DNA of 56,429 nt from a virus. Made by a program: the position numbers and the translations under genes. The stretch's first letter is position 1; every line of letters starts with the position of its first letter. This document shows, one piece after another, positions 1 to 56,429 of the stretch. The stretch is from the IMG/VR virus record IMGVR_UViG_3300020438_003800, positions 1-56,429 of that record. One strand, 5' to 3'. The notes beneath the pieces were generated by a model. That model searched no databases and was not told where the DNA came from. It worked only from the letters and a program-made list of their open reading frames with translations.

Positions 1-671
1 TGTGTGTCAGGATACTTAACTGGATCACAGTAATCTTTCATCTGTTCGTACCAGTCATCTGCGTCTGCGTGATTCTCACCCTGCAATACGTTTAAGAACT
101 TACATGCACCTGTACGATGTTTCATAAAGTAGTCATTGTTAATGCGTGTTGCTTTGACTGCTTCTGCGTATGTACTAATACCTGTTGCTTTTGCACCAGC
201 AGGTGAACGTGCAACCCAGGCTGGAATATCAAGTATCATTCCATAGTCCATGTAAGCGTCCATCCAACGCAATACACCGTCTCTTTTCTTTTGTGCTTTA
301 GGACAATTAATGTCTTTCCAATCGCCTTCCCAAACACCCTTACCAATTTGAAAACCACCAGAGTCGCCTAGTAGCCAAGTGTTTTCTCTATCTCTGTTAC
401 GTACCATATCTTCTTTGGGTACGTGCTTTGTTGTGTCTAAGTCAGCATGTCCTGCAGAATAGAGTGTCCATTTATATTGAAACGCTCCGTCTGTTTTATT
501 AAGATAATTTAGTGTTTCAACACCGTTCTGAAAATTATTAGGAATACGTGTAGATTCAACATACTCGTCATACCGCTGTTTACCTACATAAGTTGCATAG
601 AAACCACTTAGTGCGGGAAGAAAATGCGCATAATCATTCTGTGCTGTAGTTAAATCTTTATTCTTACTCAT
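1..671 (-). CDS. dpdA: DpdA-like 7-deazaguanine DNA transglycosylase (partial, cut by window edge)
   Basis: About 223 N-terminal residues are visible, starting at ATG 671; the C-terminus lies beyond base 1. The protein carries the tRNA-guanine transglycosylase hallmark DSGGFQ near residues 103-108, a later LDIPAW segment near 148 that could hold the family's nucleophilic Asp, and NVLQGENH near 196-203, which resembles the QG-N substrate loop of DpdA rather than the VQGG loop of bacterial Tgt. Phage DpdA enzymes exchange guanine in DNA for a 7-deazaguanine such as preQ0, which protects phage DNA from restriction. The start overlaps the stop of the next upstream gene as ATGA. No preQ0 synthesis genes are in the window. 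A tRNA-modifying Tgt is the alternative. Confidence 0.72.
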   Translation of the reverse strand, partial: MSKNKDLTTAQNDYAHFLPALSGFYATYVGKQRYDEYVESTRIPNNFQNGVETLNYLNKTDGAFQYKWTLYSAGHADLDTTKHVPKEDMVRNRDRENTWLLGDSGGFQIGKGVWEGDWKDINCPKAQKKRDGVLRWMDAYMDYGMILDIPAWVARSPAGAKATGISTYAEAVKATRINNDYFMKHRTGACKFLNVLQGENHADADDWYEQMKDYCDPVKYPDT

Positions 672-1099
672 TCGTGTTCGCCACCTTTGCCACGGCCATT
701 ATAACCGCCAAAGTATTGTGGTTTACGTTTTGCTGTTTCGAATGTTGCTACTGTTACAGCAATTGCGGCTAATAGTAGTACGTGTAGCATCATGCTAACT
801 ACTCCTGCCCACATACTACCTACAACAATAGAAAATACAATACACCACATCCATGCCAATACTTGCATAATCATGTGTCGTGTGCTGAAGTCTGGAATGT
901 TACTGAGTGGATTTTTTTCGTGATCCATTACTACATTCCAACAGTTATATACCCATTCTCTCATTGATATTACCTTTCTAAAAATTACCTTTGTAGGATA
1001 GTGAGCGTCAACATCATCACGATATTCGATTGCATCATTCACATCGTGAAACTCTTGTGATACTTTACGATCTTTGAAGTATGCTGTCACTCTATACAT
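668..1099 (-). CDS. Small membrane protein, unknown function
   Basis: A 143-residue protein. The N-terminal 70 residues are soluble and charged. Two hydrophobic segments follow near residues 76-97 and 100-120, then a short Gly/Lys-rich tail. This suggests an inner-membrane hairpin with cytoplasmic ends. The stop overlaps the start of the dpdA-like gene as ATGA and the start lies two bases from the clamp gene's stop, so all three are probably translated from one message. I do not recognise a family. Confidence 0.7.
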   Translation of the reverse strand: MYRVTAYFKDRKVSQEFHDVNDAIEYRDDVDAHYPTKVIFRKVISMREWVYNCWNVVMDHEKNPLSNIPDFSTRHMIMQVLAWMWCIVFSIVVGSMWAGVVSMMLHVLLLAAIAVTVATFETAKRKPQYFGGYNGRGKGGEHE

Positions 1100-1101
1100 T
1101 T

Positions 1102-1830
1102 TTATTTACTTTGTGCCGGAAGTATGTAATCATACTTTGCCATGCCACTATCGACACTAATCATCATAGCGCCTTGGTCGGAAATACTCATAGTAAGATC
1201 GCCGTCCAATCCTAAAATACTTTGTACTTGTGCTACTGGCCAACTCCATGTGTGTTGTAATTCGCCTTCTACACCATGCTGGAATACAAACTCGCCTGCG
1301 TGTGTACTTGCATCGCCAAAACTAAACACTAAGCTGCCGTCTTTAGTAGTTACATTAAATGTAGGCTCTTCTGAATGCGCCGCACTCATAAGCTTCATAC
1401 GTGCAATACTAGCAACACTTGGTTGAAATTCTACATTCCACTGTGCTCCTTTAAACTTTACAGTTTTAAGTTTTTCTTCGATAATTTGCTTATTCATAAA
1501 GCGATAATCATTTTGGAAATCGCCTGCTGTATTTTCAAAGTGGATGTGTGTTGGGATAGTTTCGCCATTGCGTTCAGCTTGTACTACATCAATCTTAGCA
1601 TCTTTTTGATACTCTGGATTTTTTAAGTGTAACGCTAACTTATCTAAATTAGGCATACCAAATGTGCCTACGAATTCTGATACACTATTATGTGTACTAC
1701 CAGATAAAATTACCGATCTATCATCTGCCATAGAATCAATTGCGGTGTTATCTTCACTGCTCACTTTGACTAGTGATAAAAATCCTAGTGCATGTGTATG
1801 TGCTACAACGTCTTGTAAAATATCTTTCAT
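1102..1830 (-). CDS. 45: Sliding clamp, T4 gp45-like
   Basis: A 242-residue protein, close to the 228 of T4 gp45, which forms the trimeric ring that holds the polymerase on DNA and activates late transcription. The FLSLVKVSSED stretch near residues 17-27 followed by beta-rich sequence resembles the GFLGILSLV region of gp45. Similarity is weak by eye and the call leans on context: DNA polymerase 2.3 kb away and a gp44 clamp loader elsewhere in the window. A GGAGA ribosome-binding site precedes the ATG, and a consensus-like sigma70 promoter lies just upstream inside the epimerase gene. Confidence 0.75.
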   Translation of the reverse strand: MKDILQDVVAHTHALGFLSLVKVSSEDNTAIDSMADDRSVILSGSTHNSVSEFVGTFGMPNLDKLALHLKNPEYQKDAKIDVVQAERNGETIPTHIHFENTAGDFQNDYRFMNKQIIEEKLKTVKFKGAQWNVEFQPSVASIARMKLMSAAHSEEPTFNVTTKDGSLVFSFGDASTHAGEFVFQHGVEGELQHTWSWPVAQVQSILGLDGDLTMSISDQGAMMISVDSGMAKYDYILPAQSK

Positions 1831-2568
1831 TTATTTGTCTCCATTTGTATTAAGTATAGTATCAAAGCCTTTATTTGTCAAGAACTCTTTTACAGTGTGT
1901 TTAGGATAAAATCCTAATTTGTTTAACTCTAATGTATTAGCCTGTGTAATTTGTCTTTCTCCGGGTGTATTTAGGCGAACAGGAAGATCGGGCCTAATAT
2001 TTGAAATTTTAGTTGTAATACCTGTCCCTACATCAATTGGTCCTTTTACCTTACTACTCATAATTAGACCAATTGCAATACATAAGTCTTCAATGTGGAT
2101 AAAATCTCGTTCATGTGAAGTTACATATTCTAACTTATTATTGAGTAATTTATCAAAGAACATGTTAGCTCTTGGAACATCGCCATATACTGTATGAAAC
2201 CTCATAAAGCAAACATTAGGATGCGGAATAGATTCAATAATATTTTTACTTGCTGCATATGGATTCAAATGAGGTTCGTATTGGGAACTTGATCCTGCAA
2301 CTAGTACTCTTATATTCCTATATCTATCTAGTATACGCTTTGTGCCTTCTACATTATTGTACCAGTACTTCTTGGGGTCTTCCATGCTTTCCCTTACACC
2401 CCCGATACCTGCAAGGTGTATAACTATATCAACATCTGGCAGTTCACATGTTAATATATCATCTTCCTGATTTTCTTTAATATCTCGACCAATTATTTCA
2501 AAGTCTTTAAGGAACTCACAAAGTTGAGTACCTATAAAACCTTTATGACCAGTTACTAGTATTCGCAT
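1831..2568 (-). CDS. NAD-dependent epimerase/dehydratase (extended SDR)
   Basis: A 245-residue protein, shorter than typical 300-340 residue nucleotide-sugar epimerases. The N-terminus has the Rossmann motif TGHKGFIG, then HLAGIGG, the active-site SSSQY region and the catalytic pair YAASK. This fits a nucleotide-sugar 4-epimerase or 4,6-dehydratase; the substrate cannot be told. It follows the phosphomannomutase and cytidylyltransferase genes with a 26-bp overlap, so the three probably work on one activated sugar or polyol. The GGAGGTT ribosome-binding site is strong. The 3' end also carries the clamp promoter. Confidence 0.82.
   Translation of the reverse strand: MRILVTGHKGFIGTQLCEFLKDFEIIGRDIKENQEDDILTCELPDVDIVIHLAGIGGVRESMEDPKKYWYNNVEGTKRILDRYRNIRVLVAGSSSQYEPHLNPYAASKNIIESIPHPNVCFMRFHTVYGDVPRANMFFDKLLNNKLEYVTSHERDFIHIEDLCIAIGLIMSSKVKGPIDVGTGITTKISNIRPDLPVRLNTPGERQITQANTLELNKLGFYPKHTVKEFLTNKGFDTILNTNGDK
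1853..1881 (-). promoter_or_regulatory. Sigma70-like early promoter for the clamp gene
   Basis: On the minus strand the -35 box TTGACA (1876-1881) and -10 box TATACT (1853-1858) are separated by exactly 17 bp. The promoter sits inside the last codons of the epimerase gene. The predicted start is near 1846, leaving a short leader with a GGAGA ribosome-binding site before ATG 1830. It would let the clamp be expressed apart from the sugar genes. Confidence 0.75.
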
Positions 2569-3250
2569 CTAATAACCTCCATGTGTTTCTCCAATCTTTT
2601 ACATTAAAATTTTTGCCTGATACATTTACAGCTGCTAATGGGTAATCATTGCCGCCTTGATCAATTCTATCTCCATAAAAATAAATTTTATCTTCTACTT
2701 CAAAGTCTTTTAGTATTTGACTTTTGTCTGCGCCAACTGGACCAATATCTATTCCTGTTTCGCCACCTACTGTCGCTGTAATATCTTTGAATAAACTGTT
2801 GATTTGAAATGCAATTGTTTCTCGTTCTCTACTATCTGTATCATGTTTTATATACAACTGTCGTTCATCGTAACTGCAATTACGTCCTACAATGCTAAAA
2901 TTAACCATTCCCGGACGTTCTTCAATATGATTACCTGTACGTAAAGAAAAAGAACTTCCTTGTAACCAACCTAGCAATATTGCTTTAAGGTCGTTTGGCA
3001 TAGTCCAATCACTTGTTTTTATATTTTGACCTTTTTCATATACATCGCTACCTGAACAGTTATATACTTTCTTTACAGCCATTACTATGTCATTACCTAC
3101 TTGTTCTACTGTTTTTGCATAGTCACTGCCAGTAACAAGATAAACATCATTGTTATTACAAAAGTTTAGAAAAAACTCTTGAAATAACTGATCCATTCTT
3201 CCTCTGCTAGGAGTTAATGTACCATCAACATCAAATACGTACTTAATCAT
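2543..3250 (-). CDS. Phosphomannomutase, eukaryotic (HAD) type
   Basis: A 235-residue protein matching the alpha-PMM family of the HAD superfamily, usually about 245-250 residues. The nucleophile motif FDVDGTLTPSR puts Asp7 and Asp9 at the active site. ERPGMVNFSIVGR is the cap-domain substrate motif, and GGETGIDIGPVGADKSQIL and FYGDRIDQGGNDYPLA are the late HAD motifs for Lys and Mg binding. The reaction is mannose-6-phosphate to mannose-1-phosphate, with glucose phosphates as possible substrates. It overlaps both neighbours. The family is best known in eukaryotes, with scattered bacterial and viral members. Confidence 0.88.
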   Translation of the reverse strand: MIKYVFDVDGTLTPSRGRMDQLFQEFFLNFCNNNDVYLVTGSDYAKTVEQVGNDIVMAVKKVYNCSGSDVYEKGQNIKTSDWTMPNDLKAILLGWLQGSSFSLRTGNHIEERPGMVNFSIVGRNCSYDERQLYIKHDTDSRERETIAFQINSLFKDITATVGGETGIDIGPVGADKSQILKDFEVEDKIYFYGDRIDQGGNDYPLAAVNVSGKNFNVKDWRNTWRLLDANTSNWS

Positions 3251-3659
3251 TGTCTTTTTCCGTAACCCGCTTTCTTAAGTCACTACTACTGAATCTGTGA
3301 TCTCTTTTGTTAAAATATAGTTCTATACCTCTACTAGCACATATAGCTCTACCTGTAAATGTACCATCTCTATACTCTTGTCCTAATATTCTAACATCAA
3401 TTGGATACATTGTCAAGATATCTTCTAGGTCTTTTTCAGTACCGTAAGGAATAATTTCATCTACATATGAAACAGCTTTTAGTTGTGTGTAACGCTCTAC
3501 TACAGTTTGTATAGGAGCGTTCTTTTCAGGTCTATCTAAACTTGGATCAACTTGTAATCCGCAAATCAAATAATCACATTGTTCCTTTGCTTCCCGTAAC
3601 ATAATTATATGGCCTGCATGCAAAAGATCAAATGTACTACAAGTAAATCCTACTCGCAT
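3243..3659 (-). CDS. Glycerol-3-phosphate cytidylyltransferase-like nucleotidyltransferase
   Basis: A 138-residue single-domain protein of the TagD/HldE-C type. STFDLLHAGH gives the HxGH signature at residues 14-17. The middle segment has the ER(Y)xQLKAVSYVDEIIP pattern seen in TagD. RFSSSDLRKRV near the C-terminus takes the place of the RTEGISTT nucleotide-binding motif. It should join CMP or AMP to a phosphorylated small substrate. It overlaps the phosphomannomutase by 8 bp and the small gene upstream by 10 bp. The exact substrate is unknown; adenylyl transfer is possible. Confidence 0.8.
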   Translation of the reverse strand: MRVGFTCSTFDLLHAGHIIMLREAKEQCDYLICGLQVDPSLDRPEKNAPIQTVVERYTQLKAVSYVDEIIPYGTEKDLEDILTMYPIDVRILGQEYRDGTFTGRAICASRGIELYFNKRDHRFSSSDLRKRVTEKDND

Positions 3660-3766
3660 TCGTCATCCTCCTCTTTGTATCTAGTGCTTTCAATAATATC
3701 CAATAACGATTGTATTTCTTCAGCGTCCTTTTCTGTGTCTAGCTCTATTTCTAATTTAATTTTCAT
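3650..3766 (-). CDS. 38-residue acidic micro-protein
   Basis: A short gene supported by its junctions: ATG 3766 overlaps the upstream stop as ATGA, its stop overlaps the next gene's start by 10 bp, and an AAGGA ribosome-binding site lies upstream. The peptide begins MKIKLEIELDTEKDAEE, is strongly acidic and ends EEDDECE. It is probably a beta strand followed by one helix. The function is unknown. Confidence 0.6.
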   Translation of the reverse strand: MKIKLEIELDTEKDAEEIQSLLDIIESTRYKEEDDECE

Positions 3767-4170
3767 GTTTGTAGTCCTTGGACCAAGTTCATAGCAACTG
3801 CTGTGCCGCTAATAGCTGATCCTATCATAATTGCTCTATCACTCCATGTCATGCCAACAAATACCCATCCACACGAGCTAAGAATATAAAGTGCTTGTCC
3901 ATAAAGTGTCCATCCTGCACTGAGTGCAAATACCCCTAGTACTGCTAGTATCATACTAGCCCATTTAACATACCAGTCAATAGTTCCAGTTGGTGTAGTA
4001 GGAGTAAGGTCTTCTACTTCTGCTTGTACTTGCGCAAGTTCTTCTTTGAGTCTTTTGCGCTCAATATTAAGTTCCATAGCCAGCTTGCCTGCTTTAGACA
4101 TTTGACTGTTTTGGAATCTATCTCTAGTTTCCTCAGTTAGTTCATCTTCTAATGCGTGTTGTTCGCTCAT
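3763..4170 (-). CDS. Membrane protein with coiled-coil N-terminus
   Basis: A 135-residue protein starting at ATG 4170, chosen over an upstream TTG because GGAGGAT sits at good spacing before this ATG. Residues 1-60 are charged and helical, with a heptad-like stretch (ERKRLKEELAQVQAEVEDL). Three hydrophobic segments follow, near residues 66-85, 90-104 and 110-130. The gene starts 2 bp from the DNA polymerase stop (TGATATG). The function is unknown; a membrane anchor for a phage complex is one possibility. Confidence 0.65.
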   Translation of the reverse strand: MSEQHALEDELTEETRDRFQNSQMSKAGKLAMELNIERKRLKEELAQVQAEVEDLTPTTPTGTIDWYVKWASMILAVLGVFALSAGWTLYGQALYILSSCGWVFVGMTWSDRAIMIGSAISGTAVAMNLVQGLQT

Positions 4171-4171
4171 A

Positions 4172-6844
4172 TCATCCTCCAAAGTCAAACAAACTTGTAA
4201 ATGTGTTGTGACGTTTAGTATCTTCTAACGGATAGTTAAGCACACCAATTAAGTTGTCTAACTTATTATCAATAATAGTTTCTGCCATTGCTGCATCATC
4301 AAACGGAAGTTCTTTGAACCATTCTGGAATACGTAGTTCATCTGTTGGATACGCAACACTTGTGTAACCCAGTGGATTCTGTTTTAGTTTACAAACAATA
4401 ACCTTCATACCATCCACAATCTCTTGAGAATATTTATCACCGTTCATACGCTTCAATGTATTCCAGTTGAGACTTGCACGAACATGTCCAGGCATATTTG
4501 CCTTGCCTTGTTTTTCTTCTAGTCGACGATAATGTCCAACTTTGTTTGCACGTTTAGGCGAACCTTTCTCCCAACCAGGACGTTCACTAAACTCCATACG
4601 GAACTGGGTAATGCGTTCTAGTACATCTTCTTGAGGGACATCAGTAAGCACCATTAGCAATAGCTCTTTTAAGAAGTCTTGCATAAACACAGGTGTATCT
4701 GACCTACGCAAGTCTAAGCCCATTGCTTTTACTTTCCCCGGTTTGCCATCTGTATCTGTTCTAAAACCTTCATTATCTACAACTAGTGCCGCATAACGCT
4801 TTTTAGTAATATACAAACCCGACTGTGCTACAATTTCTCTACCTGCCGCAATAACATCACTTCTACTCTTAGGACAATGAAATGCTCGCATCATGAAGTT
4901 AGGAAATGTTGTGTTTGCTTGTTCACATATTTGATCATATAGCGTGATAGCCTTTTCAGGAGACCATTCTAGTTTGTTAGAACTAACGTCATCTTTTAGC
5001 ATAGGCCATGCACTAAAGTAACAAGAGTCAGTGTCACCATATATCATTGCTTTACCTACATGATCGTACTCGCCTGTAATACAATTGTTTACCTCAGCAC
5101 TCATGTGCTTAACAATACTGCGTCCTGTAAGTGTAGTTGACTGTCCAATACGCTTATCAAAGAATCTACAACCAGGATTAAGAATAGCACCATACAAACT
5201 ATTTAGGTTAATCTTCTTAACTAACTGCCGCTTATCCCAATATTCAATCTCTGCTTCGTTGCCTGCATCTTTTGCCTTCTTCAACATTTTCTGCATATCT
5301 TTACGTTCAGCATACCAACGCTTTAGTAGTCCAGGAATAACACCTTCAAACTCTGTTGTAAAGATTGTGCCATTTGCACTAAGCATCCAAGGCATTTGCG
5401 AATCAAACACCAATTGATAAATCTCTGCGCCGCTTAGTACATCAGATCGACCATCTTCCCAATCAACAGTTAGTGCAACATCTTTGCGTTGCTCCATTAC
5501 GGCTTCGTATTCTTCTGTACTAAATCTTCCTTCCCAACTACCTGCAAAACTCTTCTTCTTTAGGGTCATATCTTCGTGTACACGACTGTCACTAATTTCA
5601 GGACGTATTTGTCCCACAACAGTTTCAGGAGCCATGTTCAATGCACGAATCACACTAGGATATAGTGAATTCAAATCCATTGATGCAATCCACTTGTGCA
5701 AGCCCTTCTTAGGGAACGCAACGTATGCGCCTGCCGCCTGTGTGTTTTCTGTATCGTCACGTTTTGGACGATTGGGCACACGCAAGTCTCTATTATGTGC
5801 TTCGTTTACAATACCTTGTTCTGTAACAGCAACAGCACCCATTGTGGTCTGTAGTAGTACAGTGTTTTCGTGTGCAACAGTATTGCTTAGATCAATAAAG
5901 CGTAGTTTCTTGTCTAGTTTGTCAAGTAGTGCTGTATCTTGAATATTATATTCAATAAACTTACGAAAGTCATTGTTGTATAATTGATCAAGTGTGCCTT
6001 CATATGGCACCTTGTTTTCACCTACTTCAATTTCACCAATAGCATCTAGTCTATATGTGTGACGCTCTTCATATGTGTACTTACGATATAGTTCTAAACT
6101 GTCTAAGTGTACACGACCTACTAGATCAAATGTAACCGCTTGCTTCCCATATTTTTCATACTCACGTTTCTTGGGAAGTTGACCCCACAAACAAAATCTA
6201 CGTGTATCATCTTTGCTTAGTACACGACTTGTTCTGTTTACAGTATAAGGAATATCATAACCTTCGCTGTTCCAACCTGATAAAATATCAGCATCTTCAA
6301 TTAGTGTTAAGAACGTGTCAATCATATCACCTTCACGTTCAAACAGCATTACATTGTCAATGCCTTCTAGTTCTTTTTTAGCTTGCTCCATTGTAAGTGT
6401 CTTAGGCGGAACAGCTAAACATACCATAGTTTCTAGCCATTGTAAGTATACACTAATACTTGTAATTGGCATGAAAGGATCTGCTGGATCAGCAAAGCCG
6501 CGCTCTGGATCAAAGTCAGTCTCAATATCAAAAAAAGCAATGTTTAGTTTAGGAGCATCTTGATTAAGATAGTTTTCACTCAAACACTGAAATATAGGAT
6601 TGATGTCACTTTCAAATAGTTTCTTGCTTTTGTTAATAGCAACTTCTTTACGAAAGTCTTTAGTATTCTTACAAACAATGCGTGTGAGAGGATCGCCAAA
6701 CACACTTTTGTATTTGCCTCTTTGATCTTCATAATAAAAAGTATATTTTGCTTGATATTCACGGTAATCACGCTTACCGTCTTTTCGTTCTACAACACGT
6801 ATAATATCTTGATCGCGATCAAACATCGCATCTACGTATGCCAT
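4172..6844 (-). CDS. 43: DNA polymerase, family B (T4 gp43-like)
   Basis: An 890-residue replicative polymerase with proofreading, matching the 898 of T4 gp43. The 3'-5' exonuclease motifs are FFDIETD (Asp106, Glu108), LSGWNSEGYDIPY near 188-200 and the EYNIQDTALL region near 298-307. The polymerase motifs are DLNSLYPS at 390-397, KKINLNSLYGA at 543-553 and YGDTDS at 602-607 with the two catalytic aspartates. All key residues are intact. An AGGAGA ribosome-binding site precedes the ATG. It should work with the gp45-like clamp and gp44 loader seen in this window. Confidence 0.98.
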   Translation of the reverse strand: MAYVDAMFDRDQDIIRVVERKDGKRDYREYQAKYTFYYEDQRGKYKSVFGDPLTRIVCKNTKDFRKEVAINKSKKLFESDINPIFQCLSENYLNQDAPKLNIAFFDIETDFDPERGFADPADPFMPITSISVYLQWLETMVCLAVPPKTLTMEQAKKELEGIDNVMLFEREGDMIDTFLTLIEDADILSGWNSEGYDIPYTVNRTSRVLSKDDTRRFCLWGQLPKKREYEKYGKQAVTFDLVGRVHLDSLELYRKYTYEERHTYRLDAIGEIEVGENKVPYEGTLDQLYNNDFRKFIEYNIQDTALLDKLDKKLRFIDLSNTVAHENTVLLQTTMGAVAVTEQGIVNEAHNRDLRVPNRPKRDDTENTQAAGAYVAFPKKGLHKWIASMDLNSLYPSVIRALNMAPETVVGQIRPEISDSRVHEDMTLKKKSFAGSWEGRFSTEEYEAVMEQRKDVALTVDWEDGRSDVLSGAEIYQLVFDSQMPWMLSANGTIFTTEFEGVIPGLLKRWYAERKDMQKMLKKAKDAGNEAEIEYWDKRQLVKKINLNSLYGAILNPGCRFFDKRIGQSTTLTGRSIVKHMSAEVNNCITGEYDHVGKAMIYGDTDSCYFSAWPMLKDDVSSNKLEWSPEKAITLYDQICEQANTTFPNFMMRAFHCPKSRSDVIAAGREIVAQSGLYITKKRYAALVVDNEGFRTDTDGKPGKVKAMGLDLRRSDTPVFMQDFLKELLLMVLTDVPQEDVLERITQFRMEFSERPGWEKGSPKRANKVGHYRRLEEKQGKANMPGHVRASLNWNTLKRMNGDKYSQEIVDGMKVIVCKLKQNPLGYTSVAYPTDELRIPEWFKELPFDDAAMAETIIDNKLDNLIGVLNYPLEDTKRHNTFTSLFDFGG

Positions 6845-6913
6845 TCATTTCTCCTCGTTGCTTTTGGCCAACATAACCTTCTACCTGCTCGTAAGTGAGC
6901 GACTCTATATAAC

Positions 6914-6943
6914 ATTATAGCACGAATATTTGAAAAAGAGCAA
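6914..6943 (-). promoter_or_regulatory. Weak candidate promoter for DNA polymerase
   Basis: A perfect TATAAT (-10, 6914-6919) overlaps the stop codon of the upstream membrane-protein gene. The best -35 is TTGCTC at 18 bp spacing (6938-6943), matching only three of six consensus bases. It may be a weak or activator-dependent promoter, or chance. The 70-bp gap downstream also has a small inverted repeat, GCTC-N6-GAGC, on the leader. Confidence 0.35.
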
Positions 6944-7196
6944 TCGAATTCATTACAACAAACCATGTACAAAGGAAAATTGTAAATGCAGCTTTTCTTA
7001 TAACTGTGCTAATTAATCCTAAAATACTTCCTACAAGATACATAGGAATAAAAATTTCCGTAGCAGGGTCAAGTACAGTAAATGTCAGTACTGCACTTGC
7101 ACCCACTAGCATTATCGTTTCAAGCAACTCGCACCAAAATGCAAATGGACTTAAACGATAACTTTCTCGAAAGAATTCATGAACTTTTGCGATCAC
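6915..7196 (-). CDS. Small three-segment membrane protein, unknown function
   Basis: A 93-residue hydrophobic protein with likely membrane segments near residues 26-44, 48-66 and 70-90, and a short basic N-terminus. It overlaps the DsbA-like gene as ATGA and precedes the polymerase, so it probably belongs to the early replication transcript that starts at 7484-7512. No catalytic motif is visible. Confidence 0.65.
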   Translation of the reverse strand: MIAKVHEFFRESYRLSPFAFWCELLETIMLVGASAVLTFTVLDPATEIFIPMYLVGSILGLISTVIRKAAFTIFLCTWFVVMNSIALFQIFVL

Positions 7197-7453
7197 TTAT
7201 CATAACCTAAAGTAGTAATAAGTGTTTCAAGATCATCATATGCATCAGCATGTGAATCCCAATCACGTTTTTGTGCAATTTTAATTGCTTTGTTAATTAA
7301 GCTAGGCTTAATGTCCATTTCTTCAGCAACGGCTTTAACAGTTTCTTTAAGTCCTTGATTAAGATCTTCAACTTCCTGCAATACTGTAACACCTTCACGC
7401 ACAAGACGTTCTAGCTTAGACTTTTCTTCCTGGCCGTAAGTTCGACTACCCAT
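7193..7453 (-). CDS. dsbA: DsbA-like double-stranded DNA-binding protein
   Basis: An 86-residue, all-helical protein close in length to T4 DsbA (89). The C-terminal half, with an ETVKAVAEEMDIKPSLINKA helix pair and then DAYDDLETLI, follows the T4 DsbA pattern of a helix, a short turn and an acidic end. T4 DsbA binds dsDNA and stimulates late transcription. A consensus early promoter lies 31 bp upstream, and AGGAGAG is the ribosome-binding site. The identity rests on pattern and size only. Confidence 0.5.
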   Translation of the reverse strand: MGSRTYGQEEKSKLERLVREGVTVLQEVEDLNQGLKETVKAVAEEMDIKPSLINKAIKIAQKRDWDSHADAYDDLETLITTLGYDK

Positions 7454-7483
7454 ACTACTCTCCTATTAGTTCATGTTATATAC

Positions 7484-7512
7484 ATTATACGGTATATTTA
7501 GACATTTGTCAA
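7484..7512 (-). promoter_or_regulatory. Consensus sigma70 early promoter
   Basis: TTGACA (7507-7512) and TATAAT (7484-7489) are both perfect and separated by exactly 17 bp. It is intergenic and points at the DsbA-like, membrane-protein and DNA polymerase genes. A TCTAAATA late-type box lies in the spacer (7495-7502), so the site may serve both early and late transcription. Confidence 0.88.
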
Positions 7513-7531
7513 GAACTAATAGCGAGTTTTT

Positions 7532-8323
7532 TTATTTTTTTGCGTTAAGTTTTGCCCAGAGTTGGGCTTTGATTGATTCGTCAACAATAGGTTTTTTGTG
7601 CTTTTGTTTACGATCTGGTTTGTTTTTGTTAAATTGATCTTTATGTACACCTGAGCCACTTGATTGTGCATGTGACGCAACAGGGTTTCTCTTTTTAGCC
7701 ATTCGAGCTCTTTTTCTTGTAACATCTACAGGATGATAGCTAGCGCCACCTTCGCGGACTAGTACTGTTCGGTCACCGTCTTTTTGCATCTTATAACCTA
7801 TAGCAGATAATAGATCAGCATATTCTTTATCTGTATGATCGTTTTGTACCCAGTTACCAAGTAAAGTTTGAATCATATCTATAAGTTGTGATTCTCCGTT
7901 GATTACTAGTGGACCTTCTGAAACTTTATTTTTTTGTTTAGAAGGTGATACATATTTTTTATTTGCCTTTGGATCATCTTTTGGATCATCTTTTGGATTA
8001 AATAAGTCCTTACCTTTATTAGGTCTAACCATATCAATAGTATTATAATTTTTCCAACCGTGTGCAGCTGCTTTCTTTAGTCTATCAAATCTCTCGCCTT
8101 CATTGATAGCAACACCTGCTAGAGCAGCGAAGTCACTTAAACTGTAGTCACCTTCAACTGGCATTGTACCTTCTTGTACTTTGACACTTTCTTGCACATA
8201 ATCCACAGCCTCTGCTACATTTTTCTGCGGTTGACCAACAGACTCAGATAGTCTACGTAAGTCTTCAGCTCGATCACTTGGATCTAAGTCAAATAGTTTC
8301 TGTTGTAGTTTACGATAATCCAT
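7532..8323 (-). CDS. Basic, probably virion-associated protein
   Basis: A 263-residue, lysine-rich protein with few hydrophobic stretches. It has a helical N-terminus, a SLSDFAALAGVA segment near residue 61, a low-complexity KDDPKDDPKANKK linker near 110, and a long basic C-terminal tail ending in QLWAKLNAKK. It lies at the end of a run of small basic proteins that look like head or internal proteins of marine T4-like phages. The function is unknown; DNA binding inside the capsid is an inference from charge. Confidence 0.6.
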   Translation of the reverse strand: MDYRKLQQKLFDLDPSDRAEDLRRLSESVGQPQKNVAEAVDYVQESVKVQEGTMPVEGDYSLSDFAALAGVAINEGERFDRLKKAAAHGWKNYNTIDMVRPNKGKDLFNPKDDPKDDPKANKKYVSPSKQKNKVSEGPLVINGESQLIDMIQTLLGNWVQNDHTDKEYADLLSAIGYKMQKDGDRTVLVREGGASYHPVDVTRKRARMAKKRNPVASHAQSSGSGVHKDQFNKNKPDRKQKHKKPIVDESIKAQLWAKLNAKK

Positions 8324-8326
8324 TAA

Positions 8327-8728
8327 TTATTCTTCTAATTTTTTAAGTTCTTTTAATTTGTAGCGTAATGCTGATTTATACGGATCGTTAGCACTTTCTG
8401 CATGCATTGCTGCCATATGCTTCTTGTATTTTTTACTGCCTTTTTTGTGTGGGCTTTTGCCTTCGCCTACTACAGACTCGTCGCCCATTGGACTTTGATC
8501 ATAGTCCATATGATGATACACACTACCAATCATGTCTGCTGATTTAGTAATCTTAGATTGTACCCAACCTTCTAAGCCTTCTGCTTCACTTACACCTTTT
8601 AGCATGTCGTGTAGTTTGATTGCATACTTTGCTAATTTGTATAGTTCAGCACGAGCCATTTGTACTTCATGGTCTCTTTCAGCAACATCTGCTAATTCGC
8701 CTAATCCTTCTTGAACTTCTTGTGTCAT
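8327..8728 (-). CDS. Conserved marine-phage structural protein, unknown role
   Basis: A 133-residue helical protein. The central segment ELYKLAKYAIKLHDMLKGVS followed by GWVQSKITKSADMIGSVYHH matches a module I recall from many cyanophage and marine T4-like virion-associated proteins. A glycine/lysine linker and a helical C-terminus ending KLKELKKLEE follow. A late-type AATAAATA box lies about 31 bp upstream, consistent with late expression. Confidence 0.6.
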   Translation of the reverse strand: MTQEVQEGLGELADVAERDHEVQMARAELYKLAKYAIKLHDMLKGVSEAEGLEGWVQSKITKSADMIGSVYHHMDYDQSPMGDESVVGEGKSPHKKGSKKYKKHMAAMHAESANDPYKSALRYKLKELKKLEE

Positions 8729-8750
8729 TATTGTGCTCCGTAAAAACGTT

Positions 8751-9671
8751 CTATAGTGTATTTATTTCTTTTAGCATGAAACTTGCTATGCTTTGGTGTG
8801 CTGTTTCTGTAGGATGAAAACTATAAGGATTAAGTAATCCTTTATCAGCAAGAAATGTTATTTTTGGATGATCAGCAAGAAAAGTTGAAGTATGGTACCC
8901 GTCTACATTTTTTACGCCTGCATCTAATGCTAATATGCTACATAAATCTCTGTATTCTCTGTCATCAAATAATAAATTACGTATCTTAGACACTGCTCGT
9001 AGCGAATTTAACTTTGCATGCTGGTCTATTACGTCATTGTCTAAAGAATGTTTTTTATCTTCCAAACGATACAATTCACCAAGATCTGTTTTTGCTTCTA
9101 TATGTTTTGAACTCTCGTGCGGTTTATAGTAATTGTGATGATTAAATGTGTCAAACCAATAATTAGTTATGCCTAAAGATTCAAAATAGGAATTCCAAAA
9201 GTGCATTTCTTTTGCTAATTCAAATATTTTATGATCTTGATCATAAAAATATCTCAGATATGTTTTTGATAAGCCGTCATTTACAGAATGATGACCAGTT
9301 AAATAGCGTCTACCAGGTGTAAGAATAAGATTATTAATATCTTTAAACTTGTAGTCCCAACATTCTATCCTTGAAGTAGCTGTGATGCCCCATAGAACTT
9401 TGATATTATCGTATTCATTCTGTAAATCTTTAAATTGTTGGCTAGAAAAGAAATGTTTTGCATATCGTATTTGTTTGTCATTACTACTAGCGCCCATACT
9501 AAAGTTTAAATTGTCCGCATTAAGTTCTTTTGCAATGATAGATCTAAAAGTATTATGTGGCTTAAACGCTTTAGGATGACTCCAGTATTCTTTTTCAGTC
9601 ATACCCTTGTAATAAAAAACTCCTACACCAAATGTCCAGCTACAACCAAAGGTTATTAATAGATTTTTCAT
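8751..9671 (-). CDS. SGNH-hydrolase-like protein (A)
   Basis: A 306-residue protein beginning with LLITFGCSWTFGVG, where Ser in GCSWT fits the block I nucleophile of SGNH hydrolases. FSMGASSND supplies a block II Gly with a nearby Asn, and the C-terminal HPTETAHQS supplies a candidate catalytic His. Such enzymes remove acetyl or acyl groups from glycans. In a phage this could trim host polysaccharide or modify a virion glycan. A second SGNH-like gene lies 300 bp away. Late expression is likely by position. Confidence 0.6.
   Translation of the reverse strand: MKNLLITFGCSWTFGVGVFYYKGMTEKEYWSHPKAFKPHNTFRSIIAKELNADNLNFSMGASSNDKQIRYAKHFFSSQQFKDLQNEYDNIKVLWGITATSRIECWDYKFKDINNLILTPGRRYLTGHHSVNDGLSKTYLRYFYDQDHKIFELAKEMHFWNSYFESLGITNYWFDTFNHHNYYKPHESSKHIEAKTDLGELYRLEDKKHSLDNDVIDQHAKLNSLRAVSKIRNLLFDDREYRDLCSILALDAGVKNVDGYHTSTFLADHPKITFLADKGLLNPYSFHPTETAHQSIASFMLKEINTL
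8759..8766 (-). promoter_or_regulatory. T4-late-like promoter box
   Basis: AATAAATA on the minus strand, about 30 bp before ATG 8728, at the 3' end of the SGNH-like gene. T4 late promoters use TATAAATA at -13 to -6 with no -35 element. Confidence 0.5.
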
Positions 9672-9673
9672 TC

Positions 9674-9904
9674 TTACCTCTTAATAGTTTTGCCGCCCAT
9701 TAAATTTTTGTCTAGTGTAATTGCATTTTTTGCAGTACCGTCGGGATTTTTAAGTTGTGGGGCCACAGGTGCACCGTTTTTGTCACGTTTAATTTTAGAT
9801 TTTGCTGCTGTTGGGTTTGCTACACTTGCAATACTGCCTGCACTAGTTGCACCAGCTGTCGCAGTCTCGTCTAAAACTTTGTTGTCTATATCTGATATTT
9901 TCAT
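9674..9904 (-). CDS. Small Ala/Lys-rich conserved phage protein
   Basis: A 76-residue protein. It starts MKISDIDNKVLDE, then has an Ala/Ser/Thr-rich central stretch and a basic C-terminal half with DKNGAPVAPQ and NLMGGKTIKR. I recognise the layout from small hypothetical proteins of marine T4-like phages but know no function. An ACTAAATA late-type box is 31 bp upstream. The short N-terminal leader is of the kind that could direct packaging into the prohead. Confidence 0.6.
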   Translation of the reverse strand: MKISDIDNKVLDETATAGATSAGSIASVANPTAAKSKIKRDKNGAPVAPQLKNPDGTAKNAITLDKNLMGGKTIKR

Positions 9905-9934
9905 TTGTAAGTCCTAAAAATTTATTTGCTAGTG

Positions 9935-9942
9935 TATTTAGT
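9935..9942 (-). promoter_or_regulatory. T4-late-like promoter box (variant)
   Basis: ACTAAATA on the minus strand in the 44-bp gap before ATG 9904. It deviates from TATAAATA at two positions. Confidence 0.4.
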
Positions 9943-9948
9943 TAGGTT

Positions 9949-10671
9949 TTATCTGTAGGTTTTTTTCCAAAAAGGCATAATAACGTTATCTGTAAATACC
10001 TTGTGTTGCTCCGACGACGGATGTTGATCATCTTCGGTAAACGGTAAGTTAGTATTTTCTCTGCACCATTCACCCATTCCGCCTACGGGCAAAAATTTTG
10101 ACATATCTAACAAGTCATACAAATGACTAGTACTTGGATTATGTGTTATATAATTTATTGGTAGTGTATGGTCCATATATGTACTCATAAAATATTTTAT
10201 ATTATTTTTTTCTAAAAACCATTGTGTTCTCAACATATGTTCAAGAGTTAAAATTAAACTTCCTGTAAATGAATGTAAATATTTGTAGTAAACTTGCGCT
10301 TGTCTAGTTTTCCAATAATGATTTGCAATAAACCAATGCTTGTGATCATTAATAAATCCTGTAGGATTTTCATTCCATCCTTCTGTATTTCTTCTATAAC
10401 TTTTAGATAATCCGTCTGGTTCGTCACGATAAAAGTCATGTCGGTCAGGACCTGACCACATTACACCAACAATAATATTTTCTGGTTTAGATGTTTTTAA
10501 AGCTTCTGATACCTTGTAGATACAAGTTCTGCTTATTAATCCGTTACCTTGTGAAGCCATTCCTGTGTCAATATGTTTATAATTAGGAAACTGTGCTGAG
10601 AAATGTATTGGCCATGTTTGCACATAGCGTGTTTCACTAAAACTACACCCGCATGTAATTACTTTTTGCAA
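9949..10671 (-). CDS. SGNH-hydrolase-like protein (B)
   Basis: A 240-residue protein with the same architecture as the neighbouring SGNH-like protein but diverged sequence. ITCGCSFSET holds the candidate nucleophile Ser, GMASQGNG gives the block II Gly/Asn, and DDQHPSSEQH near the C-terminus gives the Asp-x-x-His pair. It overlaps the start side of the DUF6356-like gene by 13 bp. Substrate unknown; glycan de-acylation is the family's usual role. Confidence 0.6.
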   Translation of the reverse strand: MQKVITCGCSFSETRYVQTWPIHFSAQFPNYKHIDTGMASQGNGLISRTCIYKVSEALKTSKPENIIVGVMWSGPDRHDFYRDEPDGLSKSYRRNTEGWNENPTGFINDHKHWFIANHYWKTRQAQVYYKYLHSFTGSLILTLEHMLRTQWFLEKNNIKYFMSTYMDHTLPINYITHNPSTSHLYDLLDMSKFLPVGGMGEWCRENTNLPFTEDDQHPSSEQHKVFTDNVIMPFWKKTYR

Positions 10672-10871
10672 GTTTCTGATTTCCTTGAGTTAAGAATATC
10701 TGTCATTACATTGCTAGCTGTATTAGTAAAGAAACGCGGAGCAATACTATGGACTATTAATGCTGGCACTAAAAGTTGCAATCTTACAGCGGCAGTTAGG
10801 GCAGCTTTCATATGCTGACATCCAGTTTCACCTTGTTCTTCTAAGTGTAATTTACATTGTTTACTTAACAT
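10659..10871 (-). CDS. Small membrane-associated protein, DUF6356-like
   Basis: A 70-residue protein with an N-terminal Cys/His-containing segment (KQCKLHLEEQGETGCQH), one long hydrophobic helix near residues 22-45 and the signature APRFFTNTAS. I recall this pattern from a small domain of unknown function (DUF6356) found in marine phages and bacteria; I have not verified the match. An AATAAATA late-type box sits 28 bp upstream. Confidence 0.55.
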   Translation of the reverse strand: MLSKQCKLHLEEQGETGCQHMKAALTAAVRLQLLVPALIVHSIAPRFFTNTASNVMTDILNSRKSETCKK

Positions 10872-10898
10872 TATTTCTACTTTCTCTTGTATAAAAGT

Positions 10899-10906
10899 AT
10901 TTATTT
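10899..10906 (-). promoter_or_regulatory. T4-late-like promoter box
   Basis: AATAAATA on the minus strand, in the 57-bp gap between the methyltransferase gene and the DUF6356-like gene, 28 bp before ATG 10871. Confidence 0.5.
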
Positions 10907-10928
10907 CTTGTAGCCGCTGCTGTTTATT

Positions 10929-11573
10929 TTATGCGTGGACAATCTCAAGATAGTAATATGGTCTAGTAAACATTTGGTTATCCATTGCAAATACTTCATT
11001 AATTTTTAAATTTTCGTTTTTTGCCATATTTTGAAATATAGAATATTCTGACTTATTAAAATCTTCTAGTAGTAATATTATTCCGTTTTCTGAAAGATAA
11101 TTTTTTACACCTGCAAAAAAACGTTTATGTATTTTATAATCTTCGTCGTGATATAATCTAGAAGATAACAACTTTTTATCTTCTTTAGGAACAACAGTGT
11201 GAGGTGGATTTCCTACAATTAGGTCATATTTTTTGTCTTGCGGAATACTTTGTATATTATCCCCTAAATAATATTCTACTTTTTTAGATATACTAGGGTT
11301 ATTATCAATTGTTTTTTCAATATTGTTTATAGCACCCTGGTATATATCATTAAAAGATATATTATTACAGCATTCTGTTGCAAGTAATCCAAAACCTATT
11401 ATTCCAGGTCCGCTAAAACATTCTAAGCAATTGTCAAAAGTTTTACCGTAACGGTCCTTGACAACTTCTAAAAAATCTAGACCAAAGCTTCCGCCGCCTG
11501 CTCTTGTGTCATAGTCCCAGTAAATTGATATGTCGTTTATTTTTAGTATACGGTCTAAAGTATACTGTGTCAT
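10929..11573 (-). CDS. Class I SAM-dependent methyltransferase
   Basis: A 214-residue protein with a Rossmann methyltransferase core. ECFSGPGIIGFGLL near residue 51 is motif I for S-adenosylmethionine binding, FNDIY is motif II, and VGNPPH near residue 120 is the NPPY-type motif IV of enzymes that methylate exocyclic or amide nitrogens. It resembles PrmC/RlmG-type enzymes that act on protein glutamine or RNA/DNA amines; no target-recognition domain is present. Its start overlaps the stop of the upstream gene by one base. Confidence 0.75.
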   Translation of the reverse strand: MTQYTLDRILKINDISIYWDYDTRAGGGSFGLDFLEVVKDRYGKTFDNCLECFSGPGIIGFGLLATECCNNISFNDIYQGAINNIEKTIDNNPSISKKVEYYLGDNIQSIPQDKKYDLIVGNPPHTVVPKEDKKLLSSRLYHDEDYKIHKRFFAGVKNYLSENGIILLLEDFNKSEYSIFQNMAKNENLKINEVFAMDNQMFTRPYYYLEIVHA

Positions 11574-12538
11574 TATTTTTTGCGGCCGCTTTTCATATTA
11601 GCACACCAGTGATACATTTTAGCCTTCTCACCGCTTGCATTTTTAGCACGTTTGCGTAATTGTGTTACTGTGCCGTTACAACTAGCACCTGACTTCTTTA
11701 CTCTGCCTGGTCTGCTTTTGCCTTTTTTCTTACCGTCGGCAAAGTTTTCTTTTACTTTGTCTTCGCCACGCTTTTGCCAATCCAATGACTTTACGTCATC
11801 TTCAATAGGACCGCCTTTGGCCCAAGTATGACAACTTCTTGCACTGTGGCATTTGAAGTGATGCATCCAGCAATAACCTAAACGTCCATCATCGTCTGAT
11901 GTTTCGCCTGGCATACAAGCATCCATGCGTTCTGATATGTCAAATGCTACACAGTTTCCACATTTACTTGCAAGTGCCGCTTCTACATCAGTGTCCCAAT
12001 AGTCTGCAATCTTTTCCCAATAGTCACCTGGTTCACTTACATTCAAAGGTCCATAGTTAAAGTTCTTTAGCGTTGCATCTCTATTTTTTGTGTTAAGTTC
12101 TAAGTCTTGCGTTGCTGGCGGACAGTCTTGTCCTACTGCTTCGTCTACGTGTGAATCATCACCGTCTTTATCGGCGTCTTGTGTTTTGTATCCTGCTTTT
12201 TTAAGACCTTTCTTAAGATGGTCTTTTTCTTTCTTGCCGCCAAATGGTACTATCATAACATCAGGCTCATCTCTGTTTGCATCTTTGCCCGCACTATCTA
12301 AATTAGAAATAGTTTTACCTACACGTAAAAAATCGTATGCTGTATCTGCTTTTGTAAGGAATGTGTTTTTAGGATTTTTCATATGGTGAGCTTCGCCTAA
12401 TAACGGCGGTACACCATCTTTGGAAACATTAAAACCTAATTTTTCTGCCTCAATTGAAATTTGATCAACACCAACGTCTACAGTTGTATTAACCCCGTTA
12501 ACAATTCTACCGTCTTCAAATAACTCTCTAATTAACAT
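11573..12538 (-). CDS. Cys-rich, probably packaged virion protein with MLIRELFE leader
   Basis: A 321-residue protein. It begins MLIRELFED, nearly identical to the leader of the NMNAT-like protein three genes upstream, and LFE fits the L-x-E rule of T4 prohead protease sites. A central Cys-rich block near residues 192-240 (CGNCVAFD, then GYCWMHHFKCHSARSC) looks metal-binding. The C-terminal 50 residues are basic and end YHWCANMKSGRKK, a tail recurring in marine T4-like phages. The enzymatic role, if any, is unknown. A GGTAAATA box lies just upstream. Confidence 0.6.
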   Translation of the reverse strand: MLIRELFEDGRIVNGVNTTVDVGVDQISIEAEKLGFNVSKDGVPPLLGEAHHMKNPKNTFLTKADTAYDFLRVGKTISNLDSAGKDANRDEPDVMIVPFGGKKEKDHLKKGLKKAGYKTQDADKDGDDSHVDEAVGQDCPPATQDLELNTKNRDATLKNFNYGPLNVSEPGDYWEKIADYWDTDVEAALASKCGNCVAFDISERMDACMPGETSDDDGRLGYCWMHHFKCHSARSCHTWAKGGPIEDDVKSLDWQKRGEDKVKENFADGKKKGKSRPGRVKKSGASCNGTVTQLRKRAKNASGEKAKMYHWCANMKSGRKK

Positions 12539-12542
12539 AGCG

Positions 12543-12550
12543 TATTTACC
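12543..12550 (-). promoter_or_regulatory. T4-late-like promoter box (variant)
   Basis: GGTAAATA on the minus strand, five bases before ATG 12538, overlapping the previous gene's end. The close spacing would give an almost leaderless message, so it is a weak call. Confidence 0.3.
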
Positions 12551-12803
12551 AAACTTTTACTATGTGGAAATCCACAGGTTCTAAATATTTTATTTCGTTT
12601 TTCTTGCCTTCTAAGTCATAAAATATAAAATGCTTTGGACCTTGCTTAACTATCTTCTTTGCTTGATATGTTTGAGCCTTCCACGTTTTAGTTCTTTCAC
12701 CGTCTTGATGTATAGTAACTGTATCTGCTACCCAAATAACCATTTCATATTCTTCTCTAGTTATTCTTTTCCACCATTCTACGATTCTATTTCTTTTCCT
12801 CAT
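12546..12803 (-). CDS. Small conserved phage protein, unknown function
   Basis: An 85-residue protein with a basic N-terminus (MRKRNRIVEWWKRI) and a beta-rich remainder containing AQTYQAKKIVKQG and FIFYDLEGKK. Many aromatic and charged residues suggest a small beta-barrel or binding protein. It overlaps the upstream gene as ATGA. No family recognised. Confidence 0.55.
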   Translation of the reverse strand: MRKRNRIVEWWKRITREEYEMVIWVADTVTIHQDGERTKTWKAQTYQAKKIVKQGPKHFIFYDLEGKKNEIKYLEPVDFHIVKVW

Positions 12804-13012
12804 TTCTTCTTACGTCCTCGGAAAGTATGTCCTGTCATATAAGGTTTTGAAAACCACAATTCAAACCATTCTTTGTCGCCCGGCTTTATATTTTTATCTT
12901 TTTCTACTTGTTTTAGATCAGTTGCAGTCTGACTCATGTTTTCTAGAGTATACTCAGTATATCCTTTGAATTCATTTACACCAGCAAGTTGTTTTAGTCT
13001 TTCAATATCCAT
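12800..13012 (-). CDS. Small protein with MDIERLKQLAGV leader
   Basis: A 70-residue protein. The first 12 residues (MDIERLKQLAGV) form an amphipathic helix like the leaders of other small proteins in this block. The rest is polar with a basic end (FRGRKKK). Its start overlaps the NMNAT-like stop by one base and its stop overlaps the next gene as ATGA. Probably virion-associated; the function is unknown. Confidence 0.55.
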   Translation of the reverse strand: MDIERLKQLAGVNEFKGYTEYTLENMSQTATDLKQVEKDKNIKPGDKEWFELWFSKPYMTGHTFRGRKKK

Positions 13013-13752
13013 TATTTCTTAGCCAGTTTCGTTGCAGTTGCATACATTACTGCATCACTGTCTTTACCGTAACGCTTTTTAAATCCAGCTTTTCCTTTTT
13101 TCATACCTTTTACAATACGTTCTTTTTCTTTTTCTTCGCCTTTACTAAGTTCTCGCTCTGATGCTACTGTGTCTTGTACGCCCATACCCTTGCGTACAGC
13201 ATCATACATAGATTTTGCTAACTTACTGTTTGGAACACCTTGTGCAAATGCGTTCTCATCACCTTGTGATGCAGCTGCTCTCATTTTACTTGCACTCATA
13301 CCTTCGGCGCCGTCAGCGTCAGGATCACGTTCGCCTGCACTTACTACGTTAAGTGTATTAAATTCAAAAGGAATATTTCCTGACTTGTCTGGTCTACCGT
13401 TGTAAGTATCGAACATCTTTTGGAAACCATCTACACGATCTGAACCTGCAATAAAAATAATATCAGTATAACCTAAACTTTGTAGCATTTGTAGTGCTTG
13501 TACAGGAGTTTTTACTTTTGAATGTCCTATGTTAATACTAGGAAAGGACTGTTTTGCAAACTGCATCTTAGTTGCAAAGTCTAATGGGTCTGTTTTAGGT
13601 TTTTGTGTTTGTGATAGAAAAAGGTAATGATCGCCTGGCTGTGCTTCAATGGCTGCTACTAGTTTAGCATGTCCAATTGTTGGAGGGTTAAGCCGTCCGA
13701 ATGCGAGAACAGCTTTTTTTGCCGGCGCTTCAAACAGTTCCCTTAACAGCAT
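13012..13752 (-). CDS. NMN-adenylyltransferase-like nucleotidyltransferase with packaging-like leader
   Basis: A 246-residue protein. After the leader MLLRELFEAP comes a nucleotidyltransferase core: GRLNPPTIGH (residues 19-28) has the TxGH form of the HxGH signature, IIFIAGSDRVDGF supplies the central strand, and GMSASKMR is the C-terminal ATP-binding ISxxxxR-like motif. A separate basic C-terminal domain from about residue 195 (KKGKAGFKKRYGKDSDAVMYATATK) resembles a tail found on other marine phage proteins. It could adenylylate NMN or another phosphate compound. The leader suggests co-packaging with DNA. Confidence 0.72.
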   Translation of the reverse strand: MLLRELFEAPAKKAVLAFGRLNPPTIGHAKLVAAIEAQPGDHYLFLSQTQKPKTDPLDFATKMQFAKQSFPSINIGHSKVKTPVQALQMLQSLGYTDIIFIAGSDRVDGFQKMFDTYNGRPDKSGNIPFEFNTLNVVSAGERDPDADGAEGMSASKMRAAASQGDENAFAQGVPNSKLAKSMYDAVRKGMGVQDTVASERELSKGEEKEKERIVKGMKKGKAGFKKRYGKDSDAVMYATATKLAKK

Positions 13753-14072
13753 TAGTATGCTCCATCCTTAATCTGTGTAAGTTCTTCACTACACATCTTT
13801 TCAACAAGACTATCTCTGTCTTTTTGACCAAATACATTTTTAGAACTTCCTAACTTGTATTCTTTACAATAAGACTCTATTGCCATATCACAACACTTGC
13901 CCATGCACTCTTCAGGATCACATGGCTTTCCACTGTCATGTTTCTTCTTCATATCAATGATTGCAGGGAAAAGTGATTTACGATAAAAACTAGGATTATT
14001 ACGCATGTAAATTGCGCAATCATCTACTACGTCAAATGGCATTTCTTTTGTTACAAATTCGTCTAAGCGCAT
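13752..14072 (-). CDS. Small Cys-containing phage protein
   Basis: A 106-residue protein beginning MRLDEFVTKE, another short acidic-amphipathic leader. The centre has CDPEECMGKCCDMAIESYC near residues 51-69, five cysteines in a short span, which suggests a metal site or structural clustering. It overlaps the NMNAT-like start by one base. The function is unknown. Confidence 0.55.
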   Translation of the reverse strand: MRLDEFVTKEMPFDVVDDCAIYMRNNPSFYRKSLFPAIIDMKKKHDSGKPCDPEECMGKCCDMAIESYCKEYKLGSSKNVFGQKDRDSLVEKMCSEELTQIKDGAY

Positions 14073-14073
14073 G

Positions 14074-14256
14074 TTATTTCTCTTTAGCTGCTAGTATATC
14101 TTCATACGTTGATCCGTATGGATTGGGTGCTATTGTAATCATATCAGCATCTAATTCAGCTGCTTGTTCAGCTTCTGCGTTATCTAAACCATTTATCTGA
14201 GCTAAACGATTGCCTAAATCTCTTATTTCTTGTGCAGGTGTCTTCTTTTCTACCAT
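14074..14256 (-). CDS. 60-residue acidic phage protein
   Basis: A short helical, acidic protein with ETPAQEIRDLGN-like character at the start and NPYGSTYEDILAAKEK at the end. ATG 14256 lies inside the last codons of the upstream gene (7-bp overlap), so translational coupling is likely. No function recognised. Confidence 0.5.
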   Translation of the reverse strand: MVEKKTPAQEIRDLGNRLAQINGLDNAEAEQAAELDADMITIAPNPYGSTYEDILAAKEK

Positions 14257-14840
14257 TTCCTACAACTCCAATATCTTGCTTTTGTACGTGGACCTGGATT
14301 ATCACAATTATGTCTAGCACGGAATGAACGTCTACGTGCAGGATTAGACTTTTTAATCTTCATTGCTTTACCTTTAACACTTGATCCACCGTGTCCAAAG
14401 TTTACTTTTTTTACATTACCCGTTTTAGGATCTTTGACATACACTTTAAACTTCTTAACATCACCTTGCATAGGCTTACCAAGTTTAACTTTACGTCCTT
14501 GATATTCTGCTTCGTCCATCGGATCATCATCTTCATTGTACCACAGCATACCGTATGCTTCATAAAACTCATCGTCGTCGTCGTATGTTTCTTCATCAAC
14601 ATATGAACCTTCGTGGCCCATTTCGATATCAAAGTCTTCATAACCTTGTTCGAACATATAGTTTGCTAGTTTCTCAGCGTATTCATTTGCTTCGTCTTCT
14701 GACAGTTCTCTTTGTAATGGAATTTGGAATATTGTACAGTCCTGCTCAGTTACAAATGTTTGACTTTCTGCAAAGATGCTTTCGTCTAATTTAGATACAC
14801 CTTCTTGTTTTTCCATTACTACTTTTACAAAATATTCCAT
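14250..14840 (-). CDS. Marine T4-like phage protein with acidic body and basic Cys tail
   Basis: A 196-residue protein. Residues 1-75 look like a small alpha/beta domain. A very acidic stretch (near 78-115, with DDDDEFYE and NEDDDPMDE) follows. The tail from about residue 117 is strongly basic: KVKLGKPMQGD, then PARRRSFRARHNCDNPGP and YWSCRKW at the end. I recall this C-terminal module in many cyanophage and pelagiphage proteins of unknown function. The two Cys and one His could bind metal. A nucleic-acid or capsid-interior role is an inference. Confidence 0.6.
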   Translation of the reverse strand: MEYFVKVVMEKQEGVSKLDESIFAESQTFVTEQDCTIFQIPLQRELSEDEANEYAEKLANYMFEQGYEDFDIEMGHEGSYVDEETYDDDDEFYEAYGMLWYNEDDDPMDEAEYQGRKVKLGKPMQGDVKKFKVYVKDPKTGNVKKVNFGHGGSSVKGKAMKIKKSNPARRRSFRARHNCDNPGPRTKARYWSCRKW

Positions 14841-14851
14841 TTTTTTACCTT

Positions 14852-15193
14852 TTAGTGATTTAATACTATTGAATTTATTGTTCCGTCTGTGTAAACAACT
14901 TTAGCTCTTATCCAAACATAATTACCAGTAACATTAGCAGTTTTACTAACACTTTCTCCAACTGCGGCATACGAATGTACACTAAACCAGTCTGTTTCCA
15001 CAGGGTCAACTACAAGTGTACCTTCAATAATTATTGTTCCTGTTAATCCTGCAAATGTATATTGCACAGTATGAAGCCCGTCACTACGTCCGTAGTAACC
15101 GTCTCCTTTGAATTTGTCACCAGTTACAGTCTCTGTTGTACTGTCTCCTGGATGTGTATTTGCTGTTAAAATTGTTTCACTATTAGTTGCCAT
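14852..15193 (-). CDS. Small beta-rich virion protein candidate
   Basis: A 113-residue Thr/Gly/Val-rich protein without charged helices, consistent with an all-beta structural domain. It contains GDKFKGDGYYGRSDGLHTVQ and VWIRAKVVYTDGT, typical of beta-sandwich head-decoration or fibre modules. A perfect GATAAATA late box ends only five bases before the ATG, so the T4 late start rule puts +1 exactly on the A of ATG 15193. The exact role is unknown. Confidence 0.6.
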   Translation of the reverse strand: MATNSETILTANTHPGDSTTETVTGDKFKGDGYYGRSDGLHTVQYTFAGLTGTIIIEGTLVVDPVETDWFSVHSYAAVGESVSKTANVTGNYVWIRAKVVYTDGTINSIVLNH

Positions 15194-15194
15194 A

Positions 15195-15893
15195 CTAATA
15201 TTTATCTAATTCTTCTAACCATACAAGTTTTTGAACACGCCTAATATTGTCTCCAATTAGTAAAGTAATTAGATTTAATACTTTTTCGTCTCTTACATAA
15301 AAGTATAAACCGTCAACATATGCTTGATCTTCTAGATAAGACAATGCAGTTTTACCGATTTTACTTTTATCTGTATTATTTTTTAACCAAGAAGCAAGTT
15401 CGTTTGAGCCAAGTTTACGTCCAAGTGTAACACGTAGACCAAACTCTGGTTTTTTTGAAACAAATGCTATATCCTTTTCTTTTTTTAGTAGCTCTTTAAT
15501 ATTTTCAAGAGGTTCATAGAAAGAAACTGATTTTGTTCTAACAGTTGTGCCTAAATCTACAAGGAATTCTCTATTGTTAGAATAGATAATTATATCGTTA
15601 CCGAGACCTATTCTAACAATATATTGTTTATGATGAGATTTTAATCTAGAATATATATCTTTAGCATCGAAGAAATCTTCTTGCGAAATTGATATAGTTG
15701 TCCTCCAAACTTGGCGTTGTAAAGGTATACCATTTTCATAATCTAACTGATACTTATCTAGTTCTTTTCTTACATGGGACAGAGTGCCTTCGCGTTGCAA
15801 CTCTGTCCTAAAACTGTGAGACAAGGGGTTGTATATAACAAGTTTGTATATGTACTGGTTATAGAAGTTTTTTGTAGTCTCATAGATGTTCAT
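15195..15893 (-). CDS. Unknown protein directly downstream of clpA
   Basis: A 232-residue mixed alpha/beta protein without recognisable motif. Notable segments are SHVRKELDKYQLDYENGIPLQ near residues 38-58, IVRIGLGNDIIIYSNN near 91-106 and a C-terminal IRRVQKLVWLEELDKY. Its start lies inside the last codons of clpA (14-bp overlap), which suggests coupled translation and a related job. A ClpA adaptor or substrate is a guess from context only. Confidence 0.55.
   Translation of the reverse strand: MNIYETTKNFYNQYIYKLVIYNPLSHSFRTELQREGTLSHVRKELDKYQLDYENGIPLQRQVWRTTISISQEDFFDAKDIYSRLKSHHKQYIVRIGLGNDIIIYSNNREFLVDLGTTVRTKSVSFYEPLENIKELLKKEKDIAFVSKKPEFGLRVTLGRKLGSNELASWLKNNTDKSKIGKTALSYLEDQAYVDGLYFYVRDEKVLNLITLLIGDNIRRVQKLVWLEELDKY
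15199..15206 (-). promoter_or_regulatory. T4-late-like promoter box, predicted leaderless
   Basis: GATAAATA on the minus strand. If it occupies -13 to -6 as in T4, transcription begins at 15193, the A of the downstream ATG. The gene shows no ribosome-binding site upstream, which fits leaderless translation. Confidence 0.5.
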
Positions 15894-18126
15894 CTAATAC
15901 TTTAACCTCAGTATCCACAACTAGCTTAATATTATCATCAGCTATATCAACTGTAACCAGTCCCCCGTTCTTTAGATCACCAAATAGCATTTGTCTAGAT
16001 AACGGACGTTTAATATCTTTATCTATTACACGCTGTAACGGCCGCGCTCCGTTCTTTGGATCAAAGCCCTTGTCAACTAAGTAATCTAAAGCTTCGTCAG
16101 TAATTTTAATATCAATATTTTTTTCCTTAACCATATCTTTAAGTTCTACAAGGAATTTACCAACAATTTTCATCATTACTTCTTTACCAAGTTTAGCAAA
16201 TGTAATAACACCATCTAATCTATTTCTAAATTCTGGTGCAAAGAATCTCTTAAGCTCTGTATCACCATAGCTTGTATTTTCTTCTGAACCAAATCCTATA
16301 GAATTTTTCTCAGCTTGTGCTGCACCAAGATTAGTTGTAAGTATTAGTGTACACTGTCGAGCATCAGCTTCTTTGCCGTCAGAGCCGGTAACTTTACCAT
16401 TATCCATTACTTGTAGCAAGATTTGAGAAACATCAGGATGTGCTTTTTCAATTTCATCAAGTAATAATACACAATTTGGATTTTCTTGTAGTTTAGTTAT
16501 AAGTTGTCCTGAGCTTTCTTCGTGTCCTACGTAGCCCGGAGGCGACCCAATTAGCTTTGATACACTGTGTTTTTCCATGTATTCACTCATATCAAATCTT
16601 ACAAGTTTAACTCCTAAGTTTTTGGCTAGTGCTTTTGCAGTTTCAGTTTTACCAGTTCCTGTTGGACCCATAAACACAAACGCACCAATTGGCTTATCAT
16701 CTGCTTTTAGTCCTGCTTGGCTAACAAGTATTTTATCAACAATACTTTCAATTGCTTCGTCTTGTCCGAATACAACTTTCTTTAAATTATTTTCTAGTTG
16801 GGCAAGATTTTCAGTTTCTTTTTCTGCTACTTGCTCTGCAGGCAAATTAATAATTTTAGCAAGTTCATATTGAATGTTAGATTCTTCAATAACAATATTT
16901 TTCGTTTGATTGTTAACTTTAAAGCGTGAACATGCAATATCAATAAGATCAATTGCTTTGTCTGGCAACTTTTTATCGCTTTGATACTTAACACTTAGGT
17001 CAATTGCTGCTTTAATTGCTTGATCAGTAATTGTAGCTGCATGGTATTCTTCGTAGTACTTTTTTATTCCTTTAAGAATATCTGAAGTAGTTTCTTTTGA
17101 AGGCTCGTCAATAGTAACACGCTGGAATCGACGCATTAATGCACGATCTTTTTCGAAGTATTTTCTATATTCTTCCCATGTTGTACTTGCAATTACTTTT
17201 AAATTGCCTTTTGTTAATGCAGGCTTTAACATATTTGCCATATCTGATGAACTATTACTTCCAGCGGCTCCGGCACCACTCATCATATGTGCTTCATCAA
17301 CAAACATAATTGTTTTGCCTTGCTTTTGTAGAGCATTGATTACCTGTTTAAATCTCTCTTCAAAGTCGCCTCTATACTTACTACCAGCAATCATACCAGC
17401 AATGTCTAAATTATATACTTTGTACTCTTTTAGAAACTCTGGTACATCGCCATTTACAATCTTAAAGGCTAATCCTTCAGCAATTGCAGTTTTACCTACA
17501 CCAGGGTCTCCAACCATAAGAACATTATTTTTATTACGACGGCCTAAGGCAAGAGCTAGACTTACAAGTTCTTCAGATCGACCAATAATAGGATCAACTT
17601 TGCCACGCTTAACTTCATTGTTAAGGTCTGTAGCAAAGGCACGTAATGCCTTTTTCTCTTCTCCACTAACAACTTCGTCATCTTCCATTAGATCATACTC
17701 GTCGTTAATAAATTCTGTAAAGCTTGCTTTATCCAATCCGCCTTTCTCTAAGTAATATGTGCATACTGACTTCTTTTCACTTAGTACACTTAACAAAAGA
17801 TCTGTCAATTCTATAGTAGATCTACCTGCAAATAATGTTTGCGTAAACGCCCTATTTAATACACGTTCTACTGTACTTGTCTTTTTTGGTTTAAATTTTA
17901 CATCAGGGATCTTTAGATCGCCTAATTCATTTTTTAAGTAATTTTCTATATTATGCTTAATATAATCAACTTTTGCACCATACGTAGCAAGTAATTTGCA
18001 AAAGTTTTCTTCACAGAAGATTGCATAAACTAGGTGTTCTAGTGTAACATATTCGTGCTGAAGCTTTTTTGCATCTTTAATTGCTTTATCAAAAATAAGT
18101 TGTAATTCTTTACTGGGCTCTACCAT
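15880..18126 (-). CDS. clpA: ClpA-type AAA+ unfoldase
   Basis: A 748-residue protein, near the 758 of E. coli ClpA. Residues 1-140 are a Clp N-domain. AAA domain 1 has Walker A GDPGVGKT (206-213) and DEAH (277-280). AAA domain 2 has GPTGTGKT (487-494), LLLDEIEKAHPD near 555-565 and the second-domain LTTNLGA. There is no ClpB-type middle coiled coil, so this is ClpA rather than a disaggregase. The ClpP-docking tripeptide IGF is present at 610-612, where E. coli ClpA has IGL at 617-619, so it may feed host ClpP. It overlaps dnaJ by 17 bp. Confidence 0.93.
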   Translation of the reverse strand: MVEPSKELQLIFDKAIKDAKKLQHEYVTLEHLVYAIFCEENFCKLLATYGAKVDYIKHNIENYLKNELGDLKIPDVKFKPKKTSTVERVLNRAFTQTLFAGRSTIELTDLLLSVLSEKKSVCTYYLEKGGLDKASFTEFINDEYDLMEDDEVVSGEEKKALRAFATDLNNEVKRGKVDPIIGRSEELVSLALALGRRNKNNVLMVGDPGVGKTAIAEGLAFKIVNGDVPEFLKEYKVYNLDIAGMIAGSKYRGDFEERFKQVINALQKQGKTIMFVDEAHMMSGAGAAGSNSSSDMANMLKPALTKGNLKVIASTTWEEYRKYFEKDRALMRRFQRVTIDEPSKETTSDILKGIKKYYEEYHAATITDQAIKAAIDLSVKYQSDKKLPDKAIDLIDIACSRFKVNNQTKNIVIEESNIQYELAKIINLPAEQVAEKETENLAQLENNLKKVVFGQDEAIESIVDKILVSQAGLKADDKPIGAFVFMGPTGTGKTETAKALAKNLGVKLVRFDMSEYMEKHSVSKLIGSPPGYVGHEESSGQLITKLQENPNCVLLLDEIEKAHPDVSQILLQVMDNGKVTGSDGKEADARQCTLILTTNLGAAQAEKNSIGFGSEENTSYGDTELKRFFAPEFRNRLDGVITFAKLGKEVMMKIVGKFLVELKDMVKEKNIDIKITDEALDYLVDKGFDPKNGARPLQRVIDKDIKRPLSRQMLFGDLKNGGLVTVDIADDNIKLVVDTEVKVLDEHL

Positions 18127-18988
18127 TGTCTACCTTCTTTTTTAGTTGCTCTAATAGTTGTACTACTTCCGGATCATTTGTATCTGGCATTACTGCTTCT
18201 ATGCCAATATAAATTAATCCACGTTTTCCGGTATTAAGGTCTGGTATTCCGTATCCTGGAATGCTAAACACTTGTCCCGGGCGAGTGCCTTTTGGTATTG
18301 TTAATTTTATTTGCCTGTTATCTAATGTTTCTACTATTATAACACATCCTAGCAATAAGTCAAACACATTTATTTGTTTTTTTGTAATTAAATTGTTATT
18401 TTCCCTATCCCAGCCTTTTGTTTTCCTACATCTAATATTAACATGTAGATCTCCTCTTGGATATCTTGGATGGCCATCATCGCCTAGCCCTTGATATCTA
18501 ATGGTATCATTATGTCTTGCGCCTGCGGGAATGTCTACATTTACTGTTTCTAATCTGCCTGTCTGGGTTCTATATTGTATTATTTTTGTAGTGCCTAAAA
18601 GAACCTCTTGTAATGTAATATCAGCTTTGACACGTATGTCTTGATTCCTAGGTGTTCTAGGTTGTTGTTGTCTGTTTCCAAATAGATCTTCAAACGGTGA
18701 GCCTGCAAATGGATTACCTCCGCCATATTGCGTATTTGCTTGTCGCATTGCCTCTTCAAAGCCGCCTTGTTTAAAGTTAAAACCACCTTGCCCAGCAGTT
18801 TGTTGATGATCGTACAGACCTCGCTTTTGCGGATCTTTTAGTGTACTGTATGCTTCGTTGATTTGTTTGAATTTGGCTTCGTCACCGCCTCGGTCGGGGT
18901 GATGTTTCATACTTGCTTTCTTGTATGCAGCTTTAAGTTCTTTATCAGAAGCGTTTTTAGCAACGCCAAGAGTAGAATAGTGGTCCAT
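18110..18988 (-). CDS. dnaJ: DnaJ/CbpA-like Hsp40 co-chaperone
   Basis: A 292-residue protein from ATG 18988. The J domain spans residues 1-65 with HPD at 30-32. A Gly/Phe-rich linker follows (GQGGFNFKQGGFEE region), then the two beta C-terminal domains, with no CxxCxGxG zinc finger, so it is the CbpA or type II form. It would stimulate host DnaK. The ATG was chosen because the J domain starts there; a GTG at 19012 would add eight residues. The ATG lies in the 3' arm of a perfect 13-bp inverted repeat and no clear ribosome-binding site is visible. It overlaps clpA, forming a chaperone operon. Confidence 0.9.
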   Translation of the reverse strand: MDHYSTLGVAKNASDKELKAAYKKASMKHHPDRGGDEAKFKQINEAYSTLKDPQKRGLYDHQQTAGQGGFNFKQGGFEEAMRQANTQYGGGNPFAGSPFEDLFGNRQQQPRTPRNQDIRVKADITLQEVLLGTTKIIQYRTQTGRLETVNVDIPAGARHNDTIRYQGLGDDGHPRYPRGDLHVNIRCRKTKGWDRENNNLITKKQINVFDLLLGCVIIVETLDNRQIKLTIPKGTRPGQVFSIPGYGIPDLNTGKRGLIYIGIEAVMPDTNDPEVVQLLEQLKKKVDNGRAQ

Positions 18989-19014
18989 ACAACTACTTAT
19001 CGTATGGACCACTA
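18978..19014 (-). promoter_or_regulatory. Perfect 13-bp inverted repeat hiding the dnaJ start codon
   Basis: The arms are 18978-18990 and 19002-19014, fully complementary, with an 11-base loop. On the minus transcript the 3' arm contains the dnaJ ATG (18986-18988). The hairpin is not followed by a U-run, so an intrinsic terminator is unlikely. It could block initiation until melted or bound, in the manner of an RNA thermometer. The structure is certain; the function is inferred. Confidence 0.7.
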
Positions 19015-19031
19015 GTTAATAACAGTAGTGA

Positions 19032-19448
19032 TTATTTAGATTTTCCACTATATGCTTGTGCGCCAAAGAACGCCATAACAATTGCTGCAACTGAAACAAA
19101 ATATGTTGCTGCCATCGATCCTAATACAGTTGCCGCTTGATCTAAATTTAGCAATACTGCAATAACAACTGCAAATGGATATAGCAACATACCTATTAGT
19201 GCAAACCAAGCCATTTTACGTTGTGCATCACGCATAGCATCTTGGTCTTCTAGTTCTTTGCGTTTAAACTCTAAGTGCATCTCCATTTCTCTTTTGCTGA
19301 TATGCCCATCTCCGTTCATGTCAGCATCATCTGGCAATGCCCCGCGTTCTACAGTAAGTCCACTGTAGCTTACGCCTCCGACTGTTTCTGTTGCTGGTGC
19401 TGCCGCAACGGGTTCGGCTACTTCACTTTCAACTTTTTTTCTTGGCAT
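19032..19448 (-). CDS. Membrane protein with an EF-hand calcium loop
   Basis: A 138-residue protein. Residues 43-54 form a canonical 12-residue EF-hand loop, DMNGDGHISKRE, with Asp1, Asn3, Asp5, Gly6, Ile8 and Glu12 all in place. A charged helix follows, then two hydrophobic segments near residues 81-101 and 108-131. The N-terminus is Ala/Pro/Glu-rich and disordered-looking. It overlaps the MscS-like gene by 20 bp. A single EF-hand usually works as a dimer. Calcium-sensing or calcium-stabilised membrane function is inferred. Confidence 0.7.
   Translation of the reverse strand: MPRKKVESEVAEPVAAAPATETVGGVSYSGLTVERGALPDDADMNGDGHISKREMEMHLEFKRKELEDQDAMRDAQRKMAWFALIGMLLYPFAVVIAVLLNLDQAATVLGSMAATYFVSVAAIVMAFFGAQAYSGKSK
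19033..19040 (-). promoter_or_regulatory. Late-type promoter box before dnaJ
   Basis: TCTAAATA on the minus strand overlaps the stop codon of the EF-hand gene, 45 bp before the dnaJ ATG. A transcript from here would contain the whole start-codon hairpin. Confidence 0.35.
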
Positions 19449-19863
19449 TTAAATTCCCTCCGGTTAGTTCGTCAATTTTTTGCCCATTTTCGTGTATACG
19501 CTGTGTGTTTTGCACAGGTGTAGCATCAAATATTACCTTTTCAAGTTTCAACGAAGATATTCTTTCATTAGGTATGTATCTCCAGCAATAGTCACCTTCA
19601 AACTCACCGTTTGATTTATGTATACCAAACACTGTTGTAGTATTTCCTATCTTAACAATAAGAGCTCTTTCACCGTCTAGTATAACTTTATCACCTTCCT
19701 TGAAATCAGGATTCATTTTGAATGCCATCCCTTTTGCAACTTTAGTTGCGTAATCTTTAAACATTAGTGTAATTACTAATGCAAGTAATGCGCCTACAAA
19801 CGGCATGGCTAATTCAGCTAGTTCTAGTCCAACACCACCAGCACTCATTATTTCGCTTTCCAT
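19429..19863 (-). CDS. Membrane protein with MscS-like beta domain
   Basis: A 144-residue protein. One hydrophobic helix near residues 15-35 is followed by FKEGDKVILDGERALIVKIG near 54-73 and NTTTVFG, the pattern of the small beta domain of MscS mechanosensitive channels, which normally follows the pore helix. The pore helix itself is minimal and the MscS C-terminal domain is absent. The gene starts in a TAATG junction with its upstream neighbour. It may form an oligomeric membrane ring, or borrow host MscS-like partners. Confidence 0.6.
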   Translation of the reverse strand: MESEIMSAGGVGLELAELAMPFVGALLALVITLMFKDYATKVAKGMAFKMNPDFKEGDKVILDGERALIVKIGNTTTVFGIHKSNGEFEGDYCWRYIPNERISSLKLEKVIFDATPVQNTQRIHENGQKIDELTGGNLNAKKKS

Positions 19864-20138
19864 TACTTGTTCTCCAATTCTTTAATACGAGCTTCTAACT
19901 CGTCTATTTTCTTTGTTACATATGGATACTTTTTGCGCCATGCATCTAACGGCTGTTCAAACCAAGTTAGGCCCCATCGCTCAACTAACCAATCTAGTAA
20001 CATATCAAACTTTGCATAACACCAAAGCCCTGCTCGAGTATTTTTAAAATATGCAAGGAAAGCCGCGCCGAGCAATGCGCCTATTATACTGGTGTATATC
20101 CACAGCGTATCGCCGAGAAGTTTATCTATAAAATCCAT
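19863..20138 (-). CDS. Single-span membrane protein with coiled-coil tail
   Basis: A 91-residue protein with one hydrophobic helix near residues 12-31, an aromatic-rich amphipathic middle (WLVERWGLTWFEQPLDAW) and a C-terminal coiled-coil-like helix ending DELEARIKELENK. It is first in a three-gene membrane module and is preceded by a perfect TATAAATA late promoter. A holin-like role is possible in principle, but size and the lysis cassette 1.5 kb away do not settle it. Confidence 0.6.
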   Translation of the reverse strand: MDFIDKLLGDTLWIYTSIIGALLGAAFLAYFKNTRAGLWCYAKFDMLLDWLVERWGLTWFEQPLDAWRKKYPYVTKKIDELEARIKELENK

Positions 20139-20156
20139 CGCGGTTCCTTCTACTAG

Positions 20157-20164
20157 TATTTATA
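20157..20164 (-). promoter_or_regulatory. Perfect T4 late promoter box
   Basis: TATAAATA on the minus strand, 18 bp before ATG 20138, matches the T4 late consensus at all eight bases. It would drive the membrane trio and possibly dnaJ and clpA. Confidence 0.7.
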
Positions 20165-20174
20165 CTAATATTTT

Positions 20175-21695
20175 CTATTTTTGGAGGGTATAGTCACCAA
20201 TTACTATACTGTCTATTGCTGTTTTGTGGAATATATCCCAGCAATTAGACTTATATCCTGCAATTGGTTTTGTGTTTACATTTAAACTTGTGTTTAGTAA
20301 CATAGGAATGCCTGTAAGCTTCCTAAATTCTTCTATTAATTCAGCATATAGAGGGTTTTCGTTCCCTACAGTCTGTATACGACATGTATTATCCACATGA
20401 GTAATAGGAGCAAATGCCTTTGGATCTCTAACTTTTTGCACATATAGCATATATGGACTAGGTTCGTTCCACTCAAAATAATCATTTACATGATCTAACA
20501 ACACAGATGCACCAAATGGTCTGTATGGCTCTCTAAACTTTACTTTACTGTTTATAATGTCTTTGCCATTTTCTACATTTGGATTCATCAGCACCGATCT
20601 ATTACCTAGTGCCCGCGGTCCTATTTCCCCGTGTCCTTGATACCATCCTACTATGTCTCCTTTTGCAAGACGTTCGGCAGTTTGTTTAATGGTTTTTGTT
20701 GATGCAACTGAACCAGGATGTTGGTCATCTTGCCAAAAAGGAAATCCTGAAGTATCAAAGGAGTCAGCATCATGTATTTGTCGCAAAACTTCTATACAAC
20801 CTAAACTTAACCCGCCATCATAGTTGTGAGGTGGTATATGTAAGTTAGGTATTACCTTTTTAATCTTAGTATTAATACAGGTATTTTGCGCAATTCCGCC
20901 TGTGTATGTAACTACTTCATTTGGATTACAATGCTCTAAAAAATAATTAGGATATATTTTTTCTAAATGGTCATGTACTGTGCGTAACCAGTTTACCCAT
21001 TCACATTCTACTAAGTTTTTACTACCTTTATATGCATACCATTTTTGTATATTTAAAAGTTCAGCAATATCGTACATTCCGAAGTGTGAAATTTGTTTAT
21101 AAAAATCTAAATCAAAATTTCCATATGACTTTAGTCCCATTAATTTACCAGCATGATCTAAATGATAGCCATTCATGCCAACATGCTCGCCGATTGTGCC
21201 AAAATACCTACCTATACTCTCTGCTTCGGATAATTTAGCATAGTGTGTTTGTTTTTTATTCTTATATATTGTATGCGATCGTTCATCGTCGCCAAAGCCG
21301 TCAAATACAAAGTCTGTAGTAGATTCTATACCCATGGGCCAGCAACTCATTACATGTGCATAATGATGGTCTATTCTATAAATTGGACACTTTATTTGTT
21401 CCCAGTGAGGGTATTGATGATTTAGTATTTCATATGGAGCATCGTAATCATTTACTTGAATACACTCATAGTTTTTATCATCTATAACTAAACCTATAGC
21501 ATCAATATCGCTAACATTTATATTCCATTCTTCTAACACAAATAACCATTCCCACAAGTTACTGTAGTAGTGGTGTTTTATTTGTGTATTACGTTCAGTT
21601 TTTCTGTATTTTACTTTTGAACCGATTGACAGTGCTATATTTGTGTCGTGTTCACACAGTCTTAGGCCCAGGAATACTGGTTGATTTTTTATCAT
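20175..21695 (-). CDS. Carbamoyltransferase, NodU/TobZ family
   Basis: A 506-residue protein. The N-terminal Kae1-like domain has HHYAHVMS near residue 113 (metal-binding His pair), FDGFGDDE and a TGGIAQN motif near 268. The C-terminal domain has GWYQGHGEIGPRALGNRS near 350-367, KFREPYRPFGASVL and LLNTSLNVN, all strongly conserved in NodU and TobZ, which move carbamoyl from carbamoyl-phosphate through carbamoyl-AMP onto a hydroxyl. The phage target could be a sugar or a modified nucleotide. It overlaps the o-spanin gene as ATGA. Confidence 0.88.
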   Translation of the reverse strand: MIKNQPVFLGLRLCEHDTNIALSIGSKVKYRKTERNTQIKHHYYSNLWEWLFVLEEWNINVSDIDAIGLVIDDKNYECIQVNDYDAPYEILNHQYPHWEQIKCPIYRIDHHYAHVMSCWPMGIESTTDFVFDGFGDDERSHTIYKNKKQTHYAKLSEAESIGRYFGTIGEHVGMNGYHLDHAGKLMGLKSYGNFDLDFYKQISHFGMYDIAELLNIQKWYAYKGSKNLVECEWVNWLRTVHDHLEKIYPNYFLEHCNPNEVVTYTGGIAQNTCINTKIKKVIPNLHIPPHNYDGGLSLGCIEVLRQIHDADSFDTSGFPFWQDDQHPGSVASTKTIKQTAERLAKGDIVGWYQGHGEIGPRALGNRSVLMNPNVENGKDIINSKVKFREPYRPFGASVLLDHVNDYFEWNEPSPYMLYVQKVRDPKAFAPITHVDNTCRIQTVGNENPLYAELIEEFRKLTGIPMLLNTSLNVNTKPIAGYKSNCWDIFHKTAIDSIVIGDYTLQK

Positions 21696-22168
21696 TTAAA
21701 TGGATTTATTTTATCTACTAGTGATTCTTCTAAAGCTTCAGCATTTGCAGCATCAGCGGCTTCTTCTTGTTGGCGTTGTGTTTCTGCTGTATCTAGTGCT
21801 TGGTTTGCAGCTTTATAATAGTTTTCATATGCAGCAATTATAGATTGTTGTTGTTGAACAAGAGCACGTATGTCACTAAAATTCATTCCTAATGCTTCGT
21901 AACCGTTTGCGTTAAGTGCAAATATTGCTAAAGGCTTGCCGCCCTTAGTCCATTTAGCAACTTCTTCTTCCATGTTTTCTTCAGTGATTATTACCCATTC
22001 AATTTTTCGCATGGATACAGTATCAACATTAGGTAACACAAGTTCTGGTTTTGCAATCGGCTTAGTTGTTACTTCAATTCGCTGGGGTACTGATGAGCAA
22101 GCCCCTAGACTTAAAATCATCATAAAGCCAAGGACACTCGTTATTAAAACTTTTAGCTGTCTCTGCAT
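21692..22168 (-). CDS. Outer-membrane spanin lipoprotein (Rz1-like)
   Basis: A 158-residue predicted lipoprotein. It has a basic N-terminus, a hydrophobic core and the lipobox LGAC with the acylated Cys at 24. The mature part is rich in Gln, Ala and Glu and ends KINPFK. It follows an i-spanin candidate and overlaps it out of frame by 95 bp, the classic Rz/Rz1 arrangement. It should bridge to the i-spanin and help fuse the two membranes at lysis. It is longer than lambda Rz1 (60). GAGAGAG is the ribosome-binding site. Confidence 0.72.
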   Translation of the reverse strand: MQRQLKVLITSVLGFMMILSLGACSSVPQRIEVTTKPIAKPELVLPNVDTVSMRKIEWVIITEENMEEEVAKWTKGGKPLAIFALNANGYEALGMNFSDIRALVQQQQSIIAAYENYYKAANQALDTAETQRQQEEAADAANAEALEESLVDKINPFK

Positions 22169-22556
22169 TTTTCTCTCTCTCCGTTAGGGGTGAACCTGAT
22201 AGTAATTCAAAACATCTGCCTGCATTTTTAGAACCGCCGTTAATTAATCTTTGTACTGATCTTGGCCTCGCAGCCGCGGTTAATTCTAAGTCATGTTCTT
22301 GTAATTTTGATGCAAGCTCGTTATTCTGTTGTCTAATAGCATTAAATTGGTCGTTTGTTTCTCTTAATGCTTTGTTTGCAGCTTCTATGTCAGCTGTTAT
22401 TGCTTGTATAGTTGCTTCATTTGTTGCAACTGCCAGGTTTAGTTTTGCATTGTTTTCAGTTAATACAGCAATAGTTTTTTGTGTGTCAGTATAGTACCAA
22501 TATCCTATACCACCCATGGTCATCATAACAATTAAAAGCATTCCTGACAGTTTCAT
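22074..22556 (-). CDS. Inner-membrane spanin (Rz-like)
   Basis: A 160-residue protein with one N-terminal membrane helix (residues 4-22), then a long coiled coil (about 28-93, LTENNAKLNLAVATNEATIQ and on) and a globular end with two Cys (CFELLSG, NNECPWL). This is the i-spanin plan: type II signal anchor and periplasmic rod. It lies immediately downstream of the endolysin, whose last codons hold its GGAG ribosome-binding site, and overlaps the lipoprotein gene. Confidence 0.75.
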   Translation of the reverse strand: MKLSGMLLIVMMTMGGIGYWYYTDTQKTIAVLTENNAKLNLAVATNEATIQAITADIEAANKALRETNDQFNAIRQQNNELASKLQEHDLELTAAARPRSVQRLINGGSKNAGRCFELLSGSPLTEREKNAETAKSFNNECPWLYDDFKSRGLLISTPAN

Positions 22557-22560
22557 AAAT

Positions 22561-23409
22561 TTAGTCTCCGAACATTAATTTAAGGCTGGACGGGCCCATT
22601 ATTCCATCTGCTGTTAGTCCATTGGCTTCTTGCCAAACCTTTACATGTGCTTCTGTACCTCTACCGAAAATACCGTCTGCACCAATTTCTAATTCTTCTT
22701 GTACTGCACGTACTGTAGGTCCTTTAGACCCAACTCGCACAGTTTCGTATGCAATTTCACCTGGTTCCCAGTCTCCGCCTAATACTTCCATAGCATGTTT
22801 ATAATGCTTTTCGCGGTCTTCTAAGCCAATGTAGCCACCGTTAATACGCTTTGTAGCACCTTTAATGTCTAGTGCGTCACAATATTTATTCAAATTATTA
22901 GTGTCCCAGTACCAACATGCTGAATCTAATGCACCTTTTTTTGTACGCACATAGTCTACTGCTTCTTCTGGGGACATGTCGACTTCTTCGCCGAATTTTG
23001 TATAATTGTATCTGCCTGTAAGTTGCAGAATGCCGCCGCCCCTAAATCTCCAACCATCACCACTGTCGGTATCGCCGTTGTCCATTCTGCTTGCGTAAAT
23101 AACGTTCGCAATTTTACGAGGCTGTCTGTGATACGCATTTGCATCTCTCCCTGCTCTTTCAAAGTATTTAGGAAAGATACTATTAAGTGCTTTTGCACTG
23201 TAATTTAAATTTTCTGATAATACTTTAAAGTTATTAGATTCGTGTCCACATTGGGCAATAAACATTGCTACTCTTTCTGCCGAGTCTACTTCCCATAGCG
23301 GTAATATTTCGCACATTGCGTCATACCAATCTTCAGCTTCTTCGTTACCACGAAGCAATTCAATTACCATTTCTTCAGTGAATTGAAATCCAAAATCTTC
23401 AGCTGCCAT
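22561..23409 (-). CDS. Endolysin: GH19-type lysozyme with peptidoglycan-binding domain
   Basis: A 282-residue protein. The GH19 chitinase-like catalytic domain covers about residues 1-210: CGHESNNF carries the probable general acid Glu57, SENLNYSA the second Glu66, and RFRGGGILQLTGRYNY the substrate-cleft motif. A PG_binding_1 repeat spans about 224-281 (GSKGPTVRAVQEELEIGADG, then TADGIMGPSS). It cleaves the glycan backbone of peptidoglycan. No signal peptide is seen, so a holin is needed; none is clear here. It heads the lysis cassette. Confidence 0.88.
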   Translation of the reverse strand: MAAEDFGFQFTEEMVIELLRGNEEAEDWYDAMCEILPLWEVDSAERVAMFIAQCGHESNNFKVLSENLNYSAKALNSIFPKYFERAGRDANAYHRQPRKIANVIYASRMDNGDTDSGDGWRFRGGGILQLTGRYNYTKFGEEVDMSPEEAVDYVRTKKGALDSACWYWDTNNLNKYCDALDIKGATKRINGGYIGLEDREKHYKHAMEVLGGDWEPGEIAYETVRVGSKGPTVRAVQEELEIGADGIFGRGTEAHVKVWQEANGLTADGIMGPSSLKLMFGD

Positions 23410-23557
23410 TTTTCTGATCCTTTTCCTTACTGCATAATTCGCAATGACAGGCTTTACAAACTGTCACACTATATATACCAAATTCGTGTGCATTTACGGA
23501 GCAGTCTTGAGTTTTATTACAGTGTGAAGGGTTCCCGCAATTAATACATTGCGTCAT
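23399..23557 (-). CDS. 52-residue Cys-rich zinc-ribbon-like protein
   Basis: A short gene with strong junction support: ATG 23557 overlaps the upstream stop as ATGA, and its TGA lies 11 bp inside the endolysin gene. It has eight cysteines (4, 7, 13, 19, 34, 37, 39, 42): CINC at the start and CKACHCELC near the end. This looks like one or two zinc sites. It fills what would otherwise be an empty 145-bp gap. Role unknown. Confidence 0.65.
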   Translation of the reverse strand: MTQCINCGNPSHCNKTQDCSVNAHEFGIYSVTVCKACHCELCSKEKDQKNGS

Positions 23558-24273
23558 AAAATAATACGTTCCAATACAAGTGTATCGTTATTATTAGTAA
23601 ATGTTAATTTACTGCCGTATTTTGTAATATTATAATCTCCAATATACTTACTTAGGAAAATTATTTCTGCAAAATCATTCGGATTAAATGATTCGTTAAT
23701 TGAATCTAATGTTTCTTGTGTAGGACCAAAGTCTATGTATTTAAATGCAACTGGGTCTGCATAAGCTTTTTTAATTATTAGTGTATCATTGTGCATAGTT
23801 ACATCTTCTACAAAACTTTTGTCAAAAAAGTTCTTATAGTTTTGCATTCTGCCTTCTTGAATAGCAACATCATAATCGTCTGCTGTAATAGGTAGTACTT
23901 CTTCTAAATTTTCAGACGTAAGATCCTTACTTTTGAAATTTTTGTAATAACGGAAACGCATTTTATCATTGCTAGTCAAATTTTGAATACCGTCTATAAT
24001 TTCCATTATATTTTCACTAGAATCTTTACCACGTTCTATCTCAATAAACACCCGGTATCTTCCGTCACTCTGCTCACCCGGTGTTGCATCAGCATCAAGT
24101 ACTGAAGAATATCCTCTTTCAACAAAATTAGACAAATCTGTAGCTGCCTCGCTAGTAAGAGTACTTAATGCAACAACAATGATGTCATTGTCACTGCCCA
24201 TTTTACTCTTATAACTGTCTATTTCAACAACACTGTCTACTAGGTCTCGTAAGTCGCCTGTTCTAAGAGTCAT
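23554..24273 (-). CDS. Conserved phage protein, probably structural
   Basis: A 239-residue acidic protein with mixed alpha/beta character. Segments include DNDIIVVALSTLTSEAATDL near residues 28-47 and FIEIERGKDSSENIMEIIDG near 75-94. No enzymatic motif was found. It overlaps the next upstream gene as ATGA, and both follow a GATAAATA late promoter, so late expression and a virion or assembly role are likely. Confidence 0.55.
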   Translation of the reverse strand: MTLRTGDLRDLVDSVVEIDSYKSKMGSDNDIIVVALSTLTSEAATDLSNFVERGYSSVLDADATPGEQSDGRYRVFIEIERGKDSSENIMEIIDGIQNLTSNDKMRFRYYKNFKSKDLTSENLEEVLPITADDYDVAIQEGRMQNYKNFFDKSFVEDVTMHNDTLIIKKAYADPVAFKYIDFGPTQETLDSINESFNPNDFAEIIFLSKYIGDYNITKYGSKLTFTNNNDTLVLERIIL

Positions 24274-24809
24274 AATTGTGCTCCTGCTTCTGTATCACTT
24301 GTGTCTGCAAGCTCTTCTGCATCTTGTGTTTCTGGTGAATCAGGCATAATATTACTTTTGTCTTGTTGTGTATTTTGCAATAAATTTACATCCTGCATGT
24401 ATCCTGAATAAACATCTTGTATTAGTTTTGTTGGCATTTGAATTTCAACTACCCAGATAGGTAATCTATCAAGTTTACCTTTTTTTGTACCTGGACGTAT
24501 ATCATCCGGTTTTTCAATTTTTCTTGGTGAAATTATACTAGATTTTTTGTATCTCACTTTACAATCATAGTCAAGTAATCTTTTACCACCCATTGGATCA
24601 GGCATTTCATCTTGTGGCCAAAAGAAGCTGCATGTTACCCAATGTCTATCTATCATAGGTCCTTCTGCTACTTCTCCCTTTTCCCAATTTGCATATACAT
24701 ACAAATCTAAGTGGTCCAAAACTCTTTCAAAATCTTTAAGAATAGAAAAAGCATCATTTGAACCGTATATAGATTCAATGTTTTTAATTATGTCTAGTGA
24801 GTCATACAT
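24270..24809 (-). CDS. Conserved marine T4-like phage protein, probably structural
   Basis: A 179-residue protein. The core segment (residues 34-80) has LYVYANWEKGEVAEGP, then RHWVTCSFFWP and PDPMGGKRLLDYDC, a pattern I recall from cyanophage virion-associated hypotheticals. It also has PDDIRPGTKKGKLDRLPIWV and a long acidic, disordered C-terminus. It is the first gene after a perfect GATAAATA box and translationally coupled to the 239-residue protein. Confidence 0.6.
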   Translation of the reverse strand: MYDSLDIIKNIESIYGSNDAFSILKDFERVLDHLDLYVYANWEKGEVAEGPMIDRHWVTCSFFWPQDEMPDPMGGKRLLDYDCKVRYKKSSIISPRKIEKPDDIRPGTKKGKLDRLPIWVVEIQMPTKLIQDVYSGYMQDVNLLQNTQQDKSNIMPDSPETQDAEELADTSDTEAGAQL

Positions 24810-24841
24810 TATTTAAATACCTATAATTTCTTTGCTAGTAT

Positions 24842-24849
24842 TATTTATC
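24842..24849 (-). promoter_or_regulatory. T4-late-like promoter box
   Basis: GATAAATA on the minus strand, 32 bp before ATG 24809, in the divergent gap shared with phoH. Confidence 0.6.
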
Positions 24850-24864
24850 TGAAAACGATAGTTA

Positions 24865-24870
24865 TATAAT
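24865..24870 (+). promoter_or_regulatory. Candidate -10 box for phoH
   Basis: TATAAT on the plus strand, 122 bp before the phoH ATG. No good -35 box at 16-18 bp. A 7-bp inverted repeat (24870-24876 and 24880-24886) lies at the start of the predicted leader. The 183-bp gap from 24810 to 24992 holds only these elements and the opposing late box. Confidence 0.35.
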
Positions 24871-24992
24871 TTTCTCTGAGAGAAAAACTATGTGTTTTAG
24901 ATGAGCAATCGATGGTAAATACTTTTGTAGGGCTACTATGTTCTGCGAACAAAGTAAACCTTACAGCATATACCACCAAAGGAGGACCTTTA

Positions 24993-25712
24993 ATGGGTGC
25001 AAAAAGGAAAGCACAAAACCGTGCAAAGACCGGCTACAATAACGTAGTTGAATTTAACGTACAACAAAAACAGCAAACAGTAACTATACTTCCAAGAAAT
25101 AAAAATCAAGAAACTTACGTCCTAAAACTACTAGACACAACCAAAGACATCGTATTTGGTATTGGTCCAGCGGGTACAGGAAAGACGTTGCTTGCAGTCC
25201 AAGCGGCTGTAAAGCTTTTCAAGGAAGGTGATGTAGATAAAATCATAGTTACTCGTCCAGCAGTATCAGTAGACGAAGACTTAGGTTTTCTTCCAGGTAC
25301 GCTAGAGCAGAAAATGGCTCCATGGACAAGACCTATTTTTGATGTATTGCGCGACTATTTTGACGCTCGTCAAATAGAAGGAATGATAGAAGAAGGAATT
25401 ATTGAAATTGCGCCGCTAGCATATATGCGTGGACGAACATTTAAACGTTCTTTTATTTTAGCTGACGAAATGCAGAATGCTACACCAAATCAAACTAAGA
25501 TGTTATTAACACGCTTAGGAGAAGGCAGTAAAATGGCTGTCACAGGTGATTTAGCACAAGCCGACCGTTTGAAAGATAACGGACTAATAGACTTTACTAA
25601 TCGTTTATTAGAATTAAACTTAACTCATATAGACATAGTCAACTTTGGACAAGGAGATATAGAAAGACACGATGCAGTTAAGGAAGTTCTTCAAGTTTAT
25701 GGAGATGAATAA
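24993..25712 (+). CDS. phoH: PhoH-like P-loop ATPase
   Basis: A 239-residue protein starting at ATG 24993, chosen because a full AAAGGAGG ribosome-binding site lies 7 bp upstream; an in-frame ATG at 24912 lacks one. Walker A is GPAGTGKTLLA, then VTRPAVSVDEDLGFLPGTLEQKM, the Walker B-like FILADEMQN and the sensor TGDLAQ, all standard PhoH motifs. PhoH proteins link to RNA metabolism and phosphate stress and are very common in marine phages; their role in infection is unsettled. It is one of only two plus-strand genes here and its 3' end overlaps the dCMP deaminase gene. Confidence 0.93.
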   Translation: MGAKRKAQNRAKTGYNNVVEFNVQQKQQTVTILPRNKNQETYVLKLLDTTKDIVFGIGPAGTGKTLLAVQAAVKLFKEGDVDKIIVTRPAVSVDEDLGFLPGTLEQKMAPWTRPIFDVLRDYFDARQIEGMIEEGIIEIAPLAYMRGRTFKRSFILADEMQNATPNQTKMLLTRLGEGSKMAVTGDLAQADRLKDNGLIDFTNRLLELNLTHIDIVNFGQGDIERHDAVKEVLQVYGDE

Positions 25713-26130
25713 CTTCAATATCTGACTTACTTAGAAAAAGTAATCCCTGTGTGCTACGGTATTCTTCAGCGTAGTACACAGTGGTTATCCCGCTTTGATA
25801 TATTAGTTTAGCACAATCAATGCAAGGCGCATGAGTAACAAATAAAGTTGCTCCTTCACCACTTTCGTGTGAACTTGCTAGTTTGGCAATTGCGTTGGTT
25901 TCAGCATGAAGTACTTCTCTTTTACTTTTAGTAATGGTATTACCCCATTCATCCTCGCCATCCCATTCTTCACAACAGTTATCCCAACCGCTAGGCATTC
26001 CATTATACCCAATACTAATAATACGATCATTTTTTACAATTATTGCACCTACTTTTAACCGCTTGGCATGACTTAGCAGGGCAAAACGTTTGGCAACATC
26101 CATATATGCATCTATAAACCTTTGCTTCAT
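25678..26130 (-). CDS. cd: dCMP deaminase
   Basis: A 150-residue zinc enzyme turning dCMP into dUMP, the feed for thymidylate synthase. Zinc ligands come from HAETNAIAKL (His and catalytic Glu) and APCIDCAKL (two Cys). GYNGMPSGWDNCCEEWDG is the substrate-loop motif typical of T4-type dCMP deaminases. Its last 35 bp overlap the convergent phoH gene. It is coupled by TAATG to a 47-residue upstream gene and shares the block with ThyA and DHFR. Confidence 0.92.
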   Translation of the reverse strand: MKQRFIDAYMDVAKRFALLSHAKRLKVGAIIVKNDRIISIGYNGMPSGWDNCCEEWDGEDEWGNTITKSKREVLHAETNAIAKLASSHESGEGATLFVTHAPCIDCAKLIYQSGITTVYYAEEYRSTQGLLFLSKSDIEVIHLHKLEELP

Positions 26131-26273
26131 TATTTTTTTTCTTTAGCCTTAGCTTTCTTTTTTGGGCCCCATGTGTATGTTAAATCTTCTGTACGTGCTC
26201 CTGGAGGACAAACTGTTATTTTGTTTCCTTCCGCAAGCCATTTTTCAACATCTGTTTTATTTTCGTCTGTCAT
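26130..26273 (-). CDS. 47-residue basic-tailed micro-protein
   Basis: A short gene between two nucleotide genes. ATG 26273 lies one base from the upstream stop (TGAAATG context) and its TAA forms a TAATG junction with the dCMP deaminase. It starts MTDENKTDVEKWLAEGNKI, has VCPPGARTED and ends in a Lys-rich tail. An in-frame ATG at 26285 would add four residues. It fills an otherwise empty 144-bp gap. Function unknown. Confidence 0.55.
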   Translation of the reverse strand: MTDENKTDVEKWLAEGNKITVCPPGARTEDLTYTWGPKKKAKAKEKK

Positions 26274-26274
26274 T

Positions 26275-26499
26275 TCATCTCTCATTTTTTATTATCTCCA
26301 TTAAAAATTCATTCTTTGTATAAATGTAGCTCCAATAAGGACCTTTGATAGGCGGCTTACCGTTATCGTCATAGTATGTATGTTGCTCATAATATTTCTC
26401 TAACCATATACGCTTGCGTGATCCGCTACGTATGGGCCACCAAGCAAACTTTTCTTCTACAGATCTCTGCGGATCTTGTTGCCAGTTCCATCCCATCAT
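26275..26499 (-). CDS. Small aromatic-rich protein, unknown function
   Basis: A 74-residue protein with unusually many Trp and Tyr (MMGWNWQQDP, FAWWPIRSGSRKRIWLEKYY, GPYWSYIYTKNEF). It overlaps the thymidylate synthase stop as ATGA, so it belongs to the same message. No family recognised. Confidence 0.55.
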   Translation of the reverse strand: MMGWNWQQDPQRSVEEKFAWWPIRSGSRKRIWLEKYYEQHTYYDDNGKPPIKGPYWSYIYTKNEFLMEIIKNER

Positions 26500-27362
26500 A
26501 CAGCCATGGGCGCCTTAATCGAATCCATTGGAGTATAACCAATAAGTTTATAGTCCTCGGGTTTTGTTTTTACAAGTTGATCTAAGTCTGTGAACTCAGG
26601 CATTTTTAGTATAGGACCTTGTAATGGAGTTCTAATAATTTGCTGTTGTACTTGTTCGAAGTGATTTTTATAGATATGGCAATCCCCACCAGTCCATATA
26701 AAGTCACCTACCTTTAATTCTAGTAATTGTGCAAACATATGTGTCAACAAACTATAACTAGCAATGTTAAAAGGCACCCCTAAAAACATATCAGCACTAC
26801 GTTGGTACAATTGGCAACTTAGTTCGCCGTCTTGTATGTGAAACTGGAACATAGTATGACACGGCGGCAATGCCATTACATTTACTCTGTCAGCATTCCA
26901 TGCACTAACAATGTGTCTACGACTATCTGGATTGTAGTACATATTTTCAAGTACTTCGGCAATTTGATCTACAAATCCAAGTTGTGCGTCCCAACTGCGC
27001 CATTGATGTCCATATACAGGACCTAAATCTTTTGTTGTATCGTTGTTTACATACCCTAGTTGCTTGCCTTGATTGTCAGCATTAGCAGTCCAAATAGTTG
27101 TTTTGCCTACTAGTTCTTCTCTAGGTTTACCGTAGTGTATTTCAGCAAGTCTACGTTCGTCACTAGATCCTTCTAGCATCCATAGCAGTTCACTTACAAC
27201 ACTTTTCCATGCAAGTTTCTTTGTAGTTACAGCAGGAAATTCATTACGTAAATCAAAACGCATTTGATGTCCAAATACACTACGTGTGCCTACGCCTGTT
27301 CTGTCATCGCGGTCTTTGCCGTGTAATAAAATGTGATGTAATGCGTCTAAATATTGCTTCAC
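26496..27362 (-). CDS. thyA: Thymidylate synthase
   Basis: A 288-residue ThyA-family enzyme converting dUMP to dTMP with methylene-tetrahydrofolate. DDRTGVGTRSVFG is the N-terminal phosphate-loop motif, LGPVYGHQWRSWD and ALPPCHTMFQF carry the active site with catalytic Cys, QLYQRSADMFLGVPFNIASY binds dUMP, and the protein ends in the classic APMAV. It overlaps the DHFR stop as ATGA, so the enzyme that regenerates its folate is made alongside it. Confidence 0.97.
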   Translation of the reverse strand: MKQYLDALHHILLHGKDRDDRTGVGTRSVFGHQMRFDLRNEFPAVTTKKLAWKSVVSELLWMLEGSSDERRLAEIHYGKPREELVGKTTIWTANADNQGKQLGYVNNDTTKDLGPVYGHQWRSWDAQLGFVDQIAEVLENMYYNPDSRRHIVSAWNADRVNVMALPPCHTMFQFHIQDGELSCQLYQRSADMFLGVPFNIASYSLLTHMFAQLLELKVGDFIWTGGDCHIYKNHFEQVQQQIIRTPLQGPILKMPEFTDLDQLVKTKPEDYKLIGYTPMDSIKAPMAV

Positions 27363-27952
27363 GAGTCTACTCCGTATCGAATTTCGTCTTCACCGTAGCG
27401 TCCTCTGTCACGATTACCGTCACCATTAAGTTGTGTTAAATCTTGTTGTACATGTTTATAATTTGTAGATCGCTTCTTCCAAATTTCAAATGTAACTGCT
27501 TCGTGTTCGTCTGACCACGTGCGTTCAAATAAACTTTCAATCTTACGTAACGGTAAGAATGTATCACAAGCATATGCACCTGGAATACGACTAATATAAA
27601 ACTCGTCAATAATACCTAGTGTTTGTTCAATAATGTTAGGTCCACCAATCACCCAAGTTATAATACCAGGGTTATCTTCTGAAATAGCTATAATAGCACT
27701 GTTAATATCGCCTTTAATATATCCGTCTGCACCAGGATAGTCTTCTTGACGACTTGTTGCTAAATAATTTCGACGTTTTGGTAACGGTCGAGGCATACCA
27801 GGATCTTCCCAAGTAGTAGATCCCATTATAACAATATGTCCTGCTGTGTTCTCTTTGAACCATTGTAGGTCTGTTGAATTATTTGGCCACGGTAGTGTAC
27901 CGTTTTTGCTTACGCCTCCGTAATCGTCACATGCTAGTATTGCTTTAATCAT
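27359..27952 (-). CDS. frd: Dihydrofolate reductase
   Basis: A 197-residue protein, slightly longer than usual DHFR because of a basic C-terminal extension of about 35 residues. AILACDDYGGVSKNGTLPWP at the N-terminus gives the folate-site Met20-like loop. VIMGSTTWEDPG and NYLATSRQ bind NADPH, and TWVIGGPNIIEQ is the central motif. It recycles dihydrofolate made by ThyA. It overlaps ThyA and adjoins the ferredoxin gene. Confidence 0.92.
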   Translation of the reverse strand: MIKAILACDDYGGVSKNGTLPWPNNSTDLQWFKENTAGHIVIMGSTTWEDPGMPRPLPKRRNYLATSRQEDYPGADGYIKGDINSAIIAISEDNPGIITWVIGGPNIIEQTLGIIDEFYISRIPGAYACDTFLPLRKIESLFERTWSDEHEAVTFEIWKKRSTNYKHVQQDLTQLNGDGNRDRGRYGEDEIRYGVDS

Positions 27953-28299
27953 TAACTTCCATCTCCTGGTACTTCGCTAAAGTGTGTCTCAAATTTATTT
28001 GGCACATCTTCCCATTCCTTTGCATCTGCTGGCGGTATACCCTTCTCAGTAATCACTGGCCAAATCAAACTATATTTTAGATTGATGTCGTGCCATTTTT
28101 GTTTTTCCTGATCGTTCATTACAGAATCAGAAAGAATAGCACCAGGACCGCATTCAGGCTCACATACTCCACAATCAATACATTCATCTGGATTGATTAC
28201 AAGAAAATTTTCTCCTTCATAAAAACAGTCTACTGGGCATACTTCTACACAGTCCATATTTTTACATTTTACACAATTATCTGTTACTAAGTAAGTCAT
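27952..28299 (-). CDS. fdxA: 7Fe ferredoxin, Azotobacter FdI (FdxA) type
   Basis: A 115-residue protein closely matching Azotobacter vinelandii ferredoxin I. Nine cysteines (9, 12, 17, 21, 25, 40, 43, 46, 50) align with offset one, enough for a [3Fe-4S] and a [4Fe-4S] cluster. The context [20 protein letters not shown] and [16 protein letters not shown] is near identical to the family. One change is GPG after the last Cys, where FdI has Pro-Ala. The FdI-type C-terminal extension (WPVITEKG) is kept. It overlaps DHFR by one base. Its electron partner is not visible; the adjacent 2OG oxygenase or a host enzyme are candidates. Confidence 0.93.
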
Positions 28300-28304
28300 A
28301 TTTT

Positions 28305-28958
28305 TTACCTATAATAAAAGTTAACATTAGCACTTACAACAATTCTGTCTTCTGTGCCCATGTATGGTACAGCATCATGCGGCAACCATGCAGGAAAGAC
28401 TATTAAGTGCCCGTCTCTTGGTGGAATAACATAACTACTATTCATATAATTCCACTCGCCTCCGTCATCTTTAGCATTCTGATGCATGTTATGATTATAC
28501 CAAGTGTTACTTCCGTTATGCTGTTCACATTCATTAGTTTGGACATAGAATATAGATGCCCAACTACTACCCGGGTGCGTATGTAGTTTATGGTAGCCAT
28601 TCTGTTTTGTAATATGATACCAACTTTCACCTATAACGCATTCCATATCTCTATGTGGCTTCCAGTAACCTGTACTAGGAAGACCTTCGTGCATCACATG
28701 TAATAATGATTCATTAAAGAATTGATTTAAATTTTGTACAGACGATGTATCAGTTTGTAAAAAATTAAACTTGCTCTCTAATAAATTATGTTTGGCTTGT
28801 ATTGCAACTTGGCTATCTATATCTGTCTCTTGTTTTTCTGCTTGTTTGTATATATCTTCTACTAAATCAGCCTGTATTTTTTCAAAGTCTTTGTACTTGT
28901 AATGAAAGGTAAAAGTTGGCCAAAGAGTATGTGCTGTTTCGTATTCACTAAATTCCAT
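28305..28958 (-). CDS. 2-oxoglutarate/Fe(II) oxygenase-like protein (PF13759 type)
   Basis: A 217-residue protein from ATG 28958, just after the clamp loader stop, with AAGG as ribosome-binding site. [20 protein letters not shown] gives the first Fe-binding His and GxYYV-like strand, and [12 protein letters not shown] plus [11 protein letters not shown] give the distal His and the oxoglutarate-binding Arg. This fits the phage 2OG-FeII_Oxy_5 family, common in marine T4-like phages. Substrate unknown; a hydroxylated base, amino acid or sugar is possible. Confidence 0.78.
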
Positions 28959-28959
28959 T

Positions 28960-29874
28960 TTATAACCTTGCAAGTTTAATAAGCGTTGCTGCCAAATTAA
29001 TCTCCGGATCAACAACAAGTGTATGATCAACCATGCCTTGTTTAATTATAATCACAGCACTGTCTTGTGTTTCGTCATCACCAAATAGTTCTATGTTGTC
29101 ATAAAGCCAACGATACACCTCTTCCATCTCTTCTGGGCGTACTGCGCCACATAATAATTTACGTGCTTCTTGTATTTTACCTGCCTTAAACAGTTCAACC
29201 ATTTCTAGTTTCCAATCAGCGGCACCACTATCGCCTTCGTTAGGTTTTACTAGTACCCCATCTGTTGAATTCATTTGTACTGTGTTGATACACTTACGCA
29301 AGTCTGGATATGTTGCTTTTACGTAGGTATCCAACGTATCCAAATCAGGAGTAATACCTTCAGTGATAAGGATTTCAGCAACTCTAGCTGTAAACTCAGT
29401 TTGGTCAATTTTAGCAATGTGGAAACCTTGACACCTACTGTGCAAAGCGGGTATAATACGATTTGGATAGTTACAAGTGAGAATGAAACGAGCAGTAGTA
29501 TGATACTCCTCCATAACCCCACGAAGAGCTGCTTGAGCGTTTGGCGATAAGTAATCTGCTTCATCTAATAATACAACCTTAAAGTCCCCAAATGGGATCA
29601 TCTGTACAAAGTTAACAATTTTATCTCTTACATCATCAACTGAGTTTGTGCGACTTGCGTTAATTTCTAGTATGTCTAGATCATTAACCTCAAGTTCATT
29701 AAACAAAAGTTTAGCAAGTGTTGTTTTACCAATGCCTGCGTTTCCGCTAAACAATAAATGCGGGATAGTTTTGTCCTTTATCCAAGTATTTACTTGATTG
29801 CGCTGAGAGTCATCTCTAAACACATATCCGTTTACTGTTTTAGGACGATACTTTTCTACCCATAAGTCTTTCAT
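28960..29874 (-). CDS. 44: Clamp loader large subunit, T4 gp44-like
   Basis: A 304-residue AAA+ ATPase, near the 319 of T4 gp44. LWVEKYRPKT opens as in all RFC-type loaders. Walker A is SGNAGIGKTT near 44-53, Walker B is VVLLDEADYLSP near 100-111, sensor 1 is FILTCN and the SRC motif is HSRCQGF, which supplies the arginine finger. It loads the gp45-like clamp. The small subunit gp62 is not seen in this window. Its own promoter lies in the aldolase gene's end. Confidence 0.95.
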   Translation of the reverse strand: MKDLWVEKYRPKTVNGYVFRDDSQRNQVNTWIKDKTIPHLLFSGNAGIGKTTLAKLLFNELEVNDLDILEINASRTNSVDDVRDKIVNFVQMIPFGDFKVVLLDEADYLSPNAQAALRGVMEEYHTTARFILTCNYPNRIIPALHSRCQGFHIAKIDQTEFTARVAEILITEGITPDLDTLDTYVKATYPDLRKCINTVQMNSTDGVLVKPNEGDSGAADWKLEMVELFKAGKIQEARKLLCGAVRPEEMEEVYRWLYDNIELFGDDETQDSAVIIIKQGMVDHTLVVDPEINLAATLIKLARL

Positions 29875-30668
29875 GTACTAGCCTCTGTGATCATTTTTAT
29901 ATTATTGTTTATTGTAGCATCAAATGCTTCGTTTGTCAAGCCAAATTTTAGTCCTTCACTTAATGCTCTACTAAAACTAGCTGTCATTTGTTTGTTCTTT
30001 GAAAGTCTTTTACACGCTTCATCTGTAGAGTATCCACCGCTAAGTCCTACAACTTTGTGGACTTTAGGATGATTTACAAGATCTTGATACATGTTTTGTT
30101 GTTCAGGAAGTGTTAATTTTAGTATACATTGCCCTTCATACAGATCTAATCTTTTCTTAAGTCCGTTTAGTAATGCAATTTCTAAGCCTTGCTTGTGTTC
30201 ATGTTCAATTGGAATCTCTGGCTCCACAATTGGCATTAATTCCCAAGCATAAATTTGACCAGCTAGTTCCATCTGCTGATCAAGGACCTCATCTAATATA
30301 TCTTGGGACTTTACAATACTTCTCATTTTAGTTCCAAAGCACTTGTGCTTCACAGCAAAATTTAGCATATAATTTAAATCAAACTTTTTAAGTGTTCCTG
30401 CTTCAGTACAGCCACTGTCAACTTTTAAAATAGCATGAATATTTTTGCCGTGTAGTAACGGAACCATTCCGCGTTCTATTGTGTCTTTGTATAGTATTGC
30501 GGCCCAAATATTTTCATCGTTAAATTCAGGAGAGTTAATCATTCTAAGACGCATAGCATGAACTTTCTCCATCTTGTCTGCTTCTGTGTATTCTTGTCCG
30601 TAGCGTTCTAGTACGCCTCCTGTTGAACCGCCACTGTGGTCCATTGCTGCAATAAATCTACGATTCAT
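29871..30668 (-). CDS. fda: Fructose-bisphosphate aldolase, class I
   Basis: A 265-residue protein from ATG 30668, preferred over ATG 30677 because AAGGA is only correctly spaced for the second. RFIAAMDHSGGSTGGVL opens the barrel, PIVEPEIPI and CILKLTLPEQ carry the acidic residue and the Schiff-base Lys, and VVGLSGGYSTDEA and ASFSRALSEGL are the phosphate-binding end of the class I (Fda-type) family. It interconverts fructose-1,6-bisphosphate and triose phosphates. A phage copy could steer host carbon during infection. It overlaps its neighbours on both sides. Confidence 0.88.
   Translation of the reverse strand: MNRRFIAAMDHSGGSTGGVLERYGQEYTEADKMEKVHAMRLRMINSPEFNDENIWAAILYKDTIERGMVPLLHGKNIHAILKVDSGCTEAGTLKKFDLNYMLNFAVKHKCFGTKMRSIVKSQDILDEVLDQQMELAGQIYAWELMPIVEPEIPIEHEHKQGLEIALLNGLKKRLDLYEGQCILKLTLPEQQNMYQDLVNHPKVHKVVGLSGGYSTDEACKRLSKNKQMTASFSRALSEGLKFGLTNEAFDATINNNIKMITEAST
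29911..29939 (-). promoter_or_regulatory. Sigma70-like early promoter for the clamp loader
   Basis: TTGACA (29934-29939) and TACAAT (29911-29916), spacer exactly 17 bp, lie inside the 3' end of the aldolase gene. The predicted start is near 29904, about 30 bases before ATG 29874. Confidence 0.72.
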
Positions 30669-30870
30669 TATTGTCATTCCTTTTCTTCCATTCTATTTCA
30701 AACTGTTCATCATACAAGTATAATGGAGCACCGTTTCCGCCAGCAATCCAGAGACGTCTAAAATATCCTGGCGCACTTGCTAATGCCATTTCTTGCGTTA
30801 TATCCATATGCCCTTTGACTAAAAAAAATAATCTATAAGCTTCTTTTATCTCTTCTGGTGTTGGATCCAT
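30658..30870 (-). CDS. Small conserved phage protein, unknown function
   Basis: A 70-residue protein with a helical N-terminus (PTPEEIKEAYRLFFLVKGH), a SAPGYFRRLWIAGGNGAPL turn and a charged C-terminus. It overlaps the aldolase start by 11 bp. No family recognised. Confidence 0.55.
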   Translation of the reverse strand: MDPTPEEIKEAYRLFFLVKGHMDITQEMALASAPGYFRRLWIAGGNGAPLYLYDEQFEIEWKKRNDNNES

Positions 30871-30890
30871 TTATTTTCTCCCGACAAGAA

Positions 30891-31229
30891 TCATTCATAT
30901 GATTCCCCAGTTTCACGGAAGAAGTTTTCACTCCAAAATGCTTTGTCATCAATCCAAATATCGTAGTTTTCTTTTTCACCTACACTTAGTTCGTGAAACT
31001 TAGCGCCCCATTTGATTAATTGATTGTTAGTTAAATTAAAATAGTCAACACCACTTACACAACCACGTGCTGTCATATATTTAATTGTGTGTCCTGCATC
31101 GTACAATGCGTTTACTTTTGCAATACGCTCTGGCATTGGAATGTGATTAGCGTAGTCTTTCTTTCCACCACTGTCGGGTATAATTACTTCCTTACAGATA
31201 GTGCCGTCAATATCAATAACATACTTCAA
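30891..31229 (-). CDS. HAD-superfamily phosphatase
   Basis: A 112-residue minimal HAD protein. YVIDIDGTIC has the nucleophile Asp6 and acid/base Asp8, IKYMTARGCVSG gives the motif II Thr, and YDIWIDDKAFW near the C-terminus gives the Mg-binding acidic pair. The lack of a cap resembles small phosphatases of capsule-sugar clusters and T4-like polynucleotide 3'-phosphatase domains. Substrate unknown. Confidence 0.75.
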   Translation of the reverse strand: MKYVIDIDGTICKEVIIPDSGGKKDYANHIPMPERIAKVNALYDAGHTIKYMTARGCVSGVDYFNLTNNQLIKWGAKFHELSVGEKENYDIWIDDKAFWSENFFRETGESYE

Positions 31230-31244
31230 GGTAACTCACTTTCT

Positions 31245-32120
31245 CTATTTTGATTCTAGGTTTTCTACTGTGTTTAAAAATCCTTTAATGCCAAAGGTAT
31301 GATTCTGGTATGCCATATTTATATCATATCCGTCGCCTAAAAGATATCTACTCATTGGACTTTCAACTGCTTTCCGCACCTGTTTCCATAACTGTGTTTT
31401 TACTTGTTTAAGTTCTTCAAGAACTACTTTTTTATCTTTTACTGCCTTTAAAAAATCAATTTCTTCTTGATCTATAAGGTGCTGTTGCATAAGCACTGCC
31501 TTAATACAATACCAATCAGTAAGAACCCATGCAGCAAATTTATAATCATACCCAACTGTTTTGTCAACAGTTGGATAATAATCTACAATATTTTGCCATG
31601 TATTTTTATTATCTATATGTGTTTGATTATTACTGTCAAAATGTTGACTCCAGTTATTTTCACTTGTAGGCATAGCATTCCAGCTATTTGCTGTCTGTTG
31701 TGCAGCATGTTTCCAAAATGCTTGCCCTAAACCGGGGGAACATAGATAATCAAGATACACTGAATAATATTCTTGATCATGTATTTGTATTCTATCAAAT
31801 TTTATTGCCGCTAGATGATGTATTAACCATCCAGTTGTACTTGCAGAAATATCATTAGGTCTAATTAGCTGTGCAATATTATTAATTGCTAATACAGCAC
31901 AGTCTTCATACATAAGATTATCAGTATAAGAGATGTTTACAATCTCTTCACTACTCGGAAAATCAAAAAAAGGATTTAGTATTGTCTTATGTGCATATGT
32001 AGTTACAGTATCAATATCACTCTTTACATTATCACAGCCAACTAATTTACTGCCAATAATATTTGTAAAAATAGGTTTAGCATGTTCTACCTGGAAGTTA
32101 TATTGATGTTCTTTTTTCAT
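31245..32120 (-). CDS. Unknown 291-residue protein
   Basis: A soluble protein rich in His, Trp and Tyr without recognised motifs. Segments include TTGWLIHHLAAIKFDRIQIH near residues 96-115, FWKHAAQQTANSWN and a C-terminal YLLGDGYDINMAYQNHTFG. It overlaps the DexA-like exonuclease stop by 4 bp (ATGA). Its place between an exonuclease and a HAD phosphatase hints at nucleic-acid or nucleotide work, but nothing in the sequence shows it. Confidence 0.5.
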   Translation of the reverse strand: MKKEHQYNFQVEHAKPIFTNIIGSKLVGCDNVKSDIDTVTTYAHKTILNPFFDFPSSEEIVNISYTDNLMYEDCAVLAINNIAQLIRPNDISASTTGWLIHHLAAIKFDRIQIHDQEYYSVYLDYLCSPGLGQAFWKHAAQQTANSWNAMPTSENNWSQHFDSNNQTHIDNKNTWQNIVDYYPTVDKTVGYDYKFAAWVLTDWYCIKAVLMQQHLIDQEEIDFLKAVKDKKVVLEELKQVKTQLWKQVRKAVESPMSRYLLGDGYDINMAYQNHTFGIKGFLNTVENLESK

Positions 32121-32644
32121 CTCAAATTCATTTCCGCGTATGCTAATTGGACACCTTTTGCTTGGAAGTAAGCGTCAGCAAGAGCATTATGCAAATCTAC
32201 CTGCTTTAAAGTTTTTCTAGGATCTTCTTGCATACAAGCAAATAATGTACGGGAGTCACGAACTTGCCAAAACTGCCAAGGAATACTTTTTCCAACTTGG
32301 CGTAGCATGTCTTCTAAAATAGTTATATCAAAGCCATAACCGTGGCCCCATAATACGTCTACACCACGCATCCACTTAGGAAGTGTATTAAGAAACATTT
32401 CCATTTGTACACGATTATTTTCTCCAAATGCTTCTTCTTGTGCCTTTGGATCTTGTTTGCTCCACCACGCAAGCGTATCTTCACTAATTGCTCGATCCTG
32501 TCCTTCAGTATCTAATTTATAATAAAATTCATCATAAGGATCTTTTTTTGAATGCGGATTAAATTTTACGCCTCCAACTGTTAGTACAGTTGCTTGTGGG
32601 TTTGTATGCAAAGTTTCTAAGTCGATCATTGCGTGTACGGTCAT
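32117..32644 (-). CDS. dexA: DnaQ-like 3'-5' exonuclease (DexA-like)
   Basis: A 175-residue DEDDh exonuclease. MIDLETL holds Asp8 and Glu10, GYGFDITILEDML near residue 103 holds the second Asp, and HNALADAYFQ near 152 holds the catalytic His and last Asp. WQVRDSRTLF matches the phage DexA/Rv2179c-type family. T4 DexA (227 residues) degrades single-stranded DNA. It starts in a TAATG junction with the small membrane gene upstream. Confidence 0.82.
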   Translation of the reverse strand: MTVHAMIDLETLHTNPQATVLTVGGVKFNPHSKKDPYDEFYYKLDTEGQDRAISEDTLAWWSKQDPKAQEEAFGENNRVQMEMFLNTLPKWMRGVDVLWGHGYGFDITILEDMLRQVGKSIPWQFWQVRDSRTLFACMQEDPRKTLKQVDLHNALADAYFQAKGVQLAYAEMNLR

Positions 32645-32814
32645 TATTTTTTGCCTCTTCTATTTTCTTGTCCAATGCCTGTGATAATAAGGAATACATA
32701 CAGTAAAGGCCAAGCCCAACCTGTTAAATATCCAGTTGTGTGTAAGATTAATAAAGCAATGCCTGTAGCACCTGTTGTGCCTAGTCCACTACTCTGTGGT
32801 GTTGGTAGTAACAT
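32644..32814 (-). CDS. 56-residue membrane micro-protein
   Basis: A short gene in an otherwise empty 217-bp gap. ATG 32814 has an AAGGAG ribosome-binding site, a sigma70-like promoter lies just upstream, and its TAA forms TAATG with the exonuclease start. The peptide begins MLLPTPQSSGLGTTGATG, has hydrophobic segments near residues 17-30 and 34-46, and ends ENRRGKK. Confidence 0.65.
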   Translation of the reverse strand: MLLPTPQSSGLGTTGATGIALLILHTTGYLTGWAWPLLYVFLIITGIGQENRRGKK

Positions 32815-32836
32815 GTAAACTCCTTATAATATATTA

Positions 32837-32865
32837 ATTATAACATCAGAGTTTGTATTAGTCAA
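32837..32865 (-). promoter_or_regulatory. Sigma70-like early promoter
   Basis: TTGACT (32860-32865) and TATAAT (32837-32842) with exactly 17 bp between. The TGA stop of the upstream membrane gene lies inside the -35 box. It drives the 56-residue membrane gene and probably the exonuclease. Confidence 0.75.
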
Positions 32866-33044
32866 GTATTTCCTGATCGAAATCTTTCGTAAAATAACCA
32901 AAGTTGCCAAACTAGTGCTAGTATTGTCGCTGATACTAGGCCGCCGCCCATTAGGGTAACGATAATTAAAACTTGAAATACTTTAGCGAATATTGCTATT
33001 GCTAAGAAATCATACCATTCAAAATTTTCAAATAAATTGTCCAA
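32862..33044 (-). CDS. Small membrane protein
   Basis: A 60-residue protein with two hydrophobic stretches near residues 12-31 and 34-51, and basic C-terminal residues (YERFRSGNT). No ATG is available, so the start is taken as TTG 33044, which overlaps the MazG-like gene by 17 bp; a GGAAAG sequence lies upstream. Start confidence is low. Confidence 0.5.
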   Translation of the reverse strand: MDNLFENFEWYDFLAIAIFAKVFQVLIIVTLMGGGLVSATILALVWQLWLFYERFRSGNT

Positions 33045-33381
33045 GTTCAGGTGCTTTCCAGCCTTCGGGCTTTAATACTTTACCATCTTCGCGTTTGATT
33101 ACTTTGCCCGTGGCTGGGTCAATTTTAGCAAAGTTTGTATTCATTACTTCGCGCCACGCTGCTTCGCCATCCCAACCTGCGGCACGTATTGCACCCATAG
33201 TAACAACAAGGATATCCACTAGTGCGTCTAGTTGTTCTACTTTATCGTTGTCTTGGATAGCTTCTTCTAGTTCGTCTGTTTCTTCTCGAATTAAATCGAG
33301 ATACATTTTATAGTTTGCTTCACTTGGTGGTTGGTCGCATGCTTCGGCAAATTTGTTAATGTCTTCAAATACGTTTGTCAT
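33028..33381 (-). CDS. mazG: MazG-like nucleotide pyrophosphohydrolase
   Basis: A 117-residue all-alpha NTP-pyrophosphatase. LIREETDELEEAIQ near residues 30-43 gives the ExxE Mg site and DALVDILVV near 51-59 the ExxD-equivalent. NTNFAKIDPATGKVIKREDG and KVLKPEGWKAP form the hairpin characteristic of the phage branch. It hydrolyses nucleoside triphosphates or ppGpp-like alarmones in related proteins; which one here is unknown. Confidence 0.82.
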   Translation of the reverse strand: MTNVFEDINKFAEACDQPPSEANYKMYLDLIREETDELEEAIQDNDKVEQLDALVDILVVTMGAIRAAGWDGEAAWREVMNTNFAKIDPATGKVIKREDGKVLKPEGWKAPELGQFI

Positions 33382-33390
33382 TGTTACCTC

Positions 33391-33798
33391 TTATGCGTTT
33401 ACAAAACTAGACGGATCTATAGTAGCATGTTCACCATCTGCATATTCTGCCCCAATTTGAAGGCCTTCTGGTTTTTCTTCACTGTATGCTAATACACTTT
33501 CAAGTTCTACTTTTCGCATTTCGATTTCGCCATCAGCTTCAGTTTCAAGTTTTATTCCCCGAGTCCAACGTCCGTGGGATACTAAGATCCAATCACCTAC
33601 ATTATATGGATCTTTGTTTCTCGGACCTTTTGAATATACTTTAGCCCAGCGAGGATATATTCCTCGTGTTTGCCCGTCATCATTACTAATAATAATTCCA
33701 GATGCTGTTACTTGTTCGCCAAAATGCATTTCAGTTACTAGAACATCTTCGCCTTTTGCTCTCGGTGTACCTTTAATTGCATTAATATTTTGCGCCAT
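33391..33798 (-). CDS. 31: GroES-like co-chaperonin, T4 gp31 type
   Basis: A 135-residue protein. EDVLVTEMHFGEQVTASGII opens the GroES beta-barrel; the mobile loop (SNDDGQTRGIYPRW) is longer than in host GroES and matches the gp31-like loop of marine T4 phages. YNVGDWILVSHGRWTRGIKL continues the barrel. It would replace host GroES on GroEL to fold the major capsid protein. It sits 2 bp from the conserved 131-residue gene upstream. Confidence 0.82.
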   Translation of the reverse strand: MAQNINAIKGTPRAKGEDVLVTEMHFGEQVTASGIIISNDDGQTRGIYPRWAKVYSKGPRNKDPYNVGDWILVSHGRWTRGIKLETEADGEIEMRKVELESVLAYSEEKPEGLQIGAEYADGEHATIDPSSFVNA

Positions 33799-33800
33799 TA

Positions 33801-34196
33801 TTAGCTGTCCTTCTTTACAAAATTTCCGTCTGAATCTTCAATCCATTCATCATCACTAGCTGCTTCTTCCATCATTTCTTGTTCTTCTACAGTAAGTTCT
33901 GGTTCTGGTTGTTTAGTTGCAGCTTTTTTCGTTGACTTTTTTGCTTCTGGTGCGTCTACAATTTCTTCAACTACTGCCGCGCCACCGTCTTTACCAACAA
34001 CGCCTGCAACATTGTAATATTCACTTACAAGATCTTCTCTCTTTTTTAAGATCTGTCCGCCGGCTCCTAATTGATCGCCACGAGCATTTACTTTTGCGTT
34101 ACCTACAGCTGGTGTAAGCTCATTCTTTTTCATTAATAGATCCATGTCGACAGGCTTTCCTCGCATGCTTCTATAAGTTTTTCTAGTCTTAGCCAT
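33801..34196 (-). CDS. Conserved marine T4-like phage protein, unknown function
   Basis: A 131-residue protein. The N-terminal half (YRSMRGKPVDMDLLMKKNEL, then GNAKVNARGDQLGAGGQI) matches a motif I recall from many cyanophages. The C-terminal half is acidic, with Lys/Ala repeats (EAKKSTKKAATKQPEPE) and looks disordered. Placed next to gp31, it may help head assembly, but that is inference. Confidence 0.6.
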   Translation of the reverse strand: MAKTRKTYRSMRGKPVDMDLLMKKNELTPAVGNAKVNARGDQLGAGGQILKKREDLVSEYYNVAGVVGKDGGAAVVEEIVDAPEAKKSTKKAATKQPEPELTVEEQEMMEEAASDDEWIEDSDGNFVKKDS

Positions 34197-34225
34197 TTTT
34201 ATCTCCTAAAAGGTTATGTATGTAC

Positions 34226-34747
34226 TTATCTCAGGAAGTCCCGCCAGTCCAGCTCATATTGGATTGAATTTATACGATGTACTCCAATCAAATATAGTAT
34301 ATAACTTGCTACACTTGAGCCTCTTCCAACTCCCCAAACAATATTATTTTCACGCATAAAATCTACTAGATATACCATATACCGTAGTAAGTCTAGCATA
34401 CCTCTTTTTGTAAATTCTTCAAACTCTTCGTCAACTCTTGCAAGAGTGTCATAGTTTTCGCATTTTTCTTCTAACACTCTATAAATATCCATGTTTTTAT
34501 ATTCGTCAGGCATAAACCATTCACTCTGACATACACCGTCAAAAGTTTTTTGGTCTACATCTAGTGGAATATATGTTTTTAACTCTGGTAATCCCTGATC
34601 CTTCATACGATCATTAAACTTATTAATATCATCTGATTCTTCGCAAAGGACGACATGACACTTATCAATATGTCCAGAATAGATCATATTAATTAAATCT
34701 TTGTTAGAAAAACGTGGAATACCGAGAGAGTCTGTTTTCATAATCAT
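34226..34747 (-). CDS. DnaE-like fragment: DNA polymerase III alpha relative without catalytic aspartates
   Basis: A 173-residue protein. The C-terminal 35 residues contain WGVGRGSSVASYILYLIGVH and end at YELDWRDFLR, matching the GxGRGS palm region of bacterial DnaE, which is normally followed within a few residues by the catalytic PDxDxDF. Here the protein stops right after FLR, and the 29-bp gap and next gene hold no remnant. It is therefore not an active polymerase. A sigma70-like promoter in the gene upstream puts +1 on the A of ATG 34747. Confidence 0.68.
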   Translation of the reverse strand: MIMKTDSLGIPRFSNKDLINMIYSGHIDKCHVVLCEESDDINKFNDRMKDQGLPELKTYIPLDVDQKTFDGVCQSEWFMPDEYKNMDIYRVLEEKCENYDTLARVDEEFEEFTKRGMLDLLRYMVYLVDFMRENNIVWGVGRGSSVASYILYLIGVHRINSIQYELDWRDFLR

Positions 34748-34753
34748 AAAACT

Positions 34754-34782
34754 ATTTTACGATACTTTTATAAGATTGTCAA
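34754..34782 (-). promoter_or_regulatory. Sigma70-like early promoter, predicted leaderless
   Basis: TTGACA (34777-34782) and TAAAAT (34754-34759), spacer exactly 17 bp, lie in the last codons of the 78-residue gene. The standard -12 to -7 rule places +1 at 34747, the A of the downstream ATG. No ribosome-binding site precedes that ATG. Confidence 0.65.
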
Positions 34783-34993
34783 GTCCATTTTCGCCATTTT
34801 CGCGATTTTCTTGAATTTTTTTAGCTTCTATGCGCTTTTCTTCTAAAGCAACCTTATAAGTATCTAGTGCAAGCACTATTTGGTTTTGGACATCTTGATT
34901 AGAAGTTTGATAGTATATTCTATTTAATTTAAATATTTTTTCTTCTATTTGATCTTCCGTGAGAGTATCTGCGTCTTTGACATAAGGATGCAT
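34757..34993 (-). CDS. Small conserved phage protein
   Basis: A 78-residue helical protein: MHPYVKDADTLTEDQIEEKI, then LNRIYYQTSNQDVQNQIVLALDTYK and a charged tail. The pattern recurs next to tail and baseplate genes in cyanophages and resembles a small helical adaptor. Its 3' end carries the promoter for the DnaE-like gene. It starts on the stop of the next structural gene with one base overlap. Confidence 0.6.
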   Translation of the reverse strand: MHPYVKDADTLTEDQIEEKIFKLNRIYYQTSNQDVQNQIVLALDTYKVALEEKRIEAKKIQENRENGENGLDNLIKVS

Positions 34994-35580
34994 TATGGTT
35001 CAAACCTACCTATGTATTCTGCAAATACGTATGAATTGCCTCCATCATATGACCAAAAGTCTACGATGATAGGATCTGTTGCCGAGTCTACTAAAAATGT
35101 TGTAGGCCAATTAGGTGATTTGTATATAGTCGCGCCGCCTAGTGCAGAAAATACAACTGTCACTGGTTCAGTTCCGCCTGGTCCAAAAAATTGACATCTA
35201 AACTTAGCAACTCTATCTCCTGAACTTGGAAAACCTGATAATGTTAGATTTAATGTTGCCGCTTCAGCAGCTGAGCCAAATCTAATACTTTGATACATGC
35301 CATTTGTAAAGCTAACTTCTGTTGACGCTATGACGCCACCTGATGACAGGAAAGATTCGGTATTTGCATCTAGTGTAGCGTCAGTAATTAATGTACCATT
35401 AAAATCGTTTGGAGCATCTAGTTTTGCAGTACTAGCTTGTAATGTACTGATTTCTGATGCAGCTCTAGATAATCCTGTTTTAATTATATTAAAATTATCC
35501 CTAAAACCTTGTGTATCATTATCTACACCTGCTATAGGATAATTTTCATCTACTGTTGAACTAATAATTTCACTTGCCAT
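34993..35580 (-). CDS. Tail-fibre/baseplate-associated beta protein
   Basis: A 195-residue structural protein. The N-terminus has VDNDTQGFRDNFNIIKTGLS, a diverged form of the fibre-attachment module found on three larger proteins downstream of it in coordinates. The remainder is Gly/Ser/Thr-rich beta sequence ending VFAEYIGRFEP. A GATAAATA late promoter lies 20 bp before the ATG. Confidence 0.65.
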   Translation of the reverse strand: MASEIISSTVDENYPIAGVDNDTQGFRDNFNIIKTGLSRAASEISTLQASTAKLDAPNDFNGTLITDATLDANTESFLSSGGVIASTEVSFTNGMYQSIRFGSAAEAATLNLTLSGFPSSGDRVAKFRCQFFGPGGTEPVTVVFSALGGATIYKSPNWPTTFLVDSATDPIIVDFWSYDGGNSYVFAEYIGRFEP

Positions 35581-35599
35581 GTTTTCTTTCCTCTAATAT

Positions 35600-35607
35600 T
35601 ATTTATC
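35600..35607 (-). promoter_or_regulatory. T4-late-like promoter box
   Basis: GATAAATA on the minus strand in the 31-bp gap before ATG 35580. Confidence 0.62.
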
Positions 35608-35611
35608 GTTA

Positions 35612-38600
35612 TTATGCATTGAACTTGTAATTTGCGAATAAGATAAATGTTTCTTGCTGTCTATCTTTAGCACTAGATACAATATACCTGTCAATATCAT
35701 AATTTATCATTTTTGCATCAAAATTTGCTGCTTTTAAGTTTCTAATTATATCTGCAGAATATCCTGGCTTACAATAGCACAACGGAATTGCAGGTATATA
35801 GTCTAATTCTTGTAGTCCTTCTTGCGGAGTTCTCATCCATAAAGGTAAGTAACTTCTTTTTGTTTTACCTATTTCTTTTATATTGTTTCTTATGTTATCT
35901 AAATTACTTATGTAACGAAGGTCGTCTTTTCGTTGACTTACGAGTACAGCATCACTATCGACTTTTATAGTATTAGCATTAGATGGCATCATTTTGTATG
36001 GTTCTGCATCGGTAAGTTGAAGTGTAATTGTTGCTTCGTCCCCTACCTCAAGATCAATTTCAAAATTTTGATCGTCAACGTCTATAGTTACATCGTTATT
36101 TTGTCTAGTATCTACTACAATTGTTTCATTATCAATTTGTATAAATTTTACTGTTTCTCTGCCATATACTGGTAAGGTATTATAACCTTGATCAGTACGC
36201 ATACTATCATCTGTTGCATTTCTAGTCATAGAATCTACTGTAATGCTATTTGTATTGTTTATTCTAAATGAATTAGCTGTGTTACCTTTTGTAGGATTTG
36301 CTGGATCTAATACAGGAATATACACTACTTCGTATACTACGTCATTTGTGCCTTCATTTTTTGCTATAGCAGATTGTAAACCTCCTAAATTGTAGGTCTT
36401 ACGTTTGTGATTTTTAGCTGCCGCTCCAACAAAATTTTTAATATCAACAGACTCAATCCCGGAATACACTAATAGTTTCAATTCTCGTTGCACACCAAAT
36501 TCGTTATCTTGGGGTCTGTAAATTTTGTCAGGCTCAAATATTTCCGAATTACTTGTAAAATTTTGTAAGTAGGAACGTTCGGTTTGCGACAACATTGGCT
36601 TCATATAGATTTTACTATATTCCACATTATCGTTATCTGATACAATAATTGTAAATTCTCTTTCTAATGAAGCGTAGTTGAATCTATCTCTCGTTTGTAC
36701 TACAAATTTAAATTCTCTATCAAATGACGTTTCACCAGGAAGGATGCCGTCCCATGTAATTGTTTTATTTTCAAATGTCGTTAATCCTAGTTGATCCCCT
36801 TTTGCATATTGATTAGGAACTCCGATTAATTCGCCATCATAAGTCAGTCGCATGCCATAAGGCAATTTACCACTAGATACAACGTATACCATTTTTGTAT
36901 CAGGCACTGTACTTTCTGCCCGTATTGACTTTGTACTAGGAACGTTTGCATTTAAAGTACCTAAATTAGAATCAGTTATCCATTTTATGTTACTTTCAAT
37001 TTCACCAATTGTTTTAAGATTAAATGTTTTAATGCTACTAGGAATATCAACTTCGTCCCTTGCACTTGTTACAATATTTTTACTAAAGGAATCATTTTTA
37101 AATAGTGCTATTCCTATATTTCTTCCGTTATTAAGTTGTGTTTGTAAATTTATATCAAGTTGTATTCTATCTTGATTGTCACGGATTAAATCAATTCTAA
37201 AATCACTACTGTCTTGTCCTTTAAAAAACTGACTTATATTTTGCTTTATTCTAGTTGTACTTGTGCTAGGTAATTTAATATTCCAGATGGTGTCTTCTTT
37301 TACACTTATATATACAGGTCCGCCATACGCTCTAACAATTGCTTGTTTAGTTGCTTCTAGTCTTTCGTTTAATGGTAATGTATCTAATGATTCTGAAACT
37401 TGTGTCCAATTTGCATTAACAAATTCTATTTGTTGGTTACCGTTTGCATCAAGTACAAAGTTATTACTTTCATCTAATAAAGGAGTAGTAGTGTGTGATG
37501 TTAATGCTTTATACACAAAGTTGTTGCCGCCAACGTCATCAGTGTAAACAATATAGTCATCTACCAAATAGCTTACGCCAATTTCTACACCACTAGGTGC
37601 TGAATAAGGAAAGATTGGATCGTTTTGCGGTGTAACTTGTACAACATCATATTCTATATACGGAACAATTGATGTTATATTATATTTTTCTGTCTCTGAA
37701 AAGTTTAGTGTTCTATTAAGATATTTTTCTTTTGCTTTTAAATCTAAAGTATTAACAAACATAAAGTCTTGCCCACTCGGCGCTGTTTGAGAAACTTGTA
37801 ATGTTATTTCAGGAGCAAGAGTCTGATCTACAAAAATAATTTCATAATCATCGTTTGAATTATCAACGTTTATAACTTTATATAATGTGTCACCGAGTAA
37901 AATTTCTCTATTTCTTAATTCTAATACATCATTGACATTATCAATATTTCCTGTCAAGTCGGTTTTATATATTTTGAACTGATTTTTTCCTAAAATTACA
38001 TCTTCATAATAAGTACCAAATATTTCCACAGTTTCTAAATCAAATGTAAGTCTAGTAGCTCTTACTGTAAACTTATGATCTTTTACTACTGAAGGTTGGT
38101 AAGGTAAGTAACCTGTAATATTTCCTGTTTCGTAGTCCAGTGTTAGTCCGTCTGGCAATTTACTTTTACTGTTATCAGTATTAATCCCTTCAAGGGTATA
38201 TCTAACAATACCTTCTAGTTGCGGAGTGTCAATAGTTTGTATAGGTAAAATTATAAAGTTATCAGCCCTTTTAAAGCCTAAGTCACTAGGAGTTAAAAAT
38301 GTAGGTGTTCTAACATTTGTGTTGTCTGCTGTAAATACACCGTTGCCTGAACTCATAAGTGTGTTATCAGACTTTAAATAATCATCACCTACTAGGTATA
38401 TTGTAAACTCTCTTTTAGTAAAACTATCACCATCTGTAACTGTTACTGCAAAAGAATAGTATCGATTTAATTTCTTTGGTTGATTAGTTGCTATTGAATA
38501 ATCAAAATCATATGTATCGTAATAAAAACTGTCAAAGCCTGAACTGGATACTGCGGCAAAATCTAAAGGTAAGTCACCGTATGGCTGATCGTCGTAACCT

Positions 38601-39139
38601 CCAGCTTCGGTCCTTGGATCTAATGATAGTAACGCTTCGGTAACTCCTTGCAACCTACCATCTTCGGACAATGTAATTCCCGGAGGTAATGTGCCGTCAC
38701 CGTCTGCGATAAAGTAACTTATTTCATCCCCTGCTGAAATATCTGGATCTTCTGCTAGAAGTTGATAGTCAATAATAGCATTGTCAAGTATAAAAAGTTG
38801 ATTGCCTCGTCCTACTGGCAACATGCCCTCAGGTGTTATCCAATTAGGTGAATCTGGGCCGCTAACAATTATTTCAAAAGTTCTATCTTCAAATATAACT
38901 CCTGAGTATGCACGAATTGTAAACTTAAAAGAAGTATCAAGTAATACCTCAAATGCAGTGCCAGTTATATAATTATTTTCTAATCTTGTTCCGTTAGGCA
39001 GTTTTCCAGATATTAATTCTGTGCTTACGTCTGTAAAATAAGATACTAGAGGCAACGCAATGTTTACTTGCGTTCTTTCAATTAATGTTTGTATTTTGTA
39101 TCCAGTACCTACGCTCCAAATACTGCCAGGGTTCGCCAT
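35612..39139 (-). CDS. Large virion protein with Ig-like repeats
   Basis: An 1175-residue protein. It has several He_PIG/cadherin-like beta-sandwich repeats: SGKLPNGTRLENNYITGTA near residue 44-62, DGTLPPGITLSEDGRLQGV near 148-166, SKLPDGLTLDYETGNITGY near 329-347, and SGKLPYGMRLTYDGELIGVP near 755-774. These calcium-independent Ig folds are common in phage tail and baseplate adhesins. No enzymatic motif seen. It is likely a baseplate or fibre component contacting the host surface. A GATAAATA late box is 22 bp upstream. Confidence 0.72.
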   Translation of the reverse strand: MANPGSIWSVGTGYKIQTLIERTQVNIALPLVSYFTDVSTELISGKLPNGTRLENNYITGTAFEVLLDTSFKFTIRAYSGVIFEDRTFEIIVSGPDSPNWITPEGMLPVGRGNQLFILDNAIIDYQLLAEDPDISAGDEISYFIADGDGTLPPGITLSEDGRLQGVTEALLSLDPRTEAGGYDDQPYGDLPLDFAAVSSSGFDSFYYDTYDFDYSIATNQPKKLNRYYSFAVTVTDGDSFTKREFTIYLVGDDYLKSDNTLMSSGNGVFTADNTNVRTPTFLTPSDLGFKRADNFIILPIQTIDTPQLEGIVRYTLEGINTDNSKSKLPDGLTLDYETGNITGYLPYQPSVVKDHKFTVRATRLTFDLETVEIFGTYYEDVILGKNQFKIYKTDLTGNIDNVNDVLELRNREILLGDTLYKVINVDNSNDDYEIIFVDQTLAPEITLQVSQTAPSGQDFMFVNTLDLKAKEKYLNRTLNFSETEKYNITSIVPYIEYDVVQVTPQNDPIFPYSAPSGVEIGVSYLVDDYIVYTDDVGGNNFVYKALTSHTTTPLLDESNNFVLDANGNQQIEFVNANWTQVSESLDTLPLNERLEATKQAIVRAYGGPVYISVKEDTIWNIKLPSTSTTRIKQNISQFFKGQDSSDFRIDLIRDNQDRIQLDINLQTQLNNGRNIGIALFKNDSFSKNIVTSARDEVDIPSSIKTFNLKTIGEIESNIKWITDSNLGTLNANVPSTKSIRAESTVPDTKMVYVVSSGKLPYGMRLTYDGELIGVPNQYAKGDQLGLTTFENKTITWDGILPGETSFDREFKFVVQTRDRFNYASLEREFTIIVSDNDNVEYSKIYMKPMLSQTERSYLQNFTSNSEIFEPDKIYRPQDNEFGVQRELKLLVYSGIESVDIKNFVGAAAKNHKRKTYNLGGLQSAIAKNEGTNDVVYEVVYIPVLDPANPTKGNTANSFRINNTNSITVDSMTRNATDDSMRTDQGYNTLPVYGRETVKFIQIDNETIVVDTRQNNDVTIDVDDQNFEIDLEVGDEATITLQLTDAEPYKMMPSNANTIKVDSDAVLVSQRKDDLRYISNLDNIRNNIKEIGKTKRSYLPLWMRTPQEGLQELDYIPAIPLCYCKPGYSADIIRNLKAANFDAKMINYDIDRYIVSSAKDRQQETFILFANYKFNA

Positions 39140-39161
39140 ATTGTATTCCTTTTAGATACAG

Positions 39162-39169
39162 TATTTATC
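39162..39169 (-). promoter_or_regulatory. T4-late-like promoter box
   Basis: GATAAATA on the minus strand in the 35-bp gap before ATG 39139. Confidence 0.62.
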
Positions 39170-39174
39170 GGAAG

Positions 39175-39894
39175 TTATACTACAATACTACCTAAGTCAA
39201 TGTTTCGTGTTTCTGGAACTATTATAGTACCCATATCAACATCTACATCATCTAACATAAACTCTATAATACTAGTTACTGTTCTACCTACATCTCCAAA
39301 GTCAAAGTAATTATCAAATAATGGCGCAATAGTTGCAGGATCCATTCCATTTATTAATCCTGTAACATTACCTGTAAGATTACCTACAACATTATTCACC
39401 CGCAAAGTGTTAACATTGATAATGTCTTTATTATTAGAATCTAAGTTTACACTTAGGGTAGGATCTGTTTCACTTATTAAGCCAATAGGACCAGTATATG
39501 TAATATAAGCAACGTTGTTCTCAACATATGTATCTAGTCCATTAGCACCATGTAATGTTAATTTTTGTCCTTGTACCGCAGATATTTCTCCGGACTCTGT
39601 TTGTATTGTAATTTCAGTAATCGAGTTAGTATCAGAATCTATGATAACATTCCCTGCTGTGTCTGTTGTGACAGCAATATTTCTTCCAGCTAGAATACTT
39701 TTTAATTGTATATCATGATTAACAATCTGATCAAACAATCCAATACCTTCGCCTATATTAGATACTGTAGTTTTTTCGTTATCACGTAAATCTAGTTCTT
39801 CAAAATTATTGTTTACTTTTACAAATGCTTCTCGAAGATCATCTCCTGTGCCGTCATTTGCAATATTTCCTATATTAATTAAATTAATAGCCAT
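39175..39894 (-). CDS. Tail-fibre protein with NDGTGDxLR attachment module
   Basis: A 239-residue structural protein. Residues 12-34 hold NDGTGDDLREAFVKVNNNFE, the same module as at the N-terminus of the 2644- and 391-residue proteins. The rest is beta-rich with short repeats (LTLHGANGL, NLTGNVTGLING). The C-terminal 40 residues (DVDVDMGTIIVPETRNIDLGS) are acidic. It probably docks on the same baseplate site as the larger fibres. Confidence 0.68.
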   Translation of the reverse strand: MAINLINIGNIANDGTGDDLREAFVKVNNNFEELDLRDNEKTTVSNIGEGIGLFDQIVNHDIQLKSILAGRNIAVTTDTAGNVIIDSDTNSITEITIQTESGEISAVQGQKLTLHGANGLDTYVENNVAYITYTGPIGLISETDPTLSVNLDSNNKDIINVNTLRVNNVVGNLTGNVTGLINGMDPATIAPLFDNYFDFGDVGRTVTSIIEFMLDDVDVDMGTIIVPETRNIDLGSIVV

Positions 39895-39905
39895 TTAAAT
39901 CTCCG

Positions 39906-42900
39906 TTACGTAACCGTTATAGTATTATGCATACCGTTGTGAATTTGACATTGATACCAAAATGTACCGGAACTACCTATAGTCCATTGAAGTGTACCTG
40001 TACCTTGTCCTACAACGCCCGATGCTTGACTTCCTGTTCCTGCAACCTGTGCTGTTTTAATGTAAAATGGGTGCGCTGATGCTGTACCTGCGTCTACATT
40101 AAACTGTACCTTATCAGCATTATTATATGCTAACGTTGGTTGTGGACTATTATTAAATGTTCCGTTACGGTCTGTTCCACTAAAGTAGTAATTGTTTCCA
40201 GCATTTGTAACTGTAATTGAATAGTCAGGCGTAAACGTTGGTGCCTGTGAAGTATCATTTACTGTGATTGAAGTTGACGCTGATGGTCCTCCTGTAAGTG
40301 ATACTACCATAAATTCATCACCTTCGGTATTAGTATCTTCATCTAATGTGAAGCTTATAACATCTGTAGTATCTGTTACAAAGTTTCCAGTCATTGTACC
40401 TGCACTTAAATCACCTTCAGTAATACCTGTTACTATATAACCTATTGTTGTACCACTTGAAACACCTGTTGTGGATAGTGTAACAGTTACAGTACCGCCT
40501 TCGTTAACACTAAGTGCGCTAGGAGTAAGTGTGTATGTTGGTGCTAAACTTGTGTCATTAATTTGTATAGCAATTGCATCACCACTAGGCAGTGTCAACG
40601 TCATTGTTTCAGTACCTTCAGTAGTTAAGTCATCAGCAAGCGTAAATGCTAAACTTGCTGTGTTACTAGTAATTGTAAAGTTTCCTGTCAAATCTCCTGA
40701 ACTTAGATCGCTTGAATTAATGCCAGTTATAGTATACGGCACTGTTTCGTCGTCTGCTAAGTTTGTAGTAGTTAAGTTAACTGTAACTGTGTCACCTTCG
40801 TTAATATTCTGCGAACTTGCTGAAAGTGTAAAGGTAACAGTTGGTGTAAAACTTGTATCTTTAATTACAACTGAAATACTATCTAGTCCACCATCTAGTG
40901 TTAAAATAAATGTTTCGTCGCCTTCTGTTGTTAGGTCACTTGACACAGTAAACACTTGACTTGCTGTATTACCACTAACAACAAAATTACCCTGCATTGG
41001 TACTGCATTTATATCAGCAGTATCAACACCTGTAATTGTATACGGAATTGAACTTGTATCGGCTACATTGAGCGTAGAAAGTGTAATTGTAAAGTTGCCG
41101 CCTTCGTTAACTTCAAGTGTGCTTGTAGAAAGGTTATATGCTTGTCCGCCTGCTTGACTTGTGTCAGCAATATCAACACTTACACTTGCTTCGCCATTTT
41201 GCAAACCTAATACTAGTGTTTCTAATCCTTCAGTAACAGCATCTTCTGAAATTCTAAGAATTAACGAAGCTGTATTACTTTGCACAGTAAAGTTACCGCT
41301 TAGACTCTCCCCTCCAATATCAGCTGTACTTACACCCGATATTAAGTAAGGTATGTTTGTACCATCGTCTACATACTCTGTAGTTAATGTTATAGTTAAA
41401 TCATTACCTTCGCTTACAGTTGGTACATTAGAAGCTAGTGCATATGTTTGTGTTACAGCTACACTTGTGTCATTTATAGCTACGTCAACACTTTCGGCAT
41501 AGTCATTTAATGTTAGTCTAAGTGTTTCTGGTCCTTCAGTAAGAAAGTCATTTGCAATAGTCAACGATAGACTTGCACTATTAAGCAATACTGTAAAGTT
41601 GCCTGTCAAACTTTCTCCGCTTATGTCTGCACTATTTACACCTGTAATTGTATATCCTACTTGTGTAGCATCTGGAACATTTGAAGTTGTTAGTGTAATT
41701 GTAATAGCACTACCTTCGTTAGTGCTTACTGGTGCGCTAAGTGTATAACTAGGAGCAAGTGATGTTGAGCCTTCAACTTGACCTAATATCATTTGTGAAG
41801 GACTATTAAATTTGTTGTATGCATACTTATTTGCACTACCTTTTATGCTTCTTGAATCAGCATAATCGTCGTCTAATCCAGTGTCATAAATTTTACCACT
41901 AGGTGCATTACTAGTAATATAAGTCTTCATTTCTGCAGGGGTTACTTCTGGATTAATTTGTGCAAACAATGCAGCTGTGCCAGCTACTTGTGGTGACGCC
42001 ATACTAGTACCGCTTATGTTAGTTTGTTTAAAACTAGTATTAGATTCATAATCAGCAGAACCTGATCCCCATTTGTTTATTGTGCTTGTTCCTGCCATTA
42101 CATTTGTACCTGGTGCATAAACTGTAACTCCTGGACCAGATTCAGAACTTGATGCTTTTTGTTCTACTCCAGTGGAGTGTATACTGCTGTCTATATTACC
42201 TACTACAATAGCATTATCGCTCGCTGGGCTTCCGCCTCTGTTATAGTAAACTTGCCCAGATCCTGTTGTAAAATAATTATTATAATCTACACCTGTTGTT
42301 GGATCTATTCTTTGATACGAATTGCCTGCAGCTGTACAAACTATAACGCCTGCATCAATAAGCTCTTCCATATCTACATCAACAGATGCTACACGCTTTC
42401 CAAAAGTGTATCCAAAGCCGTTGAATCTACCTATCATACCATAATCAGCTCTACGTGCTGTTCCTGACCATCCTATGCCTCTATAGTTGCCGCCTGTAAT
42501 ACCTGAAAAGTACCCAAAGTATCCCCAGCTCATATTAACAATAGTAGGACGTTTTACTCCTGTAGCAGGATTGATAGGCTTTGATTTGTGCCATTCTTTA
42601 ATAACGTCAAAACAATCTGATACTGGCATGCCAGTGCCGGCATCTCCGCTACCTTCTAATCCGTTTACTTTGATTGCATATATCTCTGCACCTTTTGCCC
42701 AGCCATGTAAAATTCCAGCTGCTGTTGATGCAACATGTGTTCCGTGTCCGTCAAGGTCTCTATAAAAAAGTGCGTTTTGTGTTCCTGATAGCCCGCTGGA
42801 TGTATACCAATCAATTTGTTTTACTCTAGACGTAGTTGTACCAGCAACATAAAATTCTGGATGATCAACTTGTATTCCCGAGTCTTGTATAACAATGTCA

Positions 42901-43307
42901 ACTCCGGTACCATCAAGAGTATGATCGTAACCGCCTGTTACATTATTTCCAATGTAAGGATTTACGATGCTATTCATTCTACGCAATCCCCAGTTTATGT
43001 AATCTCCAGTATCTAATGAAGTTTTAGTAAAGTTGCCTGATTGTGTTGTCATGGCTTCCATATAGATATCATCACGTAATTCTGGCTTTAGTTCTACAGC
43101 AAAGACTCTTGAATCATTCTGCAATAACGCTGCTTCGTTGTCAGTTAAATTATAATGTGTATTTCTTTGTGAGCCCGGTCTTGCATTTGCTATTCCTACT
43201 GCTCGTTGAGGAATATCGCCAGCGCCTGTAGATGAAATCATTTCTTTATTAAAACGATCATAATCTACATCTCTGTTTAAACTTACAATATATTCTCTTT
43301 CGCTCAT
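39906..43307 (-). CDS. Virion subtilase with five beta-repeats and a C-terminal cupredoxin domain
   Basis: An 1133-residue modular protein. Residues 1-95 resemble an I9-type inhibitory propeptide (REYIVSLNRDVDY). Residues 110-500 form a subtilisin-like protease with Asp142 (VIQDSGIQ), His188 (DGHGTHVAS), oxyanion Asn329 (AAGNS) and Ser435 (SGTSMASPQVAG). Residues 520-1028 are five repeats of about 100 residues, Calx-beta-like. Residues 1030-1133 look like a plastocyanin-type domain with His1079, Cys1120, His1123 and Met1126, the type 1 copper ligand set. No signal peptide is visible; it sits among fibre genes, so virion display is likely. Confidence 0.85.
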   Translation of the reverse strand: MSEREYIVSLNRDVDYDRFNKEMISSTGAGDIPQRAVGIANARPGSQRNTHYNLTDNEAALLQNDSRVFAVELKPELRDDIYMEAMTTQSGNFTKTSLDTGDYINWGLRRMNSIVNPYIGNNVTGGYDHTLDGTGVDIVIQDSGIQVDHPEFYVAGTTTSRVKQIDWYTSSGLSGTQNALFYRDLDGHGTHVASTAAGILHGWAKGAEIYAIKVNGLEGSGDAGTGMPVSDCFDVIKEWHKSKPINPATGVKRPTIVNMSWGYFGYFSGITGGNYRGIGWSGTARRADYGMIGRFNGFGYTFGKRVASVDVDMEELIDAGVIVCTAAGNSYQRIDPTTGVDYNNYFTTGSGQVYYNRGGSPASDNAIVVGNIDSSIHSTGVEQKASSSESGPGVTVYAPGTNVMAGTSTINKWGSGSADYESNTSFKQTNISGTSMASPQVAGTAALFAQINPEVTPAEMKTYITSNAPSGKIYDTGLDDDYADSRSIKGSANKYAYNKFNSPSQMILGQVEGSTSLAPSYTLSAPVSTNEGSAITITLTTSNVPDATQVGYTITGVNSADISGESLTGNFTVLLNSASLSLTIANDFLTEGPETLRLTLNDYAESVDVAINDTSVAVTQTYALASNVPTVSEGNDLTITLTTEYVDDGTNIPYLISGVSTADIGGESLSGNFTVQSNTASLILRISEDAVTEGLETLVLGLQNGEASVSVDIADTSQAGGQAYNLSTSTLEVNEGGNFTITLSTLNVADTSSIPYTITGVDTADINAVPMQGNFVVSGNTASQVFTVSSDLTTEGDETFILTLDGGLDSISVVIKDTSFTPTVTFTLSASSQNINEGDTVTVNLTTTNLADDETVPYTITGINSSDLSSGDLTGNFTITSNTASLAFTLADDLTTEGTETMTLTLPSGDAIAIQINDTSLAPTYTLTPSALSVNEGGTVTVTLSTTGVSSGTTIGYIVTGITEGDLSAGTMTGNFVTDTTDVISFTLDEDTNTEGDEFMVVSLTGGPSASTSITVNDTSQAPTFTPDYSITVTNAGNNYYFSGTDRNGTFNNSPQPTLAYNNADKVQFNVDAGTASAHPFYIKTAQVAGTGSQASGVVGQGTGTLQWTIGSSGTFWYQCQIHNGMHNTITVT
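40224..41750 (-). repeat. Five tandem Calx-beta-like coding repeats
   Basis: Five repeats of about 300 bp each encode units with NEG-x-(8)-LTT near the start, (I/V)xYxITG, S-x-D-I-x-G, L-x-GNF and TEGxET, ending in NDTS or DTS. The units have diverged in DNA sequence, so this is an old protein-level duplication rather than fresh tandem DNA. Confidence 0.75.
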
Positions 43308-43325
43308 TACCTTTTTCCTAAGTTA

Positions 43326-46277
43326 TTACGCTATAGTTGCGTTCTGATTTGCAGTATTTAACCAACCATTTGTAGTGTATAGTAATGTTATATTATCATT
43401 AACATCGCTAAATGTAATTGTTGTTCCAGTTGCTAATGTAGTCGGAGTAACTATTGCATCACCGCCATCTACTATCATTGCAATTATTTTTACTTGTCCT
43501 AGTACACCATCTGCTAGTGTATACGCATCGTCGGTGCCAGTTGTTGTGATTTCAGTTATAAGTGTTTCTAAACTAATGTCACCCGGTCCGCTTATTTGCT
43601 GTACATCAGCTACAATTGTACTCAATGGCCCTACAACAGTTCCAGTAGTTCCGTCAATTATAATACTTGAATCGTCTGCAAAAACACTGCCTTGAAGATC
43701 TGTTTCAATAGTAGATGCTAAACTAAAAGATAATGCAAATGCACTTGCTTCTACATTAATTTGATTAGTTGTGCCTACAGCCGTTAAAACTTCACCTCCG
43801 GAAATATCTACAGTGCCCGTTCCAGTATTACCTGCTGTTGACATTGTAGCAGAAGTTATATATCCTCCGCTTGCATGATTGCCCCAACTAAATGCTGTAT
43901 CCCAATTAGTACTGTCTTGAATATTTGCTTTTGGAATATTATTGTTTACTGCATCAATTAGTACTGTACTGTCGTCACCTACAATACTACCTTTAACATC
44001 ACCAGTAACTCCGGCCTGTGCAATAATTGTATCAGTAAATGGAGAACTAAATGTACGTATTGCATCTGCTGTTAAATTTATACTTGTGTTTGTACCTTGT
44101 GGATTAAGAGTAATACCATTGTTTGCGCCGCTTGCTGTTGTAATTTGTATACTATCATCAGCTGTTATGTTATTTGCAACTAGTGCGGTTGAAAAACTAA
44201 CAGTGCCGTCAATAGTAGTTGTACTACCTGAATTACCAATATTAATTGCTGTTGCTGTTGTTGCACCAATGTCTACTGTTGTTTGATCTATGTTTGCTGC
44301 TAGTGTTCCTGGTGTTGCTGTGTGTGTTAGCTCACCGTTTGCAGGATTGTACATCATTACGTTTGCACTTGCTTGGTTTCTAACTGGTTGTATAACTGTA
44401 CTACTTGCTGTAGTATTTTCTACTGCACTACCAGTTGCGTTGATTACAATTGAGTTTGCGGCCTGGTTAGTTTCACCTGCTTCGTTACCAATTGCTACTG
44501 AGTATTGTCCTTGATTGGTTTTACCTGCTTGATAGCCTACTGCGGTACTATACATGCCTTGGTTAGTTTTACCAGAGGATATACCAACTGCTACTGAACT
44601 TGTACCTTGTCCACTTTCACCTGCACTATCGCCAATTGCTACTGCGGCTGTCCCTTGATTCTCTTTACCTGCTTGAAACCCTACTGCTACTGTTGTATTG
44701 CCTTGATTGGTTTGACCTGCTTCATGACCAAGTGCAATACTAAATTCACTTGTTCTTAAACTTGTTGTATCTACTGCACCAACAATCTTGTTGTTAACAC
44801 CGTCTACAAGTATAGTTGAATCATCACCTGACATAGTACCTGTCATATCACCGTCAAATGTACCTGTGTGCGCACCTGCTGCATTACCAGTTACATCTCC
44901 AACAACTGCGCCGGTGTGTGTACCCTGTGTGTCACCTGTTAGATTACCTGTAAAGGCTGCTTCAACTGTTGCAGCTACTAATGTTTCTGCTCCTAGTGTC
45001 CACTTGTCTGTTGTTTCGTCCCATACAAACGATTTGCTAGGAGATGTTCCTCGATCTATTTCGATACCTGATGTACCTAGTGTAACACCTGCACCTGCTT
45101 CGCCTGCATTTAATGTAATTCTATTATCTTTTATTTCTGTATCAGTTGTTTGTATAGAAGTTGTTGTACCGTTTACAGTAAGATCACCTGTAATTACAAC
45201 ATCGTCTTCAAAGTTTGCTGTACCTGTAACATTTGGCGAAACAATTTTACCAGCTACTCCGTCAATAATAACTGTGCTGTTGTCTGAAACAACAGAACCT
45301 GTTAAATCGCCAGTAAAGCCTCCTGATGCTGATATTCCTGTTGTAACATCGCCTACAAACTGTATTGCATTTGCTTGAAATTTTATTTTGCCATCTGCGC
45401 CTGCAGGTTGTAATAATATTTCTTCTTCTGAACTAGAGCCGTTAGTAACTAATGTAAGTCCACCGTCACCACTTATATTTGATGTTGAATGTACTGTTAA
45501 TCCTGTAGTTCTTGAACCTGTAAGTATTAAGTCTAAATTTACATTTACTGTTGTGATGTCAGCAACACCTGCATTAATCAGTGTAGATGTTGTTGTGTTA
45601 TTGTTTACATCGCCTACTATCTCGCTGTTTACGCCATCAACTAGTAGTGATGAATCGTCTCCAAATACACTTCCTTGTATATCACTATTAAATGCGTCTG
45701 CACTAAACAATGAGGACAAGCTACTGTCAAGATCCGCTGTTCTTAAAAAACCAACATCGTCAGTAAATTCTGAAAGGAAAGTTGGTGCGCCGGCTAGTGC
45801 AGCATAACTAATTACTCCTGCACTGCTATCAAAAACTATAGAACCAGAGTCTGTTACTAAATCACCAATTAGTTGATCAGCAATAACTTTGTTCCATTTT
45901 TTATCAGTAGTGCCTACTTGACCTGTATTTGTTGTATCAGGAATAATATTACTTGTGCTAACTACATCTGCTACCTGTATTGTACCTATTGCTCCTAGTG
46001 GAGCAAATTCTATTCCTGTGCCTGCTGCATTTACCTTTAAGAAAAAACTAGCCGCATTAGCATATGTACTAGGACTATCTTCTAATTCTAATAAATTTAC
46101 AGGATCTACAGTATTACCTCTTACAAGTAATTGTTGTGTACTTATTGTACCAACTGATGTAATGTCTTGTACATTAACAATATTACTATCAGATAGATCT
46201 AAGTCGTCAGTAGATGGCAGTTCCTTAATTTTATTGCCGTCTGTAGTATCAAGTACTAGGGGAAATCTATTTGCCAT
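43326..46277 (-). CDS. Large tail-fibre protein with YadA-like head repeats
   Basis: A 983-residue Gly/Thr/Val-rich protein. It contains at least five copies of a GSxxxDDSxxLxDGVNxxI motif (for example GSVFGDDSSLLVDGVNSEI). Residues roughly 512-610 hold six 16-residue units of the YadA/trimeric autotransporter head type (AGKTNQGQYSVAIG). A KANIQDSTNWDTAFSWGNHA segment recurs in the 391-residue neighbour. These are trimeric beta-helix fibre traits. A GATAAATA late box lies 24 bp upstream. Confidence 0.78.
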   Translation of the reverse strand: MANRFPLVLDTTDGNKIKELPSTDDLDLSDSNIVNVQDITSVGTISTQQLLVRGNTVDPVNLLELEDSPSTYANAASFFLKVNAAGTGIEFAPLGAIGTIQVADVVSTSNIIPDTTNTGQVGTTDKKWNKVIADQLIGDLVTDSGSIVFDSSAGVISYAALAGAPTFLSEFTDDVGFLRTADLDSSLSSLFSADAFNSDIQGSVFGDDSSLLVDGVNSEIVGDVNNNTTTSTLINAGVADITTVNVNLDLILTGSRTTGLTVHSTSNISGDGGLTLVTNGSSSEEEILLQPAGADGKIKFQANAIQFVGDVTTGISASGGFTGDLTGSVVSDNSTVIIDGVAGKIVSPNVTGTANFEDDVVITGDLTVNGTTTSIQTTDTEIKDNRITLNAGEAGAGVTLGTSGIEIDRGTSPSKSFVWDETTDKWTLGAETLVAATVEAAFTGNLTGDTQGTHTGAVVGDVTGNAAGAHTGTFDGDMTGTMSGDDSTILVDGVNNKIVGAVDTTSLRTSEFSIALGHEAGQTNQGNTTVAVGFQAGKENQGTAAVAIGDSAGESGQGTSSVAVGISSGKTNQGMYSTAVGYQAGKTNQGQYSVAIGNEAGETNQAANSIVINATGSAVENTTASSTVIQPVRNQASANVMMYNPANGELTHTATPGTLAANIDQTTVDIGATTATAINIGNSGSTTTIDGTVSFSTALVANNITADDSIQITTASGANNGITLNPQGTNTSINLTADAIRTFSSPFTDTIIAQAGVTGDVKGSIVGDDSTVLIDAVNNNIPKANIQDSTNWDTAFSWGNHASGGYITSATMSTAGNTGTGTVDISGGEVLTAVGTTNQINVEASAFALSFSLASTIETDLQGSVFADDSSIIIDGTTGTVVGPLSTIVADVQQISGPGDISLETLITEITTTGTDDAYTLADGVLGQVKIIAMIVDGGDAIVTPTTLATGTTITFSDVNDNITLLYTTNGWLNTANQNATIA
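44446..44739 (-). repeat. Six 16-residue YadA-like head repeats
   Basis: Six consecutive coding units follow the pattern xxAGxxNQGxxxxAVG or AIG. Each is 48 bp, with Gly and Ala fixed and polar positions varied, as in the left-handed beta-roll heads of trimeric adhesins. Confidence 0.7.
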
Positions 46278-46301
46278 TCTTATTAATCCTATTGTTATAC
46301 A

Positions 46302-46309
46302 TATTTATC
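46302..46309 (-). promoter_or_regulatory. T4-late-like promoter box
   Basis: GATAAATA on the minus strand in the 41-bp gap before ATG 46277. Confidence 0.62.
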
Positions 46310-46318
46310 GTAATCAAC

Positions 46319-47494
46319 TTATACGCCAGCAACTGCAATTTGGCGCCAATCACCATTCAGATATACTACCATAGTTTGGGCAGCATTTGATATTGGATCC
46401 CAACTTGTACCATCTGCAACTGCAACCATTCCGTTTACTGGACTACTAGGTTCTGCTGCCAGCACTGCTAAATTTAGTGTGCTAGATAAAGCTGCACTGT
46501 TAAATGTTACATCGTTAGTTGTATTCAAATCTTGATCAAATGAAGCGCCGCCGTCTGTAATTCCGTAACCTGCTAGTGTAGTCGGCTTGCTTGTTAAACT
46601 TGCAAACGCTCCATCAAATAATGCTGTATCACCTGCTAGTGCTGTTGTTGCTGTTGTGCCCAATGCCAATGCATCAGTAATTCCATAACCTGCTATTGTA
46701 GTTGGTGTTCCTGTTAGACTAGCAAACGTTTGTGCTGGAACACTTGTTAAAAACCCACTTAGGTCAACAGTGTTGCCACTTGATATTGATAAGTCTGTAC
46801 CAACTAATGTTAGTTCTTGGCTATCTGTTTCACTAGTAATATATCCTGCATTTTCTAATGTACTAACACGGGTTGCAAGTGCAGTATCGTCATAGTGTGC
46901 TAAATCTGTAATTTGTGATTCTGTAATACTAAGTGCTGTTTGATGCGTTGTAACATCTGATTCTGTAACTGTATAACTTGTTAGATACCCTGCTGTGCTA
47001 TGATTACCCCAGCCAAATGCTGTGTTCCAATTTGCTTCATTAGTACCATCTGCATATCCTGCTGTGCTATGATTACCCCAACCAAATGCTGTGTCCCAAT
47101 TTGTGCTATCTTCAATATTTGCTTTTGGGATTGAACTGTTAACGCCGTCTACAAGTAAAGTACTATCGTCTCCAAATACACTACCTACAGTATCTTGAAC
47201 CTCTGCAGGCGCTCCACCATTTACAAGTAATGCTCCGCCACTTGTAACTTCTATTCTTGCTCCGTTTACATAAATGAAGTTTTTAACATAAATGTCGTCC
47301 CACTGTTTATCAGCTGAGCCTAAATCAATTGTTCCGTCGGTATTGGGTAAAACATGTGATGTTGCTCCTGATGGATCACCCAACGCTGTATATACTTCAT
47401 TAAAATTATTATTAATTTTAGTAAAGGCAGAACGTAATGGATCTCCATCACCTTTATTTGGACTTGTTCCTGTATCAATTATTTGTTTTGCCAT
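46319..47494 (-). CDS. Tail-fibre protein with attachment module and GWGNHS repeats
   Basis: A 391-residue protein from ATG 47494, preferred over an upstream in-frame TTG because GGAG lies at proper spacing. Residues 9-31 have the fibre module NKGDGDPLRSAFTKINNNFN. The body has two copies of NWNTAFGWGNHSTAGY-type segments, plus paired LAGYGITD repeats. This resembles short phage tail fibres. It shares GSVFGDDSTLLVDGVN with the 983-residue fibre. Its 5' end overlaps a 49-residue gene by 20 bp. Confidence 0.72.
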   Translation of the reverse strand: MAKQIIDTGTSPNKGDGDPLRSAFTKINNNFNEVYTALGDPSGATSHVLPNTDGTIDLGSADKQWDDIYVKNFIYVNGARIEVTSGGALLVNGGAPAEVQDTVGSVFGDDSTLLVDGVNSSIPKANIEDSTNWDTAFGWGNHSTAGYADGTNEANWNTAFGWGNHSTAGYLTSYTVTESDVTTHQTALSITESQITDLAHYDDTALATRVSTLENAGYITSETDSQELTLVGTDLSISSGNTVDLSGFLTSVPAQTFASLTGTPTTIAGYGITDALALGTTATTALAGDTALFDGAFASLTSKPTTLAGYGITDGGASFDQDLNTTNDVTFNSAALSSTLNLAVLAAEPSSPVNGMVAVADGTSWDPISNAAQTMVVYLNGDWRQIAVAGV

Positions 47495-47624
47495 TTGGTG
47501 CTCCAACTTGAACTCTTATTTTACCAGCTGTGACTATTACTTGTCTAGGCTGCGGGTTTTTATTATCTACAAATGCTTTTGCATCTTTTCGTTTTATATA
47601 ATTATTAATTTTTTCTTGCTTCAT
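47475..47624 (-). CDS. 49-residue basic micro-protein between two fibre genes
   Basis: A short gene in a gap that otherwise looks empty. ATG 47624 forms TAATG with the stop of the 2644-residue protein, and its TGA lies 20 bp inside the next fibre gene. It begins MKQEKINNYIKRKDAKAF, is basic and ends GAPNGKTNN. Junction fit is the main support. A fibre-assembly chaperone is a guess from position. Confidence 0.55.
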   Translation of the reverse strand: MKQEKINNYIKRKDAKAFVDNKNPQPRQVIVTAGKIRVQVGAPNGKTNN

Positions 47625-50600
47625 TATACTCTTCCTACCACAACTTCTACTGTGCCTTTGCCTAGGTCTTCTTTATTTTCTAAAGCTTTACCTATTACAG
47701 TGCCTAGTTGTGGTATAGTTGCTACAATAGCATATCCTGGTATTGCACTAGTTACTAGTAAGTCACCTTTTTGTACTTGTCCAATTACTTTACATGGAAC
47801 TCTTCCTTGCAACGCTACAGCTACAACATTCTCGCCTTCTTGATGACTATTCATTAAGTATGCTGGATTTGTTGAAACAACGCCTGCAACTCGTGGATCA
47901 AGTTTTTGTGTAGAAAGTGTAACTTCGGCATCGCCGCCAAACACTACTACTGTGCTTGCTTCATAATTTGCATCAGCTGTGTAATTCTCCGCTAAGTCAG
48001 CATAGTAAGCTTCAGTTGCTGTACCACGGAAAGTTGTTGCATAAACATTTGCATATTTTCTTGATGCACTTCCAATGTCATATGAATTAGTTGTGTCAGG
48101 TAACATACCTGACGAACTAAACAGCGCAGGTACAACACTTGAATTTGTTGCTGAATCTGCTGTAACAATTGCAACTTGTCCTACTAGAGATTTACCAGTA
48201 TTAGCACCAATTGCTATTGCTGTACTTGCTGCGCCCTTTTCGCCCGGCGCTTCAATAAAGCTACTGTAGATCCAATCGACACCTAATGCTTTTTCACCGT
48301 TAAAGTTTGATAAACCTTGTAAAGTACTTTCAGTAACGCCAGTTGAACTAATGTTTACACTACCTGCAATTTCTAAAGTTGGGAATGTAGGCGCAACATA
48401 TCCAGGATCACCTGGATTGCCGATTGCCGCTGCGCCACCTGCTGCTCTTAGCAATTCACCTTGCGAAGGAGTTTTAAGAATAACTGTTGTGCCGTCCAAT
48501 GATAAAACTTCATAACTGCTATCACCACCTAATATTAGTGAGTTTGCTTGTACACTACCGCTAGCATCTGTTTTAACAATTGAGTTAACCTCTCCAGAGA
48601 TTGTTACGTTTGAAATACCATATGTGCCTTCGCCTGTTCTAATAAGTGCTTGACCTGCATCAGATACTGAAGATATTAGACTAATAAAGTCTGCATCTGC
48701 AAGTCCGCCACCTTCTTGTATAACTCTACTAAACGGAATCTGATCAATATCATTATCAGAACTGTCTCCTTCGTAGTTACCAAGTACTGTTCCGTCGTTA
48801 ATTCTTTGTATTTTTTCTAATGGTATTTGACCGTTACTTATACTAACAAAACCACTTGTGCTTGTAAACAATGCACTATCAAATGACGCAACACCTAAGT
48901 CATTTTGTGTAATGCCTGTAGCATCTGCTCTAGTTGCAGCTTCATTAAGATTTAACTTACTTTGAGAAATATTTGCTGTGCCTTGTACGTCATCGTTTAC
49001 AATAGTATTTGGCTTCATTTGTAAGTTAAGCTCTGTATACCTTTCTGTTACAACGCCGCCGACTTCTGTTACAACTTTGCTTGTGAGTATTTCAATATCA
49101 CTTGCGGCACTAGCAACACCATTTACCCATTCGTCAACTGGTCCGTCTACTACTCTGCCTTCTGCGCCGCCCGAAACAAGTAATACATCAGCATCAGGTG
49201 ATGCACCAGCCGGCTTCCCATCACTAAATATTCCTGCTGTCGGAGTATAAGTGATTTCTACTAGATTGCCTTCGTAGCCATCTACATCTTGTACGTCTAT
49301 AATTTGACCTGTAGCACCAGATATGCTTCCAGTAAAAATATCACCTCTAGCAAACGGTCCATTTACTACTGTTGATCCTAACACTAATAATTTTTTATAT
49401 TCTGTAGAAACAAGTAGTTGGTTTGGTGCATGACTTTGGTATTGTAAACTACGTAGATCTTTTATTTCGTCCCCTAGTCCACGCCCGTCATCAACATACG
49501 CTTTTGTAGCTGCATCAGAGTCACTATCAGGTAATTTAATATTTGTAATTGTGTTTCCAGCGGCATTTAAGTCGTCTGTCATTGGCACAGCACCGTTTGG
49601 AGCAAGTACCCCAGGTCCTAACTTATTAGCAACAGGAGCGCCGTTAACATCATAACCCAAACGCCTATTTACATAACCACGTACCGCAAGTTCTGTAGGA
49701 ACAGTATCAGCAGCATTATCAGTCATTGCTGTATCTGTACTAAATTCAGTTACAACCACACCACGCTTAAAGCCAATACCATCAACATCTGATAGTGCAA
49801 GTGATGCACTAAATGTTACTGTACCAGTACCTTGGTCAACACTAAAGAATTTACCTACTCTAAATATACCGTTTTGGTCTGTGCTTACATAAAACACTCT
49901 ACCTTTGGTTCTTTCATCTACTTCTTTAGATTGATCTTTTTCTCCTGGCTCTCCAAAAATAACAGTTGGATAGTTTGATTCATTAAATCCGCCTGAGCCT
50001 ACATCTAAGAAGTCATGTGATGTAGCACGACATGTACTAATATTTACAGTAACAGTACCAGTTGCACCAGCTTGTAGTCCTGCTCTAATAGTAACAACAT
50101 TTGATCCTAATACAACTGGACTTGCTAAACCTGTTGAGAGTGTTGTATCATCTCCCGGTTCAGTAAAGTCTTCTAAATTAATACTGTCTATTGCTAGAAT
50201 ATCTACAATAACGTATTCATTATCTTCTGCAATAGGCACAATAGTATCTGCATCGTTAACACCTCTAGCATTGAATACAAAATGTTTTTTACCTTGCCAT
50301 ACAAATATAGGAGCTTCAGTTAATGATTCTGCTGTTGCTCCAATTGGTCTATTTGCTACATCTGTTCTTGCATTATTATTGAGTCTAAATATTTCGTTGT
50401 CATCGAGTACAGGTTGTAGAGCAAGAACAGTGTCTCCTGCTGTTCCGCCTTTTGTAGTTCCTGTATTAGATAATGCAGTTTCTTGTGCTTTAGCACTTTC
50501 TATCAACATTCTAATATAATCATACGAACTATCAAAACCAGACTGTAATTCGTTATTTTCTAATTCATTACCTAAACTATCTGATGTTAAAAAACTAATA

Positions 50601-53600
50601 CTTCTGTAAACAAAGTTTGGATTTTCATCAAAGATTACCGCAGTACTTGGTCGTATTGTAAGCACATCAGGTCTTGCAAAATCACTTATAATATGAGTTT
50701 GATTTCTTCTGTATTGAAGTAATGTGCCAAATGGAACATCTTCAATTAATCCGTCTGTACTGAATTGATTATCACTTGTTGAGAAATTAAGTTTTCGTAC
50801 TCTACCGTCGTACATTGGTGTGTGCGAATCTACAAACGGACTACCTGTAATTGCCGCTTTTGTAATAACACCGCTATTTACTTCTAAGATTGTAATAAAT
50901 GCATCGTTGTCTGTTGTGCCGCCGCCTAGATTAGCACCACTTACTACCATACTATCGCCTACGGTATAATTAGTACCACCGTTTACAATTTCAATAGTGT
51001 ATCCATATTTTATAGTTTTATAAAAATTAAATAATGCGCCTGCTGCTGTAACGTTATCTATTGTGATAGAATCAAATGGCACTTCAGTACCAATATTTTT
51101 CATTCTACCAACATGAGCTCCTGTTGGGGAAGCATTAGCTACTTCGTATCTTGCAAATATATTCTCTGTTGGGTGGTAAACATCAAACTCTGATCTATTG
51201 CTTGGATTCTCTTTAAAGTCGTATGCAAATATGAACAATCCGTTTTTATTACTACCGTATCCTTGAGTATCAACTCTTAAAGGAACACTATTTGCGCCTA
51301 AAGGTGTTACTACTGAATCGCCAGTAATTGGTCCTGTAATGCTAATTTGGTTGGTTGTATCAAAAGCACCACTAGTGTCTGTAAGATAAATTACTCTTTC
51401 GCCAGTTGGAGAAACTACGCTGTCGCCTAATTGGCTAGTATTCGAACTTACTACACCTGTAGCATTTGTTGCTGATTGTGTAAGTTGATCACCTTCTTGT
51501 AAGATTACTGGACCAGTTAATTCAAGTATAACGTCTGCATGGAATGTTTTAGCACTTTCCATCATATCTTGCGCCAACTGAATAGCGTCTGGAATTTCGT
51601 TTGGATCTGATCCTTCAGCAACTAGTCCGTATTCACCATAACAACTTGAACCTGTTAGTGATCTAATCTCTGAGCCGTTTTTAGCATAGTAAGATGTATG
51701 ACAGTAGTATGTGAACATACTAACCATTTCAGATAGCGCACCGTTAACAGCAACAAGACCGTAACCTTTATCGTTAATTTGCGTAAAGTCATTACCCAAC
51801 ATACTTCTATTACCAGCTGTTTGGATAGTAATTGGAATAGGTGTTGATAGATCGCTTAAATCAACACCAGTTGCAAGCGAGCTTGTTAAACCACTAAAGC
51901 CTAATCCAGAGTTTGAACCAGGACTTAGTATAAGTGTAGCTGTACCAAGTTCTTTATCATAGTTTGTGACTGCATTAATTTGAAAACGTCTACCGTCAAT
52001 ATAAAAAACACTCGGTGTTTCTGGCCTACGTACAAATAAGCCCTGCGGCTCTGCTTGTGAGCCTAAACTTTGTATGTCTAGTTTAAATGCATCGCCGTCA
52101 ACTCTTGAAGTTACCCTAACAGCAGAGTTACCAACAAATGCATCTACAAATAGTCCGCCTCTAAATACTTGTTTATTATCCGACTTTGCAAATCCTGTAC
52201 CTGTTTGGCAATATGGAGACTTAGTAAGCACTTGTCCTTCTGGATCAAGTACCATTTGGAAGCCGCCGTGTCCTTGTCCTGTAATGTTACGCAAAATGGT
52301 GGCATCGTTCATTAAGAACACATCCATTTCATCATTACGAAGTGGCGGGTTATATTCTGCGTTAAATGCAAAAACAACAGTTTCTATTAAGTTATATGCA
52401 ATAAGTTGGATGCCATCTACTTGTCTCCAAAATTGCAAAATTTCTGTTGCATCAAATGTTGCTCCGGAAGTATGTTCTGCTGTAGGAGTATAATATCTAT
52501 CTTCTCCACCTACAAAAAACTTAACTACATTTCCTAATCTGTAAAGGTTTCCTGATGACCATGATTCGGGATCACCATCACCATTAAAATCATCAAATGC
52601 ATAAGTTAAGTTTGCATTTGGATCTGGAGCTGCGCCACTTGGTCCATAAAGCGTAGCAGGACTTATGCCTCTAACAATATCGTTTGCAAGGGTATAGATA
52701 TGACGTAATCCATCTACAGTTTCTACTTCTGTTCCAACTTCTACAGCGCCCGAGTAGTATTCACCTTGTGCTTCTAAAGAAAATTCATTACCTCCTGCAC
52801 GATAGTCTTTGACCATTGCTTCTACAACTAAGCCAGCGTCTCTAAAACATTTTGTTCTTGAATAACCTACAGAACCAATTAGTGCAGGATAGGTTGTTTC
52901 TACATAGTTTACAACTTGCTCCTGGATAAATTCTTTGTTATCAATCAATGATAACGCAGCAGTTTCCCAGTTACCGATGTTTTCGTAACCAGCACCTATG
53001 TTTCTCAATTTATTTGGCTTTAGCAAATAGTGATTACCAAAATATCCTTCTACTTGATTTGTTAATGGGTTAGTATATTGTATACCGTTTGGAACTGTTA
53101 GCACTGTAAAGCTATATGGTGCAGCACCGTTGTTGCCTAGTGCAGAATCTTGTACAGTTACAATTTCGTTTGCTTGAAAACTGTCGCCAGCCGTAATTAC
53201 AGTAACGTCTGTAACTGCACCTGTATTATCAACTGTAATATCAAATTTTGCATCTTTACCTAATTTACTTGTTGCATAATCTACTTGGGTTATAGTGTAA
53301 GTACCAGCAGTTCTCAGAGCATCTGCACTTGCTGTAAAGTCAATAGTTTCAATACTTGATTTACCTAAAATAAGTCCATCAAACTCGGCGTCTCTATAAA
53401 AGAATGTATTTGCATATCTAGATTGTGATACACGATCTTTTGGTCTTACAATTACTCGTCTAAACTCATCACCTTTGACACTTACGTTAGCAGGAACTCT
53501 AATTGGAAGATCTTCTTCATAAATACCACTTTCGATCCTAATACTAATTTGTGTATCATTAACAATATTACCATACTCTAATGGTTCACCTGATTGGAAT

Positions 53601-55558
53601 TCAAATGGCTCTAATAGTTGTACTTCTATTTCGTCTGTTTCAACAGTAGAAACAGGTCTTGAGCCGCTTTCGTGCTTGTAGTCAATTATTCTACCAATTG
53701 CTCCAGAATTTTTACCACGTACAACTTTACCTGGAATAATGTCAGTGTTTGTAGGATTAGCTTGATCAATAAAACCAAAGTTACCGTTACCTATATTAAT
53801 TTTGTATGTAGTTTGTCCATCAACAATACCGGGCGCATCTAATGGGCCGTTGTTAATCACATCAAGAATTACATCAAACTTTGCTCCTATAGCATTATCT
53901 GCTAATGTATCTGGTAATGTTAAGTCTGTAACCTGTGGTACACGGCTTTGATATGTAGTTGGTACTGCTGTGTTAGTTAAAATATATGTTGTTACCAGTA
54001 ACTTTGCATATTCAATGCCTGCAACTGTGTATGACTTTTGAGAACCAATTGCTTTTTGCGCACTCACACTTGAATAGTATCTTAGCCCAGAGTATCGTGA
54101 TAGGTAGTTTGCATTGTTTCCTAATAGTGAATCTAAGCTCACACTATCCAGCATTAGTGTAACATCAAGTTGACATCTTTCTTTATTATATTGATCAGCA
54201 AACTCTGGAAATGTTGCATCAATATAACCTGTAACTTCTTTAGCAATAAACTCTTTGTTTGCAACAATTATTGCTCTAGCATTGGATCTACCTGATATAG
54301 GACTTGTAATGCCTGCTGTGTCAATTAAACCTTCATTTGCTCCAGCGTTAAATGTCATAGTCTGCATATACGGACCAGGCTCAAACGGTGACGCTAAAAT
54401 AATTTCTTCTGCTTTTCGAGCCGCGGCATTAATTGTTCTATATGCATATGCTGCACTTCTACCTTCTTTGCCTACCGGCGTAAATGGCTGTGCATCTGTA
54501 CCTGCTGTACTTACATACAAATTTACTGTACTAGGTTTTGCTGCATTATCTACGTAAAGCTTTGAAGCGGCTTGTAAATCATCTGGACCAAATGGCAACC
54601 CTGTTCCTACTAATTCGCCAGGGTGATCAAACAAGTTTAAGGCACCTGTCATAGTGTCGCCTTCTCGTCTTGTAATACTCTTACGTGGAAGCGCAACATT
54701 GCTCAACCAATTGCCTTCTAGATTATTATCAAGTGCGCTATCTGTAAGTTCAAATGTACCTGTACCGCCGGATAGTAATATTCTGCCTGTGCCATTAATT
54801 GCGTCTGATTCATTTGAATACAAACCAAGATTGTTATCGTCTGCTATGTCAATATAATAAAGGTTGCCTGAAACAACACCAAACGGATCGTCCCCGGTTG
54901 AATTAAAAACAAATGGTGCTCCTGCAAAGGCTTGACTTAATCCATGTGAATTTTTTACAAAGTATCCTGATGTGATACTGTCAGCTGTAATACTGTACGA
55001 TGATTTATCAGCTGGTTCTGAACCTACTCTAAATCCGCCTCCTGCTACTGCCTTTTCTTGATAATTTCTATCTGCATAATTTTTGTTAATTACTAGCGCA
55101 CCAAGTTCTAAATCTGTGCCATGGACAGAATTAAATGAGTCAATAGCAGCTTGACTTACACTTACACCGGCAATAGGTTGAGTTGCCGCATCAAGTGGAC
55201 CACTTAGTGTAGGTTGTGGATCATTAGAAACTTTGGATACTAACTGCCTGATAATAACTTTGCCGTCTATACTAAAATCAAACCCGATAGTATCTGTTGT
55301 ACCTGATAAGGCATTATCAGAAGCTAGTTCTAGTAAATTTAAGCCACTGCCATCTGAACGCACAAGTGGTACTTTGTTTTCATTACCTACATAACTATTT
55401 GGAGTATCACTTAGGTCAGTAAAGCTTATTTGTCCGCCTATACCAAAAACTGCATATAGTTCTTGAAAGTTCTCATTGACTTTACGAAATGACTCGCGAA
55501 TACTATCGCCTGTACCGTCATTACCTTCTACACCAATATCTACACCTTGTCTTGCCAT
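47624..55558 (-). CDS. Giant virion fibre/baseplate protein (2644 residues)
   Basis: The largest gene. Residues 13-35 hold the attachment module NDGTGDSIRESFRKVNENFQ. The long middle matches the giant structural proteins of marine T4-like phages, with SPYCQTGTGFAKSDNKQVF near residue 1135, DQSKEVDERTKGRVFYVSTD, and several repeats of GGTNYTVGDSM and GDSFQANEIV type. The C-terminal 150 residues (YADLAENYTADANYEAST, then VALQGRVPCKVIGQVQKGDL) form a conserved fibre-tip domain common to many phages. It is probably a host-binding or baseplate-spanning fibre. Late by position; no box is seen in the one-base gap upstream. Confidence 0.8.
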   Translation of the reverse strand: MARQGVDIGVEGNDGTGDSIRESFRKVNENFQELYAVFGIGGQISFTDLSDTPNSYVGNENKVPLVRSDGSGLNLLELASDNALSGTTDTIGFDFSIDGKVIIRQLVSKVSNDPQPTLSGPLDAATQPIAGVSVSQAAIDSFNSVHGTDLELGALVINKNYADRNYQEKAVAGGGFRVGSEPADKSSYSITADSITSGYFVKNSHGLSQAFAGAPFVFNSTGDDPFGVVSGNLYYIDIADDNNLGLYSNESDAINGTGRILLSGGTGTFELTDSALDNNLEGNWLSNVALPRKSITRREGDTMTGALNLFDHPGELVGTGLPFGPDDLQAASKLYVDNAAKPSTVNLYVSTAGTDAQPFTPVGKEGRSAAYAYRTINAAARKAEEIILASPFEPGPYMQTMTFNAGANEGLIDTAGITSPISGRSNARAIIVANKEFIAKEVTGYIDATFPEFADQYNKERCQLDVTLMLDSVSLDSLLGNNANYLSRYSGLRYYSSVSAQKAIGSQKSYTVAGIEYAKLLVTTYILTNTAVPTTYQSRVPQVTDLTLPDTLADNAIGAKFDVILDVINNGPLDAPGIVDGQTTYKINIGNGNFGFIDQANPTNTDIIPGKVVRGKNSGAIGRIIDYKHESGSRPVSTVETDEIEVQLLEPFEFQSGEPLEYGNIVNDTQISIRIESGIYEEDLPIRVPANVSVKGDEFRRVIVRPKDRVSQSRYANTFFYRDAEFDGLILGKSSIETIDFTASADALRTAGTYTITQVDYATSKLGKDAKFDITVDNTGAVTDVTVITAGDSFQANEIVTVQDSALGNNGAAPYSFTVLTVPNGIQYTNPLTNQVEGYFGNHYLLKPNKLRNIGAGYENIGNWETAALSLIDNKEFIQEQVVNYVETTYPALIGSVGYSRTKCFRDAGLVVEAMVKDYRAGGNEFSLEAQGEYYSGAVEVGTEVETVDGLRHIYTLANDIVRGISPATLYGPSGAAPDPNANLTYAFDDFNGDGDPESWSSGNLYRLGNVVKFFVGGEDRYYTPTAEHTSGATFDATEILQFWRQVDGIQLIAYNLIETVVFAFNAEYNPPLRNDEMDVFLMNDATILRNITGQGHGGFQMVLDPEGQVLTKSPYCQTGTGFAKSDNKQVFRGGLFVDAFVGNSAVRVTSRVDGDAFKLDIQSLGSQAEPQGLFVRRPETPSVFYIDGRRFQINAVTNYDKELGTATLILSPGSNSGLGFSGLTSSLATGVDLSDLSTPIPITIQTAGNRSMLGNDFTQINDKGYGLVAVNGALSEMVSMFTYYCHTSYYAKNGSEIRSLTGSSCYGEYGLVAEGSDPNEIPDAIQLAQDMMESAKTFHADVILELTGPVILQEGDQLTQSATNATGVVSSNTSQLGDSVVSPTGERVIYLTDTSGAFDTTNQISITGPITGDSVVTPLGANSVPLRVDTQGYGSNKNGLFIFAYDFKENPSNRSEFDVYHPTENIFARYEVANASPTGAHVGRMKNIGTEVPFDSITIDNVTAAGALFNFYKTIKYGYTIEIVNGGTNYTVGDSMVVSGANLGGGTTDNDAFITILEVNSGVITKAAITGSPFVDSHTPMYDGRVRKLNFSTSDNQFSTDGLIEDVPFGTLLQYRRNQTHIISDFARPDVLTIRPSTAVIFDENPNFVYRSISFLTSDSLGNELENNELQSGFDSSYDYIRMLIESAKAQETALSNTGTTKGGTAGDTVLALQPVLDDNEIFRLNNNARTDVANRPIGATAESLTEAPIFVWQGKKHFVFNARGVNDADTIVPIAEDNEYVIVDILAIDSINLEDFTEPGDDTTLSTGLASPVVLGSNVVTIRAGLQAGATGTVTVNISTCRATSHDFLDVGSGGFNESNYPTVIFGEPGEKDQSKEVDERTKGRVFYVSTDQNGIFRVGKFFSVDQGTGTVTFSASLALSDVDGIGFKRGVVVTEFSTDTAMTDNAADTVPTELAVRGYVNRRLGYDVNGAPVANKLGPGVLAPNGAVPMTDDLNAAGNTITNIKLPDSDSDAATKAYVDDGRGLGDEIKDLRSLQYQSHAPNQLLVSTEYKKLLVLGSTVVNGPFARGDIFTGSISGATGQIIDVQDVDGYEGNLVEITYTPTAGIFSDGKPAGASPDADVLLVSGGAEGRVVDGPVDEWVNGVASAASDIEILTSKVVTEVGGVVTERYTELNLQMKPNTIVNDDVQGTANISQSKLNLNEAATRADATGITQNDLGVASFDSALFTSTSGFVSISNGQIPLEKIQRINDGTVLGNYEGDSSDNDIDQIPFSRVIQEGGGLADADFISLISSVSDAGQALIRTGEGTYGISNVTISGEVNSIVKTDASGSVQANSLILGGDSSYEVLSLDGTTVILKTPSQGELLRAAGGAAAIGNPGDPGYVAPTFPTLEIAGSVNISSTGVTESTLQGLSNFNGEKALGVDWIYSSFIEAPGEKGAASTAIAIGANTGKSLVGQVAIVTADSATNSSVVPALFSSSGMLPDTTNSYDIGSASRKYANVYATTFRGTATEAYYADLAENYTADANYEASTVVVFGGDAEVTLSTQKLDPRVAGVVSTNPAYLMNSHQEGENVVAVALQGRVPCKVIGQVQKGDLLVTSAIPGYAIVATIPQLGTVIGKALENKEDLGKGTVEVVVGRV

Positions 55559-55559
55559 T

Positions 55560-55937
55560 TTATTTTAGCTCCAATATTTCTATGTCTTTATCAAACATTT
55601 TATCAAAATTTATACTAACGCCGCATCCACAAGCAGATTGCGCATTAGGGTTGTTAACTTCAAACATAGATCCAATTATATCTTTCTTATAATTAATTTC
55701 TGTACCTACTAAAAACATAGTGCTATGCACACCAATTACAAAAGTACAGTTATTATCAGTTTTTAGGACTTCGTCTCCGTCTTTTAATTCATTAGGCGAT
55801 TCATAAATTCCCCACTCATATTCAAACCCTGCACAACCGCCGCCTTTAACGTTTAGTGTAATAGCGTAACACTCATTTTCCTTGCATAAAGTGTCGATTT
55901 GTTGTTTTGCTGAGTCTGTAAGAGTACATAATGTCAT
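55560..55937 (-). CDS. A-type Fe-S carrier, IscA/HesB-like
   Basis: A 125-residue protein of the A-type carrier family (usually 105-125). The three conserved cysteines are Cys35 in KGGGCAGFEYEW, and Cys103 and Cys105 in SACGCGVSINF. It would deliver iron-sulfur clusters to apo-proteins. Marine T4-like phages often carry one. The phage 7Fe ferredoxin in this window is a natural client. A CATAAATA late-type box lies 21 bp upstream of the ATG. Confidence 0.88.
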   Translation of the reverse strand: MTLCTLTDSAKQQIDTLCKENECYAITLNVKGGGCAGFEYEWGIYESPNELKDGDEVLKTDNNCTFVIGVHSTMFLVGTEINYKKDIIGSMFEVNNPNAQSACGCGVSINFDKMFDKDIEILELK

Positions 55938-55957
55938 GAATTTACCTTTCCTAATAC

Positions 55958-55965
55958 TATTTATG
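55958..55965 (-). promoter_or_regulatory. T4-late-like promoter box
   Basis: CATAAATA on the minus strand in the divergent gap, 21 bp before ATG 55937. On the other strand a TATAAT (55975-55980) points at the zinc-finger-like gene, with no clear -35 box. Confidence 0.5.
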
Positions 55966-55984
55966 ATATTATTTTATAATCTTA

Positions 55985-56287
55985 ATGTTAAATATAGTTA
56001 TGTTCATAAGAGAATTTAATAACGAAACCCGGCACATCCGCAAGAGCAAAATGGGCAAGGAACACACCTATAAGCGCAATCAGACTATTTGTGTGTTTAG
56101 GTGTGACAATTGTGACATAGAGTTTGTGCGGCCTAGAGGAAGTATGGATCCTAAGCGTTTAAATAATAACTATTTTCATGTGTGTAGTAACTGTGATTCT
56201 AAATCTTTTGCTCAAAAGAAAGGCGTAGAAAAGAAACAAGTCTGGAATATGAGTGCTTCTAGTTCTACGCCTATTGGTAAATTATAG
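55985..56287 (+). CDS. Small zinc-finger-like conserved phage protein
   Basis: A 100-residue plus-strand protein. CDNCDIEF near residue 40 and CSNCDSKSF near 67 are two CxxC knuckles, suggesting a single four-Cys zinc site. FVRPRGSMDPKRLNNNYFHV lies between them. I recall similar proteins in marine T4-like phages, some related to HNH-type zinc folds, but no HNH triad is seen. The start may be ATG 55985 or in-frame ATG 56000; neither has a clear ribosome-binding site, and a TATAAT ends four bases before the first ATG. Confidence 0.65.
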   Translation: MLNIVMFIREFNNETRHIRKSKMGKEHTYKRNQTICVFRCDNCDIEFVRPRGSMDPKRLNNNYFHVCSNCDSKSFAQKKGVEKKQVWNMSASSSTPIGKL

Positions 56288-56288
56288 A

Positions 56289-56360
56289 TTATCTAACACT
56301 AAAATACATAGTGATTTCAAATCCAAGTCTTATATTTTCATAAGTTGGTTTGGTCCACAT
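56289..56360 (-). CDS. pqqA: PqqA-like 23-residue peptide
   Basis: A very short gene, ATG 56360 to TAA 56289, with an AAGGAG ribosome-binding site 7 bp upstream. The peptide begins [14 protein letters not shown] and ends EITMYFSVR. This matches PqqA, the precursor of the redox cofactor pyrroloquinoline quinone: MWxKP at the start, then an aromatic-x-x-(L/I)R-x-G(F/L)E stretch, and the invariant Glu15-x3-Tyr19 pair that PqqE crosslinks. No pqqB-E genes are seen here. It may use host enzymes or have another role. It is convergent with the zinc-finger-like gene, one base apart. Confidence 0.7.
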
Positions 56361-56370
56361 AATAGTCTCC

Positions 56371-56429
56371 TTATAAATTTTTCCAAGTAAATGCTCCAAA
56401 GAACATTTCATCTTCTGACATCTGTCCCC
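56371..56429 (-). CDS. C-terminal end of a gene cut by the window edge
   Basis: The last 18 codons and TAA stop of a minus-strand gene are visible, reading [15 protein letters not shown] at the end. Its stop lies 10 bp before the PqqA-like ATG, so they may share a transcript. It could also be a 16-residue peptide starting at the in-frame ATG within this stretch. Nothing more can be said. Confidence 0.4.

Follow-up and report, generated by a model that had tools for sequence, protein, structure and literature searches.

Phages are known to carry fast-consumed or limiting parts of the energy systems of their hosts, such as cyanophage psbA and methanotroph-phage pmoC. These two genes encode enzyme subunits, whereas pqqA encodes a ribosomally made precursor from which a small-molecule cofactor, PQQ, is formed. 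A viral pqqA was reported in 2020 from the Lake Baikal T4-like population VP_266, together with a methanol dehydrogenase, and was proposed to be an auxiliary metabolic gene raising PQQ supply (PMC7678222). In 2026, pqqA was also among the viral genes listed for reservoir sediments (PMC13188868). Since viral pqqA has thus been listed before, the finding described here is a broad and under-annotated form of something already known. Orphan pqqA copies also occur in methylotrophic bacteria, one of which has three of them (PMC9851590). These are likewise extra copies lying apart from the pqq operon, but they are chromosomal, unlike the viral genes.

The window, meaning the whole stretch of DNA that was analysed, is a linear virus record and measures 56,429 bases. 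It contains a gp43-type DNA polymerase, a gp44-type clamp loader, a gp9/10-type baseplate protein and PhoH as viral hallmarks, along with an ATP-dependent protease of phrog_4871, DHFR and thymidylate synthase, and this gene content makes it, most likely, a piece of a T4-like myovirus genome. No match to its right part was found in INPHARED by megablast. The window phage thus resembles VP_266 as a T4-like virus with pqqA. However, VP_266 was reported with a Methylophilaceae host and a methanol dehydrogenase, whereas the window phage shows a host signal of the Pseudohongiella-containing family, no dehydrogenase was found in it, and its pqqA follows a cytochrome c/PHM-fold cassette.

The pqqA gene of the window and its neighbours

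The earlier note on this DNA had proposed a 23-codon PqqA-like gene with a clean ribosome-binding site, an MWxKP opening and a Glu-x3-Tyr pair, and had pointed to the Pfam PqqA model as a check. This description was borne out in each part (Table 1). The gene lies on the minus strand, which had been left unstated; read on the plus strand, the same interval gives an unrelated frame that is not PqqA. W2, K4, P5, E15 and Y19 were each found in the peptide, Glu15 and Tyr19 being the pair crosslinked by PqqE, and the GGAG of the Shine-Dalgarno sequence is spaced 6 nt from the ATG. The hmmscan scores are well above the cut-offs, which are 21.1 bits for PF08042, matched over model positions 1-19 of 19, and 20 bits for the NCBIfam equivalog TIGR02107. 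In the whole 56 kb record, pqqA is the only match to PF08042 above the cut-off (E 2.1e-10), and the same search gave no match in any of 14 control genomes. No family for the peptide was found in PHROGs. With its full-length match, its 23 residues, Glu15-x3-Tyr19 and the residues W2, P5, R11, G13 and T17, the peptide is, by sequence, a true PqqA. The gene differs from a typical pqqA in that it stands alone, does not head a pqq operon and is preceded by cytochrome c/copper-protein genes. A pqqA without pqqB-E nearby still fits the PqqA family, because orphan bacterial pqqA genes exist too.

Table 1. Features around pqqA in the window.
Feature	Positions	Strand	Basis or remark
pqqA, 23 codons and stop	56289..56360	minus	ATG at 56360, stop ends at 56289; PF08042 40 bits, TIGR02107 48.2 bits; translation; crosslink pair Glu15/Tyr19
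Shine-Dalgarno sequence of pqqA	56366..56372	minus	AAGGAGA, from the sequence
3' end (18 codons and stop) of the gene preceding pqqA, for a secreted cytochrome c/PHM-fold copper protein (putative activity)	56371..56427	minus	truncated by the contig end
100-aa ORF with paired CxxC motifs (zinc-ribbon-like)	55985..56287	plus	convergent, stops 1 bp short of pqqA
A-type Fe-S carrier-like protein, 125 aa	55560..55937	minus	downstream of pqqA; phrog_17776
2644-aa protein, probably tail fibre (role inferred)	47624..55558	minus	L093 and L088 have a homologue in the same position

The pqqA gene begins 10 nt downstream of the stop of the preceding gene, inside which the contig ends. The remaining 18-codon stretch is identical to the C-terminus of the protein P0003 in the related viral stretch L093, which is 75% identical to the window over 9 kb, and includes a predicted copper-ligand Met. 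The convergent CxxC ORF beside pqqA is an arrangement common to L093, L067, L088 and L037, and the L093 homologue of the Fe-S carrier-like protein matches PF01521 (E 1.8e-14). Elsewhere in the window, at 20175-21695 and 1831-3250, a Nol-like carbamoyltransferase (phrog_1601) and phosphomannomutase-/epimerase-like genes were observed, which suggest sugar modification by the phage.

Host signal and the cytochrome c/PHM-fold cassette

P0003 and a second protein, P0002, each start with what resembles a signal peptide and contain a CxxCH haem motif, and one or both are encoded just upstream of pqqA in L093, L003, L057/L157 (a 340-kb contig), L088, L142 and others. P0003 gave no hit in Pfam, no match in INPHARED and, by sequence against the PDB, only a weak match to hydrazine synthase. 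Its AlphaFold model (mean pLDDT 65) was matched by Foldseek to 3mll, a peptidylglycine alpha-hydroxylating monooxygenase (E 2.1e-11, TM about 0.4-0.5). H182, H183, H245, H316, H318 and M398 are invariant in 28 sequences, and this series (HH, H, HxH, M) resembles the PHM copper ligands in order and spacing. Because of the Foldseek match and these six ligand-like residues, P0003 was identified as a cytochrome c joined to a PHM-fold copper protein, an assignment that is good for the modelled fold; its activity is putative. No report of PHM-type cytochrome proteins in phages was found in the open-licence literature.

Relatives of P0003 were found in at least 116 viral stretches (e.g., L093:1244-3725 and L157:5001-6227). 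Immediately downstream of the relative lies pqqA in 19 of the 80 stretches kept, and PF08042 detects pqqA in 11 of 45 longer records with such relatives. The run at L062:3036-6725 comprises a cytochrome c, a redoxin-like protein, a PHM-like domain, PqqA and a CopC-domain protein, the small cytochrome c and the CopC-domain protein being extra genes in this locus. In the host homologues, the redoxin-like and PHM-like parts belong to a single protein, about 570 aa long.

The same protein points to the host. P0003 has matches at E <= 1e-100 in 37 of the 59 genomes of the Pseudohongiella-containing family, here the family of G007, of which a Pseudohongiella single-cell genome is a member. Among 274 genomes sampled from the class, a match at this threshold was found only in the centre genome, itself a member of that family. 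The nearest cellular PqqA peptides, near identical to the viral one (21 of 23 residues, L131), belong to pqqABDEC operons of Pseudohongiella-type MAGs. In one MAG contig of the family, a P0002-like fragment is followed by a P0003 of 77% identity; by this resemblance, the contig is a plausible donor. From gene homology, a member of the Pseudohongiella-containing family is the likely host of the window phage. Its relatives show pqqA at the end of a cassette for secreted proteins of the cytochrome c/copper (PHM-fold) kind, which are native to that family. Pseudohongiella-type genomes encode PQQ dehydrogenases above the cut-off and many weaker propeller homologues. Within the family, 18 of the 59 genomes have pqqA, each a single copy, and these 18 are precisely the genomes with pqqE; the remaining 41, in which assembly gaps are possible, have a match to neither, and many members may therefore take up PQQ from outside or manage without it.

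Spread and annotation of stand-alone viral pqqA

Relatives of the 23-aa peptide were sought with degenerate DNA patterns, and stand-alone pqqA was found in at least 120 IMG/VR viral contigs. A tblastn search of 50,697 phage records (INPHARED) matched 12 records. Nine are isolated methylophages, namely Venkman, MEP301, MEP401, MEP402, P19250A and four Melnitz. This count covers the isolates matched by the search; the taxonomy lists other methylophages as well, among them MEP431-434 and HIM624-A. One is a spring-water phage contig with a peptide 95.7% Venkman-like, and two are Acinetobacter contigs. For the methylophage isolates the host is recorded, and methylophage hosts depend on PQQ methanol dehydrogenases. 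Like the window phage, these isolates each have an intact stand-alone pqqA-like gene, and TIGR02107 accepts the four of their peptides that were tested; they differ from it in that their peptide is of the F type (MRFGFEVTMYVMNK-like). No peptide of the methylophage type was found in a class sample of 369 genomes.

Several candidates were set aside. The records filed as 'Acinetobacter phage MD-2021a' (L123, CAKLQF020000010.1, and CAKLQH020000055.1) were rejected as phage evidence; the former has ppk, a complete pqq operon and chromosome-like genes and is apparently a mis-filed bacterial contig. Peptides of the Klebsiella type, present in L039, L049, L051 and L108, were regarded as probably bacterial or mis-binned. 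In addition, a contig of a 'Verrucomicrobiales' MAG (L133, WTHG01000117.1) has pqqA without pqqB nearby and phage-like genes, and is probably a viral contig inside the bin.

The supposition that so short a gene is dropped by gene callers agrees with the existing annotation: PqqA is annotated in none of the phage records examined, and where pqqA matches, they have either no feature or one on the other strand, labelled a hypothetical protein. Stand-alone viral pqqA is thus common but missed, because it has only 23 codons. Among three methylophage papers (PMC9004378, PMC10580990 and PMC8163748), the one on Melnitz names PQQ only as a medium component and does not report pqqA, and the term is absent from the other two.

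Conservation, selection and candidate roles

What would a phage gain from pqqA alone? Probably, it supplies only the component that is consumed stoichiometrically, so that the PqqBCDE of the host keep making PQQ during infection. A functional pqqA would have been captured from a PQQ-making marine gammaproteobacterium, and PqqA would be translated at a high level by the phage. Host PqqE/PqqD would crosslink Glu15 to Tyr19, and a host protease, PqqB and PqqC would complete PQQ. Because one PqqA is spent per PQQ while PqqB-E are reusable catalysts, pqqA would be the single gene worth carrying after shutdown of host expression, and a phage needing periplasmic oxidation at that stage would gain the most per base from it. 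Until lysis, the extra PQQ would sustain or raise the activity of periplasmic quinoprotein dehydrogenases of the host, and hence its energy supply. Where secreted cytochrome c/copper proteins are encoded next to pqqA, as in this phage group, they would reinforce the same periplasmic oxidation system. PqqA peptide added to a Gluconobacter extract was 70-80% converted to PQQ (PMC9851590). In G. oxydans, overexpression of single pqq genes, pqqA included, altered PQQ levels according to work cited in PMC7936290, where gains from parts of the pathway are described as modest and those from full operons as better.

The suggestion in the earlier note that only the precursor is supplied holds for the sequences searched. 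By tblastn, no pqqB, pqqC, pqqD or pqqE was detected in the window, a genome fragment, or in the viral loci, save the apparently mis-filed Acinetobacter contig, and no PqqE orthologue was found in 38 whole viral records. Two PqqE matches in large viral records (24-27% identity) are weak and were judged to be other radical-SAM proteins.

The conservation of the peptide bears on whether it is a PqqA substrate or has been put to another use. When the search pattern did not constrain residues 15 and 19, 23 loci were obtained, and Glu15 and Tyr19 were found in every one. With a looser pattern and all loci, again with both positions unconstrained, the two residues were present in 90 of 90 distinct DNA sequences; their loss in related phages, which the earlier note had named as refuting, was thus not observed. 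W2, P5, R11, G13, E15, T17 and Y19 are invariant in 103 of 103 distinct viral genes, a set that is partly pattern-selected. It is unlikely that the product is instead a crosslinked peptide (RiPP), or a binder of PqqD/PqqE, serving to block host PQQ synthesis, in signalling or in phage competition. The ends of the viral peptides do vary at positions 21-23, one paper speculates that PqqA-type RiPPs take part in prokaryote-phage interactions (PMC11118758), and a PQQ importer is a phage receptor in E. coli (PMC12124388). However, all core residues are kept, as for a normal substrate and not for an inhibitor or repurposed peptide; the peptide of this phage group is nearly identical to PqqA of the inferred host; and the PqqB-E genes are not adjacent to pqqA.

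Genomic setting and selection bear on whether pqqA is a passenger of no use to the phage, acquired along with host DNA that lay beside it. Other host-derived genes do adjoin it in this phage group, but about 35 distinct neighbourhoods were observed upstream of viral pqqA, and the viral gene is always alone, not with pqqB as in cells. Moreover, pN/pS is 0.19-0.21 in three sets, and an SD-like motif precedes 101 of the 103 distinct viral genes, as against about 14% of control ATGs. In HMM score there is a gap between 12 and 47 bits, which no decayed copies fill. Viral pqqA is thus intact and, to judge from pN/pS, under purifying selection, because of which a passenger gene is very improbable.

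The upstream neighbourhoods also bear on expression. Immediately before pqqA, major-capsid genes from any of three unrelated families, phrog_267, phrog_334 and phrog_138, were observed (L074, L117, L014 and their cluster members), and the clusters headed by them account for 21 of the 122 loci whose upstream gene is identifiable. This position suggests strong late expression. A T4-type late-promoter box (TATAAATA) 1288 nt before the start of P0003 was seen in one lineage, which is too little to build on.

That the PQQ serves a quinoprotein encoded elsewhere in the phage genome, and not host dehydrogenases, is also very improbable: the Lake Baikal T4-like VP_139 and VP_266 were reported with methanol dehydrogenase, the latter also with PqqA (PMC7678222), but the PQQ alcohol dehydrogenase model TIGR03075 matched nothing in the window and none of 53 viral records, six phage genome records from INPHARED among them. 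As none of the phages tested yielded a PQQ dehydrogenase, the benefit of supplying PqqA to the host pathway would rest wholly on the host.

On balance, we lean towards a wider reading, in which phages infecting PQQ-dependent bacteria have generally and convergently acquired a stand-alone pqqA. Each of the unrelated lineages would carry nothing but a redox cofactor's consumable precursor, in many cases immediately after a capsid gene, and the marine T4-like group would add secreted cytochrome c/copper proteins to support periplasmic quinoprotein respiration of the host during infection. All nine PqqA-bearing INPHARED isolates infect methylotrophs, so pqqA may serve as a host-lineage marker for uncultured viruses. 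Since cultured phages of OM43 and LD28 carry the gene, PQQ levels and methanol oxidation are measurable in infected cells. What emerges would be a viral strategy of providing just a cofactor's ribosomal precursor.
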